Positions 1 to 45,078 of a stretch of DNA of 45,078 nt are shown here, one piece after another (position 1 is the stretch's first letter; the number at the start of each line of letters is the position of its first letter). Source of the stretch: a bacterium (lineage in GTDB: Bacteria > Patescibacteriota > Minisyncoccia > Phycocordibacterales > JAUSHB01); the NCBI GenBank assembly GCA_030648955.1, contig JAUSHB010000013.1, forward strand, positions 140,675 to 185,752, given 5' to 3'. The position numbers and the translations under genes were made by a program. Below the pieces are notes generated by a model, which saw nothing but the letters and a program-made list of their open reading frames with translations, was not told where the DNA came from and did no database searches.

Positions 1-117
1 AAAGACGAGATCGACTTTATCGGGGAATTTTTCAACGTGCGGAATCACATCATTTATATCAGAGCGAAAGAGATCGAAGGCGCGCCAAAGTTAAAAAAAC
101 ACTTCAATATTTCTTAA
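1..117 (+). CDS. C-terminal end of an unidentified protein (partial)
   Basis: The window opens inside a reading frame that stays open for 38 codons and stops at TAA (115-117). The visible tail is charged with a short hydrophobic stretch (NHIIYIRAKEIEG). It contains no motif I recognise, so no function is offered. The stop is followed by an AT-rich stretch and then a perfect palindrome at 155-208 that may end its transcript. The true start lies before the window. Confidence 0.55.
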   Translation, partial: KDEIDFIGEFFNVRNHIIYIRAKEIEGAPKLKKHFNIS

Positions 118-154
118 GGAAAATATTGTTTTCAATAAAGCGTATCCCGATTGC

Positions 155-208
155 ATCACAATTATTATGTATTCCAAGTCATGACTTGGAATACATAATA
201 ATTGTGAT
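155..208. repeat. 54-bp perfect palindrome (CCAAGTCATGACTTGG core)
   Basis: Each arm is 27 nt and the match is exact about the centre at 181/182. The core is CCAAGTCATGACTTGG and the outer part is AT-rich (TATTATGTATT and its complement). A diverged copy lies at 7681-7722, also upstream of a G-rich promoter and a small hypothetical gene. It could act as a terminator or be a REP-like element; there is no T-tract on either side. Confidence 0.85.
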
Positions 209-274
209 AATAATAGTCGGGAGTGGTAGACAGAGAGGATGTGATTGTTGGGAATGGGGGTGTTGATTTGGGGC

Positions 275-306
275 TTGCGGGTTTTTGCGGGGGGGGGGGG
301 TAGAAT
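275..306 (+). promoter_or_regulatory. Promoter with 12-G tract in the spacer
   Basis: A -35-like TTGCGG (275-280) is followed by a spacer ending in twelve consecutive G (289-300) that directly touches the -10 box TAGAAT (301-306). The spacer is 20 nt, three longer than the optimum. The same -35 word, with a 9-G tract and an exact 17-nt spacer, is found at 9129-9157. The layout resembles phase-variable promoters with homopolymer spacers; activity is inferred. Confidence 0.5.
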
Positions 307-361
307 TAAGTCGGGTTAGTTATTAAGGTACTAAGTTTAAAAGTTAAGAGGAGATAAAACT

Positions 362-568
362 ATGAGTATAGAAGGTAATATAGAAAAAGATATTGATCCT
401 GCGCAAGGGGTAATGAACAGACACCTTGGATACATGGAGATTGGGCAAGTCCGTGAGATAAGCGCAGAGGACTTAGCAGACTTATTACTAAAGTTAAAAG
501 TAGAGACCAAGGCTGGTTTTGACCAAAATCTCTCTGGAACTACTGAGGGTGATATGGGGAAATTTTAA
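362..568 (+). CDS. Small acidic hypothetical protein (68 aa)
   Basis: I do not recognise this protein. It is short, acidic and soluble-looking, with one predicted amphipathic helix (SAEDLADLLLKLKVE, near residues 34-48) and no membrane segment or Cys motif. The start is supported by a clear Shine-Dalgarno GAGGAG ten nucleotides before ATG, one of few strong ones in the window. It is a single-gene unit between the G-tract promoter at 275-306 and the terminator at 666-698. It could be a small regulatory or structural protein; nothing in the sequence decides this. Confidence 0.6.
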   Translation: MSIEGNIEKDIDPAQGVMNRHLGYMEIGQVREISAEDLADLLLKLKVETKAGFDQNLSGTTEGDMGKF

Positions 569-665
569 TATTCCTATACAGGGTTTAGTACTTCTCCGGA
601 ACGTAAACATCACACCGTGTTTGTTCGAAGAGTCGAATAAACAGTTTTGACATTAATTTGATTTT

Positions 666-698
666 AAAAGCGAATCTAAAGGTTCGCTTTTATTTTTT
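666..698 (+). terminator. Rho-independent terminator
   Basis: Nine-base-pair stem AAAAGCGAA/TTCGCTTTT with an 8-nt loop, followed by ATTTTTT. It serves the small gene ending at 568 and overlaps the last codons of the convergent HIT gene. Confidence 0.75.
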
Positions 699-1083
699 GA
701 GCAACATTATCAATCTCGCCATCCTGGTAGGGTTTTCCATGCCAATGCTCATGTCCGTCATTTTTGAATCGCGGCATGATGTGAATATGCGCGTGAAATA
801 CTAATTGTCCGGCGGCGGAGTCGTTATTCATTCCGATATTTATTCCGTCTGCCCCGACAGATTTTTTTATGGCAATCGCCAGCTTTTTTATTGTTGGTGT
901 AAGGTTTGCAAGGACATCGTCCGGCATTTCATAGAGATTTGCAAAATGTTTTTTGGGGACAAGGAGTGTGTGTCCGGCGTTTATCGGCTTAATATCTAAA
1001 AATGCATACGAATGTTGATCCTCGTATACTTTTGCGGAAGGGATATCGCCGTTTATGATTTTACAAAAGAGGCAATCGTTCAT
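676..1083 (-). CDS. HIT-family nucleotide hydrolase (Hint-like)
   Basis: A 135-aa protein of the histidine triad family, which hydrolyses nucleoside phosphoramidates or dinucleotides in the cytoplasm. The active-site motif HAHIHIMPR is present, as is the N-terminal zinc-type pair CLFC and the typical GxNIGxNN stretch (GINIGMNND). The start at MNDCLFC is chosen over a frame-open ATG 36 nt upstream because Hint proteins begin just before the CxxC and because a -10 box TATACT (1090-1095 on the minus strand) lies six nucleotides before it, which implies a leaderless mRNA. It is divergent from recJ. A second, more diverged HIT gene lies at 5581-6015. Confidence 0.9.
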   Translation of the reverse strand: MNDCLFCKIINGDIPSAKVYEDQHSYAFLDIKPINAGHTLLVPKKHFANLYEMPDDVLANLTPTIKKLAIAIKKSVGADGINIGMNNDSAAGQLVFHAHIHIMPRFKNDGHEHWHGKPYQDGEIDNVAQKIKANL

Positions 1084-1109
1084 GTGATTAGTATAACGCG
1101 TAACAGAGC

Positions 1110-1165
1110 AAAATTCCAAGGACTGTCCTTAAGTCGGGCTCCCCAAGGACAGTCCTTGGAATTTT
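1110..1165. repeat. Inverted repeat with 21-bp perfect arms between HIT and recJ
   Basis: Arms at 1110-1130 and 1145-1165 are exact complements around a 14-nt loop. Each arm contains its own palindrome (AAGGACTGTCCTT or AAGGACAGTCCTT). The related palindrome AAGGACAGTCCTT recurs at 24010-24022. The TTGGAA words at the outer ends lie where -35 boxes would be for the divergent HIT and recJ promoters (spacers of about 18 and 20 nt), so the element may be both a repeat and an operator. Confidence 0.85.
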
Positions 1166-1187
1166 AGTACCCCGCATGTGCTAGAAT
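1156..1187 (+). promoter_or_regulatory. Extended -10 promoter of recJ (leaderless)
   Basis: Extended -10 TGCTAGAAT ends at 1187 and the recJ ATG is at 1195, so transcription should start at or next to the A of ATG. A possible -35 TTGGAA (1156-1161) sits in the inverted repeat arm at a long 20-nt spacing. No Shine-Dalgarno is present. Confidence 0.6.
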
Positions 1188-1194
1188 TCAATCC

Positions 1195-2889
1195 ATGACA
1201 AAGAAAACAGCAGTGATCGATGATAAATTCTCTACGTACCACCCTCTTACGCAAACACTTCTTAAAAATCGTGGGATTACTACAAGCGGAGAAGCGGAAA
1301 AATTTCTCCATCCAGACTATGAGCACGACATTCATGATCCATTTCTGATTCTCAATATGGAAAAAGCGGTGGAGCGTATATTACGCGCGATCGATGCGAA
1401 AGAAAAAATCGTTGTGTATGGAGACTATGACTGCGACGGTATTCCTGGAAGCGTCATCCTTCATGATTTTTTTAAAAAAATAGGATACAAACATTTTGAG
1501 AATTACATTCCGCACCGACACGACGAAGGATATGGACTCAACACTGACGCTGTCGATGAGTTTGCAAAAAACGGCACCGGGCTTCTTATTACCGTCGATT
1601 GTGGCATCACTGATGTAAAAGAAGTAGCTCACGCAAACAGCTTCGGCATTGATGTTATTATTACCGACCACCATCTCCCGCAAGAAATTATTCCGTCTGC
1701 ATATGCAATTTTAAATTCCAAACAAAAAGGCGATACATATCCCGACAATATGCTCTGCGGTGCGGGCCTTGCGTGGAAGCTCGTGCAAGCATTACTCAAA
1801 AAAAGAGCGAAAGAATGGAATGTAGGAGAAGGGTGGGAAAAATGGCTTTTGGATATGGCGGGACTTTCAACGATTGCCGATATGGTGCCGCTCCGCAATG
1901 AAAACAGGGTGCTTGCACATTATGGACTCAAGGTTCTGCGAAAAAGTCCGCGTCCCGGACTTATGAAACTACTTCGAAAACTGCGTGTGGACCAACGATA
2001 TCTCACTGAAGAAGATGTTGGGTTTACGATTGCTCCGCGGATCAACGCCGCATCAAGGATGGGAATACCACTCGATGCATTTCGGCTTCTTTCAACCACT
2101 GACGAGACTGAAGCGGATCTCTTGTCGGATCATTTGAACGAGATGAATGAAACACGAAAGGGTGTGGTTGCGGTAATGATCAAAGAGGCGAAGAAAAAAA
2201 TTGCATTGCGCGAAATGCGAGAAGTGATTGTTGTGGGAAATCCTGCATGGAAACCGGGAGTATTGGGACTTGCGGCAAACCGTCTTATGGAAGATTACGA
2301 GCGACCGGTATTTGTATGGGGAAGAGAGGGCGGTACTCATATAAAAGGATCATGTCGCTCCGACGGAAGTATTAATGTGGTGGAACTTATGGTGAGCGTG
2401 CGGCAAGGAATTTTTCTTGATGTGGGAGGGCATGAGCTTGCCGGCGGTTTCTCGATATCACACGAGCAGATCCATTTTCTTGAAGAAGAAATTCTTTTGG
2501 CTCACGGAAAGATTGAAAAAAAAGAAGCAAAAAAATTAATGGCAATCGACAGCACGCTTTCTCTTGACCAAGTAACATGGGAGACACAAAGACTTGTTGA
2601 ACAACTCGCGCCATTTGGTATCGGGAATCCCAAGCCGTTGTTTCTTTTTGAGAATATTGAGATCGGGGGAGTAAAAATATTCGGGAAAGAAAAAAATCAT
2701 CTCGAATTGCAATTTGAAAATAATGTCGGCAAAAAAATTCCCGCCATCGGATTCTTCATTTCACAGGAAAATTTTAAAACTGCAGTCGAAGAAGGCAAGT
2801 TTATAAATCTTTTTGCTACGCTCGAAAAATCAATGTTTCGAGGAAGGCCGGAACTTCGTTTACGGATTGTTGATATTCAAAAAGTTTGA
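1195..2889 (+). CDS. recJ: Single-stranded-DNA-specific exonuclease RecJ
   Basis: A 564-aa 5'-3' single-strand DNA exonuclease acting in recombination and repair. The DHH phosphoesterase motifs are visible: VVYGDYDCDG (about residues 75-84), VDCGITD, and the signature TDHHLP (about 157). The DHHA1 domain is marked by GGHELAGGF, and an OB-like C-terminal region follows. The length matches the RecJ family. The start follows an extended -10 box by seven nucleotides. The stop is TGA, which overlaps the -35 box of the next gene. Together with ComEC and the pilus-type genes it could process incoming single-stranded DNA (inference). Confidence 0.96.
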   Translation: MTKKTAVIDDKFSTYHPLTQTLLKNRGITTSGEAEKFLHPDYEHDIHDPFLILNMEKAVERILRAIDAKEKIVVYGDYDCDGIPGSVILHDFFKKIGYKHFENYIPHRHDEGYGLNTDAVDEFAKNGTGLLITVDCGITDVKEVAHANSFGIDVIITDHHLPQEIIPSAYAILNSKQKGDTYPDNMLCGAGLAWKLVQALLKKRAKEWNVGEGWEKWLLDMAGLSTIADMVPLRNENRVLAHYGLKVLRKSPRPGLMKLLRKLRVDQRYLTEEDVGFTIAPRINAASRMGIPLDAFRLLSTTDETEADLLSDHLNEMNETRKGVVAVMIKEAKKKIALREMREVIVVGNPAWKPGVLGLAANRLMEDYERPVFVWGREGGTHIKGSCRSDGSINVVELMVSVRQGIFLDVGGHELAGGFSISHEQIHFLEEEILLAHGKIEKKEAKKLMAIDSTLSLDQVTWETQRLVEQLAPFGIGNPKPLFLFENIEIGGVKIFGKEKNHLELQFENNVGKKIPAIGFFISQENFKTAVEEGKFINLFATLEKSMFRGRPELRLRIVDIQKV

Positions 2890-2913
2890 CTTTTGTATTT
2901 TTATGACTATGCT
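2886..2913 (+). promoter_or_regulatory. Promoter of the gene at 2946
   Basis: TTGACT (2886-2891), a 16-nt spacer and TATGCT (2908-2913). The -35 box overlaps the recJ stop codon. Confidence 0.5.
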
Positions 2914-2945
2914 GTGTTAAGATAAAATTTTGTGAGGACGACGTG

Positions 2946-3284
2946 ATGAGTCGCACATTTGATCTTGAAGAATTCAGAAACTGCACTGAGGGGAGTACTT
3001 TTTTGGTAACTGTTGGACCAGTATGGAAATCGAACCTATTGGCGCGCGACATACAAAAACCCCAAAAAATCATTCTCCGTGTTGAAAAAATATTTCACAC
3101 GGCGTACTCTCTTACGTTCAAAGTTTTTTTTGTTCGACAAGGGAAGAAGTATGGCGAACGATATCTCAATCTTGATATTATGAAAAATCTTTGGACGTAT
3201 ACCAAAGACGAAAAAATGGGGTATCTTGTGCGTGGTGATCCGCGTGTGGTGATTGATATAAAAATAACACACCACAAAAATTAA
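2946..3284 (+). CDS. Hypothetical basic protein (112 aa)
   Basis: I do not recognise this protein. It is basic and soluble, rich in beta-forming residues (TFLVTVGPVWK, IILRVEKIFH, LTFKVFFVRQG), and might be a small beta-barrel; no catalytic motif is visible. ATG 2946 is preferred to GTG 2943 because the Shine-Dalgarno GAGGA (2934-2938) is then seven nucleotides away. It is a one-gene unit, with its own promoter overlapping the end of recJ and a strong terminator at 3287-3319. Confidence 0.65.
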   Translation: MSRTFDLEEFRNCTEGSTFLVTVGPVWKSNLLARDIQKPQKIILRVEKIFHTAYSLTFKVFFVRQGKKYGERYLNLDIMKNLWTYTKDEKMGYLVRGDPRVVIDIKITHHKN

Positions 3285-3286
3285 TT

Positions 3287-3319
3287 AAAAAACCGCTTAC
3301 AAAGAAGCGGTTTTTTTTA
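3287..3319 (+). terminator. Rho-independent terminator
   Basis: Twelve-bp stem AAAAAACCGCTT/AAGCGGTTTTTT with loop ACAAAG and a run of T. It ends the transcript of the gene at 2946. Confidence 0.9.
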
Positions 3320-3342
3320 TTTTCCTCGTTTCCATATATGTG

Positions 3343-3348
3343 TATAAT
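3343..3348 (+). promoter_or_regulatory. -10 box of rnhA (leaderless)
   Basis: TATAAT preceded by TG one nucleotide upstream (extended -10). It ends six nucleotides before ATG 3355, so the mRNA should start at the start codon. Confidence 0.65.
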
Positions 3349-3354
3349 ATAAAA

Positions 3355-4071
3355 ATGAACATCATTACTATTTTTACTGACGGCAGTTCATTGGGGAATC
3401 CCGGTCCTGGTGGGTGGGGGGCGATTATTGCGGAAGGAGAAAATGTTCTTGAACTTGGCGGTAACGAGAAACACACTACCAACAATAGGATGGAGCTTAC
3501 CGGAGCTATCAGTGCGATCGAAGCTGTTAAAAATAAAAAAGAAAATATCACCCTTCATACCGATTCGCGCTATGTCATTCATGGCATTACCCAATGGGTT
3601 ACAGAATGGAAGAAACGCGATTGGATGACCAAGGCAAAAAAGCCGGTTGAGAATCGTGATTTATGGGAAAAACTTTCTCATCTTGTTGATACACGTGCAA
3701 AACTTGGGAATATCTCATGGGAACACGTTGGGGGACATGTGGGAATTGCCGGCAATGAGCGTGCCGACAAAATTGCAACCTCGTACGCAAAAGGAGAAAA
3801 ACTAGAACTCTATCACGGACCATTTGCGAACTATGAACATGATATTAAAAATACGACTGCAAGTGGAAAAAAGACAAGAACCCGCAGTGCATCCCGAGCG
3901 CGTTCGCGCGTGAAAGCATATTCATATTTAAGTCTTGTGAACGGCGTACTCAAAAAGCACATAACATGGGAAGAATGCGAAAAACGTGTCAAAGGTGTGC
4001 GCGGAGTAAAATTCAAAAAAGCGATCAGCAAAGAAGACGAGAAAAAAATTCGCGCGGAGTGGGGCGTATAA
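3355..4071 (+). CDS. rnhA: Ribonuclease HI with a C-terminal hybrid-binding-like domain
   Basis: Degrades RNA in RNA-DNA hybrids (primers, R-loops). The RNase HI fold spans residues 1-150, with catalytic acidic positions in FTDGSSLGNPGPGGWG, NRMELTGAISAIEA, HTDSRYVIHG and GNERADKIA. The protein is 238 aa, about 85 longer than bacterial RNase HI. After a basic linker, the last 50 residues (SLVNGVLKKHITWEECEKRV and GVKFKKA) resemble the viroplasmin/hybrid-binding domain (W-x-E-C-x3-V ... F-K), which in eukaryotic RNase H1 lies at the N terminus. The start at MNIITIFTDGSS is fixed by the -10 box six nucleotides upstream; an ATG five codons earlier overlaps that box and is rejected. Confidence 0.93.
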   Translation: MNIITIFTDGSSLGNPGPGGWGAIIAEGENVLELGGNEKHTTNNRMELTGAISAIEAVKNKKENITLHTDSRYVIHGITQWVTEWKKRDWMTKAKKPVENRDLWEKLSHLVDTRAKLGNISWEHVGGHVGIAGNERADKIATSYAKGEKLELYHGPFANYEHDIKNTTASGKKTRTRSASRARSRVKAYSYLSLVNGVLKKHITWEECEKRVKGVRGVKFKKAISKEDEKKIRAEWGV

Positions 4072-4079
4072 ATAATAAG

Positions 4080-4085
4080 TATACT
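4080..4085 (+). promoter_or_regulatory. -10 box of comEC (near-leaderless)
   Basis: TATACT lies eight nucleotides before ATG 4094 and just after the rnhA stop codon. No Shine-Dalgarno is present. Confidence 0.45.
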
Positions 4086-4093
4086 AATTTTTT

Positions 4094-5584
4094 ATGCGCG
4101 CGCAGTGGTTTCTCATTTTGGTCGCAGGTTTCACAATCGGAGTGGCGTTTCGATCATTCATTAATCTTGGGGGTGCGTTCACACTGTTTCTCATTTTTAC
4201 AGCAGTCTCGCTATTTCTTTTCTTTGTCACGAGAAGAGAAAAAAGGGTTATTCTCGTGTCACTCATCATGTTTTCTATTGGATTGGGAATGTTTCGGTAC
4301 GACCTATCAGACTTATACCATGGGGACCCTTTTCTTAATGATCACATTGAAAACGAAATTTCTGTTCGCGGGTTTGTGAGCGAGGAGCCTGACCTACGAA
4401 GTGATCATGTTAATCTTACGGTTGATATTGTCGAAATTGATACTACGGGAGAAAAACATCCGGTAAAAACTCGTGCACTTGTCATCACCGACCGGTATCC
4501 GTCCTGGAACTATGGAGATGAAATCTCTGCGTCCGGGAAACTTCTATTGCCGAAAAATTTTGAACAATCAGATACAGAGAGATTGTTTGATTACGTTTCA
4601 TATCTTGCGAAAGACGGAATCTTCTATCAATTTATTCGTCCAGATATCTCGCGTGTTGGGGAAGGGAAGGGGAATGTTATCAAGCGAGAACTTCTTTTAC
4701 TTAAGCACGCATTTCTTGATCGGGTTTCACGCGTTATTCCCGAACCGGAGAGCTCTCTTTTGGGTGGGTTATTGGTTGGCGCGAAACAATCTCTCGGGAA
4801 AGATCTCTTGGATGATTTTCGCATCGCGGGAGTGATTCACATTGTCGTTTTGTCTGGGTATAACCTTACGATTGTTGCGGAAGCGATCATGAGATTTTTC
4901 TCTTTTGCTCCGCGCATGGCGGGCCTCATGCTTGGCGGTGGTTCGATCATCCTTTTTTCAATCATGACGGGCGCAGGCGCGACAGTTGTACGCGCGTCCA
5001 TCATGGCACTTCTCGCACTTCTTGCGCGGGCAACAGGGAGGGTGTATGAGATCACCCTTACGCTTCTTTTTGCCGGGTTTGTGATGCTTCTCTATAATCC
5101 AAAAATTCTTATCTTCGATCCCTCATTCCAACTTTCATTTCTTGCAACACTCGGGCTTATCCACGGTGCGCCCCTTCTCGAGAAGCATCTCAAATTTATT
5201 ACGAAAACTTTTGGGCTTCGCGATATTGTTTCCGCGACGCTTGCAACCCAGATCTTTGTCCTCCCACTCCTTCTTTACATGATGGGAAAATTTTCCATCG
5301 TATCATTGCCGGTAAACCTTCTTATTCTCCCGTTTATTCCGCTCACCATGCTTTTTGGATTTCTCGCCGGAGCGGCGGGTTTTGTAAGTATTTTTTTCTC
5401 GTTTCCTTTTGCGTTTATCGCGCACTTGTTTCTTTGGTACGAACTCAAGGTTGTTGAAGTTGCCGCGGCGGTTCCCTTTGCGTCTATCGGGGTGTTTGTA
5501 TTTCCCGCATGGCTTATGATTATGGTATACACAGTATTTGCGATCGTTCCTTATCTTTTTTATATGAAATTAAAATCCGCCTAA
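4094..5584 (+). CDS. comEC: ComEC/Rec2 DNA-uptake channel, without its MBL domain
   Basis: An inner-membrane channel for single-stranded DNA in natural transformation. Residues 1-65 hold the N-terminal membrane segments. Residues 80-180 are the soluble OB-like (DUF4131) part. The Competence-family membrane core follows, with VVLSGYNLTIVAEAIMRFF and MTGAGATVVRASIMALLALL as recognisable motifs. At 496 aa it stops after the membrane core and lacks the C-terminal metallo-beta-lactamase domain of full-length ComEC; that domain is probably supplied by the separate gene at 6820. Its TAA overlaps the stop of the convergent HIT gene within the shared bases CTAA. Confidence 0.93.
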   Translation: MRAQWFLILVAGFTIGVAFRSFINLGGAFTLFLIFTAVSLFLFFVTRREKRVILVSLIMFSIGLGMFRYDLSDLYHGDPFLNDHIENEISVRGFVSEEPDLRSDHVNLTVDIVEIDTTGEKHPVKTRALVITDRYPSWNYGDEISASGKLLLPKNFEQSDTERLFDYVSYLAKDGIFYQFIRPDISRVGEGKGNVIKRELLLLKHAFLDRVSRVIPEPESSLLGGLLVGAKQSLGKDLLDDFRIAGVIHIVVLSGYNLTIVAEAIMRFFSFAPRMAGLMLGGGSIILFSIMTGAGATVVRASIMALLALLARATGRVYEITLTLLFAGFVMLLYNPKILIFDPSFQLSFLATLGLIHGAPLLEKHLKFITKTFGLRDIVSATLATQIFVLPLLLYMMGKFSIVSLPVNLLILPFIPLTMLFGFLAGAAGFVSIFFSFPFAFIAHLFLWYELKVVEVAAAVPFASIGVFVFPAWLMIMVYTVFAIVPYLFYMKLKSA

Positions 5585-6015
5585 TGGTTTTCAATAGCAG
5601 ATTTTATTCTTGAAATCGTTGAGGCGATTTCTTCTTCGGTGAGTATCGTTCGCTCCATTCCAGCATGATCAACATCGCCTATGTGCACATTGGGGATAAG
5701 ATGATAATGTAAATGCGAAACAGATTTTCCCGTGAGGTCTCCCTCGCGTACAATGAGCGAAATATTACTATAACCGAGTTTCTGAAGAATCCTTAGACCT
5801 GTTTTTTGTAAGTCATAAACATCTTTTATTTCCTCGTCGGTAACCTCAAGAATATTTTCTGTATGGCGTTTGGGAATAACCAAAAGATGGTCTTTGTGGT
5901 ACGGAGCCAATGCGTATGTTAAAAAAGCATTTTTGTTTTGCAGTATTTCTTGATTATCAACGAGGATACAGAAATGACACTCTTTAGTATTTTTTAAAAA
6001 TTCGCTGTATTTCAT
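5581..6015 (-). CDS. HIT-family protein, second paralogue
   Basis: A 144-aa histidine triad protein with active-site motif HLHYHLIP (canonical HxHxH) and an N-terminal CHFC pair. The spacing of VREGDLTGKSVSHLHYH fits HIT hydrolases. It is only distantly similar to the HIT protein at 676-1083, so it probably has a different nucleotide substrate. Its stop shares bases with the comEC stop (tail-to-tail overlap of four bases), so the two genes have no terminator between them. No Shine-Dalgarno is visible; a TATATT box about eight nucleotides upstream would give a short or absent leader. Confidence 0.88.
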   Translation of the reverse strand: MKYSEFLKNTKECHFCILVDNQEILQNKNAFLTYALAPYHKDHLLVIPKRHTENILEVTDEEIKDVYDLQKTGLRILQKLGYSNISLIVREGDLTGKSVSHLHYHLIPNVHIGDVDHAGMERTILTEEEIASTISRIKSAIENH

Positions 6016-6055
6016 GTTGAGAAAATATATTAAAATTTACGCATGTAATATTTTT

Positions 6056-6655
6056 TTATACACCTTTGTTTTCAATCTCCGAAATGACTTCTTTACTATT
6101 CATAAACTTATAAAATACTGTTGCGACGATGAGTGCGATGAACGCAAGCACTACTGCGTATGCGCCAAACACATGTGCGCTTTTGCCAAAATAATATCCG
6201 ATAGCCAAAAACGCAAATGGCCAGATCGATGATGAAACTAAAATTATGATGGCGTAAAGTGGGCGGTTCATGTGTGCAATGCCAGCGGGAATCGGGATAA
6301 ATACTTTGAGTGCGGGAATGAGTTTGCCCACAAAAAGAAACCAAGCACCTTTTTTATTGAACGCGATCTGCAATTTTTTTAGTTCACGTTCCGGAAAAAT
6401 TTTCCAGCGGGTGAGATAGACGAGTCCTTTACTGCGTGCAAGTTCATAGAGAATGATGTTGCCGATTGTATTTCCGAGTGCCCCCGCGATAACCACAGCG
6501 AAAAGATTCAAATGTCCGGTGAAGACAAAATATCCGGCAATGATGTAGAGGATCTGACTTGATGGAAAACTTACCACTCCATTTGAGATCATCAGAAAAA
6601 AAATTCCCGCGTATCCGGAGAATAAAATTATTGACTCGATAGTTTCTTGGGACAT
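6056..6655 (-). CDS. DedA/SNARE-associated (VTT domain) membrane protein
   Basis: A 199-aa integral membrane protein of the DedA/VTT family, members of which act in lipid carrier recycling and membrane homeostasis. The family signature is present as FLFVGKLIPALKVFIPIPAG (glycine and proline re-entrant loop), preceded by GNTIGNIILYELARSKG and followed by two further membrane segments. Length and segment order are typical. The promoter -10 TAGAAT (6662-6667, minus strand; extended TGTTAGAAT) ends six nucleotides before ATG, again a leaderless arrangement. It lies 40 nt upstream of the HIT gene on the same strand and could be co-transcribed with it. Confidence 0.9.
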   Translation of the reverse strand: MSQETIESIILFSGYAGIFFLMISNGVVSFPSSQILYIIAGYFVFTGHLNLFAVVIAGALGNTIGNIILYELARSKGLVYLTRWKIFPERELKKLQIAFNKKGAWFLFVGKLIPALKVFIPIPAGIAHMNRPLYAIIILVSSSIWPFAFLAIGYYFGKSAHVFGAYAVVLAFIALIVATVFYKFMNSKEVISEIENKGV

Positions 6656-6661
6656 ACGTTC

Positions 6662-6667
6662 ATTCTA
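6662..6667 (-). promoter_or_regulatory. Extended -10 box of the dedA-like gene (leaderless)
   Basis: TGTTAGAAT on the minus strand; the box ends six nucleotides before ATG 6655. Confidence 0.6.
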
Positions 6668-6738
6668 ACACAGCTCACGGTGTACTTAAGGGACTTGTCC
6701 CGTTAGAGATTATCCAGTTTGTTCTTTGGCGAGTAAGT

Positions 6739-6744
6739 TATACT
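6739..6744 (+). promoter_or_regulatory. -10 box of the transcript carrying the MBL gene
   Basis: TATACT ends eight nucleotides before ATG 6753, the first codon of a 20-codon upstream frame, so the transcript would begin next to that ATG rather than at the MBL gene. Confidence 0.45.
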
Positions 6745-6752
6745 ATATATAA

Positions 6753-6815
6753 ATGTTCAAGAGGATTGGGAAAGGTTATTTAATTATGCCCCGATGTTAT
6801 CGGGGTTATCTCTAA
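6753..6815 (+). CDS. Possible 20-codon leader peptide upstream of the MBL gene
   Basis: Starts eight nucleotides after a TATACT box and ends at TAA five nucleotides before the MBL ATG, in a different frame. It contains a perfect 7-bp hairpin CCCCGAT-GTT-ATCGGGG (6789-6805). The peptide is basic and aromatic (MFKRIGKGYLIMPRCYRGYL). It may couple translation to the MBL gene by reinitiation; it could also be a chance frame in a 5' UTR. Confidence 0.3.
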   Translation: MFKRIGKGYLIMPRCYRGYL

Positions 6816-6819
6816 TGGG

Positions 6820-7674
6820 ATGGAGAATATAAAGAAACATACGGCACTCTATTTTATGGGAGTTCTTTTTGCGGCAAATTTTTTTATTTGGTACGCAGTT
6901 TCCGCGGAGGAGCACGGCATTCTTACGGTTGCGTTTCTTGATGTGGGGCAAGGCGACGCGATTTTTATTGAGTCGCCGACAGGGAAACAAATAATTCTTG
7001 ATGGAGGACCTGATGGAAGCGTGCTCTCGCATATTGGCGCACTCTTGCCGTTTTATGACCGCTCTATCGATATGCTCATCGTTTCAAATCCCGACAAGGA
7101 TCATTTTGCCGGGTTTATTGATGTTCTTAAAAATTATCAGGTTGGAAAAATTATGGAACCGGGGACTATTCCTGATACGGAAATCTATAAAATATTTAAA
7201 GAATTTGTTCGAGAAGAGGGATCCACGAGTATTCTTGCGCGGCGCGGAATGGTGATTGACCTCGGCGGCGGGGCGTATCTTCAAATTTTGTTTCCCGACA
7301 GGGATGTTTCAGGGCTTTCCACAAATGACGGTTCAATCATTGCAAAACTTGTATATGGGAACACCTCGTTTCTTCTTCCCGGAGACACAACCCAGAATAT
7401 TGAAAAATATCTTGTTCGTTTAGACGGCAGTAACCTTGATGTTGACGTGCTTAAATTGGCACACCACGGGTCAAAAACTTCTTCATCGGAACCGCTCTTA
7501 GCCGTCACAACACCGAAGTATGCTGTCATTTCAGCCGGAGTAAAAAATCGCTATGGCCATCCGCACAAAGAAGTGCTTGACCGACTTCTAAAATACAACA
7601 TCCCCGCACTCGGTACCTACAAAGACGGAACGATTATTTTTGAAAGTGATGGAGAGCGATTGTGGAGGGAGTAA
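6820..7674 (+). CDS. ComEC-type metallo-beta-lactamase-fold hydrolase, membrane-anchored
   Basis: A 284-aa protein with one N-terminal hydrophobic segment (residues 8-28) and an extracytoplasmic MBL domain. The ComEC C-terminal signature is clear: AFLDVGQGDAIFIESP, ILDGGPDG, NPDKDHFAGF, LLPGDT, LKLAHHGSKTSSSEP and NRYGHPHKEVLDRL. The first metal motif reads NPDKDH where ComEC proteins usually have HPDxDH, so one metal ligand is substituted. It probably completes the truncated ComEC encoded 1.2 kb upstream, acting as a nuclease at the uptake channel (inference). A short upstream frame may control its translation. Confidence 0.88.
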   Translation: MENIKKHTALYFMGVLFAANFFIWYAVSAEEHGILTVAFLDVGQGDAIFIESPTGKQIILDGGPDGSVLSHIGALLPFYDRSIDMLIVSNPDKDHFAGFIDVLKNYQVGKIMEPGTIPDTEIYKIFKEFVREEGSTSILARRGMVIDLGGGAYLQILFPDRDVSGLSTNDGSIIAKLVYGNTSFLLPGDTTQNIEKYLVRLDGSNLDVDVLKLAHHGSKTSSSEPLLAVTTPKYAVISAGVKNRYGHPHKEVLDRLLKYNIPALGTYKDGTIIFESDGERLWRE

Positions 7675-7680
7675 AAACGT

Positions 7681-7722
7681 AATTATTATACATTTCAAGT
7701 CATGACTTGGGATGTATAATAA
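7681..7722. repeat. Imperfect palindrome, second copy of the 155-208 element
   Basis: Core TTCAAGTCATGACTTGGG with outer arms ATTATTATACAT / ATGTATAATA; the mismatches allow G-U pairs in RNA. It follows the MBL stop by 7 nt and may end its transcript. Confidence 0.75.
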
Positions 7723-7755
7723 AAAGTTCTGGCGATACGGGGTGGGGAAAGAAAG

Positions 7756-7783
7756 TTGTGGTGAGTGTTGGGAGTGGTAGAAT
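7756..7783 (+). promoter_or_regulatory. G-rich-spacer promoter of the gene at 7825
   Basis: TTGTGG (7756-7761), a 16-nt G-rich spacer and TAGAAT (7778-7783). It has the same design as 275-306 and 9129-9157 but no long homopolymer. Confidence 0.5.
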
Positions 7784-7824
7784 AAAAGCAAGTTAAGGGA
7801 TTAAAATTTAAAATTGTAACTATC

Positions 7825-8253
7825 ATGGCTCAATCTCCTAAAGATGGTACACGTTTAGCGAAGCGCAGTTTTATTGTTCTTGGAATTGTTTATATTGTTT
7901 TTGCTATTTCAGATTTAGTTCCTAGTTTTGCTATCGTTTCTTTATTAACACTTCCTCTCAAAATGGCTTTTGTGGGTGCGATTTCGTTTTCTTCAAGCCC
8001 AATGGTTTCTTATGTAGTCTTATTAGCTGGAATTGTTTTACTCGTAGCCGGGTACCTTCTTGCGAAGCGAAATATAATAGGTGCTTATTTGGGGTGGGTT
8101 TTTATCTTAATGGGGGCAATAGCAATCTTTAGTAAAGGTATGTTCATAAATGTAATACCACTAGTGATTCTTACTTATCTTATCTATGTAAACTATAGGG
8201 CACACAAGACATTGCGATCTGAACAAAATAGCATACCAATTGCAAGTACTTAA
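7825..8253 (+). CDS. Hypothetical membrane protein with four membrane segments (142 aa)
   Basis: I do not recognise this family. After a short basic N terminus (MAQSPKDGTRLAKR), four hydrophobic stretches are visible, near residues 15-35, 38-60, 63-80 and 86-120. There are no conserved charged residues in the membrane parts and no enzyme motif. It is the first of three consecutive single-gene units encoding unknown membrane proteins (7825, 8339, 9228). The start lies about 40 nt after the -10 box, without a Shine-Dalgarno. Confidence 0.65.
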   Translation: MAQSPKDGTRLAKRSFIVLGIVYIVFAISDLVPSFAIVSLLTLPLKMAFVGAISFSSSPMVSYVVLLAGIVLLVAGYLLAKRNIIGAYLGWVFILMGAIAIFSKGMFINVIPLVILTYLIYVNYRAHKTLRSEQNSIPIAST

Positions 8254-8338
8254 GATTAATCGGACCTTTGTGTGGTTCCGATGTTATTGCGTCACCACAT
8301 TTTCATCACCAGATTGATTTGGGGTATGATAATAATAT

Positions 8339-9061
8339 ATGGAAGAAATCGGAAATCAAAAAAAAATTCAATCCATACTAAACCTTAAGCATGAATGGGA
8401 AAAATCACGGCTTGGCTTTTTAAACACATTCACAAGGTATTTAGTATCTTATTTCGTGTCACTCATTTTCTTGGTGACTGGTGTCTTCCTTTTCATATCA
8501 AATGTTTCTATACAAGGGAAACTGTTGTTTCTTGGATTTACTATTTTGATTTTTCTGTCGTCTTATTTGATCCACAGGCAAATGTTCAATTCAATAAAAG
8601 AAGATCGCATTAAACGAACACTTTTTATGCTCCTGTTAGGTAATGTTTTTGGGTTCTTATTTAATCTCATTTATTTTGTTGTGGTGTTAGGAAATGGCTA
8701 CGGCCTTCATTTGAGTTTAGGTGGAATCGGGGATCTTATGTTGAGAAAATCAGACGGTCTCAACATGGTTGAAGGAATGTATTCATTGGTATTTTCATTT
8801 ATTCTTATTGTATTAATGATGATATCTATAAGTTATGGTTTGTCTTTAAGGGACAGATTTTCACAAGAAAAAAATAAACTCATGACAATGGTATCGTATG
8901 CAGTTGCGGTTACTGCTGGTTTTTTCACCTTTCTCTTTGTTCTTTTGCTGGTTGCGTATCCAAAGTTATATAACCTTTTTATTTATTTAACGGTCGGCTC
9001 AATGTTTTTTATATATGCCGAAAATCTTTTTACGAAAAAATTGTTTTACGGTCGGCTATAA
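8339..9061 (+). CDS. Hypothetical polytopic membrane protein (240 aa)
   Basis: I do not recognise this family. It has a soluble N-terminal segment of about 35 residues (EEIGNQKKIQSILNLKHEWEK), then roughly six hydrophobic segments with short loops. No transporter signature or catalytic residue is visible. A TATGAT box (8325-8330) ends eight nucleotides before the ATG, which suggests a leaderless mRNA. Base composition is more AT-rich than the neighbouring core genes, as for the gene at 9228, hinting at an accessory origin. Confidence 0.65.
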   Translation: MEEIGNQKKIQSILNLKHEWEKSRLGFLNTFTRYLVSYFVSLIFLVTGVFLFISNVSIQGKLLFLGFTILIFLSSYLIHRQMFNSIKEDRIKRTLFMLLLGNVFGFLFNLIYFVVVLGNGYGLHLSLGGIGDLMLRKSDGLNMVEGMYSLVFSFILIVLMMISISYGLSLRDRFSQEKNKLMTMVSYAVAVTAGFFTFLFVLLLVAYPKLYNLFIYLTVGSMFFIYAENLFTKKLFYGRL

Positions 9062-9085
9062 CCCGTGTACTTGTGAGATTTAAAA

Positions 9086-9106
9086 AACCGAGGATAGTCG
9101 TCGGTT
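9086..9106 (+). terminator. Weak stem-loop after the 8339 gene
   Basis: Six-bp stem AACCGA/TCGGTT preceded by an A-run and lacking a T-tract. It looks like a decayed version of the strong terminator at 9933-9964. Confidence 0.35.
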
Positions 9107-9128
9107 ATAAGGTGTGGGGATAAGAAGG

Positions 9129-9157
9129 TTGCGGGGTGATGAGGGGGGGGGTAATAT
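9129..9157 (+). promoter_or_regulatory. Promoter with 9-G tract touching the -10 box
   Basis: TTGCGG (9129-9134), a spacer of exactly 17 nt that ends in nine consecutive G (9143-9151), then TAATAT (9152-9157). The -35 word is the same as at 275-280. It drives the 214-aa gene, leaving a leader of about 60 nt. Confidence 0.5.
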
Positions 9158-9227
9158 GAAGGTAAGTTAGAAAACGGTTGTTTGTGTCGAGAAGTGTACG
9201 TAGATATTAACTAACAATTTATTTCGT

Positions 9228-9872
9228 ATGAATCTGCTTCAATCGCTTTTTGTTTTCTTCAAAAAACCGCGTCAAATTGTCAAAGAACTTTCCACGCAGA
9301 ATGTTCCGGAATGGTACATAATTCTCATTTTTTTAACCCCCTTTTTTCTTTTTAGAATCGGAGAATTAGTTACAAATAAAATAACTTTTGGAAAATCCAA
9401 TTTTGATGTATTTTTACACTCAAAGTCTGTCATTTTTGACATTAAATTCCTACTGTTGGGTGTTTTTATTTTTTATGTACTAGGATATAGTTTATTTTAT
9501 TTTGGAAAGATGCTAAGTGGGGCCGCTACGTTTAAACAGGTAAGAATTGCATTTTTATATTCGTACTTTTTTGGTGCAGTATTTTTATTGATTACTCTTA
9601 TAGAAGGAATCAATTTATTTTGGGTCTACTTCCCTATAGTTCCTGCGGCAATCATTTTCAGTCAATTCTTCTATTTGTTTATATCATCAATGGCGGAAAT
9701 TGAAAGATTCTCTGTTCCAAAAACTGCACTGGTTTCTATATTTTTTGTTATATTCACCGTACTTCTTTTTTCAGTTTTGTACTTGCAGTATCATTTATAT
9801 AAGGAAAACTTGTACGAAAAGAGAAAGTTAGAGAACATAAAAATTTACAATGAAATAGGGTATCCAAAATAG
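9228..9872 (+). CDS. Membrane protein, possibly Yip1-domain-like (214 aa)
   Basis: The protein opens with an amphipathic stretch (LLQSLFVFFKKPRQIVKEL) typical of Yip1-type proteins, followed by about five hydrophobic segments and a short basic tail. The opening pattern and topology suggest the Yip1/YIF-like family, whose bacterial role is unknown; similarity is only by pattern. It is AT-rich and very Phe-rich. The transcript starts at the 9-G promoter and ends at the strong terminator 9933-9964, so it is a single-gene unit. Confidence 0.6.
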   Translation: MNLLQSLFVFFKKPRQIVKELSTQNVPEWYIILIFLTPFFLFRIGELVTNKITFGKSNFDVFLHSKSVIFDIKFLLLGVFIFYVLGYSLFYFGKMLSGAATFKQVRIAFLYSYFFGAVFLLITLIEGINLFWVYFPIVPAAIIFSQFFYLFISSMAEIERFSVPKTALVSIFFVIFTVLLFSVLYLQYHLYKENLYEKRKLENIKIYNEIGYPK

Positions 9873-9932
9873 CGGAAATCTAAAGAACTAAGAAGTTATC
9901 TCATATAAGACTCTTGCATGTAACTAGAATTT

Positions 9933-9964
9933 AAAAAAACCGAGGACAATTCCTCGGTTTTTTT
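9933..9964. terminator. Bidirectional terminator between 9228 gene and rpmB
   Basis: Fourteen-bp perfect stem AAAAAAACCGAGGA/TCCTCGGTTTTTTT with loop CAAT. It has T-runs on both strands, so it can end both convergent genes. Confidence 0.92.
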
Positions 9965-9967
9965 AAG

Positions 9968-10171
9968 TTAGATTTTCATCGTGAGGTGTTTTCCCGCCTT
10001 CATGCATCGGGTACAGATCTTCATGCGTGTGCCGTTTGAAAGCGCTGCCCACTGGAGATTGGGGTATTTACGTGAATTTCCCGTAGGGTTGAATTTAGTA
10101 GCACGAACGCGGTTGCTGTATTTTCCCGCAACCAACGTTCCCTTCGCGCAAATTGGACATACTTTCGCCAT
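9968..10171 (-). CDS. rpmB: 50S ribosomal protein L28, zinc-ribbon form
   Basis: A 67-aa protein of the large ribosomal subunit. The N terminus MAKVCPICAKGTLVAGK and the C-terminal CTRCMKAGKH give a four-cysteine zinc ribbon (C+ type). The middle (RVRATKFNPTGNSRKYPNLQ) is typical of L28. It is monocistronic, convergent with the 9228 gene and ended by the shared terminator. An extended -10 TGCTATGAT lies about 17 nt before the start on the minus strand. Confidence 0.93.
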   Translation of the reverse strand: MAKVCPICAKGTLVAGKYSNRVRATKFNPTGNSRKYPNLQWAALSNGTRMKICTRCMKAGKHLTMKI

Positions 10172-10230
10172 AATTGTGGTACGATAGTATCATAGCAAAA
10201 AAGATTATGCAACCCCATACGAAATGAATG

Positions 10231-10310
10231 AAATTGAAAATGCAAATCTCAAAATGCAAAATTAATGTATTCGCCAAAGGCGAATACAAAAACTTTTAAC
10301 TTTAATTTAG
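10231..10310. repeat. A/T-arm hairpin element with GC cap, upstream of the M50 gene
   Basis: Cap GTATTCGCC-AAA-GGCGAATAC (10267-10287, 9-bp perfect stem), flanked by an A-rich left arm (ATTGAAAATGC, CTCAAAATGCAAAATT) and a T-rich right arm (CTTTTAACTTTAATTT). It belongs to the same family as the spacers at 25051, 32756 and 33444. Confidence 0.7.
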
Positions 10311-10315
10311 TACAG

Positions 10316-10930
10316 ATGCCAGTTGACACGCTATTTTTAATCGCCATTCTTGTGATTTCGGTGATCATTCACGAAATTTCGCACGGCTATGTCGCGGAGC
10401 TTCTTGGCGACCCCACGGCACGACTTGCGGGGCGTCTCACTCTCAATCCCGTTCCGCACATTGACCTATTTGGCTCAATTCTTCTCCCTGCACTTTTAGT
10501 GTTGAGCGGTTCACCGATTCTTTTTGGCTGGGCAAAGCCGGTGCCGGTCAATTTCTACAATCTCAAAAATCAAACATGGGGACCGGCGCTTGTGGGCGCC
10601 GCGGGCGCACTTTCTAATCTCTTTCTTGCGATTATCTTTGGGCTCCTTATTCGTTTTTCGGGAGAACTTGGAATTTCTTCAGGACCATTCCTTCAAATGT
10701 CGGGAACGATCGTACTCCTAAATGTCCTTTTGGCGGTTTTTAATCTCTTGCCTATCCCGCCCCTCGATGGTTCAAAAGTACTTTTTGCGTTTTTGCCCCA
10801 CCACTTAAGGTTTATTGAAGAATTTCTTACGAGATATTGGATTATCTTTATTATAATCATCTTTCTTTACGGTTGGCGGATTATCGGTCCCATTGTTGAT
10901 TTTATCGTGAGAATTATCATTGGGGGGTAG
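10316..10930 (+). CDS. Site-2-protease family (M50) membrane metalloprotease
   Basis: A 204-aa intramembrane zinc metalloprotease of the compact bacterial M50B type. Zinc motif HEISH (HExxH) lies near residue 19, in the first membrane helix, and the third ligand region reads FNLLPIPPLDG (near residue 140). GWAKPVPVN and the four to five hydrophobic segments fit the family. The start is placed at MPVDTLFL because an in-frame ATG 51 nt upstream lies inside the hairpin repeat. Substrates are unknown; relatives cleave membrane anti-sigma factors or clear signal peptides. Confidence 0.9.
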   Translation: MPVDTLFLIAILVISVIIHEISHGYVAELLGDPTARLAGRLTLNPVPHIDLFGSILLPALLVLSGSPILFGWAKPVPVNFYNLKNQTWGPALVGAAGALSNLFLAIIFGLLIRFSGELGISSGPFLQMSGTIVLLNVLLAVFNLLPIPPLDGSKVLFAFLPHHLRFIEEFLTRYWIIFIIIIFLYGWRIIGPIVDFIVRIIIGG

Positions 10931-11062
10931 GAGAGTGAGTTAAAAGTAGAAAGTTTATAAAGTTCTTAAAGGAGGAGCGAATTATAAGGAAAAATTTAAA
11001 AATCCGCTTCCTAATGTCTTACGTTCCATGCTCTACGATTTATGTTCTACGTGTCCGGGGAG

Positions 11063-11113
11063 TTGCATTTTTTGGCGCCTAGAGTATAGTATGTCCTATC
11101 GCCTTGAGGCGAT
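11063..11113 (+). promoter_or_regulatory. Promoter and leader hairpin of the str cluster (rpsL)
   Basis: TTGCAT (11063-11068), a 16-nt spacer and TATAGT (11085-11090). The short leader begins with the perfect 7-bp hairpin ATCGCCT-TG-AGGCGAT (11098-11113), ten nucleotides before ATG 11123. The upstream stretch from 10931 holds half-arms of spacer words (AGAAAGTTTATAAAGTT and TACGTTC repeats). Confidence 0.6.
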
Positions 11114-11122
11114 ATTTTAAAT

Positions 11123-11545
11123 ATGCCAACCATAAATCAACTTGTAAAACAAAGACGCACAAAGCCCATAAGAAGGTCTAAAGCAGTCGCACTTCTCCGC
11201 AGTTTTAATACACTCAAAAACAAACCGGTTTTTCGACCAGCTCCTTTTAAGCGTGGTGTGTGTACAAAAGTGACCACAACAACTCCCAAAAAGCCGAACT
11301 CAGCGCTTCGAAAGATCGCGAGGGTTCGTCTTACGAACGGAATGGAGGTCACTGCATATATTCCAGGGGAGGGACACACACTCCAGGAACACTCTGTGGT
11401 GGTGGTGCGTGGCGGTCGCGTAAAAGACCTTACGGGAGTTCGTTATACCGTTGTCCGCGGTGTACTTGATGCAACTGGTGTTGACAAGCGAAGAAAGGGA
11501 CGAAGTCAGTATGGAACAAAGCGACCAAAAGAAAAGAAACAATAA
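11123..11545 (+). CDS. rpsL: 30S ribosomal protein S12
   Basis: A 140-aa decoding-centre protein. The conserved core [46 protein letters not shown] and [13 protein letters not shown] is complete. Relative to Escherichia coli S12 it carries an insertion of about 13 residues before KRGVC (the long form seen in many bacteria). The PGVRY loop reads TGVRY, a change close to a known streptomycin-response position. First gene of the str cluster, 21 nt before rpsG; no Shine-Dalgarno. Confidence 0.97.
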
Positions 11546-11566
11546 AAAGCTTTCGAAGATTAATTT

Positions 11567-12037
11567 ATGCGAAGAAAAATAAAAAACCGCCATAGTGCAC
11601 AACCAGATTTTACTTATTCATCTCAAAAAGTAGGTAAGCTTATTAACTATGTGATGAAAGAGGGAAAGAAGAATGCCGCTCAAAAGATCGTGTACGGCGC
11701 CCTTGATTACATAAAGGAAAAAATGAAGACAGAAAATCCGCTTGAAGTTCTTGATACCGCTCTTAATAATGTCGGACCTGTGATGGAAATTCGTTCTCGC
11801 CGAGTTGGCGGTGCTAATTATCAGGTTCCCCGCGAAGTGCGCCCTGATCGCAAAAGTACACTCGCCATGCGCTGGATCCTCGAAGCGGCTCACGGCAAAA
11901 AGGGTGCTCCGATGCACGTGAAACTTGCTGATGAGCTTATTGCAGCAAGTAAGAACGAAGGGGAAGCGATCAAAAAACGCGAGAATACCCACAGAATGGC
12001 AGAAGCGAATAAGGCATTTGCCCATTTTGCATGGTAG
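11567..12037 (+). CDS. rpsG: 30S ribosomal protein S7
   Basis: A 156-aa primary binding protein of the 16S rRNA 3' major domain. The typical segments are MRRK, KLINYVMKEGKKNAAQKIVY, LDTALNNVGPVMEIRSRRVGGANYQVP and AMRWILEAAHGK. Length is normal. The next gene is not fusA but a four-helix-bundle gene enclosed by complementary arms that begin four nucleotides after the rpsG stop. Confidence 0.97.
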   Translation: MRRKIKNRHSAQPDFTYSSQKVGKLINYVMKEGKKNAAQKIVYGALDYIKEKMKTENPLEVLDTALNNVGPVMEIRSRRVGGANYQVPREVRPDRKSTLAMRWILEAAHGKKGAPMHVKLADELIAASKNEGEAIKKRENTHRMAEANKAFAHFAW

Positions 12038-12040
12038 ATA

Positions 12041-12488
12041 GTAAGTTTATAAAGTAGAAAGTTCATAAAGTTTATAAAGTAAGCGCATGAGAATAGATCA
12101 ATTTGAAGACATTATTGCTTGGCAAAAAGCAAAGTGCCTTACCGAAGAGACTTACGAACACATGAGAGGAGTGAGGGATTTAGGGTTTAAAGACCAGATC
12201 CAGAGAGCGGCGGTTTCTGTGATGAATAACATTGCAGAGGGATTTGAAAGAAGATCAAATAAAGAATTCAAAAACTTCTTATTTATCGCAAAAGGATCGT
12301 GCGGAGAAGTGCGTTCAATGTTATACATTGCAGACTCATTGAAATATATCGACAAAAAGCAAATCGATTTAATGTCTGCGCTTTCTGTCGAAATCTCCAA
12401 AATGCTCTCAGGATTGATAAAAACTCTCTAAACTTTATGGATTGTATTAACTTTAAAAACTTTATGAACTTTATTAACCTTAAAAACT
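12041..12488. repeat. Inverted arms enclosing the four-helix-bundle gene (IVS-like element)
   Basis: The left arm (12041-12082) repeats words of the type GTTTATAAAG and AAAGTTCATAAAGTT. The right arm (12431-12488) carries the complementary words, including AACTTTATGAACTTT, an exact 15-nt match to the complement of the left arm. About 35 nt can pair with a few mismatches. The arms begin at the rpsG stop and end nine nucleotides before fusA, so the whole 12087-12431 gene sits in the loop. Confidence 0.7.
12087..12431 (+). CDS. Four-helix-bundle (S23, 23S rRNA intervening-sequence type) protein
   Basis: A 114-aa protein with the family's features: FEDIIAWQKAKCLTEETYEH, FKDQIQRAAVSVMNNIAEGF, SNKEFKNFLFIAKGSCGEVRS and ISKMLSGLIKTL. 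Families of this kind are encoded in intervening sequences of 23S rRNA genes or as free genes; the molecular role is unproven, possibly RNA binding or structural. It is unusual that it sits between rpsG and fusA, flanked by complementary arms as in an rRNA intervening sequence. The start ATG follows the left arm by four nucleotides; no Shine-Dalgarno. Confidence 0.9.
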   Translation: MRIDQFEDIIAWQKAKCLTEETYEHMRGVRDLGFKDQIQRAAVSVMNNIAEGFERRSNKEFKNFLFIAKGSCGEVRSMLYIADSLKYIDKKQIDLMSALSVEISKMLSGLIKTL

Positions 12489-12496
12489 GACTTGGC

Positions 12497-14647
12497 ATGG
12501 AACGAGACTACCCGTTAGAAAAAATACGAAATATTGGCATCATCGCTCACATTGACGCTGGGAAAACCACCACAACCGAGAGGGTTTTGTATTACACAGG
12601 ACGATCGCACAAGATCGGCGAAGTGCATGAGGGCGATACAGTTATGGACTGGATGGAACAGGAGCGTGAGCGTGGAATCACGATTACTTCTGCGGCAACC
12701 ACCTGTTTTTGGACGCCAACCTACTTGGACTCGAAAGATGAGAGCAAAAAATATCGTTTTAATGTTATTGATACGCCTGGGCACATCGACTTCACAATTG
12801 AAGTGAAGCGCAGTTTGCGCGTGCTCGATGGCGCAGTGGTGGTGTTTGACGGTGTTGCCGGCGTTGAACCGCAATCAGAAACAAACTGGCGCTATGCTGA
12901 TGAAGGAAAAGTGCCACGTATCTGTTTTATCAACAAGCTTGACCGCACAGGCGGTTCTTTTGAGAAATCGTTTGCAAGTATTTTAGACCGTCTCACCAAA
13001 AACGCGGTGCGCATGCAAATCCCGATCGGCGAAGAAGAAAAACACGAAGGAGTTGTGGATCTTCTCAAAATGAAAGCGTATTACTTTGAAGGAGAAATGG
13101 GTATGACGGTACGAGAAGCTGAGATTCCGGAACATCTCAAGGCAAACGCGAAAAAATTCCATAACGAACTTATTGAAAAGATCGTTGAGCAGGATGAGCC
13201 ACTCATGGAAGATTTTCTTGCCGGCAAAGAGATTCCTGTCGCGGAACTTAAAAAAGTTTTACGCAAAGCAACCATTGCAAATGACATTGTTCCTGTTTTT
13301 ACCGGTTCGGCGCTCAAAAATAAAGGTGTTCAGCTCGTGCTCGATGGTGTTGTCGACTATCTCCCGAGCCCACTTGATATTCCTAAACCAAAAGGTATTG
13401 ACCCGGTAAGTGGAGATGAAATTACTCGCGAAGTATCCGATACCGAGTCGCTTTCAGCGCTTGCGTTCAAACTTCAAAGCGATCCGTTTGTGGGACAGCT
13501 CACTTTTTTCCGTGTCTACTCGGGAACACTTGAGTCAGGCTCATATTTATATAATTCAACAAAAGGAAAAACTGAACGTATCGGGCGGATCTTGAGAATG
13601 CATGCAAACCAGCGTGAGGAAGTGAAAAAGGTTTTTGCGGGTGAAATTGCCGCGGCAGTCGGACTTAAGGATACAATGACATCAGACACGCTCTGCGACG
13701 AAAATAATCCGATCATTCTTGAAAGGATTAAAGTTCCAGAACCAGTGGTGTCGCTTCGTATTGAACCGAAAACAAAAGCAGACCAGGAAAAAATGGGCAT
13801 GGCGCTCTCACGTCTCGCTGCTGAAGACCCGACATTTCGCATTACCACCGACCCGGAGACGCTTGAAACGGTCATTTGGGGTATGGGAGAGCTTCACTTG
13901 GAAATTATCGTTGATCGTATGAAGCGCGAATTTACCGTGGAAGCAAATGTGGGCAAACCGCAAGTGGCATATCGCGAGACCATTACGAAAGAGGCGGAGG
14001 CGGAAGCAAAACATATCAAACAATCAGGAGGTCGCGGACAATATGGACACGTCAAAATTCGCATCAAACCGCTTGATATGTCGGGTTGGGCTGAAGAGAA
14101 AAAACAACCGAAGAATGTCAAACGCGAGCAAGGATTTGAGTTCATCAATAACATCAAGGTAGGGGTGGTGCCGCAAGAATTCATTCCGCCTATTGAAAAA
14201 GGCATCAAAGAAGGAATGGAGCGTGGCATACTCGCCGGATATAGGATGGTTGATATTTCAGCCGAGCTTTTTGATGGTTCTTACCACGATGTTGACTCAT
14301 CCGAAATTGCATTTAAAATCGCGGGTTCGCAAGCACTTCAAGATGCGGCCCGGCGCGCAGGTCCGGTCATTCTTGAACCAGTGATGAAAGTCGAGGTGGT
14401 AACACCGGAGAAATTCATGGGTGATGTTACCGGCAATCTCTCTTCCAAGCGCGGACAGATCGAAGGGATGGAAGAGCGCGGTATGAATAAGGCGATCAAA
14501 GCAAAAGTTCCGCTCTCGGAAATGTTCGGCTATATCACGACCCTCCGCTCGATGACCGAAGGCCGCGCAAGCTTCACGATGGAATTTGATCACTATGAGA
14601 TTGTGCCTACAAATGTGGCGACGGGGATTATCGAGGCGAGGAAGTAA
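12497..14647 (+). CDS. fusA: Elongation factor G
   Basis: A 716-aa translocation GTPase. G motifs: [12 protein letters not shown] (G1), [11 protein letters not shown] (G2), DTPGHIDF (G3), NKLDR (G4) and GSALK (G5). Domains II-V follow, with EF-G-specific [10 protein letters not shown] and the C-terminal [20 protein letters not shown]. Length is close to the usual 690-705. It is the last gene of the str transcript, followed by a 17-bp perfect terminator stem. The segment before the start codon is the right arm of the element at 12041-12488, so reading of this essential gene depends on transcription through it. Confidence 0.98.
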
Positions 14648-14670
14648 TCCTTTTTCGAAATTTAAATTTG

Positions 14671-14708
14671 AACTAAAAACAGTGGCTATACAGCCACTGT
14701 TTTTAGTT
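14671..14708. terminator. Strong terminator after fusA
   Basis: Seventeen-bp perfect stem AACTAAAAACAGTGGCT/AGCCACTGTTTTTAGTT with loop ATAC. Confidence 0.9.
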
Positions 14709-14734
14709 TGGGGGTTTGATACAATAAATATCAA

Positions 14735-15409
14735 ATGTTCACTATGGATATTCCCAATAAAAACACCCGAGCCCTTGCTCTGAAAGCAAAACTTGATGTT
14801 CCTATGGCGATTCTTGCAATCATCTGGGTTGTGGTTATTGTGGCGAGCTTGATTCTCGAAGAAAATAACTCCATAAAAAATTCTCTCGATGGACTTGATT
14901 GGATCATTTGGTTTGTTTTTCTTGTCGAATATTTTACACTTGTTTTTCTTGCCGAAGAGAAAATATATTATATTCGCCGCAATATTCTCGATCTCATTAT
15001 TGTTTTTTTGCCGGCGCTTCGTATTTTGCGTATCGCAAGAGCGCTAGAAATATTCAAAAGCGCAACGGTTTTTTCTGAAACCTTTCGAGAACTATCGCTA
15101 TTTTTACATCATAAAAAGATTTACAATCTTTTATTCCTGGCATTTTTTGTCACCACTACGGGGGGAGTATTAATTCACCTCGTAGAAGCTCCATCAAACC
15201 CAATTTTCGAACGATATGCCCATTCTTTTTGGTGGGCGATGGCCACCATGTTTACATTCGGCCATAGCGGTATTTCCCCAGTGAGTTCTGCCGGTCAAAC
15301 AATTGGCGTAATTTTAGCGCTTTTTGGTGCGGGTTTTGCCCTTTATTTCGCATTCGCCCTGGTTTCTTGGATTGCCAAGAGAAATAATTCAAGAAATTTA
15401 CAGGGATAA
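14735..15409 (+). CDS. Voltage-gated-like cation channel with an atypical selectivity filter
   Basis: A 224-aa protein resembling the six-segment ion channel superfamily. S1 is near residues 22-44, S2 near 54-76, an S3/S4-like pair includes LRILRIARALEIFKSA, S5 is near 128-148, the pore helix is FWWAMATMFTFGHSGISP, and S6 follows. The filter position, normally TVGYGD in potassium channels, reads TFGHSG, so ion choice cannot be inferred. S4 has only three arginines, hence weak or no voltage sensing. A TACAAT box (14720-14725) ends nine nucleotides before the ATG, again near-leaderless. It separates fusA from tuf. A second start (MDIPNK) three codons later is possible. Confidence 0.82.
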   Translation: MFTMDIPNKNTRALALKAKLDVPMAILAIIWVVVIVASLILEENNSIKNSLDGLDWIIWFVFLVEYFTLVFLAEEKIYYIRRNILDLIIVFLPALRILRIARALEIFKSATVFSETFRELSLFLHHKKIYNLLFLAFFVTTTGGVLIHLVEAPSNPIFERYAHSFWWAMATMFTFGHSGISPVSSAGQTIGVILALFGAGFALYFAFALVSWIAKRNNSRNLQG

Positions 15410-15433
15410 TTCTGTAATAATGAATTTAATTAT

Positions 15434-15450
15434 CCAAAGCGAGGCTTTGG
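15434..15450 (-). terminator. Weak stem-loop downstream of the pilin gene
   Basis: CCAAAG/CTTTGG stem of six base pairs with a 5-nt loop between the convergent channel and pilin genes. No strong T-tract. Confidence 0.35.
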
Positions 15451-15483
15451 AAGTAACTCCGTAGAGAAAAAATGGACCACTTT

Positions 15484-16059
15484 TTATTGCCAAGAACCAG
15501 GGTCACCAATCGCAGTGCAATCATTAATAGTTGATGCAGAGGTATTTCGAAGTGTTGGATCAGAGCACGGAATGAGTCTAGGATATAATATGTGACATTC
15601 ACCAGGAGATCCAAGAGGGTCGGCTGGATATGTGCCAGCAGGGCACTCTGTTTTGTTAGGGTCTAAGTCAATCGAGAGGTATACATATTGACCGCAACTA
15701 CTACTGCCGGGATTATGAAATGTCCAATATTCATAGTCATGTTTGGACGGTTCGGGGTCCTGAACGGTCCCTGTTAAGTATCCTTTTTCATAAAGTGGAA
15801 GGAGCCATTCGGGGTCAGTGGATCCATCGTTTTGCGTTGATCCCATCCACGAGTGACATGGAAAATGTCCGTAATCTTTATAATAAAGGAAGAGGGCGGT
15901 GGTAATTTGTTCCACATCACTCAGCCGTTTTATGTCATAAGCTTTGTTCCGAAATCCACTGAAAATACCCACAACCACACCAGAAATAAGTCCCATTATT
16001 ACAATAACGACAAGCATCTCTAAAATAGTAAATCCTCTATCTTTCTTGGATATAATCAT
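15484..16059 (-). CDS. Type IV pilin/pseudopilin-like prepilin
   Basis: A 191-aa prepilin. After a basic leader MIISKKDRG comes the prepilin peptidase signature with FTILEMLVVIVIMGLI: cleavage after G9, F at +1 and E at +5, then a hydrophobic helix. The soluble part has a GspG-like start (DVEQITTALFLYYKDYGHFP) and several cysteines. It probably forms part of the type IV pilus used for adhesion or DNA uptake. It is a lone minus-strand gene between the channel and tuf, so no operon context helps identify the subunit. Confidence 0.88.
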   Translation of the reverse strand: MIISKKDRGFTILEMLVVIVIMGLISGVVVGIFSGFRNKAYDIKRLSDVEQITTALFLYYKDYGHFPCHSWMGSTQNDGSTDPEWLLPLYEKGYLTGTVQDPEPSKHDYEYWTFHNPGSSSCGQYVYLSIDLDPNKTECPAGTYPADPLGSPGECHILYPRLIPCSDPTLRNTSASTINDCTAIGDPGSWQ

Positions 16060-16254
16060 TATCGCGCTTTTAATTCTTACTCTTTTGGTTTTTGTGTAAC
16101 TAGATTACAATATTTATTACATAATCATAACATACCAAATAACTTAGCATGTTGCATTATTCGCCCAAACACCCAATCATTTCTACAAAGGTCTCCCCTT
16201 TCGTAGGACACCTCCTATAATGTAGTGTTATTTTACGTCATTTATTGTGGGGAG

Positions 16255-16282
16255 TTGACTATATTTTGTGTTTTGTTATGAT
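16255..16282 (+). promoter_or_regulatory. Promoter of tuf and a long leader
   Basis: TTGACT (16255-16260), a 16-nt spacer and TATGAT (16277-16282), giving a leader of about 155 nt before tuf. The leader is AT-rich and ends with the small hairpin GGG-TTGAA-CCC. The 384-nt interval 16060-16443 otherwise holds only a possible second box TATAAT (16216-16221) and no gene I can support. Confidence 0.55.
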
Positions 16283-16443
16283 GATGGTTACCGCATTTTT
16301 GCGCTATTTTTTGTTTGTGGAAATTAATAAAATAGTTAAAAAGTCGATAAAATTATTAGCAATTTATATAATTACATTTAGCGGAGAGAGTTCAGTTATC
16401 CGTTCTCGCGGGTTGAACCCTCAACACTAGGTACATAAATACT

Positions 16444-17640
16444 ATGGCAGAAGCATTTGATCGGTCGAAGCCGCACGTTAACGTAGGCACTATCGGCCAC
16501 GTTGACCACGGCAAGACCACACTAACCGCCGCGATTCTCAATGTTTTGAATCTCGCGGGCAATAAAGTAAAGCTCAAGTCTGTTGACCAGATCGACTCGG
16601 CTCCTGAAGAAAAAGCGCGCGGTATCACCATCGCTCTTTCGCACAACGAGTATGAGACCGCCACACGCCACTATGCTCACATCGATGCTCCAGGACACGC
16701 TGACTACATCAAGAACATGATTACCGGTGCTGCTCAAATGGACGGTGCTATCTTGGTTGTTGCCGCGACTGACGGCGTAATGCCCCAGACTCGTGAGCAC
16801 ATCCTTCTTGCAAAACAAGTTGGAGTTCCTAAAATCATTGTTTTCCTTAACAAAGTTGATATGGTTCCTGATCCGGAACTCATCGATCTTGTTGAAGAAG
16901 AAGTTCGCGAGTTGCTTACCAAATATGACTACGACGGGAAAAATGCACCAATTATCCGCGGATCAGGACTTAAGGGTCTTGAGGCAAAGAAAGTTGATGA
17001 TGAATGGGCAAAGAAAATTCTTGAGCTTACTAAAGCGCTTGATGAGTACATTCCTGTTCCTGAACGTGATGTCAAAAAGCCATTCTTGATGCCTGTCGAA
17101 GACGTGTTCTCTATTGAAGGACGCGGAACCGTGGTTACCGGTCGAGTGGAACGAGGTACTATCAAAGTAGGTGATGAAGTTGAAATTGTTGGTCTTAAGG
17201 ATACCGTAAAGACAACTATCACTGGCATTGAAATGTTCAACAAATCGCTCAACGAAGCTATAGCTGGCGACAATGCAGGTATCCTTCTCCGTGGTACCAA
17301 GAAAGAAGATGTTACGCGCGGACAAGTTATTGCAAAGTCAGGTTCGGTAACTCCTCACACAGAATTTGAAGCAAAGATTTATGTCTTGAGCAAAGATGAA
17401 GGGGGTCGCCACACGCCGTTTTTCACGGGATATAAACCGCAATTCTACATTCGAACAACCGATGTTACAGGAGACGTCACCCTTCCTGCGGGAACTGAAA
17501 TGGTTATGCCAGGAGACACACCTCCTTCGTTGACCGTAAAATTAGTTGCTCCTGTCGCGCTTGAAGCGGATCAGCGATTTGCAATTCGTGAAGGAGGCAA
17601 GACTGTTGGTGCTGGAGTGGTAACCAAAGTTATTAAGTAA
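16444..17640 (+). CDS. tuf: Elongation factor Tu
   Basis: A 398-aa GTPase that brings aminoacyl-tRNA to the ribosome. G motifs: [50 protein letters not shown] and NKVDMV. Domain II/III landmarks are [36 protein letters not shown] and [18 protein letters not shown]. The catalytic histidine context PGHAD is intact. The gene has its own promoter, separated from fusA by the channel and pilin genes, and leads into rpsJ 48 nt downstream. Confidence 0.98.
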
Positions 17641-17688
17641 TCACGGAACACGATACACGCAAATCATAAGCACCTGATACTTACCCGT

Positions 17689-18048
17689 ATGCCAACAAAA
17701 GCGAAAAAACAAAAAACACCAAAAGCGAAAGAAGAGAATCTAATTCAAAAACTTCGTATCCGTGTCAGTGCTTACGAACACAAGATTCTCGATAATTCGG
17801 TGAAACAAATTATTGATACCGCACTTCGGTATGATGCAAAAATCTTGGGACCAGTTCCGCTTCCCACTTCGATTAAGAAGTACACCGTCAACAGATCAGC
17901 ATTCATTTATAAAAACGCGCGAGAACAGTTCGAAATCAGAATCCACAAACGACTCATTGATATTTTAAATCCGACCGCAAAAGTGATTGAGGCACTCACC
18001 AACATGAGTCTTCCATCTGGGGTCAACATTGACGTAAAAATGATGTAG
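17689..18048 (+). CDS. rpsJ: 30S ribosomal protein S10 with basic N-terminal extension
   Basis: A 119-aa protein of the 30S head. The S10 core starts at KLRIRVSAYEHKILD, with GPVPLPTSIKKYTVNRS, FEIRIHKRLIDI and LPSGVNIDVKM. A 21-residue Lys-rich extension (MPTKAKKQKTPKAKEEN) precedes it. The start ATG is 48 nt after tuf, without a Shine-Dalgarno. The stop is followed by a hairpin spacer made of TAGGC-type words. Confidence 0.96.
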   Translation: MPTKAKKQKTPKAKEENLIQKLRIRVSAYEHKILDNSVKQIIDTALRYDAKILGPVPLPTSIKKYTVNRSAFIYKNAREQFEIRIHKRLIDILNPTAKVIEALTNMSLPSGVNIDVKMM

Positions 18049-18051
18049 GAA

Positions 18052-18127
18052 TAGCCACTAGGCTTTAGGCACTAGGCGCTAGGTTGTTTTTAACTAGAGC
18101 CTACTTTGCCTAATACCTAATTCTCTA
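18052..18127 (+). repeat. Hairpin spacer of TAGGC words between rpsJ and rplC
   Basis: The left arm repeats CTAGGC-like words (CACTAGGC, TTTAGGC, ACTAGGCGCTAGG). The right arm has the complements (AGAGCCTA, TTTGCCTA, ATACCTAATT). The loop is TTGTTTTTAA. It fills the spacer from four nucleotides after the stop to six before the next start. Confidence 0.65.
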
Positions 18128-18132
18128 ATACC

Positions 18133-18759
18133 ATGAAATTTATCCTTGGAACAAAACAGAATATGATTCAATTTTTCACTGAAAAGGGGAAAAGTATCCC
18201 AGCGACGATTCTTTCTGTGCCTCCTGCGGTAGTTACTGCTCTTAAAACCAAGGATAAAGATGGATACGATGCTATTCAAATTGGCATTCCGTCAAAAGAA
18301 AAAAGAATTTCAAAGGCTGAAAAAGGGCACTTGAAGGATCTTGGTAATTTTAAACCTACGAGAGAGTTTAGGACTTTGAGGGGAAGTCTTACCGATTTCA
18401 AGCGGGGTGACACTATTGATGTTTCGACATTTAAGGAAGGGGACGAAGTCACAATAAGTGGAATCAGCAAAGGAAAGGGATTTCAGGGTGTTGTGAAACG
18501 ACACGGATTTTCAGGAGGTCCAAGATCGCATGGTCAAAAGCATTCCGAGCGTGAAGCGGGTAGTATTGGCGGTGGTGGACGAGCCGGAGGACGTGTTGCA
18601 AAAGGAATGCGCATGGCAGGTCGTATGGGAGGAGATCGCGTGAGCGTCAAAGGACTCAAGGTGCTTTTGGTCGACATTAACCAAAATGCCTTATTGGTAT
18701 CAGGTGCAGTGCCGGGGAAGAGAGGAACGTTGTTAGAGATAGTTTGGGAAGCTTCATAA
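18133..18759 (+). CDS. rplC: 50S ribosomal protein L3
   Basis: A 208-aa early-assembly protein. The core contains FILGTKQNMIQFFTEKGKSI, GDEVTISGISKGKGFQGVVKRHGFSGGP, SHGQKHSEREAGSIGGGG and RVAKGMRMAGRMGGDRVSVKG. The glutamine of the GGGPxSHGQ-type loop, which is methylated in other bacteria, is present. The last codons (WEAS) are already part of the first AGCTTC word of the following hairpin spacer. Confidence 0.97.
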   Translation: MKFILGTKQNMIQFFTEKGKSIPATILSVPPAVVTALKTKDKDGYDAIQIGIPSKEKRISKAEKGHLKDLGNFKPTREFRTLRGSLTDFKRGDTIDVSTFKEGDEVTISGISKGKGFQGVVKRHGFSGGPRSHGQKHSEREAGSIGGGGRAGGRVAKGMRMAGRMGGDRVSVKGLKVLLVDINQNALLVSGAVPGKRGTLLEIVWEAS

Positions 18760-18834
18760 GCTTCAGCAGCTTCCAGAGCTTCAAAAGCTTTCGAAGCTAA
18801 CGAAGCTAACGAAGCTCAGGAAGCTATAGAAGCT
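18748..18834 (+). repeat. Hairpin spacer of AGCTTC words between rplC and rplD
   Basis: Five copies of AGCTTC/AGCTT at 7-10 nt spacing in the left arm face five copies of GAAGCT in the right arm; the apex is AAAGCTTTCGAAGCT. The left arm overlaps the rplC stop codon and the right arm ends seven nucleotides before the rplD ATG. The same word family returns at 28357-28432. Confidence 0.8.
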
Positions 18835-18841
18835 AAATTTT

Positions 18842-19522
18842 ATGACAGAAGCAAAAGTTTACAACACTGAAGGCAAAGAAGTCGGAACATACAAACTTCC
18901 GGAAAGCGTCTTTGCGTTGCCGTGGAATGGTGACCTTGTTCACCAGGTGGTGGTTGCCATGGAAGGGAATGCTCGAACACCTGTTGCTCACACGAAAGGA
19001 CGAGGAGAGGTGCGTGGCGGTGGCAAGAAGCCATGGCGCCAGAAGGGTACGGGTCGCGCTCGACATGGATCGAGTCGATCTCCTATTTGGAAAGGGGGTG
19101 GGGTTACTCACGGACCGCTCAAGGATAAAAGCTATGAGCGCAAAGTTAACAAGAAAATGAGGATAAAAGCTCTGTATACGGTGTTGTCACGAAAGGCAAA
19201 AGACGGCGAGATCATCCTTCTCGACGCTCTTTCGTTCAATACCCCAAAAACAAAACAGGCAAAAGAAGTGATCGCATCACTTTCTGGAATCAAGGGGTTT
19301 AGAGCGATTCAGAAGAAAAATAATGCGGCATATTTTGCTATCCCCAAAAAAGATGAAAATCTTACAAAAAGTTTTAGAAATTTCAACAATATAGAATTGG
19401 ACGAAGCGCGAAATCTTAATCCAATGAATTCGCTCAAGAGTAAATTCATCGTCATTGTAAATCCAAAAGAAAGCATTAAGTTCTTGGAAGAGCGCCTCAA
19501 AAAAGCTGTTGCACGATCATAA
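18842..19522 (+). CDS. rplD: 50S ribosomal protein L4
   Basis: A 226-aa exit-tunnel protein. Core features: [37 protein letters not shown] (tunnel loop), [20 protein letters not shown] and GGGVTHGP. The C-terminal Rossmann-like half includes [16 protein letters not shown] and KFIVIVNP. In other bacteria L4 regulates the S10 operon; no such leader can be assigned here. Ten nucleotides separate it from rplW, the tightest junction in this half of the cluster. Confidence 0.97.
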
Positions 19523-19531
19523 AAAACCATC

Positions 19532-19972
19532 ATGGCTATTTTTAATACATCAAAAAAGAAAAAAAATACTGTCTCAACAAAGGTGATCCAAGGAAGGGAG
19601 AAAAAGAGCGTGAAAACAAATTCAGTTGTTGTACCTGTCGGTCTGCCTCCTCGCCAACATGAAGTCAAGGAAGGGATGAATGTCCAAGTAACAGAGGAGG
19701 GTTTTTCGTCTGTGTTGCTTCGACCACGCATAACCGAAAAATCTTCTATGCTCGCGGAAAAAAATACCTACGTATTCGAGATCCATCCGAAAGCTAACAA
19801 AAAAGAAGTTGCCACGGCAGTAACAAACATATATAAGGTGACTCCAACAAGGGTTCACATTATCAATCTTCCTGCCAAGAAAGTATTTTCAAGAGGGAAA
19901 AAGGGAGTGCAAAGCGCAATCAAAAAGGCTATTGTGTACCTCAAGCATGGAGACAAGATTGAGTTCGTGTAG
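19532..19972 (+). CDS. rplW: 50S ribosomal protein L23 with long N-terminal extension
   Basis: A 146-aa protein at the tunnel exit, docking site for chaperones and targeting factors. The L23 core starts near residue 64 (LLRPRITEKSSMLAEKNTYVFEI) and contains KKEVATAVTNIYKVTP and KKAIVYLKHGDKIEF. Bacterial L23 is about 95-100 aa; the first 60 residues here are a Lys/Val/Thr-rich extension that would lie on the surface near the exit. Start at MAIFNTSKKKK follows rplD by nine nucleotides. Confidence 0.94.
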   Translation: MAIFNTSKKKKNTVSTKVIQGREKKSVKTNSVVVPVGLPPRQHEVKEGMNVQVTEEGFSSVLLRPRITEKSSMLAEKNTYVFEIHPKANKKEVATAVTNIYKVTPTRVHIINLPAKKVFSRGKKGVQSAIKKAIVYLKHGDKIEFV

Positions 19973-19974
19973 AA

Positions 19975-20046
19975 CAATAATTTACAATTATCAATAAACC
20001 AATTTTCAAGCACTAAAATCATTGAGTATTGAGATTTAAAAAATAA
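19975..20046 (+). repeat. AT-rich hairpin spacer between rplW and rplB
   Basis: Words CAATTATCAATAAA and CCAATTTTCAA in the left part face TTGAGTATTGAGATT in the right part. The pairing is weaker than in the other spacers. Confidence 0.4.
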
Positions 20047-20050
20047 TTAT

Positions 20051-20881
20051 ATGAAGACCTATAGACCAACAACCCCATCACAGCGTCACACAATCACGGT
20101 TCCTTACCGTGGCGTGATTACTACGTCAACTCCTCTCAAAAAACTCACCAAGGGCAGAAAACGGCATGTGGGAAGAAATAATGCAGGGCGTATCACGGTG
20201 AGGCACAAGGGTGGAGGTCACAAGCGGCTGTATCGAGATATTGATTTTATGTATAACAAATTCGATATTCCGGCAAAGATACAAACAATCGAATATGATC
20301 CGAATCGCGGAGCATTTATTGCACTTTCGACCTATGCTGATGGAGAAAAGAGATATGTTATTGCGCCCAAGGGTTTTCGTCCGGGAAATACTTTTATCGT
20401 GTCAGAGAAAGCACCGCTTTCTGCGGGAAATCGAATGCCGCTCAAAAATATTCCTGTTGGAGCATTTGTATATAACATTGAAATCCATCCCAAGGGGGGA
20501 GCAAAGTTAGCGCGTGGAGCGGGAAACTTTGCGGAAATTGTGGCGCACGATGGAGGATTTACTGATCTTAAAATGCCATCAGGAGAAATCAGGAGAATCA
20601 TAGAAACAGCATGGGCGTGCATGGGTGAAGTTTCAAACGAAGAACGCAAGTTGCGCAATATTGGCAAAGCCGGTCGTTCACGATGGCTCGGTATTCGCCC
20701 AACCGTTCGTGGAACTGCAATGAACCCTGTTGATCATCCACACGGCGGCGGTGAAGGCCGTCAAGGTCGTGGCACCAAGCGTCCTAAAACAATGTGGGGC
20801 AAGATCACCGGCGGTAGAAAGACAAGGACTCCAAAAAAATATTCAAATGCACTGATCGTTTCAAGAAGGAAAAAGAAGTAA
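20051..20881 (+). CDS. rplB: 50S ribosomal protein L2
   Basis: A 276-aa protein of the peptidyl-transferase region. The core RPTTPSQRH, HVGRNNAGRITVRHKGGGHKRLYR, EYDPNRGAFIAL and NPVDHPHGGGEG (with the essential histidine) is complete. In most bacteria rpsS follows directly; here a 20-nt gap leads to a 17-bp hairpin and a 3.4-kb island of surface-protein genes before rpsS. Confidence 0.98.
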   Translation: MKTYRPTTPSQRHTITVPYRGVITTSTPLKKLTKGRKRHVGRNNAGRITVRHKGGGHKRLYRDIDFMYNKFDIPAKIQTIEYDPNRGAFIALSTYADGEKRYVIAPKGFRPGNTFIVSEKAPLSAGNRMPLKNIPVGAFVYNIEIHPKGGAKLARGAGNFAEIVAHDGGFTDLKMPSGEIRRIIETAWACMGEVSNEERKLRNIGKAGRSRWLGIRPTVRGTAMNPVDHPHGGGEGRQGRGTKRPKTMWGKITGGRKTRTPKKYSNALIVSRRKKK

Positions 20882-20901
20882 AAAGCGTAAAAATAGAAAC
20901 T

Positions 20902-20938
20902 TAACCCCCCGCCATCTTAATAAGATGGCGGGGGGTTA
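20902..20938 (+). terminator. Very stable hairpin after rplB
   Basis: Seventeen-bp perfect stem TAACCCCCCGCCATCTT/AAGATGGCGGGGGGTTA with a 3-nt loop. There is no T-tract, but the stem stability and its position at the cluster break suggest transcript end or 3'-end protection. Confidence 0.75.
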
Positions 20939-21005
20939 TCCACATCCTCGCGTGCGGAATAATTGTCTAAATAGTTGTATACTATTCTACATAAGCACTT
21001 TTTCT

Positions 21006-22031
21006 ATGCAATTTTTTAAACCACTTAGACACACACTATTATCAATAACTCTCGCCGTTATTCTCTCGGTGCTGGGCGGGTGGTTTATTTTTGGAGGGGG
21101 AGCAACAGAAACTCAAATAGTATCGGCTGGTTCAACAGACAACTTATCTGGTTATGCATGGAGCTCAAATATTGGTTGGATTTCGTTTAATTGCATAAAC
21201 CCACTCGAAAATTGTGGCACGTCTAACTACGGTGTTCATATCGCTAATGACACATTAAGATTTACTCCGGGGGCAAAAAGTGATATTACGGGAACAGCAT
21301 GGAGCTCAAATATTGGTTGGATAAGTTTTGACCGAAATAAGACGGGCAATCCGCCGTCAAGTGATATAGGTTCAGGAGTTGGACCAATTGCACAAATTAC
21401 TTGGTCTCCAACACCCTATATGAGCGGTTGGGCGCGCGCGCTTGCGGGATGTCAGAATATTCTTGGGGTTCCTGCGTCTTCTTGTTCTGGAAGTGGTCCC
21501 GGGTTAGCTTCTGGTGGCTGGGACGGATGGATCAAACTTCGCTCGACAGTTGGCGAACCAAATTATGGCATTACTCTAAATTCCGCAACAAATAAACTCA
21601 CTGGATTTGCATGGGGTGGTGATGTGGTTGGGTGGGTTAAATTTGCCTCAACGGTTGGTGAGCCAAGTTACGGAGTTGTGTTTACTCCAATCGGGACACT
21701 GCCTCCAGTAGGCTGTGGAATTGCAAATAATGTTCCAGTTGCACCTCCAACAGGACCAATATCCGCAAATCTTTGCAGTGATGGATCAACACCTCTTGTT
21801 ACCAACAACAATACAACCGCTCCATATTCTTGGAGTTGGACGTGTGCGAACGGGGGTTCTCCGGTTTCGTGTAGTGCGCCATACACCCAATGCTCCGATG
21901 GCATTGATAATGATGGAGATACTCGTATCGATAACAATGCTGGTAATGATGACCCTGGCTGTAAAGATTCGTTGGGGGTTTATAGTCCAACGCGCAACAA
22001 TGAGCGGAATTTCAAATTTAATGAATTCTAA
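21006..22031 (+). CDS. Secreted repeat protein with GxAWSxNIGWISF repeats and DGxDNDGD motif
   Basis: A 341-aa exported protein. An N-terminal signal or anchor (residues 9-31) is followed by four related beta repeats: SGYAWSSNIGWISFNC, TGTAWSSNIGWISFDR, MSGWARALAG ... GWDGWIKLRS and TGFAWGGDVVGWVKFAS. The C-terminal part has paired cysteines and ends with CSDGIDNDGDTRIDNNAGND, a calcium-binding-type motif. Such repeat proteins are typical CPR surface proteins; their function is unknown. The start is set at MQFFKPLRH; upstream codons lie in the hairpin. A TATACT box (20978-20983) fits a short leader. It is the first gene of the island in the S10 cluster. Confidence 0.82.
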   Translation: MQFFKPLRHTLLSITLAVILSVLGGWFIFGGGATETQIVSAGSTDNLSGYAWSSNIGWISFNCINPLENCGTSNYGVHIANDTLRFTPGAKSDITGTAWSSNIGWISFDRNKTGNPPSSDIGSGVGPIAQITWSPTPYMSGWARALAGCQNILGVPASSCSGSGPGLASGGWDGWIKLRSTVGEPNYGITLNSATNKLTGFAWGGDVVGWVKFASTVGEPSYGVVFTPIGTLPPVGCGIANNVPVAPPTGPISANLCSDGSTPLVTNNNTTAPYSWSWTCANGGSPVSCSAPYTQCSDGIDNDGDTRIDNNAGNDDPGCKDSLGVYSPTRNNERNFKFNEF

Positions 22032-22051
22032 AAAGTAAATTTTATTAACCT

Positions 22052-22483
22052 ATGGATCAACAAAATCTTCAAAATAATACTGGTACAACAAGTCATGCTC
22101 ACCGAAGTATTGTGGTGATTAGCGCACTTGTTGTTGTTGCCGTCATTATTTTAGCGATAATATGGGGAATTACGGGCGGTTTTTCCGGGAATAGTGTAAA
22201 TAAAGATGAGCAAGCAGCACAGCAAGCCGCGCTAGAGCAAAAAGCTCGTGAAGACGCAAAACTAGCCGCACAAAAAGCGCTTTTAGCACAGCAAGCTATG
22301 GAATCACAGCAAATTATACAAGACAGGAACATTAAACCGCCCACAGAAGCTGAACTCAAACAACAGGCCGAAGCATCAAAAAAGATTATACAGGAAAGAA
22401 ATATCAAACCGCCTACACAAGCAGAACTTGACCAGCAAGCCAAAGAGTCTGATGCCCTACTTAAATCAATGCAACAAAATTAG
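22052..22483 (+). CDS. Membrane-anchored coiled-coil protein with internal repeats (143 aa)
   Basis: I do not recognise a family. A short cytoplasmic N terminus is followed by one membrane helix (residues 24-45), then an Ala/Gln/Lys-rich coiled coil facing outward. Two copies of a repeat of about 27 residues are visible (IIQDRNIKPPTEAELKQQAE and IIQERNIKPPTQAELDQQAK). It could be a periplasm-spanning spacer or assembly factor for the neighbouring surface proteins (inference from position). Start lies 20 nt after the previous stop, without a Shine-Dalgarno. Confidence 0.7.
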   Translation: MDQQNLQNNTGTTSHAHRSIVVISALVVVAVIILAIIWGITGGFSGNSVNKDEQAAQQAALEQKAREDAKLAAQKALLAQQAMESQQIIQDRNIKPPTEAELKQQAEASKKIIQERNIKPPTQAELDQQAKESDALLKSMQQN

Positions 22484-22516
22484 CCAATTATAAACTTTAT
22501 CTATCTTACAAACTTT

Positions 22517-23131
22517 ATGAACATTCTCACATCCCTCCGCACCCTTCTCCTTGCTCTCATTCTCTCAATCGGCGTCTCCTATGCCTATGCGGCATGGTCA
22601 CCTCCCTCAACATCACCAACAGGGGGAAACACTGATGCGCCAATAAATGTGGGAGGTGTGACTCAAGTGAAAGCAGGAGCACTGACGGTGAATGGGTTAC
22701 TGACGGCGGTGTCAAAGCTTATGGTTGGAGGAGCAGGAACCCCTCCAGGAGGTCTTACGCTTGGAGTGATAGGGAATGTGGGCGCTGATAAATATTGTGA
22801 TAGAAATGGGAATAATTGTATTTCGGCTGGAATTGGCGCCGGGGGAATTCAGAAGCGCGTTACGGGTACGTGTAGTGGCGGAAATTTTTTGGTTGGAGTT
22901 AATCCTGACGGATCGGTGAATTGTGCTGCGGCATCAGGTGGAACCCAATTTTATCAATGCCCAAATATTCAAAGATCAATAAACGAGGGTGGTACTACAT
23001 CGTATTGTCCCACAAATTGCACAGGTCAACTTTCAACCAGTAATACATGTACCTATCAAGAACCTGATGTTCAATGGCCTTGCGTTAACGGTAATAATCA
23101 ATGGCAGAGTGCGAGTTGTTCGGCAGTTTAG
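22517..23131 (+). CDS. Secreted PilV-like surface/pilus-tip protein, copy 1
   Basis: A 204-aa exported protein. Signal peptide MNILTSLRTLLLALILSIGV, probable cleavage near AYAA, then the module WSPPSTSPTGGNTDAPINVG and GGVTQVKAGALTVNGLLTAV. That module is widespread in CPR surface proteins and resembles the constant part of PilV-type shufflon proteins. The rest is variable, with several cysteines (CDRNGNNC, CPNIQRS, CPTNC). Copy 2 lies at 23514 and shares an exact 103-bp block (22614-22716) with it. It probably decorates pili or the cell surface; the ligand is unknown. Confidence 0.75.
   Translation: MNILTSLRTLLLALILSIGVSYAYAAWSPPSTSPTGGNTDAPINVGGVTQVKAGALTVNGLLTAVSKLMVGGAGTPPGGLTLGVIGNVGADKYCDRNGNNCISAGIGAGGIQKRVTGTCSGGNFLVGVNPDGSVNCAAASGGTQFYQCPNIQRSINEGGTTSYCPTNCTGQLSTSNTCTYQEPDVQWPCVNGNNQWQSASCSAV
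22614..22716 (+). repeat. 103-bp exact direct repeat (copy 1; copy 2 at 23611-23713)
   Basis: Encodes the PTGGNTDAPINVGG ... NGLLTAVS module of both PilV-like genes. The sequence is identical over 103 bp while the signal-peptide codons just upstream are clearly diverged and the 3' parts are unrelated, which indicates recent gene conversion or cassette exchange. Confidence 0.95.
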
Positions 23132-23163
23132 TAATAAGAAAAATCCTAAGTTAAAATTGAAAT

Positions 23164-23191
23164 TTGTAATACCCTGGGTGTGGTGTAGAAT
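23164..23191 (+). promoter_or_regulatory. Promoter of the coiled-coil gene (leaderless)
   Basis: TTGTAA (23164-23169), a 16-nt G-rich spacer and TAGAAT (23186-23191), which ends eight nucleotides before ATG 23200. Same design as the promoters at 275, 7756 and 9129. Confidence 0.55.
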
Positions 23192-23199
23192 TAAGAAAT

Positions 23200-23478
23200 A
23201 TGGCAAAGAAAAAAGTAACCATTGAAGATTTAGCGCGGATAACCAAGAGCGGTTTCGATGTAGTTGATAAACGCTTTGAGCAGGTTAATACGCGCCTTGA
23301 CGGTATTGATACACGCCTTGATGGTATCGACACACGTCTTGATGGTATTGATGTGCGTCTTGACGGCATGGACACTCGTCTTGATCGTATCGAAAACCTT
23401 CTCATTCGCGCTCACGAAAGTCGTATTGAGAAATTGGAAGATGATATGAGAATTCTTAAAACTTTAGTAGGAAAATAA
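23200..23478 (+). CDS. Small coiled-coil protein with heptad tandem repeats (92 aa)
   Basis: Residues 20-70 are a near-perfect heptad array of the type TRLDGID (VNTRLDGIDTRLDGIDTRLDG and on), encoded by 21-bp tandem repeats at 23285-23390; this predicts a long parallel coiled coil. Flanks are charged helices (MAKKKVTIEDLARITKSGFD and HESRIEKLEDDMRILKTLV). No enzyme motif. Similar short proteins are common in CPR genomes and the repeat number probably varies between strains. Its promoter gives a leaderless transcript. Confidence 0.75.
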   Translation: MAKKKVTIEDLARITKSGFDVVDKRFEQVNTRLDGIDTRLDGIDTRLDGIDVRLDGMDTRLDRIENLLIRAHESRIEKLEDDMRILKTLVGK

Positions 23479-23513
23479 ATAATCAAATTATTAACCATTA
23501 ACTTTATAATACC

Positions 23514-23954
23514 ATGAACATCCCCACCTCCCTCCGCACTCTCCTCCTCGCCATCATTCTCTCAATCGGTATCTCCTACACCTACGCCACATGGGCACCT
23601 CCTACGGCAACACCAACAGGGGGAAACACTGATGCGCCAATAAATGTGGGAGGTGTGACTCAAGTGAAAGCAGGAGCACTGACGGTGAATGGGTTACTGA
23701 CGGCGGTGTCAAATGTTGTTGTGGGAGGCAACATTGCAACACCAACACTCTGTCTTAGTGGAGACTGCAAAAGCGCATGGCCAGTTGTTAGCGGCGCTGC
23801 GGTAACAAAAACCATCCAAGTTTATCAGTGCCCACAACTTACTGGTTGTTCCGCAATAAATCAATGCCTCGGGCAACTATCAGCTAACAGTAGTTGCCAA
23901 TACTGTATAGGGGACACAAGAAGTTGTGATCCCAAGGGATACCTTATGCAGTAA
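23514..23954 (+). CDS. Secreted PilV-like surface/pilus-tip protein, copy 2
   Basis: A 146-aa paralogue of the gene at 22517. Signal peptide MNIPTSLRTLLLAIILSIGI, then WAPPTATPTGGNTDAPINVG and the module encoded by the exact 103-bp repeat. The variable C-terminal part is short and cysteine-rich (CLSGDCKSAW, CPQLTGCSAINQC, CQYCIGDTRSCDPKGYLMQ). A detached fragment encoding a similar terminal sequence (CSPAGYLVL) lies 58 nt downstream at 24012-24089, so an alternative 3' end seems to be stored next to it. Confidence 0.75.
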   Translation: MNIPTSLRTLLLAIILSIGISYTYATWAPPTATPTGGNTDAPINVGGVTQVKAGALTVNGLLTAVSNVVVGGNIATPTLCLSGDCKSAWPVVSGAAVTKTIQVYQCPQLTGCSAINQCLGQLSANSSCQYCIGDTRSCDPKGYLMQ

Positions 23955-24009
23955 CTTGACTACGGAGGTGAGGCCCAACCTCCGTATAACGCAAGGTTCA
24001 TAGAGTTCT

Positions 24010-24022
24010 AAGGACAGTCCTT
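24010..24022. repeat. Short palindrome AAGGACAGTCCTT
   Basis: Perfect odd palindrome, the same word as the arms at 1110-1165. It lies exactly at the 5' border of the orphan PilV-like C-terminal fragment, suggesting that it marks a recombination joint. Confidence 0.75.
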
Positions 24023-24089
24023 GGATGGAATAGTTTCTTGCAACGCAATAACATTCAATTGTTCTCCTGCCGGATATCTTGTCCTGTAA
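24012..24089 (+). pseudogene. Orphan C-terminal cassette of a PilV-like protein
   Basis: An open stretch of 25 codons ending in TAA has no start codon and reads IVSCNAITFNCSPAGYLVL, parallel to CIGDTRSCDPKGYLMQ at the end of the gene at 23514. It has an in-frame stop directly upstream and begins at the palindrome 24010-24022. It is either a relic of a third gene or a silent alternative 3' end. Confidence 0.45.
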
Positions 24090-24135
24090 TATCGTGTAAT
24101 TTGACATCCGCTCCTGATTTGTATAGTATGTGAAG

Positions 24136-24159
24136 CAATCCCGCACTCGGGATTGTTTT
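24136..24159 (+). terminator. Terminator at the end of the surface-protein island
   Basis: CAATCCCG/CGGGATTG stem with loop CACT, followed by TTTTAATTT. Confidence 0.75.
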
Positions 24160-24209
24160 AATTTAAATTAAGGAGTCCTAGCTTTGCTTGGGCGACTATA
24201 ATTTATTTA

Positions 24210-24306
24210 ACCGAGCACTCAGTTCAAGTAACACCCTCGTTATTTTTTACGACTGAAAACCGTGTTTGTCGGCTAGTATTTGATGATACTACACTGAGTG
24301 CTCGGT
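24210..24306 (+). promoter_or_regulatory. Twin inverted-repeat control element E1 upstream of rpsS
   Basis: Perfect 14-bp arms ACCGAGCACTCAGT (24210-24223) and ACTGAGTGCTCGGT (24293-24306) enclose exactly 69 nt. A TAGTAT -10-like box lies at 24274-24279. A second element with 13-bp arms of almost the same sequence and also a 69-nt loop precedes the beta-CASP gene at 38539. The right arm is followed by a leader of 42 nt (41 nt in the other copy) up to the ATG. Confidence 0.8.
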
Positions 24307-24348
24307 GTTCAATTTTGTAATTCACTTGCGTTCATAACGAAAATTGGC

Positions 24349-24711
24349 ATGACCCGATCACTTAAAAAAGGACCATTCATACACCCTTCAATTTTGAAAA
24401 AAATTGCAGGCAAGAAACCGCTTCAAACCGGAGTTATTAAAACATGGTCGCGCGCGAGCCAGATCGCCCCGGAAATGGTAGGGTTTACCTTCGGTGTCTA
24501 TAATGGCAAGGTACATGTCGATGTGTTAGTAACAGAAGAAATGGTGGGGCATCGTTTAGGAGAATTCTCACCAACAAAGAAATTCCTTCGCCACGGAGGT
24601 AAGATGCAGAAAGAGCTTGAAACAAAGAAGAAAGAGGCTGAAATTACTGCGGCACAATCTGCAAAAGCGGCTACAACTGAATCAAAAGCTCCGGTAGCAC
24701 CTAAAAAATAA
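24349..24711 (+). CDS. rpsS: 30S ribosomal protein S19 with C-terminal extension
   Basis: A 120-aa protein of the 30S head. The core [42 protein letters not shown] and [17 protein letters not shown] is standard. About 30 Lys/Ala/Glu-rich residues are added at the C terminus (family length about 90). The start at [10 protein letters not shown] replaces a frame-open ATG 51 nt upstream that falls in the E1 right arm. It starts the second half of the S10 cluster under its own control element and is three nucleotides from rplV. Confidence 0.96.
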
Positions 24712-24714
24712 TCT

Positions 24715-25110
24715 ATGATTTCCGCAACCCTAAAAACATACCGTCAATCTCCCCGAAAGGTCCGCCTTGCATCAGACCTTATTAAGGGTAAACCTGTTCT
24801 TATGGCATTGGCGCAGCTCAAGTTTCTTTCCAAGCGCGCATCAAATCCGATTGAAAAACTTTTGAATTCTGCGATTGCGAATGCCGAACACAATTTTGGT
24901 GCAACGCGTGCAGAACTTATGGTGAAAGATATTCGCGTGGATAAAGGAATTGTTTTTCGCCGGTCTATGCCACGCGCACGAGGATCAGCATCTCCTATTA
25001 GGAAGCGCACGAGCCACATCGTGATTGTTCTTGCAAAGCAAGAACAATCAAAAATCAAAAATAAAAGTGCAAAAATCAAAATTAAGGAATCGCCCTCGGC
25101 GATACAATAA
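24715..25110 (+). CDS. rplV: 50S ribosomal protein L22
   Basis: A 131-aa tunnel protein. Core: TLKTYRQSPRKVRLASDLIK, LKFLSKRASNPIEKLLNSAI and the tunnel loop with FRRSMPRARGSASPIRKRTSHI. The core ends at IVIVLAK. The last 20-odd residues (QEQSKIKNKSAKIKIKESPS) are encoded by the A-rich left arm and GC cap of the downstream hairpin spacer, so this tail seems to be created by the repeat. A perfect 12-bp palindrome around GATTGTTCTTGC lies in the coding end (25023-25049). Confidence 0.96.
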   Translation: MISATLKTYRQSPRKVRLASDLIKGKPVLMALAQLKFLSKRASNPIEKLLNSAIANAEHNFGATRAELMVKDIRVDKGIVFRRSMPRARGSASPIRKRTSHIVIVLAKQEQSKIKNKSAKIKIKESPSAIQ

Positions 25111-25146
25111 TTTTGAACTTTAATATTTAAATTTTTAATTTTATTT
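25051..25146 (+). repeat. A/T-arm hairpin spacer with GC cap between rplV and rpsC
   Basis: A-rich left arm (AAAATCAAAAATAAAAG, GCAAAAATCAAAATTAA), cap ATCGCC-CTC-GGCGAT (25089-25103) and T-rich right arm (TTTTGAACTTTAATATTTAA, TTTTTAATTTTATTT). The left arm and cap lie inside the rplV coding end. Confidence 0.75.
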
Positions 25147-25806
25147 ATGTCGCATCGAGTGCATCCATATTCACATAGACTAGGAATCATCAGGGACTGG
25201 AGGGCCCGTTGGTTTGGTGGCAAAAAAGAATACCGCGAATTTCTCCGTGGAGATATTATGTTGCGTGAGTATCTCACCAAGCGCCTCCGTGGCATGTACA
25301 TCGCTGGTGTTGAAATGGAGCGAAATGAAAAAGCATTCCGCGTTATCATCAGAACTTCTCGTCCGGGAATGATTATTGGACGAAGTGGCGAGGGTGCAAC
25401 CAAACTTCGCGAAGATATTATGAAGTACGCGAAGAAGCTCAAGCTTCCTATTCCTGCTAATTTTAAAATTGATATTGAAGAGATAAAATCGCCGGAATCA
25501 AATGCGGCCATTGTTGGTCAAATGATCGCCGAAGGTCTTGAGAAGCGTCTTCCTTTCAGAATGGTGATGAAGCAAACGATTGAAAAAGTAATGGCAAACC
25601 GCGATGTCAAGGGAGCAAAGATTGCCATGTCGGGCCGTCTCGGCGGTGCCGATATGAGCCGAAATGAAGGGATCAAGCGCGGTGGAGTGCCACTACAGAC
25701 GTTCCGTGCGGATATTGATTTTGCACGCGAGAAAGCATATCTTCCTTATGGCGTAATCGGCATCAAGGTTTGGATTTACAAAGGACAGGTGTTTGAGAAA
25801 AAATAA
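25147..25806 (+). CDS. rpsC: 30S ribosomal protein S3
   Basis: A 219-aa protein at the mRNA entry. N-terminal start MSHRVHPYSHRLGIIRDW, KH domain with RTSRPGMIIGRSGEGATKLRE, C-terminal domain with GRLGGADMSRNEGIKRGGVPLQTFRA and YGVIGIKVWIYKG. Length fits the family. The ATG follows the T-rich arm of the spacer directly; no Shine-Dalgarno. rplP starts six nucleotides downstream. Confidence 0.97.
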   Translation: MSHRVHPYSHRLGIIRDWRARWFGGKKEYREFLRGDIMLREYLTKRLRGMYIAGVEMERNEKAFRVIIRTSRPGMIIGRSGEGATKLREDIMKYAKKLKLPIPANFKIDIEEIKSPESNAAIVGQMIAEGLEKRLPFRMVMKQTIEKVMANRDVKGAKIAMSGRLGGADMSRNEGIKRGGVPLQTFRADIDFAREKAYLPYGVIGIKVWIYKGQVFEKK

Positions 25807-25811
25807 AAACC

Positions 25812-26237
25812 ATGTTGTTTCCTAAAAAAGTAAAATTTAGAAAATGGCAAACTCGCCGGAGAAATCCTAAAAAGGTCTCTCCTGAAACCAGGGGCATTAC
25901 GCTCGCCTTCGGCTCTTTTGGGTTGAAAGCACAAACTGCAGGACGCATAGAATCTAAGCAACTTGAAGCGGGTCGTAAAACCATCAGCAGAACACTTGAT
26001 AAGGCAGGAAAGATATGGATCCGCGTCTTCCCAGATCGTCCGTTCACCCAAAAGGCTGCGGAAGTGGGCATGGGCAAGGGAAAGGGGGATCCTCAAGGGT
26101 ATCAGGCTGAAGTAAGACCTGGCAGGATTATTTTTGAGGTTGACGGTGTCGAAAAAAGCATTGCAACAGAAGCACTCCGTAAGGCTGGTGCAAAACTTCC
26201 CATTAAGACTAAAATTGTTGCACGCGAAGGAATGTAA
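25812..26237 (+). CDS. rplP: 50S ribosomal protein L16
   Basis: A 141-aa protein next to the A and P sites. Typical features: MLFPKKVKFRKWQTRRR, GSFGLKAQTAGRIESKQLEAGR, TRTLDK-type helix (SRTLDKAGKIWIRVFPDRP), KGKGDPQGYQAEVRPGRIIF. Length is normal. The TAA is directly followed by the -35 box of the next promoter. Confidence 0.97.
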   Translation: MLFPKKVKFRKWQTRRRNPKKVSPETRGITLAFGSFGLKAQTAGRIESKQLEAGRKTISRTLDKAGKIWIRVFPDRPFTQKAAEVGMGKGKGDPQGYQAEVRPGRIIFEVDGVEKSIATEALRKAGAKLPIKTKIVAREGM

Positions 26238-26239
26238 CA

Positions 26240-26267
26240 TTGACGTTGTTGTCGAAAAAGCTAGAAT
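26240..26267 (+). promoter_or_regulatory. Internal promoter of rpmC (leaderless)
   Basis: TTGACG (26240-26245), a 16-nt spacer and TAGAAT (26262-26267), which ends eight nucleotides before the rpmC ATG. It lies between rplP and rpmC and offers an extra transcription start within the cluster. Confidence 0.55.
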
Positions 26268-26275
26268 ACAAGATC

Positions 26276-26476
26276 ATGCAAGACATACAAAACAAACCAT
26301 CCACTGACCTTCGTAAGGAGCTTGGAGAAAAGCGTGAATCGCTTCGCCAGTTTCGTTTCAATGTTTCGGGCAGTAAAATCAAGAATGTAAAGGAAGCGTT
26401 GGCATTACGCAAGCAGATTGCGAGAATATTAACATTACTGGGAGCAAGAGAAACTGATGAGAAAAAAGTAACTTAA
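26276..26476 (+). CDS. rpmC: 50S ribosomal protein L29
   Basis: A 66-aa helical hairpin protein near the tunnel exit. Core: DLRKELGEKRESLRQFRFNV and NVKEALALRKQIARILTLLG. Start at MQDIQNKPS rather than the TTG 36 nt upstream, which is the -35 box of the promoter just described. Followed by a 70-nt spacer with TAGTA-type words in inverted orientation and a TATACT box before rpsQ. Confidence 0.93.
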   Translation: MQDIQNKPSTDLRKELGEKRESLRQFRFNVSGSKIKNVKEALALRKQIARILTLLGARETDEKKVT

Positions 26477-26546
26477 TATCTTAGTAGATAGTATTTTAGA
26501 TTAAAACCAAGACACTACTAACATGCTAGTATACTAAAATTAAACC

Positions 26547-26795
26547 ATGGAACATAAAGATAAAAAAAATAAAAAAAGGATAAAGGGTGTCGTTGTTTCT
26601 GATAAAATGCAGAAGACGGTTGTTGTCTTGACGCACCGTTTTGAGAAGCATCCCAAATACGGAAAATTCATGAGAATCAGCAAAAAATATAAAGCGCATG
26701 ATGAGAACAATAAGTACAAAATCGGCGACACTGTGCTTATAGAGGAGACTCGGCCGATATCAAAAGATAAGACATTTATTGTTGTCGAAGAATAA
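26547..26795 (+). CDS. rpsQ: 30S ribosomal protein S17
   Basis: An 82-aa OB-fold protein. Core: [61 protein letters not shown]. The spacer from 26477 has words CTTAGTAGATAGTATTTTAG and ACATGCTAGTATACTAAAAT that can pair, and a TATACT box 11 nt before the ATG. rplN begins four nucleotides after its stop. Confidence 0.96.
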
Positions 26796-26799
26796 TACT

Positions 26800-27171
26800 A
26801 TGATTCAACCGCGATCCATTGTAAAAATAGCAGACAATTCCGGAGCAAAAATCGGGCGAGTATTCAAAGTGCTGGGAAGCTCCAAAAAGCGCTACGCGCA
26901 GATTGGCGATATTGTCGTTCTTTCTGTTCGTGTTGCGGAACCAAGAAAAGCGGCAAAGAAGAATGACGTCGTGTACGGACTTGTTGTCCGCCAGCGTAAT
27001 GCATTTAAGCGTGATGACGGTTCGTATATTCGATTCGATGAAAATGCGGTCGTTCTTGTCGAAAAAGAAAAGAAAGAACCGACGGCGGGAAGAATTTTCG
27101 GTCCAATCCCCCGTGAGATCGGCGAATTAGGATTTCAGAAGATTGTGTCGCTTGCGCCGGAAGTCGTTTAA
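26800..27171 (+). CDS. rplN: 50S ribosomal protein L14
   Basis: A 123-aa protein of the subunit interface. Core: MIQPRSIVKIADNSGAKIGRV, GDIVVLSVRVAEP, YGLVVRQRNAFKRDDGSYIRFDENAVVLV, RIFGPIPREIGELGFQKIVSLAPEV. Start MIQPRS is chosen over a frame-open ATG inside rpsQ because L14 begins at MIQ. The length equals the family norm. Confidence 0.97.
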   Translation: MIQPRSIVKIADNSGAKIGRVFKVLGSSKKRYAQIGDIVVLSVRVAEPRKAAKKNDVVYGLVVRQRNAFKRDDGSYIRFDENAVVLVEKEKKEPTAGRIFGPIPREIGELGFQKIVSLAPEVV

Positions 27172-27181
27172 GATATATATC

Positions 27182-27487
27182 ATGAAAATAAAAAAAGGAG
27201 ACAACATAATAGTGATTGCCGGAAAAGATAAAGGCAAAAAAGGAAAAGTGGTGCGCGCTTTGCCGGCAGACTCTAGGGTTGTTGTGGAGGGGATAAATAT
27301 GCGCAAAAAACACCAGCGAGCTGGTAAAGGACGACAAAAGGGGCAAATCATTGATATCGCGATGCCCATCCATGTTTCCAATGTCATGGTTGAAGATCCA
27401 AAATCTGGAAAACAGACACGTGTTGGGGTAAGAATTGCAGCCGGGAAACGAATTCGCATTGCAAAAAAAAGCGGCACGGAATTATAA
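27182..27487 (+). CDS. rplX: 50S ribosomal protein L24
   Basis: A 101-aa KOW-domain protein that starts 50S assembly. Core: MKIKKGDNIIVIAGKDKGKKGKVVRALP, VVEGINMRKKHQRAGKGRQKG and HVSNVMVEDPKSGKQTRVGVRI. Start MKIKKGD, ten nucleotides after rplN. The following spacer is a hairpin that is nearly duplicated between rplF and rplR. Confidence 0.96.
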   Translation: MKIKKGDNIIVIAGKDKGKKGKVVRALPADSRVVVEGINMRKKHQRAGKGRQKGQIIDIAMPIHVSNVMVEDPKSGKQTRVGVRIAAGKRIRIAKKSGTEL

Positions 27488-27589
27488 CAAAGTTTTCAGT
27501 TAAATAGTTTGTAGTTTTTAGAGAAAAAACGATAGAATCTTTCAAACTAAAATTAAAAACCAATAACTACCAACTAAAAACTAACTATC
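27488..27589 (+). repeat. Hairpin spacer, copy 1 of a duplicated element (rplX-rplE)
   Basis: The left part (AACAAAGTTTTCAGTTAAAT, AGTTTGTAGTTTTTAGA) is identical over about 37 nt to 29662-29698. The right arm (AACTACCAACTAAAAACTAA) carries complementary words. The middle includes TAGAATCTTT, possibly a -10 box. Confidence 0.85.
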
Positions 27590-28168
27590 ATGGAATCAGT
27601 CAAAATAAAAGAAAAAAAAGCATTCGATACACTCAAGGGGCAATTTGGGTATAAAAATCCGATGGCAGCACCGCGCCTCGTTAAGGTGATCGTGAGCAGT
27701 ACCACAGGGTCTTCAAAGCAAAAAGGCAGGAATGAGCTTGTTGCGGACCGTCTTGCAAAAATCACGGGGCAGAAGCCAACATTGCGAGGAGCGAAAAAAT
27801 CCATCGCATCGTTTAAGCTTCGTGAGGGTGAAAAGATTGGCGTTATCGCAACGCTCCGAAAAAACAGAATGTATGGATTTCTCGATAAATTCATTAATAT
27901 TGCGGCACCAAGAACGCGTGACTTCCGGGGATATAATAGAAAAAGCATTGATGTTATGGGGAACCTCACTCTCGGACTCAAAGAACAGACGATTTTTCCA
28001 GAGACCGTCGACGAAGATCTCAAAGATGTCTTTGGTATGTCGGTTACTATCGTAACGAGCGCGAAAAACAAAGATGAAGCCACCGCATTCTTCGAGCTTC
28101 TTGGTGTTCCCTTCAAAAAACAAGGCGTGGAAGAAGAAAAGAAAAAAAGAGCGAAAAAGAAGAAATAG
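27590..28168 (+). CDS. rplE: 50S ribosomal protein L5
   Basis: A 192-aa protein of the central protuberance that binds 5S rRNA and P-site tRNA. Core: FGYKNPMAAPRLVKVIVSSTTG, ITGQKPTLRGAKKSIASFKLREGEKIG, RDFRGYNRKSIDVMGNLTLGLKEQTIFPE and GMSVTIVTSAKNKDEA. A Lys-rich tail (EEEKKKRAKKKK) extends the C terminus. A promoter and a structured leader follow it, so the spc-type cluster is split between rplE and rpsN. Confidence 0.96.
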   Translation: MESVKIKEKKAFDTLKGQFGYKNPMAAPRLVKVIVSSTTGSSKQKGRNELVADRLAKITGQKPTLRGAKKSIASFKLREGEKIGVIATLRKNRMYGFLDKFINIAAPRTRDFRGYNRKSIDVMGNLTLGLKEQTIFPETVDEDLKDVFGMSVTIVTSAKNKDEATAFFELLGVPFKKQGVEEEKKKRAKKKK

Positions 28169-28205
28169 GCGTTGCGTTAAAATGTTGAATGTAGCCTACA
28201 AAGGT

Positions 28206-28233
28206 TTGACAATATCCGCTGATTTGTTAAGAT
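28206..28233 (+). promoter_or_regulatory. Consensus-like promoter upstream of rpsN
   Basis: TTGACA (28206-28211), a 16-nt spacer and TAAGAT (28228-28233). The transcript would have a leader of about 200 nt before rpsN. Confidence 0.65.
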
Positions 28234-28272
28234 ACCCACACGCTCATTGAGCATTGTTTTTATTCAAATTCC

Positions 28273-28346
28273 GTCCAATCCACCTCTCTCCTTCTGAATT
28301 ATTGTTTTAAAGCAGAGTTTAGAAGGAAAAAGGTGTGATATTGGAC
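28273..28346 (+). ncRNA. Candidate structured leader RNA upstream of rpsN
   Basis: A long stem-loop: GTCCAAT (28273-28279) pairs with ATTGGAC (28340-28346), CACCT (28281-28285) with AGGTG (28331-28335) and CCTTCT (28290-28295) with AGAAGG (28321-28326); a 25-nt apical loop. Internal bulges of unequal size resemble protein-binding RNA sites. It lies about 35 nt after the promoter, so it may be a ribosomal-protein autoregulation site for the rpsN-to-map transcript (inference). Confidence 0.55.
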
Positions 28347-28356
28347 AGGAGAAAAA

Positions 28357-28432
28357 GCTTCAATAGCTTCCAAAGCTTCAAAATATTTAAAAGCTAAGCA
28401 GCTAACGAAGCTTAAGAAGCTAGAAGCTTCTT
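28357..28432 (+). repeat. Hairpin spacer of AGCTTC words before rpsN
   Basis: Three AGCTTC words on the left (AAGCTTCAATAGCTTCCAAA) face GCTAAGCAGCTAACGAAGCT and AAGCTAGAAGCTT on the right. Same word family as 18748-18834. It ends eight nucleotides before the rpsN ATG. Confidence 0.75.
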
Positions 28433-28439
28433 AATTATT

Positions 28440-28625
28440 ATGGCAAAAACATCAGTTATTGCGCGAGCAAACAAGAAACCAAAATTTAGCAGTCGTATCG
28501 TGCGTCGCTGTTTTCGTTGTGGTCGTAAGCGCGGCTATATGCGAGATTTCAACCTTTGTCGTATTTGTTTTCGAGAATATGCAAACGAAGGTATGATTCC
28601 AGGAGTTAAGAAATCAAGCTGGTAG
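28440..28625 (+). CDS. rpsN: 30S ribosomal protein S14, zinc-binding type
   Basis: A 61-aa short-form S14. Zinc ligands are [21 protein letters not shown] (CxxC-x12-CxxC pattern), followed by [18 protein letters not shown], the usual end. The long zinc-free form is not present here. It follows the leader RNA and the AGCTTC hairpin and begins the rpsN-rpsH-rplF segment. Confidence 0.97.
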
Positions 28626-28627
28626 AA

Positions 28628-28705
28628 GAAGTAGAAAGTCATAAAGTCCATAAAGTGGACATAAGACTTTAAAGACTTTCGACTTTATAAACTTTATAGA
28701 CTACA
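28628..28705 (+). repeat. Hairpin spacer of ATAAAGT words between rpsN and rpsH
   Basis: Left words GTAGAAAGTCATAAAGTCC and ATAAAGTGG; right words GACTTTAAAGACTTTCGACT and TTATAAACTTTATAGACTAC, which are complementary. The same word family forms the arms around the gene at 12087. Confidence 0.7.
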
Positions 28706-28708
28706 TCA

Positions 28709-29098
28709 ATGGATCCAATTGCAGACATGTTAGTGAATATCAAAAATACCGCGACGGCGGGCAAATCTTTTGCGCTTGTTCCTTATTCTAAACTCAAGTT
28801 TTCAATCGCTAGTATTTTGGTGGATGAAGGATATTTGAAATCTGTAGCAAAACGTGGTAAAAAAGCAAAAAAATTCATAGAGCTTGAAGTAACTTACGAT
28901 ATCGACAAAAAGCCAAAGATTAGTGGTGTATCGCGCATCTCAAGGCCATCTAAAAGAGTATACTATGGCACAGGAGATGTAAGACCGGTACGAAATGGAC
29001 ACGGGCTTCTCGTTCTCTCCACTCCTAAAGGAATACTTACTGGGAAAGATGCGCGGAAAGAACACGTTGGCGGGGAGGCGTTGTTTAAAATTTGGTAA
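28709..29098 (+). CDS. rpsH: 30S ribosomal protein S8
   Basis: A 129-aa primary 16S rRNA-binding protein. Core: DPIADMLVNIKNTATAGK, SILVDEGYLKSV, ISRPSKRVYYG and VLSTPKGILTGKDARKEHVGGEALFKIW. In Escherichia coli S8 represses the spc operon by binding near the L24-L5 junction; whether the candidate leader at 28273 plays that part here is open. rplF starts 29 nt downstream. Confidence 0.97.
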   Translation: MDPIADMLVNIKNTATAGKSFALVPYSKLKFSIASILVDEGYLKSVAKRGKKAKKFIELEVTYDIDKKPKISGVSRISRPSKRVYYGTGDVRPVRNGHGLLVLSTPKGILTGKDARKEHVGGEALFKIW

Positions 29099-29127
29099 TA
29101 GCGACGCTATAAACGAATAACACACAT

Positions 29128-29661
29128 ATGTCACGAATCGGAAAACAAATTATTTCCATACCAGCAAAAACTGAAGTCATACAGCATGATGGTGTTATTA
29201 CCGTTAAGGGACCGCTCGGGGAACTCTCACGTCCCTTCAATAACACAATCGATATAACAATCACCGAGAACGCGATCAATCTTATTCCAAAAGAAGTAAC
29301 TGCTACAACGCAAGCTCTTTGGGGAACCTATGCTGCTCATATAAAAAATATGATTGCAGGAGTGAATAAGAAATTTGAAAAAAAACTTATCGTGGAGGGT
29401 ATCGGATTTCGCGCAGAAGTTTCAGGTGAAAATATGATATTTAACCTTGGTTTCTCACATAAAATAACGGTTCCCATACCAAAAGGTATTTCAGTGGTAA
29501 TCGAAAAAACAATCATAACAATTTCTGGGATTAATAAAGAACTTGTCGGTTATTTTGCGGCATCATTGAGAGATCTCAAGAAACCGGAACCATATAAGGG
29601 AAAAGGTATACGTTACGAGAAAGAAGTTATCAGAAGGAAGGAAGGAAAGAAATCGGTCTAA
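29128..29661 (+). CDS. rplF: 50S ribosomal protein L6
   Basis: A 177-aa protein next to the factor-binding site. Core: MSRIGKQIISIPAKTEV, VKGPLGELSRPF, GVNKKFEKKLIVEGIGFRAEV, GFSHKITVPIPKGI and the C-terminal KKPEPYKGKGIRYEKEVIRRKEGK. Length is normal. The stop is followed directly by the second copy of the duplicated hairpin spacer. Confidence 0.97.
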   Translation: MSRIGKQIISIPAKTEVIQHDGVITVKGPLGELSRPFNNTIDITITENAINLIPKEVTATTQALWGTYAAHIKNMIAGVNKKFEKKLIVEGIGFRAEVSGENMIFNLGFSHKITVPIPKGISVVIEKTIITISGINKELVGYFAASLRDLKKPEPYKGKGIRYEKEVIRRKEGKKSV

Positions 29662-29757
29662 CAAAGTTTTCAGTTAAATAGTTTGTAGTTTTTAGAAAAA
29701 AATGGGAGAATCTTTAAAACTAAAAACTAATAACTACCAACTAGAAACTAACTAAAC
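29662..29757 (+). repeat. Hairpin spacer, copy 2 of a duplicated element (rplF-rplR)
   Basis: Nearly identical to 27488-27589: the first 37 nt match exactly and the 3' arm (AACTACCAACTAGAAACTAA) differs by few bases. The left arm can pair with the right arm over about 30 nt. Confidence 0.85.
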
Positions 29758-30108
29758 ATGAAATCATCAAACATAAAAACAGCAAAGCGTGATCGCAGAC
29801 GCAAGCGCATCAGGGCAAAAATCTCTGGTACTTTGACATTGCCCCGTCTTTCGGTATTTCGATCAAATAAGTTTATTTATGCGCAACTTATTGATGACGA
29901 GAAAAGTAAAACACTTATGTCCGCATCAGACCATTCCGTGAAGGGGAAAACTAAAATGGAACGTGCTAAAAAAACCGGTACAACCCTTGCAGAGGAAGCC
30001 AAAAAGAAACATATTACCAAGGTCGTTTTCGACCGCGGAGGATTTTCTTACGCGGGACGAGTAAGAGCATTGGCGGAAGGTGCTCGAGAGGGAGGGCTTG
30101 TATTTTAA
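29758..30108 (+). CDS. rplR: 50S ribosomal protein L18
   Basis: A 116-aa 5S rRNA-binding protein. Core: [61 protein letters not shown] and [19 protein letters not shown]. Normal length. The 47-nt spacer to rpsE holds a short TAGCT-TCAGG-AGCTA hairpin (30116-30130), a minimal form of the AGCTTC family. Confidence 0.97.
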
Positions 30109-30155
30109 AATAATATAGCTTCAGGAGCTAACGAAACTAAAAATTAATAAAAAAC

Positions 30156-30899
30156 ATGGATATCCAAAGCAAAACAGCTCAACCCGTGAAAGAAACTCCC
30201 GTAGAATCTAAAGAAGTTTCAACACCAATAGTATCAACAGCTCCCGGGAAGCCTGTTGCCCAGGGCGGGAGAGATACTAGAAATTTTCGACAAAATCATC
30301 GTCCCACAGGGAAAGGAGGGAGTGGAAGGCGAGGGGGTGGTGGAAGACCACATCGTTTTTCTCATGAACGTGCACGCCCTGAATTTGAGCATAAGGTAAT
30401 CAATGTAAGGCGAGTAACTCGCGTTGTTGCTGGAGGGCGCAGGTTCGCCTTTAGTGTTGCGCTTGTTGCGGGAGATCGCAAGGGTTCGGTCGGTGTTGGT
30501 ATCGGAAAAGCCGGCGATACTGCACTTGCAATTGAGAAAGCGATGCGAAGCGCGAAGAGAAACATGATCAAGATTAAACTCACCAAGAACATGTCAATCC
30601 CTCATGATGTTAAGGAAAAATTTTCAAGCGCCCGCATTATTATGATGCCCGCTTTGGGACGAGGGATTATCGCGGGAAGTTCCGTGCGAAACGTGCTTCA
30701 TCTTGCTGGAATCAAAGATGTGACGGCAAAAGTTCTTTCAGGAAGTAAGAATAAGCTTAACATTGCTCGAGTCGCAGTAAAGGCACTGAGCACATTCGCA
30801 GAATCGAAGAAAAAAGCGGGTGAGTCCCATAAAACTTCAATAGTCTCTCATCCTTTAAAAACATTTGAGGCGAAACAAGCGGAAGAAGCTAAAAGCTAA
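30156..30899 (+). CDS. rpsE: 30S ribosomal protein S5 with long terminal extensions
   Basis: A 247-aa protein; typical S5 is about 165 aa. The core begins near residue 75 (EFEHKVINVRRVTRVVAGGR, FAFSVALVAGDRKGSVGVG, GKAGDTALAIEKAMRSAKRN) and includes ALGRGIIAGSSVRNVLHLAG. Before it lies a 70-residue extension with a Gly/Arg-rich patch (GKGGSGRRGGGGRPHRF), and the C terminus has a charged tail. The Gly/Arg patch is RNA-binding-like (inference). Five nucleotides separate its stop from rplO, so rpmD (L30) is absent from its usual place. Confidence 0.96.
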   Translation: MDIQSKTAQPVKETPVESKEVSTPIVSTAPGKPVAQGGRDTRNFRQNHRPTGKGGSGRRGGGGRPHRFSHERARPEFEHKVINVRRVTRVVAGGRRFAFSVALVAGDRKGSVGVGIGKAGDTALAIEKAMRSAKRNMIKIKLTKNMSIPHDVKEKFSSARIIMMPALGRGIIAGSSVRNVLHLAGIKDVTAKVLSGSKNKLNIARVAVKALSTFAESKKKAGESHKTSIVSHPLKTFEAKQAEEAKS

Positions 30900-30904
30900 T
30901 CAAC

Positions 30905-31399
30905 ATGCAGATACACGAATTAAAACGAAATACAAAAAGCAAACAGAAGCGTCAAATTGGACGTGGTGGTAAGCGTGGAAAAACTTCCGGTCGTGGAACA
31001 AAAGGTCAGAATGCTCGCGCAGGAAGAAAAAAACGTCCTGAACTTCGAGATATGATCAAAAAATTTCCGAAACTACGAGGAACAAGTACTCATGGTCGTT
31101 TTACTTCCTTAAGTAAAAAGGTCACTGTTGTTTCTCTTAAGACTATCAACGACGCATTCCCCAAAGGCGGAGAAATCAATCCAGCGACATTGGCTGCAAA
31201 AGGTGTTATCTTGAAGAAAGGTTATACGTATCCACGAGTGAAAATTTTGAGTGACGGCGACATCACCTCCAAGATAATTGTTTCGGGGTGCGAAATATCC
31301 AAAGGCGCTTTGGAAAAGATCAAGAAAGTGGGGGGAAGTGTAGCAAATGTAAAAATTAAAAATCAAAGTTCAAAATCACAAGTGAAAGTTATAAAATAA
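30905..31399 (+). CDS. rplO: 50S ribosomal protein L15
   Basis: A 164-aa protein. Core: MQIHELKRNTKSKQKRQIGRG, GKRGKTSGRGTKGQNARAG, RPELRDMIKKFPKLRG. The final residues (KIKNQSSKSQVKVIK) are encoded by the A-rich left arm of the following spacer, very like the tail of rplV (KIKNKSAKIKIKES). This suggests that the spacer element extends the reading frame. Confidence 0.96.
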   Translation: MQIHELKRNTKSKQKRQIGRGGKRGKTSGRGTKGQNARAGRKKRPELRDMIKKFPKLRGTSTHGRFTSLSKKVTVVSLKTINDAFPKGGEINPATLAAKGVILKKGYTYPRVKILSDGDITSKIIVSGCEISKGALEKIKKVGGSVANVKIKNQSSKSQVKVIK

Positions 31400-31477
31400 A
31401 AGAACGGGAAAAATGAAAAAATTTTTCAATTTTAGACTGTAGTTTTACATTTTGATATTTAATTTTTTATTTTACTT
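31348..31477 (+). repeat. A/T-arm hairpin spacer between rplO and secY
   Basis: A-rich left arm (AAAATTAAAAATCAAAGTTC, AAAATCACAAG) within the rplO end and T-rich right arm (TTTTACATTTTGATATTTAA, TTTTTTATTTTAC). Its centre has an AAAAATTTTTC palindromic core instead of the GC cap. Confidence 0.7.
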
Positions 31478-32749
31478 ATGAACGATTTCTTACAAAAAAC
31501 AAAGCTTATTATACAAGACAGTATTCTTCGCAAAAGAATCTTGTTTGTCTTCTTTGCGCTAGTCATTTTTCGCTTTCTTGCAAACATCCCTATTCCTGCT
31601 GCGGGGGGAGCACGGCTCGACGAGCTTCTTGCGGGCAATCAAGCACTCGGATTTCTCAATGTCATTACCGGTGGTGGGCTTTCTGCGGTTTCAATTGTGA
31701 TGTTGGGTGTTGGGCCATACATTACCGCTTCAATCATCATGCAGCTTTTGACCATGATGTCCGCAAAACTCAAGGCGCTTTACCATGATGAAGGAGAAAT
31801 GGGAAAGAAAAAATTTACCCAATATTCACGACTCCTTGCGGTTCCTCTCGCCCTTGCGCAAGGGTTCGGACTTTTATTCTATCTTAAAAGTCAGGGAGTA
31901 ATTGGCAGTCTTGCGGGGTTTGATTTTCTTGTGAACATAATTATCGTTGCCGCAGGATCAATTCTCCTTATGTGGATTGGCGAGCTTATTTCAGAATTCG
32001 GTATTGGTAATGGTGTATCGCTCATTATCTTCGCGGGGATTGTCGCTAGTCTTCCCGCGACCACTTCCCAGCTTTTGTATACCTTTGACGTATCACAACT
32101 GCCGGTATATATCGGAGGAATTCTTGCGGCAATCGCAATCATCGCAGGAGTTGTCATTGTGACCGAAGCAGAACGCCCTATTCCTATTACCTATGCAAAA
32201 CGTGTCCGTGGGATGAAGGTATATGGCGGCGTTTCAACGTATCTTCCTTTGCGTGTTAATCAAGCGGGCGTTATCCCAATTATTTTCGCACTTTCGATTC
32301 TTATTTTCCCGCAAGTTCTGCTTAACTTCCTTGGTGGGGTGGGGAACTCTGTTGTTTCCGGTGTAGCAAAAGCTGTTGGCGGTTTTCTTTCAAATACATG
32401 GGTAAACTCCATTTTCTATTTTGTGTTGGTATTTCTCTTTACATATTTTTATACGGCTGTTACGTTTGATCCAGATTCTATTGCGACCAATCTTCAGAAG
32501 GGTGGCGCATTTATTCCCGGTGTTCGTCCCGGGGCGTCCACCTCGCTTCATATCAGTAAAATTTTGACTCGCATCACGCTTGTTGGCGCGACATTTCTCG
32601 GCGTGATTGCTGTCTTGCCTCTTATTATGAAAACTATTACCGGCATTACCGCGCTTGCGGTTGGTGGTACCGCCCTCCTCATTGTTGTTTCAGTTGTTCT
32701 TGATCTCATTAAGAAAGTTGACGCGCAGATCTCTATGAGGGAGTATTAA
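31478..32749 (+). CDS. secY: Protein translocase subunit SecY
   Basis: A 423-aa pore-forming subunit of the Sec translocon with ten membrane segments. Family motifs: IFRFLANIPIPA in helix 1, GVGPYITASIIMQLLTM (plug region), GIGNGVSLIIFAGI, ITYAKRVRGMKVYGGVSTYLPLRVNQAGVIP (cytosolic loop 4/5 region) and VDAQISMREY at the end. Length is normal. It exports the surface proteins and membrane proteins encoded in the window. Confidence 0.97.
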   Translation: MNDFLQKTKLIIQDSILRKRILFVFFALVIFRFLANIPIPAAGGARLDELLAGNQALGFLNVITGGGLSAVSIVMLGVGPYITASIIMQLLTMMSAKLKALYHDEGEMGKKKFTQYSRLLAVPLALAQGFGLLFYLKSQGVIGSLAGFDFLVNIIIVAAGSILLMWIGELISEFGIGNGVSLIIFAGIVASLPATTSQLLYTFDVSQLPVYIGGILAAIAIIAGVVIVTEAERPIPITYAKRVRGMKVYGGVSTYLPLRVNQAGVIPIIFALSILIFPQVLLNFLGGVGNSVVSGVAKAVGGFLSNTWVNSIFYFVLVFLFTYFYTAVTFDPDSIATNLQKGGAFIPGVRPGASTSLHISKILTRITLVGATFLGVIAVLPLIMKTITGITALAVGGTALLIVVSVVLDLIKKVDAQISMREY

Positions 32750-32755
32750 GAAAGT

Positions 32756-32849
32756 GCAAAGTTTAAAAATCAAAATTCAAAATTTAGGTATTTGCCTACG
32801 GCGAATTCGTTAATTTTACATTTTGATATTTACAGTTTACACTTATACC
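32756..32849 (+). repeat. A/T-arm hairpin spacer with GC cap between secY and the kinase gene
   Basis: Left arm AAAAATCAAAATTCAAAATT, cap ATTTGCC-TAC-GGCGAAT (32790-32806, with one G-U pair), right arm TTAATTTTACATTTTGATAT. Same family as 25051 and 33444. Confidence 0.75.
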
Positions 32850-33443
32850 ATGTCTCCTCAAACATTCATTTTTATCGGCAGATCAGGTTGCGGAAAGGGA
32901 ACACAAGCCGATCTTCTTCAAAAATATCTTAAAACACAGGACCCCGGTCGTGAGATTTTTTATTTGGAAACAGGCAGTCGTTTCAGGGATTTTATCAAGG
33001 GCGATAGCCTTTCAAGTAAGCTTTCGCTCGCTATTTCACAAGAGGAGAAGCTTCAACCAAGCTTTCTTGCGGTGTGGATGTGGTCGCACCTTTTTATTGA
33101 AAACCTCAAGGGTAATGAGCATATTATAAGTGACGGGACTCCGCGCTCAGTCGACGAGGCTCGCGTCCTTGATTCTGCGATACGGTTTTATGATCGTATG
33201 CCGGCATACGTTGTTTATCTCAATGTCTCTCGAAGCTGGGCGGAAGACCGTCTTCAAAACCGAGGACGAGCAGACGATCAAAACAAGGATAGAATCAAGA
33301 AGCGACTTGATTGGTTTGAAACAGATGTATTGCCTGCAGTCAATCACTTGCGAGAACACCCTGAATATCGTTTTCTTGATATCAACGGAGAGCGGCCGCT
33401 TGAAGAAGTACACAAGGAAATCATAAAAAATATTAAAGTGTAA
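32850..33443 (+). CDS. Adenylate-kinase-like nucleoside monophosphate kinase
   Basis: A 197-aa P-loop kinase. Walker A is FIGRSGCGKGTQADLLQKYL; the NMP-binding region has YLETGSRFRDFI and ISDGTPRSVDEARVLD (the family usually has DGFPR); the lid/arginine region is RGRADDQNKDRIKKRLDWFE. It is in the usual adk place between secY and map and is short because the lid domain is minimal. The first glycine of the GxPGxGKGT loop is followed by R rather than P/A, so base specificity is not certain. Start at MSPQTFIFIG rather than an upstream ATG in the spacer. Confidence 0.88.
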   Translation: MSPQTFIFIGRSGCGKGTQADLLQKYLKTQDPGREIFYLETGSRFRDFIKGDSLSSKLSLAISQEEKLQPSFLAVWMWSHLFIENLKGNEHIISDGTPRSVDEARVLDSAIRFYDRMPAYVVYLNVSRSWAEDRLQNRGRADDQNKDRIKKRLDWFETDVLPAVNHLREHPEYRFLDINGERPLEEVHKEIIKNIKV

Positions 33444-33533
33444 ATATCAAAATGTAAAATTATGGAATTCGCCGTAGGCGAATACGAGAATTTTGAACTT
33501 TGATTTTTTAATTTTAAATTTAGTAAAGCGATC
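33444..33533 (+). repeat. A/T-arm hairpin spacer with GC cap between the kinase gene and map
   Basis: Left arm TAAATATCAAAATGTAAAAT, cap ATTCGCC-GTA-GGCGAAT (33467-33483, perfect), right arm AGAATTTTGAACTTTGATTT. It begins at the stop codon and reaches close to the map ATG. Confidence 0.8.
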
Positions 33534-34295
33534 ATGGGAATGTTTAAAACAGTAAAAGAGATCGAAATTATGCGCGAGTGTGGCAAACGCCTCGCGCATG
33601 TTTTGGATGAAGTTGAAAAAGTTATAACTCCCGGAAAAACTCCGGGGGAGCTTGATGAATTAGCGAAAAAATTAATTATTGGTTTAGGGGATGAGCCATC
33701 TTTTCTTCATTATTGGCCAGAGGGAGCAAGTAAGCCATACCCTGCGACACTCTGCGTATCAACTAATGACGAAGTTGTTCACGGTATTCCCGGAAAGAAG
33801 AAGTTCAAAGAAGGAGATATTGTGAGTATTGATCTTGGTATTAAACATCAGGGATATCATTCTGATGCGGCGCGTACGGTTCCCGTGGGGGAGATTGACG
33901 ACAGTGCGCGTAAACTTATTGATGGAACGCGCGAAGCGCTTGCGGCAGGAATCAAGGTCGCACGTGCAGGAAATCACATTGGAGACATCGGTTCAGCTGT
34001 TTCTCGCGTAATCAAGATGCATGGTTTTAGTATCGTTGAAGAATTGGGTGGACATGGCATTGGAACAGAAGTACACGAAGAACCGCACATACCAAACTAT
34101 GGAAAGCCCGGCGAAGGAATAGAATTGAAGGCAGGCATGACTATTGCTATTGAGCCCGTAGTAAACGAAGGGAGCGGTAAAATACATCTCAATGCAGACG
34201 GCTATACATTCAGAACAAAGGACGGCAAACGAAGTGCTCATTTTGAGCATACTGTACTAATCACCAAGGGAGATCCGGAGGTGCTCACTAAATAA
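33534..34295 (+). CDS. map: Methionine aminopeptidase type I
   Basis: A 253-aa metallopeptidase that removes the initiator methionine. Metal ligands are in the usual places: DLGIKHQGYHSDAARTVPVG (two Asp), GHGIGTEVHEEPHIPNYG (His), IEPVVNEGSG (Glu) and HFEHTVLIT (Glu). STNDEVVHGIPG is the substrate-side His. The start may be at M1 or at M3 (MFKTVKE). In most bacteria infA, rpmJ, rpsM and rpsK follow map; here a long ATPase gene follows. Confidence 0.97.
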   Translation: MGMFKTVKEIEIMRECGKRLAHVLDEVEKVITPGKTPGELDELAKKLIIGLGDEPSFLHYWPEGASKPYPATLCVSTNDEVVHGIPGKKKFKEGDIVSIDLGIKHQGYHSDAARTVPVGEIDDSARKLIDGTREALAAGIKVARAGNHIGDIGSAVSRVIKMHGFSIVEELGGHGIGTEVHEEPHIPNYGKPGEGIELKAGMTIAIEPVVNEGSGKIHLNADGYTFRTKDGKRSAHFEHTVLITKGDPEVLTK

Positions 34296-34340
34296 TCTTA
34301 GGTGGTATACTTAGTATGTATAAATTTTTTATGTAAATTC

Positions 34341-34349
34341 TGTTACAAT
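34341..34349 (+). promoter_or_regulatory. Extended -10 box upstream of the TraD-like gene
   Basis: TGTTACAAT, the same nine bases as at 40039-40047. The segment 34350-34419 after it holds only the T-rich arm of the spacer family, without an A-rich partner arm. Confidence 0.4.
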
Positions 34350-34419
34350 AATATTCCCCCATCTTTAAATTTTTAGATTGTAATTTTATATTTTGATATT
34401 TGCATTTTGAATTAACATC

Positions 34420-37161
34420 ATGGAAACAACGCCCTCTATTGAAGCGCCGAAAAAATTAGGTCACCCTCAAGAAGAAATTGATTTTTTAAACAAAAAAATC
34501 GCATCGCGTGTGCATGAATTCAAAGAGCACGGCGGTACTATCGCGCGCACAGAAGCAATTTCGCGGGAGATCAAATCATATCAGGCTACTCCCGCAGAGC
34601 AGATTCTTGAAGAAAAATATCGCATCAATATGGATGAGATTAAAGGAATTGCATGGGGGCTTAGCGCAGAGCATGACCATAAACTTGATTCACTCATTGA
34701 AATTCTTGGGAAAAAGGGGATTAAAAACGCACTCTCGGTTTGCGAGGAACTTGGGAGTCCTCACATAGAAGATGACTTTCACCGTTTTTTGGTTCAGTAC
34801 CTAGCGCATGGGAGTGTTATTCCAGGACTTAAAGAGGGTACACCTCTTTCAAAAGCCCTCCACATGAAGCTCTATGAAGTAACACTTCCACCAGTACGCA
34901 CTGAAGGTGAAAAGCACACATTTGCGGAGCTCGTGTCCGCGATGAGCCATTTTTATTCGGGCATGCTTTCGGTTGGAGGAAATTCTCGAGGAGTATCAGC
35001 AAATTATTTTGCACTAGAGGTGAGTAATGGAAATGCAAGCGAAGAGGTTATTTTTTATGCCGCTACCCCCACTTCAAGGGCGGAACTATTTGAAAAGCAA
35101 ATCCTTGCTGTGTATCCTCATGCACGCATCAAAGAGCACGAGGAAGATTACAATCCATTTAACGACCAAGGTGTTACTGTCGCTTCGGTTGCTATATCGG
35201 CAAGAAATCCCGCTCTCACCATAAAAACATATAAAGAATTTGATCATGACCCGCTTCATGTGATTGTAAATGCTTTTTCCAAGATTAAAAAAGACGGCGA
35301 GGGGGCCGCACTGCAACTCATAATTTCCCCATCAGGTGAATCATATAATCAACGTTACAAAATGGCGCTTACTAAGGTAAAGAAGGGAGTATCCCTTAAA
35401 GAGGCGCTTCAGGGGATTGCCGTAGAAATCACAAAAGGATTTTTGGGGATTGCAAAGGAATTGATATCCGGACCACCCAAAAAGAATGAGGATGAGAAAG
35501 AAAAGCACATTGACGAAACCACCGTAAAACTGCTTGAACAAAAAATAGCTTCTCCAATTTTTGAAACAAACATTCGCATTATTACATCTGCGGAAACCGA
35601 ATCTCGCGCAGAGGCGATTCTCTCCGATCTTGAATCAGCGTTCAATCAGTTTGGAAAAACGGAAGGGAATAGTATCGCATGGAAACGCGCCAAAGGAGGA
35701 CATCTTTCACGCACACTGTATGACTTCTCATTCCGAGCATTTTCAGAAAATGAAGCAATCCCTCTCAATGCCGATGAACTTACGACGATGTTTCACTTTC
35801 CGGTCGATGAAATACAATCCTCCCACCTCAAAGAAGCCAAGGGGGCATCCGCATCGATTCCTGCAGGAATACAATCCCAAGGTATTATTCTTGGATTAAA
35901 TAAATATCGTGGAGGAGAAACCCAAGTTCATTTTGGAAGAGAGGACAGAATGAGACACTTTTATGCGATTGGACAGACAGGAACCGGTAAAACAAATCTT
36001 CTCAAAAATATGATTATGCAAGATATTGTTAATGGCGATGGAGTTTGCATGATCGACCCGCACGGGACCGACATCGCAGATATTTTAAGCATTATTCCAA
36101 AAGAACGCATTGACGATGTAATATATTTTGACCCTGCGTATACCGCACGACCTATGGGACTTAACATGCTCGAGTATGATACGCGTTATCCTGAACAGAA
36201 AACTTTTGTTGTCAATGAAATGTTGTCGATTTTCAGTAAACTTTTTGACATGAAAGTTGCCGGCGGTCCTATGTTTGAACAGTATTTTCGTAATGCGACC
36301 ATGCTTGTGATTGAGGATCCCACAACAGGGAATACGCTCCTTGAAGTGTCTCGCGTGCTTTCAAGTTCCATGTTTCGAGAACTTAAACTTGCGCGATGCA
36401 AAAATCCTGTCGTTGTGCAGTTCTGGCGCGAAGTTGCAGGAAAAGCGGGGGGCGAAGCATCTCTTGCAAATATCGTCCCCTACATCACGAGCAAGTTTGA
36501 CGTGTTTCTCGCGAACGATATCATGCGTCCGATTGTCGCGCAGGAAAAATCGGCATTTAATTTTCGACATATTATGGACGAGAAAAAAATTCTTCTCGTT
36601 AATCTTTCAAAGGGGCGGTTAGGCGACATCAACTCAAATTTGATCGGCCTCATTCTTGTGGGGAAGATTCTTATGGCGGCACTCTCGCGCGTCGATTCTC
36701 TTAATGAAAAGTTGCCTGATTTTTATTTATATATTGATGAGTTTCAAAATGTTACCACTGATTCGATTGCAACAATTCTTTCCGAAGCGCGCAAGTACCG
36801 GCTTTCTCTCAATGTTGCCCATCAGTTCATTGCGCAACTTGATGAGAAGATCAAGGATGCAGTGTTTGGTAACGTAGGTTCTCTTGTCGCATTTCGTGTT
36901 GGCGCGGAAGATGCGGAAACCCTTGAACCGCAATTCGCGCCCGTATTTACAGCGCACGACATTATGAATCTCGACAATTACAACGCCTACCTCCGTTTGT
37001 TGTCAAGCAACCAACCAGTAAAGCCGTTTAATATTGAGACACTCCCCTTTACTCGGGGGGACTTAATGGTTGCTCAAAATGTTAAAGAACTCTCGTATCA
37101 GAAATATGGGCGTGATCGCGCAGAGGTTGAAGCGGAGATCATGAAAAAGTATGCAAAATAG
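34420..37161 (+). CDS. TraD/VirD4-like conjugative-type ATPase (913 aa)
   Basis: A large P-loop ATPase of the HerA/FtsK superfamily, with the type IV secretion DNA-binding (TraD/TrwB-like) layout. Walker A GQTGTGKTNLLKNM (about residue 516), CMIDPHGTDIADILSIIP, Walker B LYIDEFQNVTTDSIATILSE (about 768) and the sensor region NVAHQFIAQL are visible. The N-terminal 500 residues have no clear domain and no strong membrane segment. CPR genomes often hold one such gene without a full conjugation set; roles in DNA transfer or pilus-type transport are possible (inference). It stands in the place of infA-rpmJ-rpsM. Start follows a T-rich spacer; no Shine-Dalgarno. Confidence 0.85.
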   Translation: METTPSIEAPKKLGHPQEEIDFLNKKIASRVHEFKEHGGTIARTEAISREIKSYQATPAEQILEEKYRINMDEIKGIAWGLSAEHDHKLDSLIEILGKKGIKNALSVCEELGSPHIEDDFHRFLVQYLAHGSVIPGLKEGTPLSKALHMKLYEVTLPPVRTEGEKHTFAELVSAMSHFYSGMLSVGGNSRGVSANYFALEVSNGNASEEVIFYAATPTSRAELFEKQILAVYPHARIKEHEEDYNPFNDQGVTVASVAISARNPALTIKTYKEFDHDPLHVIVNAFSKIKKDGEGAALQLIISPSGESYNQRYKMALTKVKKGVSLKEALQGIAVEITKGFLGIAKELISGPPKKNEDEKEKHIDETTVKLLEQKIASPIFETNIRIITSAETESRAEAILSDLESAFNQFGKTEGNSIAWKRAKGGHLSRTLYDFSFRAFSENEAIPLNADELTTMFHFPVDEIQSSHLKEAKGASASIPAGIQSQGIILGLNKYRGGETQVHFGREDRMRHFYAIGQTGTGKTNLLKNMIMQDIVNGDGVCMIDPHGTDIADILSIIPKERIDDVIYFDPAYTARPMGLNMLEYDTRYPEQKTFVVNEMLSIFSKLFDMKVAGGPMFEQYFRNATMLVIEDPTTGNTLLEVSRVLSSSMFRELKLARCKNPVVVQFWREVAGKAGGEASLANIVPYITSKFDVFLANDIMRPIVAQEKSAFNFRHIMDEKKILLVNLSKGRLGDINSNLIGLILVGKILMAALSRVDSLNEKLPDFYLYIDEFQNVTTDSIATILSEARKYRLSLNVAHQFIAQLDEKIKDAVFGNVGSLVAFRVGAEDAETLEPQFAPVFTAHDIMNLDNYNAYLRLLSSNQPVKPFNIETLPFTRGDLMVAQNVKELSYQKYGRDRAEVEAEIMKKYAK

Positions 37162-37210
37162 CTTCTCTGTGATAGAATTCGAAAATTAATTTGTTAAATC
37201 ATTTATTGCT

Positions 37211-37687
37211 ATGCTCCACCCAAAAGAAGAAAGAACGTTGATTATTATGAAGCCCGATGCTCTTCAGCGGAGTCTCCTTGGGGAGATCATTCATCGCTTT
37301 GAACGTAAAGGACTCAAGATCGTTGGAATGAAGATGATGGAACTTGGTGACGTGATCCTCGAAGAGCATTATGTGCACCACAAAGACAAACCATTTTTTA
37401 AAACACTTAAAAACTATATGAAATCTTCCCCGGTTGTGGTTATGGTACTCTCCGGCATTAACGCAATATCGGCAACGCGGCTCATTATTGGTCCCACAAA
37501 AGGTTATGAAGCTGATGCGGGTAGTATTCGCGGCGACTTTTCTTTAAGTAGTCAATCAAATATCGCGCATGCTTCTGATTCCAAGGAATCTGCTGAGCAA
37601 GAAATCAAACGATTTTTCAATAGCGACGAATTATTTGATTATCAAAAAAACGATTTCAATTTTGTCTATTCCGAAGAAGTGTTTTAG
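37211..37687 (+). CDS. ndk: Nucleoside diphosphate kinase
   Basis: A 158-aa enzyme that transfers phosphate from ATP to NDPs through a phosphohistidine. Core: ERTLIIMKPDALQRSLLGEI, FERKGLKIVGMKMM, GPTKGYEADAGSIRGDFSL and the active-site histidine in SNIAHASDSKESAEQEI. The residue before the site is Ala (typically Val/Ile-His-Gly/Ala-Ser). Normal length with a slightly long C terminus. It complements the NMP kinase at 32850. Confidence 0.96.
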   Translation: MLHPKEERTLIIMKPDALQRSLLGEIIHRFERKGLKIVGMKMMELGDVILEEHYVHHKDKPFFKTLKNYMKSSPVVVMVLSGINAISATRLIIGPTKGYEADAGSIRGDFSLSSQSNIAHASDSKESAEQEIKRFFNSDELFDYQKNDFNFVYSEEVF

Positions 37688-37707
37688 GGATTTTTACGGT
37701 TCGGCCT

Positions 37708-37747
37708 GCCTGCCGGCAGGCCCCAGGAATCCCCAAGGTCAGACCTT
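37708..37747. repeat. Two short palindromes typical of CPR genomes
   Basis: GCCTGCCGGCAGGC (37708-37721, perfect) and AAGGTCAGACCTT (37735-37747, perfect around the central A). The second is close in form to AAGGACAGTCCTT elsewhere in the window. They lie just after ndk. Confidence 0.8.
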
Positions 37748-37950
37748 CACCAAAATCACCTTGTGATATAACGATAAATTTTCTATTGCTAAAAATTTCG
37801 GTGGGTCTACAATTAAGACAGGGTTATTTGAAGTATTGTCTAGACTAAATAATTTTTTCAGGGAATCCAAATCGCGGCATGCTTCGGCATTACGTTGCGG
37901 ATGCCCACCTAGCAAAAAACTAGGGAAATACTCAAATAGCCCTTTCTATG

Positions 37951-37976
37951 AACCCCTCCCATTGCGTGGAGGGGTT
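37951..37976 (+). terminator. Terminator-like hairpin
   Basis: AACCCCTCC/GGAGGGGTT nine-bp stem with an 8-nt loop, without a T-run. It lies 20 nt before the next gene. The interval 37748-37950 shows no supported gene, only a CCTAG-CAAAAAA-CTAGG hairpin. Confidence 0.5.
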
Positions 37977-37995
37977 TGTATTCGAAAAAAACAAA

Positions 37996-38403
37996 ATGAA
38001 CAAAAAATCATTTCCTCCGTCTCTCGTATTCTTTGTACTGACCATTCTAGCCTTTCAAATTATTGCGTTGTCTTTTTCTTGGTATTGGCGCATTTGGTGG
38101 TTTGATATGCCAATGCATTTCGCGGGGGGTCTATGGATTGGTCTCTCGGTACTCTGGATTGTTTTTTTATCTGAGAGGTTTTTACACACGTTACCACAAA
38201 ATACTTTAAATACATTTTTTATCGGCATACTTTCGGTATGCGCAGTTGCCATTGCATGGGAAATTTTTGAATATATTGTTTACATACTATTTCCGCACGG
38301 GAGCCCTTATGACATATTCGATACTATGAGCGATATTTTTTTAGGACTTATGGGCGGGGTTATCGCCTCTTTATCTTTTTCATGGAAACGATATTTTTCT
38401 TAA
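37996..38403 (+). CDS. Four-segment membrane protein, YjdF/DUF2238-like (135 aa)
   Basis: Four membrane segments with conserved-looking polar residues inside: FDMPMHFAGG (Asp, His), AIAWEIFEYIVY (two Glu) and YDIFDTMSDIFLGLMGG (three Asp). This pattern resembles the YjdF/DUF2238 family of small membrane proteins of unknown function; assignment is by pattern only. The start is placed at MNKKSFPPS, after the hairpin; an in-frame ATG 48 nt upstream falls in the hairpin. Its stop codon overlaps the left arm of element E2. Confidence 0.65.
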   Translation: MNKKSFPPSLVFFVLTILAFQIIALSFSWYWRIWWFDMPMHFAGGLWIGLSVLWIVFLSERFLHTLPQNTLNTFFIGILSVCAVAIAWEIFEYIVYILFPHGSPYDIFDTMSDIFLGLMGGVIASLSFSWKRYFS

Positions 38404-38497
38404 CCGAGCACTTAGCTTTAATCTTCAATATTACCCGGTGGAATTAGGAGTAGACTCTATGTTATACTAGGGGAAAGATAATAACTAAGTGCTCGGT
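38403..38497 (+). promoter_or_regulatory. Twin inverted-repeat control element E2 upstream of the beta-CASP gene
   Basis: Perfect 13-bp arms ACCGAGCACTTAG (38403-38415) and CTAAGTGCTCGGT (38485-38497) enclose 69 nt, the same loop length as E1 at 24210-24306. An extended -10 TGTTATACT (box 38463-38468) lies in the loop, so the right arm would be at the 5' end of the mRNA. The loop sequences of E1 and E2 are not similar, which points to selection on arms and distance. Confidence 0.8.
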
Positions 38498-38538
38498 GAT
38501 GATTTTAAAAACTCATTTCACTCGTTAAAAAATCAACC

Positions 38539-39915
38539 ATGGAAAACACCAACAACCCGTCAATATCATTTTATGGAGCCGCACGTACTGTAACCGGCTC
38601 TAATTTTTTACTACAAAATAAGGCTGGGACTGAAAAAATACTCATAGATTGCGGGTTTTTTCAAGAAGGAAAGAATGGGGAGCGTAAAAACCACGACCCA
38701 TTTCCTTATGATCCCACCACTATACAGGCAATTTTTGTGACACATGCTCATATTGACCACATAGGGAGAATCCCGAAGCTCGTCCGTGAAGGATTTCGTG
38801 GAAAAATATACTCGACTAACCCTACCAAAGAACTTGGTCACATTATGCTTCTTGATAGTATGCGTGTTTTAAGCAAAGAGGCGGTACAAAATAAAAAAGA
38901 AGTTCTTTACGATGAACATGATGTTGAAACTACAATGGGACTTTGGGAGGGGATTCCTTATCATAGTGAAGTTACTGTTGGTAAAGAGTTTCGTGCGGTA
39001 TTTAAAGATGCAGGTCATGTGCTCGGATCAGCGATGGTACAATTCACCCACCAGGATAAAAAAATTGTTTTCACGGGAGATCTTGGTAATTCACCCGCTC
39101 CGCTTCTTCGCGATACGGAAACAATCAACGACGCAGATTATTTGATTATGGAAGCTGTATACGGTGATCGCAATCATGAAGAAAAGGACGAGCGGAAGAG
39201 CAAGCTTGAAGATGTGATTGAAGACACCATAAGTCGCGGAGGAGTTCTTATGATTCCGGCATTCTCTGTCGAGCGAACGCAGGATCTTTTATTTGAGCTC
39301 AACGAACTTGTTGAACACAACCGCATTCCGAAAGTTCCTGTTTTTCTCGATTCGCCACTTGCTATAAAAGTTACTGAAGTTTACAAAAAAAACGAGGAAT
39401 ATTTTAACAAGGATACAATATTTGATATTCGGACGGGTGACGACATTTTTAATTTCCCTATGTTGAAATTTACTTCCGATAGCAGGGATTCAATGTCTAT
39501 CAAGGATGTAAAAAACCCAAAGATTATCATGGCGGGATCGGGGATGTCGAATGGAGGAAGGATTCTTCATCATGAAAAAAACTATCTCCCTGACCCCAAA
39601 AGCACGTTATTACTCGTTGGCTATCAGGCAGTGGGAACATTGGGGCGAGCGCTTGAAGAGGGGGCGAAAGAAGTAATTATCAAAGGAGAGAAAATTCCCG
39701 TGCGTGCACGAGTTGTGGTCATTGAAGGGTATTCTGCCCACAAAGACTCAAATGCACTTTTTAAATTCGTTGAAAATACGGCAGATTCTGTGAAAAAAGT
39801 TTTTCTTGTGCATGGAGAACCGAAATCACTTCTATTTTTTGCGCAGAAACTTCGGGATTATCTTGGAGTCAATACTGTTGTGCCGGAGGAGGGAGAGCGA
39901 GTAGAGCTCCTGTAA
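38539..39915 (+). CDS. MBL-fold beta-CASP RNA metallohydrolase
   Basis: A 458-aa nuclease of the CPSF73/Ysh1-like group. MBL motifs: FVTHAHIDHIGRIPKL (HxHxDH), DAGHVLGSAMVQF, FTGDLGN. Beta-CASP motifs: MEAVYGDRNHE, MIPAFSVERTQDLLFEL, MAGSGMSNGGRILHH, VGYQAVGTLGRAL and the C-terminal SAHKDSN and FLVHGEP. It likely processes or degrades RNA in the cytoplasm. It shares its upstream control element type with rpsS, which suggests joint control of ribosome synthesis and RNA turnover (inference). Confidence 0.93.
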   Translation: MENTNNPSISFYGAARTVTGSNFLLQNKAGTEKILIDCGFFQEGKNGERKNHDPFPYDPTTIQAIFVTHAHIDHIGRIPKLVREGFRGKIYSTNPTKELGHIMLLDSMRVLSKEAVQNKKEVLYDEHDVETTMGLWEGIPYHSEVTVGKEFRAVFKDAGHVLGSAMVQFTHQDKKIVFTGDLGNSPAPLLRDTETINDADYLIMEAVYGDRNHEEKDERKSKLEDVIEDTISRGGVLMIPAFSVERTQDLLFELNELVEHNRIPKVPVFLDSPLAIKVTEVYKKNEEYFNKDTIFDIRTGDDIFNFPMLKFTSDSRDSMSIKDVKNPKIIMAGSGMSNGGRILHHEKNYLPDPKSTLLLVGYQAVGTLGRALEEGAKEVIIKGEKIPVRARVVVIEGYSAHKDSNALFKFVENTADSVKKVFLVHGEPKSLLFFAQKLRDYLGVNTVVPEEGERVELL

Positions 39916-40038
39916 CTTTTAACACAAAACCTATAACATGTAAGGCAAGAAAGATGAGTAAAAAATTAATAGGTTACAAGTTGTGGGGTACAGGTTACAA
40001 AAGGGCTGTTTCAAAATGGTAAAAACATAGAAAATTAT

Positions 40039-40047
40039 GTTACAATC
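40039..40047 (+). promoter_or_regulatory. Extended -10 box of the LOG-family gene
   Basis: TGTTACAAT, identical to 34341-34349. A strong Shine-Dalgarno TAGGAGAT follows, 11 nt before ATG 40078. The upstream interval from 39916 has partly complementary AACCTATAAC/AATAGGTTACAAG words. Confidence 0.5.
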
Positions 40048-40077
40048 ATCCAAATAGATTAGGAGATAAATTATTTT

Positions 40078-40683
40078 ATGGGCAACGAAAAACACCAGCA
40101 TTTGAAATTAAAGATCTGCGTTTCAGGCGCTGCTGAAACAGGACATTGCGGGGAGGGTGCTATGGAAAAGGCACAGGAACTGGGGAGGCAGATTGTCGGA
40201 CAAGGAGCGATTTTGGTAACGGGTGCGACCACGGGGTTCCCGTTCTGGTCAACCATGGGGGCAAAAGAAGGCGGAGGAGTTTCTGTCGGGCTTTCACCTG
40301 CATCTACCGAAAGGGAACACGCCGAGATCTACGGGCTTCCACTTGATTATCTCGACATGATTATCTATACGGGGTTTGGATACTCGGGGAGGAATCTCTT
40401 GCTTACCCGTTCTTCGGATGCTGTTATTATCGGATGTGGTAGAATTGGGACGATCAATGAATTTACTATTGCCTACGAAGATGGCAAGCCCGTCGGAATT
40501 CTTGAAGGGTCATGGGAGACTGATGAAGTAATTAGAAACATTCTCGAAAAAGGACACCGTGGAAGCGAGAATGTGGTTTTTGACAAAGACCCGAAATCTC
40601 TCGTAGCAAAAGTCATAGATCTTATTAAAAAACAAAAAATTGAAGACCGCGAGTCTACTAAAGATGTAAGAGGTAGGGGGTGA
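40078..40683 (+). CDS. LOG/Rossmann-fold nucleotide-binding protein
   Basis: A 201-aa protein related to the LOG (lysine decarboxylase-like, TIGR00725-type) family. Landmarks: ICVSGAAETGHCGEGAMEKA, GAILVTGATTGFPFW, SGRNLLLTRSSDAVIIGCGR and GRIGTINEFTIAYEDGKPVG, which corresponds to the PGGxGTxxE nucleotide/phosphoribohydrolase motif (here CGRIGTINE). The enzyme activity in such divergent members is not established. It is a single-gene unit with a good Shine-Dalgarno and a strong terminator. It ends at TGA. Confidence 0.8.
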   Translation: MGNEKHQHLKLKICVSGAAETGHCGEGAMEKAQELGRQIVGQGAILVTGATTGFPFWSTMGAKEGGGVSVGLSPASTEREHAEIYGLPLDYLDMIIYTGFGYSGRNLLLTRSSDAVIIGCGRIGTINEFTIAYEDGKPVGILEGSWETDEVIRNILEKGHRGSENVVFDKDPKSLVAKVIDLIKKQKIEDRESTKDVRGRG

Positions 40684-40702
40684 TAATGATTTTATGGTAA
40701 TT

Positions 40703-40738
40703 AAAAAAATCCTCCGCTTTAGGCCGGAGGATTTTTTT
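40703..40738. terminator. Bidirectional terminator between LOG gene and rplT
   Basis: Fourteen-bp stem AAAAAAATCCTCCG/CGGAGGATTTTTTT with an 8-nt loop; T-runs on both strands. Confidence 0.92.
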
Positions 40739-40742
40739 TAAT

Positions 40743-41087
40743 CTATTTTACTTCTTTCACAATTCGTTCAAATGTTTCAGGATGGAACTCAGCTAGTTCG
40801 GCGAGGATTTTTCTATCAAGCGCGATACCTTTCTTTTTGAGTGCGCCGATGAATTTGCTGTAAGAAATTCCAAATGGTCGAACCCCAGCATTAATCTTGA
40901 TATTCCAAAGTCTTCGAAAATCATTTTTCTTCTGGCGACGATGGGTGAATGCATATTTCCCCGCATGGACAATCGCCTCGTGCGCCTGGCGTTCTTTGGT
41001 GCTTCTGCCAAAGCGATATCCCTTAACTTGTTTAAGGACTTTCCTTCTTCGTTTTAATGCATTTACCCCTCCTTTAACTCTTGGCAT
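40743..41087 (-). CDS. rplT: 50S ribosomal protein L20
   Basis: A 114-aa early-assembly protein. Core: MPRVKGGVNALKRRRKVLKQ, KGYRFGRSTKERQAHEAIVH, RQKKNDFRRLWNIKINAGVR and SYSKFIGALKKKGIALDRK. L20 represses its own operon in other bacteria by binding an mRNA structure; a candidate structure lies between infC and rpmI. Last gene of infC-rpmI-rplT; the 70-nt spacer to rpmI holds a CAGTCGG-AATA-CCGACTG hairpin (41126-41143). Confidence 0.97.
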   Translation of the reverse strand: MPRVKGGVNALKRRRKVLKQVKGYRFGRSTKERQAHEAIVHAGKYAFTHRRQKKNDFRRLWNIKINAGVRPFGISYSKFIGALKKKGIALDRKILAELAEFHPETFERIVKEVK

Positions 41088-41157
41088 AACAATTTAGTTG
41101 ATAGGTTGATAAGTTCCTGACGTTTCAGTCGGAATACCGACTGTATGTCGGGATTTA

Positions 41158-41340
41158 TTAGTTTGCTAAAAATCTGCTGATATCGCTTTGAGTCATTATA
41201 AACGGAAGAGCACGCTTTTTATTAAGTTGCTTTACTCTGCGCTCTTTCGCATTAAAATGGTTACCCCCCGCTTTTCTTCGGAGTATTTTACCATTCTTTG
41301 TTACCTTAATTCGTTTTGAGAATGATTTGTTAGTTTTCAT
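41158..41340 (-). CDS. rpmI: 50S ribosomal protein L35
   Basis: A 60-aa basic protein. Core: MKTNKSFSKRIKVTKNGKIL, RRKAGGNHFNAKERRVKQLN, KKRALPFIMTQSDISRF. Start at MKTNKSFSKR rather than an ATG 39 nt upstream, since L35 begins there. Second gene of the operon, 183 nt downstream of infC; the spacer holds a three-way-junction structure. Confidence 0.95.
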   Translation of the reverse strand: MKTNKSFSKRIKVTKNGKILRRKAGGNHFNAKERRVKQLNKKRALPFIMTQSDISRFLAN

Positions 41341-41435
41341 GATAGGTTTTGGTGAACGACCTAAATTTCTTACGAGCAATGCAAGTATAGAAATTGGAAG
41401 TACTCCTGTGGTGCGAAGTGAGCTACAAAATCATC

Positions 41436-41498
41436 ACTCTGTGAAATAAAAATCTTTCGGATTTTTCCTTGCGCGGTGCGCAAGTATTTCACTGGAGT
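41436..41498 (-). ncRNA. Three-way-junction RNA between infC and rpmI
   Basis: Outer stem GTGAAATA/TATTTCAC (8 bp, extended by ACTC/GAGT) encloses two hairpins: CTTGCGC-ACC-GCGCAAG and AAAAATC-CGAAA-GATTTTT (minus-strand sense). All three helices are perfect. The place equals that of the L20 translational operator in Escherichia coli, so an autoregulatory site or a partial terminator is likely (inference). Confidence 0.65.
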
Positions 41499-41523
41499 TT
41501 GAAATTACGTTCACCCTATTTCG

Positions 41524-42150
41524 TTAATTTTTTAAACCGCCGATTTTTACTTGCTCTACTACGTTGGCTTTACCTCCGTCTACCGTTGATTTAACAGGAG
41601 GAACCGATTCAGCTGGTTTCTCGATGGGTTTGCTGGTTTTTACGAAACGCTCGATGGTCATTGTAAGACCCTTCATCCCTTTCTCTGGCCCACTTGAGAC
41701 TTTGTAGTCTTCGGATATGAGGTTTAAAATTCTCCCGAGGCGTTCTTTTTTAAAACTCATCTCTGCATATTTGGTTCTCCCGACAATATAAAGATCAATC
41801 TTGACCCGATGCCCTTCACGAAGCCACTTTGAAATACTTTTTGCCTTGAGCTCTAAATCGTGTTCCGAAGTCCCAATTTTTATCTGAACCGTTTTTGTTT
41901 CCGTAATATGGGACTTTGACTTGATTTCCTTTTGTTTCTTGTTCTGCTGATACTGGAATTTACCATAATCCATGATTTTCGCAACAGGAGGGACGGCATT
42001 GGGGGAGATTTCGATTAAATCGAGTTCTCGTTTTATTGATTCCTCAATTGCTTCACGAAACGAAAGGACACCTAAGTTCTCACCATCGTCGGTCACTACC
42101 CGAAGCTCTGCAGCACGTATCTGGTTGTTTATTCGAATTCTTGGTATCAA
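41524..42150 (-). CDS. infC: Translation initiation factor IF-3 with a non-AUG start
   Basis: A 208-aa initiation factor. N domain: RINNQIRAAELRVVTDDGENLGVLSFREA and DLIEISPNAVPPVAKIMDYGKF; linker KKQKEIKSKS; C domain with EHDLELKAKSISKWLREGHRVKIDLY. A 40-residue tail extends the C terminus. The frame has no ATG between the upstream stop and the conserved N terminus; TTG at 42150 is the best start, with ATA or ATT a few codons later possible. IF-3 rejects non-AUG starts, so this allows self-control as in Escherichia coli (AUU). Confidence 0.95.
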   Translation of the reverse strand: MIPRIRINNQIRAAELRVVTDDGENLGVLSFREAIEESIKRELDLIEISPNAVPPVAKIMDYGKFQYQQNKKQKEIKSKSHITETKTVQIKIGTSEHDLELKAKSISKWLREGHRVKIDLYIVGRTKYAEMSFKKERLGRILNLISEDYKVSSGPEKGMKGLTMTIERFVKTSKPIEKPAESVPPVKSTVDGGKANVVEQVKIGGLKN

Positions 42151-42194
42151 AGTCTTAAAATGAAATCCGCTCAGGAACTCGGATTTGTGTTGCT

Positions 42195-42223
42195 AGTATA
42201 GAGGAAATAGCATAAAAGGTCAA
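42195..42223 (-). promoter_or_regulatory. Promoter of infC-rpmI-rplT
   Basis: On the minus strand: TTGACC (42218-42223), exactly 17 nt, TATACT (42195-42200). The leader is about 38 nt. It is the closest match to a consensus promoter in the window. Confidence 0.75.
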
Positions 42224-42352
42224 CCCCATTGTGGGCAGGACACATATGCGTTGAGTGGTAAATGGGTAAGTGCGAAATGATTATTTTTTACAAGAATTTA
42301 GTGCACGATATAATTATATGTGTGTTCGGTGACTCAAAACGGGAATAAAGTC

Positions 42353-42745
42353 CTATGCCCCATGTTGTCTGCGCCACTCATCTTCTTTTTTTCGCGTTTT
42401 TCCTTGTCCTTCCATGCCATGAGTACCCATCACGTTCTTTATTTTTTCCAAATCCTTTTTGTATTGAGGTGTTTGTGTTATTTTTTTGATTTCCTCGCCA
42501 ACCCTCTTGATAATATCAATTTTACCTTGCTCACTTAATACATCTTCTCCCGCATCAGAATCTAGATTTTCTGGTTTTTCTGCTATTTTTGATGCAAGTA
42601 CCAATTTTCCCATATCATCTAGTTCGTCCATGTTCATTATCTCTCGAACCAATCTCTCAATCTCCTCTATTTCTTGGGGGTTTAAATGTTCATTCGCTCC
42701 GCTGGTATCAATAGGAGAATCGTTTGTTTCAAATTTAAAATTCAT
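42353..42745 (-). CDS. Acidic helical hypothetical protein (130 aa)
   Basis: I do not recognise this family. The protein is soluble, highly charged and mostly helical: LNPQEIEEIERLVREIMNMD and GKIDIIKRVGEEIKKITQTP are amphipathic, and the C terminus is basic (GKTRKKEDEWRRQHG). No Cys or catalytic motif. The interval to infC (42151-42352) holds the infC promoter and nothing else I can support. Confidence 0.6.
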   Translation of the reverse strand: MNFKFETNDSPIDTSGANEHLNPQEIEEIERLVREIMNMDELDDMGKLVLASKIAEKPENLDSDAGEDVLSEQGKIDIIKRVGEEIKKITQTPQYKKDLEKIKNVMGTHGMEGQGKTRKKEDEWRRQHGA

Positions 42746-42939
42746 ATTTTTTTATTTCTTAATTACAATCAATTATCTCGCAGGAGAAACATAAAGTAAA
42801 CCCCCATATTCATAGAAGTATTTTTTTACAATAATAAATACCAGCGTGTTATCACTCAAAAATCATTACCAGCGGACTCCTTCTTAAGTTTTTAGTAAGC
42901 CATAATGTTAACACAATATCATTGTGTATGGGGGAAACC

Positions 42940-42970
42940 CAAAACAAAACCCGCCATAACATAGCGGGTT
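42940..42970 (-). terminator. Terminator of the minus-strand gene at 42993
   Basis: Minus-strand stem AACCCGC/GCGGGTT with a 9-nt loop followed by TTGTTTTG. The interval 42746-42939 also has the hairpin ACACAAT-ATC-ATTGTGT (42911-42927) and no gene I can support. Confidence 0.7.
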
Positions 42971-42992
42971 GGAAGAAAATTTTCCTAATTAA

Positions 42993-43427
42993 CTATATTA
43001 TTGTAAGTTTATTGGTATCAACCCACACTGATTTTTTTGAAGCATTAAGTTTCCTGATGCATGCTTGCATATCACCACATTCCCCTTCCCCATTGTTTTT
43101 CTTGTCATTACCGAGTTTTCCAATAGGTTTAATCCGAAGCGCTGTGACCTTTCTGCGTGTTCCTCGATATTCAACAATTCGACCGTTGAAAGTTTCAAGG
43201 TTATCCTTAATAAAACCTACACGCGCTTCGGTGTTATAGGTACTATCCAGTTTCCCGCGACGTATGTAACTGAGCATACCAGAACAGGTATCTGACGAAA
43301 GATTAAAAGCATTCGCATCAATACCATACACTACTAAAGCCCCTCTCACGTCTTCGGGCTTTACAAATACAGATGTCACCTCAATTCCATCACTGAACCC
43401 ATTTCCTGTATCCATATAAATCTCCAT
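42993..43427 (-). CDS. Hypothetical soluble protein (about 144 aa)
   Basis: I do not recognise this family. It is mixed alpha/beta, without membrane segments, with beta-like stretches (IEVTSVFVKPEDVRGALVVY, ARVGFIKDNLETFNGRIVEY) and three cysteines. The promoter TTGACA (43481-43486)-17-TTAACT (43458-43463) would start the mRNA near 43451, which rules out the frame-open GTG at 43466. The start is then ATG 43427 (MEIYMD) or ATG 43415 (MDTGNGF), the latter with GGAG seven nucleotides upstream. It is divergent from the gene at 43629. Confidence 0.55.
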   Translation of the reverse strand: MEIYMDTGNGFSDGIEVTSVFVKPEDVRGALVVYGIDANAFNLSSDTCSGMLSYIRRGKLDSTYNTEARVGFIKDNLETFNGRIVEYRGTRRKVTALRIKPIGKLGNDKKNNGEGECGDMQACIRKLNASKKSVWVDTNKLTII

Positions 43428-43537
43428 ATGTGATTGGGGAAAATCATTTCCTTTCACAGTTAACACTTTTTATGGTATCGTGTCAACCCCATCGGATGTT
43501 AAAAAAATTAGACATAGTCTCTATGGTCGGGTCAATG

Positions 43538-43566
43538 TTGACTCGCAACTCCTTTTCAAGTAGCGT
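43538..43566 (+). promoter_or_regulatory. Promoter of the gene at 43629
   Basis: TTGACT (43538-43543), exactly 17 nt, TAGCGT (43561-43566). A GTCAA-TG-TTGAC inverted repeat overlaps the -35 box, a possible operator. Confidence 0.5.
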
Positions 43567-43628
43567 TATCCTTGGAAACATTGGCTAGTCAATTGAAATC
43601 AAACTATTAAGGAGCAAGGAGTGGAAAA

Positions 43629-43988
43629 ATGAAGAATGATATTTTCGCGTTTTGGTATTGCAATCGAACAATACTTCTTTACGCATTCGTGTTTTCAGTT
43701 GGATTTTCTATGGCCGTACTTTTTAGGGATACCCCCGCAGTACCCATCGGAATTATTCTTATGGCATTTGTTGCCGCGAGTATTAAATGGCGAGGCATGC
43801 CCTTAGAAGATTCGTCGCAGAAATTTTCCACACAAGAAGATGAAATAAAACACGAAGTAATGAGGATGTGGGAGAGGGAAGAGCCATCATGGGCTCTTCC
43901 TGTGGCTATACTTGTTTCGATTGGTATTTTTTTTGGAACACTTGTTGTGGGGGTGTATTTCAAAATGGTTATTTTTTCAATGATGTAG
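43629..43988 (+). CDS. Hypothetical two-segment membrane protein (119 aa)
   Basis: I do not recognise this family. Two or three hydrophobic segments (about residues 11-30, 34-50 and 90-115) flank a central charged loop (MPLEDSSQKFSTQEDEIKHE, VMRMWEREEPSW). Two Shine-Dalgarno-like words (AAGGAG, AGGAG) precede the ATG, and a good promoter and terminator bound it, so it is a single-gene unit. Confidence 0.65.
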   Translation: MKNDIFAFWYCNRTILLYAFVFSVGFSMAVLFRDTPAVPIGIILMAFVAASIKWRGMPLEDSSQKFSTQEDEIKHEVMRMWEREEPSWALPVAILVSIGIFFGTLVVGVYFKMVIFSMM

Positions 43989-44009
43989 TTTTTTTTAAGT
44001 AATGTACTT

Positions 44010-44044
44010 AAAACACCCACTCGGAAGAGGGGGTGTTTTACTTT
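44010..44044 (+). terminator. Terminator after the gene at 43629
   Basis: AAAACACCCACTC/GAGGGGGTGTTTT stem with loop GGAA and one mismatch, followed by ACTTTTT. Confidence 0.85.
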
Positions 44045-44122
44045 TTGATATAAGTCGGTGGCAAATCGTTTACAAAGAAAAAAATGATCGAAGACATTTT
44101 CTTGTAATTGAACTTAACGTGC

Positions 44123-44262
44123 ATGAGCACAAAAAACAACATGGAGATGTGGGAATCTTCGATCTGTTGCATTTTACCCCTAGTTCAGGTATAAGTACTG
44201 TAGGAATATTACATGCTAGTTTTACTTGCTACTATTGCTTAAAACTGCATGTTTGTGCTCAT
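44123..44262. repeat. Long-range inverted repeat in a gene-free interval
   Basis: ATGAGCACAAA (44123-44133) and TTTGTGCTCAT (44252-44262) are exact complements 118 nt apart. The interval 44045-44379 has no gene I can support; a 90-codon frame there starts inside the terminator. Confidence 0.5.
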
Positions 44263-44379
44263 TTTCTCTTATAAAAATCTAGGCTTTGGTCTATCTCAAA
44301 TATACCTAGAATCATACTTTTATCATTAAGTAGGCGTGGTCTGTAGCACTGTTGTGTTCTTGTGCCACGCATATAATAT

Positions 44380-45078
44380 ATGAACCAATTTCCCATTTTT
44401 ACTTCACAAAAAACGGTAAGTGTGTTGTTCGTGCTTAGTTTTTTGATCGCACTATCCGCATTTCTTCCCCACCCCGCCTCAGCCCAAACCATCACCATTG
44501 GTGAAACCGCAATCTTAGCCACAGACGATAGTGGCAACGGCAATCTCCTTGTCGCACAACAAACGACACTCTCCCAAACAGGAACGATTCAAAGCCTTTC
44601 ATTTTATGTCACCACAGCGAGTGGCAATCTCCGCCTCGGTATCTACGATGCAACCGGTCCCGGCGGAGGTCCTGGCACAAAGATGGCAGAAACCAATTCA
44701 TTCACTCCCACCACCGGCTGGAACACGGCAACTGTCATCACCCCAGCATCTCTTCCCGGAGGCACCTACTGGCTTACATATCTCCCGAGTAGTAGCAGTC
44801 TCGGATTCAAGCTCGACTATAATGGTCAAGCCAAATGGTATGCTTACACTTATGGCGTTATGCCCACAACATACTCAACTGCTCCTGCAGGAGGTTCTTA
44901 TCATTGGTCATTCTATGCGACACTAGATGCAACACCACTAACCCCCGACACCACCGCTCCTACCACTCCCACCAACCTTTCCGCAACTGCAGTTTCTTCG
45001 TCTCAAATTAACTTGAGTTGGAATGCTTCCACCGACCCAACTGTAGCCGGAGAAACCACATCAGGAGTTGCACACTAC
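44380..45078 (+). CDS. Large secreted protein with fibronectin type III region (partial)
   Basis: The reading frame runs from ATG 44380 past the end of the window (233 codons seen). Signal peptide at residues 1-36 (SVLFVLSFLIALSAFLPHPASA with cleavage near ASA-Q). Next comes a beta-sandwich-like region of about 150 residues (LRLGIYDATGPGGGPGTKMA, GGTYWLTYLPSSSSLGFKLD). A Thr/Pro linker leads into a fibronectin type III start (PTNLSATAVSSSQINLSWNA). It is probably a surface adhesin or carbohydrate-binding protein. TATAAT lies only two nucleotides before the ATG, so the start or the promoter call needs caution. Codon use is richer in C than in the neighbouring genes. Confidence 0.75.
   Translation, partial: MNQFPIFTSQKTVSVLFVLSFLIALSAFLPHPASAQTITIGETAILATDDSGNGNLLVAQQTTLSQTGTIQSLSFYVTTASGNLRLGIYDATGPGGGPGTKMAETNSFTPTTGWNTATVITPASLPGGTYWLTYLPSSSSLGFKLDYNGQAKWYAYTYGVMPTTYSTAPAGGSYHWSFYATLDATPLTPDTTAPTTPTNLSATAVSSSQINLSWNASTDPTVAGETTSGVAHY

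What the first reader, a model, noticed from the sequence alone, without database searches (positions are those of the whole stretch)
12041..12488. A four-helix-bundle gene sits in the loop of a long inverted repeat between rpsG and fusA: an IVS-like element inside a protein operon
Seen: complementary arms (exact shared word AACTTTATGAACTTT, about 35 nt pairable) begin at the rpsG stop and end next to fusA, with the complete S23-type gene between them. Known: four-helix-bundle S23 proteins are encoded in 23S rRNA intervening sequences, which are stem-enclosed and cut out of the RNA by RNase III. Inference: this is the same architecture in an mRNA, so the element may be excised, or fold away to join rpsG and fusA translation.
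Basis: partly seen in the sequence, partly recalled or inferred. Interest (0 to 1): 0.74.

Follow-up and report, generated by a model that had tools for sequence, protein, structure and literature searches.

The report
S23 gene in mobile-looking foldback repeats
A tiny gene of unknown function sits between two essential translation genes, bracketed by mirror-image arrays of short repeats; the same gene-plus-repeats package recurs between unrelated genes in many bacteria, so it looks like a small, uncharacterised mobile DNA element rather than an RNA intron-like insert, and it may help explain the unexplained short repeats found in many bacterial genomes.

Summary
The gene (12087-12431) is a PF05635/TIGR02436 four-helix-bundle (S23/IVP) protein. 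Its arms (12040-12080 and 12450-12492) are an inverted pair of degenerate 9-nt repeat arrays (AAAGTTCAT), far above chance.

This is a general rule. In 127 IVP genes of the same order, the upstream flank is complementary to its own downstream flank (60% score >=16, against 2% of mismatched pairs and 13% of non-IVP genes). The arms are 7-9-mer arrays whose word differs between loci but tracks the protein clade. The window's subfamily keeps the AAAGT word in Patescibacteria, Bacteroidota, Ignavibacteriota and others, between unrelated operon partners (tig|clpP, umuD-like|umuC, ABC ATPase|permease).

Four such elements in one genome are absent from the syntenic gaps of a sister genome. IVP-free foldbacks are scattered through the window's ribosomal operon and are about five times denser in IVP-rich genomes.

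G.U and A.C mismatches in the arms are equal (182:198), so there is no sense-RNA pairing signature. Best reading: a DNA-level mobile foldback element inserted sense-oriented into operon gaps, its S23 protein probably recognising the repeats. The mobiliser is unknown; Y1 transposases co-occur.

The parts
11567..12037 (+). rpsG (ribosomal protein S7), upstream operon partner
   Evidence: TIGR01029 E 1e-57
12040..12080 (+). upstream arm: degenerate 9-mer array (AAAGTTTAT/AAAGTTCAT), starts right after the rpsG stop
   Evidence: largely conserved in the G020 orthologue
12087..12431 (+). S23/IVP four-helix-bundle protein gene, 114 aa
   Evidence: PF05635 E 6.7e-33, TIGR02436; AF2 pLDDT 94.5, TM 0.90 to 2gsc, about 0.78 to Avd 4dwl; dN 0.077, dS 2.4 against G020
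12450..12492 (+). downstream arm: inverted 9-mer array (ACTTTATGA), ends 4 nt before fusA
12422..12448 (+). weaker extra copy of the downstream array overlapping the 3' end of the IVP gene
   Evidence: direct repeat D2 and inverted pair I4
12497..14647 (+). fusA (elongation factor G), downstream operon partner
   Evidence: TIGR00484
18748..18841 (.). IVP-less foldback array (AGCTTCxxA 9-mers) between rplC and rplD
28355..28435 (.). IVP-less foldback array (AGCTTC) before the S14-type gene at 28441
29672..29757 (.). IVP-less foldback array (TAGTTTx heptads) between rplF and rplR
31345..31477 (.). IVP-less foldback array (AAATCAA heptads) between rplO and secY; the rplO C-terminus is read from it
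32755..32847 (.). IVP-less foldback array with inner GC hairpin between secY and adk
33440..33530 (.). IVP-less foldback array between adk and map, inverted relative to the previous one

Best explanation
This is one copy of a small (about 450 bp) mobile foldback DNA element. It has two inverted arms made of degenerate 7-9-mer arrays and one gene, an S23/IVP four-helix-bundle protein. Shown: gene and matching arms travel together, the arm word follows the protein clade across phyla, and copies sit at different sites, mostly in gaps between co-directional operon genes with the gene in the sense direction. Inferred: the element has no promoter of its own and is expressed by read-through of the host operon. 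Inferred: the S23 protein, a pentameric fold related to the nucleic-acid-binding Avd, recognises its own repeat word as DNA and brings the two arms together or protects them. Inferred: cutting and pasting is done in trans by another enzyme, perhaps a Y1/HUH transposase acting on single-stranded hairpins. Gene-less foldbacks would be non-autonomous derivatives moved by the same system. The rpsG|fusA copy is an old insertion shared with G020 and a Yonathbacterium.
For: Arms are real and general: native flanks 16.8 against 9.4 for mismatched flanks, 60% against 13.5% of non-IVP genes at score >=16, and native beats crossed even among close relatives, p 4e-7 to 3e-19. Period 7 dominates, then 8 and 9. 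The arm word follows the protein tree: 14 changes against 38-45 shuffled, while host groups change 13 times. Eighty named relatives in many phyla, most with AAAGT arms, lie next to different operon pairs. Four IVP elements in one G100 contig are absent from all four syntenic gaps in sister genome G023; two of the four are 81% identical with the same arm word at different sites. At rpsG|fusA, G019 has an unrelated IVP with ATCTAAA arms and G014 a gene-less GAATCAA foldback. Upstream gene co-directional in 101/108 and 60/65 loci. IVP-less arrays are 5 times denser in IVP-rich genomes, p 6.5e-4; they have inverted partners, p 1.6e-5, and match own-genome IVP arms, p 0.003. The protein is under strong purifying selection. 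Y1_Tnp co-occurs, OR 4.2, p 5e-5.
Against: No transposition event was seen and no target-site duplication or exact ends were defined. Presence/absence between G100 and G023 is not polarised. IVP proteins have no known nuclease or strand-transfer activity. About 40% of IVP loci lack strong arms at this threshold. IVP-free genomes still have some arrays. The Y1 association may reflect genome size or general mobile-element load. No binding data were found for any S23 protein and these repeats.
Confidence: 0.62

Rival explanations
1. RNA-level intervening sequence: the arms form a stem in the rpsG-fusA mRNA that RNase III cuts, releasing the S23 segment, as in 23S rRNA IVSs.
For: Same protein family and stem-enclosed layout; the RNA stem folds strongly; sense orientation in operons; Coxiella IVS has S23 ORF, 28-bp terminal stem and tandem heptamers (PMC4990558).
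Against: G.U = A.C mismatches, 182:198, while tRNA acceptor stems in the same loci show 3:0 (small); antisense strand folds as well; arms occur as gene-less DNA foldbacks; cutting would separate rpsG from fusA without a known ligation step.
Confidence: 0.12
2. Host regulatory gene: S23 protein made in the operon binds the arm repeats in the mRNA and adjusts rpsG/fusA expression.
For: Strong purifying selection; shared location in three genomes; arms lie at the ribosome entry sites of the IVP gene and fusA.
Against: The same element sits next to unrelated genes and most genomes lack it at rpsG|fusA; no RNA-pairing signature.
Confidence: 0.1
3. Slippage model: heptamer/nonamer foldbacks arise and are corrected by replication template switching everywhere in these genomes, and S23 genes merely persist within them or make such DNA tolerable.
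For: Arm words change in both arms together, as quasi-palindrome correction would do; many gene-less arrays.
Against: Arm word tracks the protein clade across phyla and gene plus arms move as a unit.
Confidence: 0.14

Closest known systems
23S rRNA intervening sequences with S23 ORFs (Leptospira, Coxiella; PF05635)
   Same: Homologous protein family, about 430-450 nt, terminal inverted repeats around the ORF; heptamers before the ORF in Coxiella (PMC4990558)
   Different: Here in protein operons, not in rRNA; arms are inverted short-repeat arrays, with no RNA-pairing signature; protein clearly under selection
Intergenic tandem heptamer repeats (TAACTGA sets, cyanobacterial STRR, SPADE survey; PMC6344855, PMC4679880)
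   Same: Degenerate 7-mer arrays at gene boundaries in many bacteria
   Different: Here in inverted pairs, tied to S23 genes, with clade-specific words; I found no report of that link in the held library
Avd of diversity-generating retroelements (4dwl, 8ub7)
   Same: Same fold, Foldseek TM about 0.78; PF05635-Avd homology stated in PMC10053308
   Different: No reverse transcriptase at this locus; RT presence not associated with IVP genes
MITE/foldback elements and REP hairpins moved by Y1 transposases
   Same: Short inverted-arm hairpins in gene gaps, gene-less copies, trans mobiliser plausible
   Different: Arms are short-repeat arrays of locus-specific word; coding versions carry an S23 gene, not a transposase

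Membership tests
23S_rRNA_IVP / S23 protein family (PF05635, TIGR02436) | profile match over cut-off and four-helix-bundle fold | tested here: met
23S rRNA intervening sequence | inserted in a 23S rRNA helix | tested here: not met
   between rpsG and fusA; no Rfam match, hence no rRNA, in the window
23S rRNA intervening sequence | terminal inverted repeats enclosing the ORF | tested here: met
23S rRNA intervening sequence | excision by RNase III from the precursor RNA | not testable with these tools
   no RNA data; compositional test for RNA pairing negative
Diversity-generating retroelement (Avd) | reverse transcriptase with template/variable repeats next to the Avd gene | tested here: not met
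   the only RT of the genome is at C13:24397, over 100 kb from this locus; TR/VR not searched
IS200/IS605-REP (Y1) element | Y1 transposase inside the element | tested here: not met
   element holds only the IVP ORF; Y1 genes are elsewhere in the genome
Foldback/MITE-type mobile element | inverted arms, copies at different sites, presence/absence in relatives | tested here: met
Foldback/MITE-type mobile element | target-site duplication or precise empty site | tested here: inconclusive
   gap at site 1 is short in G023 but not alignable at base level

The most novel reading that the evidence does not exclude
S23/IVP genes are the coding partners of a widespread class of DNA foldback elements whose ends are inverted 7-9-mer arrays recognised by the S23 protein; 23S rRNA IVSs are the special case that landed in rRNA, and much of the unexplained intergenic heptamer repeat content of bacteria is the debris of this element class.
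Probability: 0.35. Interest if true: 0.88.

Novelty: new variant of a known kind. Interest (0 to 1): 0.74.

Why it matters
S23/IVP proteins have solved structures but no known function, and intergenic heptamer arrays are reported as the most abundant periodic repeats in prokaryotic intergenic regions with 'no clear clue' to their role (PMC6344855). The data here tie the two together with a specific, testable link: each S23 clade has its own repeat word, present in both flanks as mirror images. That makes a concrete binding experiment possible and suggests a new type of small mobile element that lives in the gaps of essential operons in reduced genomes.

Tried and rejected
RT-driven retromobility: RT presence not significantly associated with IVP. 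Phage carriage: only one distant relative in IMG/VR. Rfam: nothing in the window. First sister-genome comparison (G128 against G061) was too diverged for empty sites. A composition-based transfer test was not decisive: IVP GC3 is 0.31 against 0.45 for flanks but correlates with the host. Recent homing between G000 and G020 was rejected: synonymous sites are near saturation and a third genome shares the site. The 81% identity Yonathbacterium hit is the same rpsG|fusA insertion, not independent. Automatic word labelling left 75 of 193 rows unlabelled. A plain terminator reading was set aside because most arms are AT-rich short-repeat arrays without a GC stem.

Full report
OBSERVATION. The gene at 12087-12431 lies between rpsG (11567-12037) and fusA (12497-14647), all on the + strand. 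It matches PF05635 (E 6.7e-33) and TIGR02436. The model of its fold (pLDDT 94.5) matches the S23 proteins 2gsc (TM 0.90) and 2rld, and more weakly Avd of a diversity-generating retroelement. The two arms are real: 12058-12080 and 12450-12472 are 96% complementary. With gaps they extend to 12040-12080 and 12450-12492, score 27, against a maximum of 18 in 5000 shuffles of the flanks and 23 in shuffles of the arms alone. The arms are tandem: 9-nt units (AAAGTTTAT, AAAGTTCAT) upstream and their complement downstream.

GENERALITY WITHIN THE GENOME AND ORDER. The genome has six IVP genes. All have flanking short-repeat arrays with a different word each, for example TAGTTxx, GTATTGx, TGTAACx. In the order, 82 of 148 genomes carry IVP genes. 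For 127 of these genes I aligned the 160 nt upstream with the reverse complement of the 160 nt downstream. Native pairs score 16.8 on average, mismatched pairs 9.4, direct repeats 9.9; 76 of 127 reach 16 against 2.2% of mismatched pairs. Non-IVP genes in the same loci reach 16 in 13.5%. Autocorrelation peaks at lags 7 and 14; the best lag is 7 in 147 arms, 8 in 34 and 9 in 32. Even among protein relatives, each upstream arm fits its own downstream arm better than those of relatives (p 3e-19 to 4e-7), so the two arms change together.

ARMS FOLLOW THE PROTEIN, NOT THE SITE. Arm similarity rises with protein identity (Mantel rho 0.20, 0 of 500 shuffles). On a tree of 193 IVP proteins the arm word changes 14 times against 38-45 for shuffled labels, while host groups change 13 times. 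A scan of GTDB genomes with the window's subfamily gave 80 named loci in Patescibacteria, Bacteroidota, Ignavibacteriota, Thermodesulfobacteriota and others at 54-81% identity; most have AAAGT arms in mirror image, 62 of 80 scoring 16 or more. Their neighbours differ: trigger factor|ClpP, S24 peptidase|UmuC-type polymerase, ABC ATPase|permease, flippase|glycosyltransferase, and in a Yonathbacterium again S7|EF-G. The upstream gene is co-directional in 101 of 108 (order set) and 60 of 65 (named set) loci, the downstream gene in 86 and 55; for all adjacent genes in the window it is 42 of 55.

EMPTY AND ALTERNATIVE SITES. At rpsG|fusA, G020 has an orthologous element and so does the Yonathbacterium L149; protein identity is 76-88%. 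G019 has an unrelated IVP with ATCTAAA heptad arms at the same site. G014 has a 112-nt gap filled by a gene-less GAATCAA foldback. Most other relatives examined show no such element there. One G100 contig holds four IVP elements; its sister genome G023 is syntenic and lacks an IVP gene in all four gaps, one of which is simply short (53 nt). Two of the four G100 copies are 81% identical and share the TGTAACA-type word at different sites. These patterns fit gain and loss of a unit, though direction is not polarised and no exact ends or target duplication could be set.

GENE-LESS RELATIVES. The window itself has gene-less foldbacks of the same kind between rplC|rplD, before the S14-type gene, rplF|rplR, rplO|secY, secY|adk and adk|map. 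In up to 20 kb around rpsG, IVP-rich genomes have 1.70 such arrays per 10 kb away from IVP genes, IVP-free genomes 0.33 (p 6.5e-4; GC 0.42 against 0.46). These arrays tend to have an inverted partner nearby (p 1.6e-5) and resemble the arms of their own genome's IVP elements more than those of others (p 0.003).

RNA OR DNA? If the stem worked in the sense transcript, G.U mismatches should be tolerated over A.C. Over 158 loci there are 182 G.U-type and 198 A.C-type mismatches (96:94 in the order set). The antisense strand folds as strongly as the sense strand. This argues that complementarity is made or kept at the DNA level. It does not exclude that the RNA stem forms and is cut. The protein is selected: against G020, dN is 0.077 at dS 2.4, lower dN than rpsG or fusA. 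The upstream arm is largely conserved in that comparison (37 of 53 alignment columns identical) while third codon positions of the gene are 54% identical, which suggests constraint on the arms, with the caution that repeats align easily.

MECHANISM. Shown: linkage of gene and arms, word-clade association, dispersal across sites and phyla, operon-gap placement in sense orientation, gene-less copies tracking IVP content. Inferred: expression by read-through; recognition of the word by the S23 protein; mobilisation in trans. Reverse transcriptase presence is not significantly associated with IVP genes (p 0.18). Y1 transposase presence is (62/82 against 28/66 genomes, p 5e-5), but genome size and general mobile load were not corrected for.

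KNOWN OR NEW. IVS elements in 23S rRNA with S23 ORFs and terminal stems are known, and the Coxiella one has tandem heptamers in front of the ORF (PMC4990558). Intergenic heptamer arrays are known as widespread and unexplained (PMC6344855; PMC4679880). PF05635 is known to resemble Avd (PMC10053308). Searches of the held open library found no report linking S23 genes outside rRNA to inverted heptamer arrays; most subscription papers were not searchable, so prior description cannot be ruled out.

Noticed in passing
window 18748-18841, 28355-28435, 29672-29757, 31345-31477, 32755-32847, 33440-33530: Gene-less foldbacks of 7-9-mer arrays in gaps of the ribosomal protein superoperon; the rplO C-terminus appears to be read from one of them.
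   Followed up: partly
L251 (G023:C22) 9505-10130: At a gap where G100 has an IVP element, G023 has a GIY-YIG-like ORF inside GTCATTCCCGCG hairpin repeats; two other gaps hold AGGACTTACGCG...CGTAAGTCCT foldbacks: other small elements use the same gaps.
   Followed up: no
window 32755-32847 and 33440-33530: adk is flanked by two oppositely oriented copies of a foldback whose loop holds a GC hairpin (TTCGCCGTAGGCGAA); flank complementarity score 57.
   Followed up: no
G000:C13:24397-25011 (L146): Single reverse transcriptase gene in the genome, possibly of a diversity-generating retroelement; the Avd relative of IVP proteins makes its context worth a look.
   Followed up: no
L074 1300-1500 and 1830-1990: One relative carries very long multi-block AAAGTTCAT arrays on both sides of its IVP gene (130-nt arms), a possible expanded element.
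   Followed up: no
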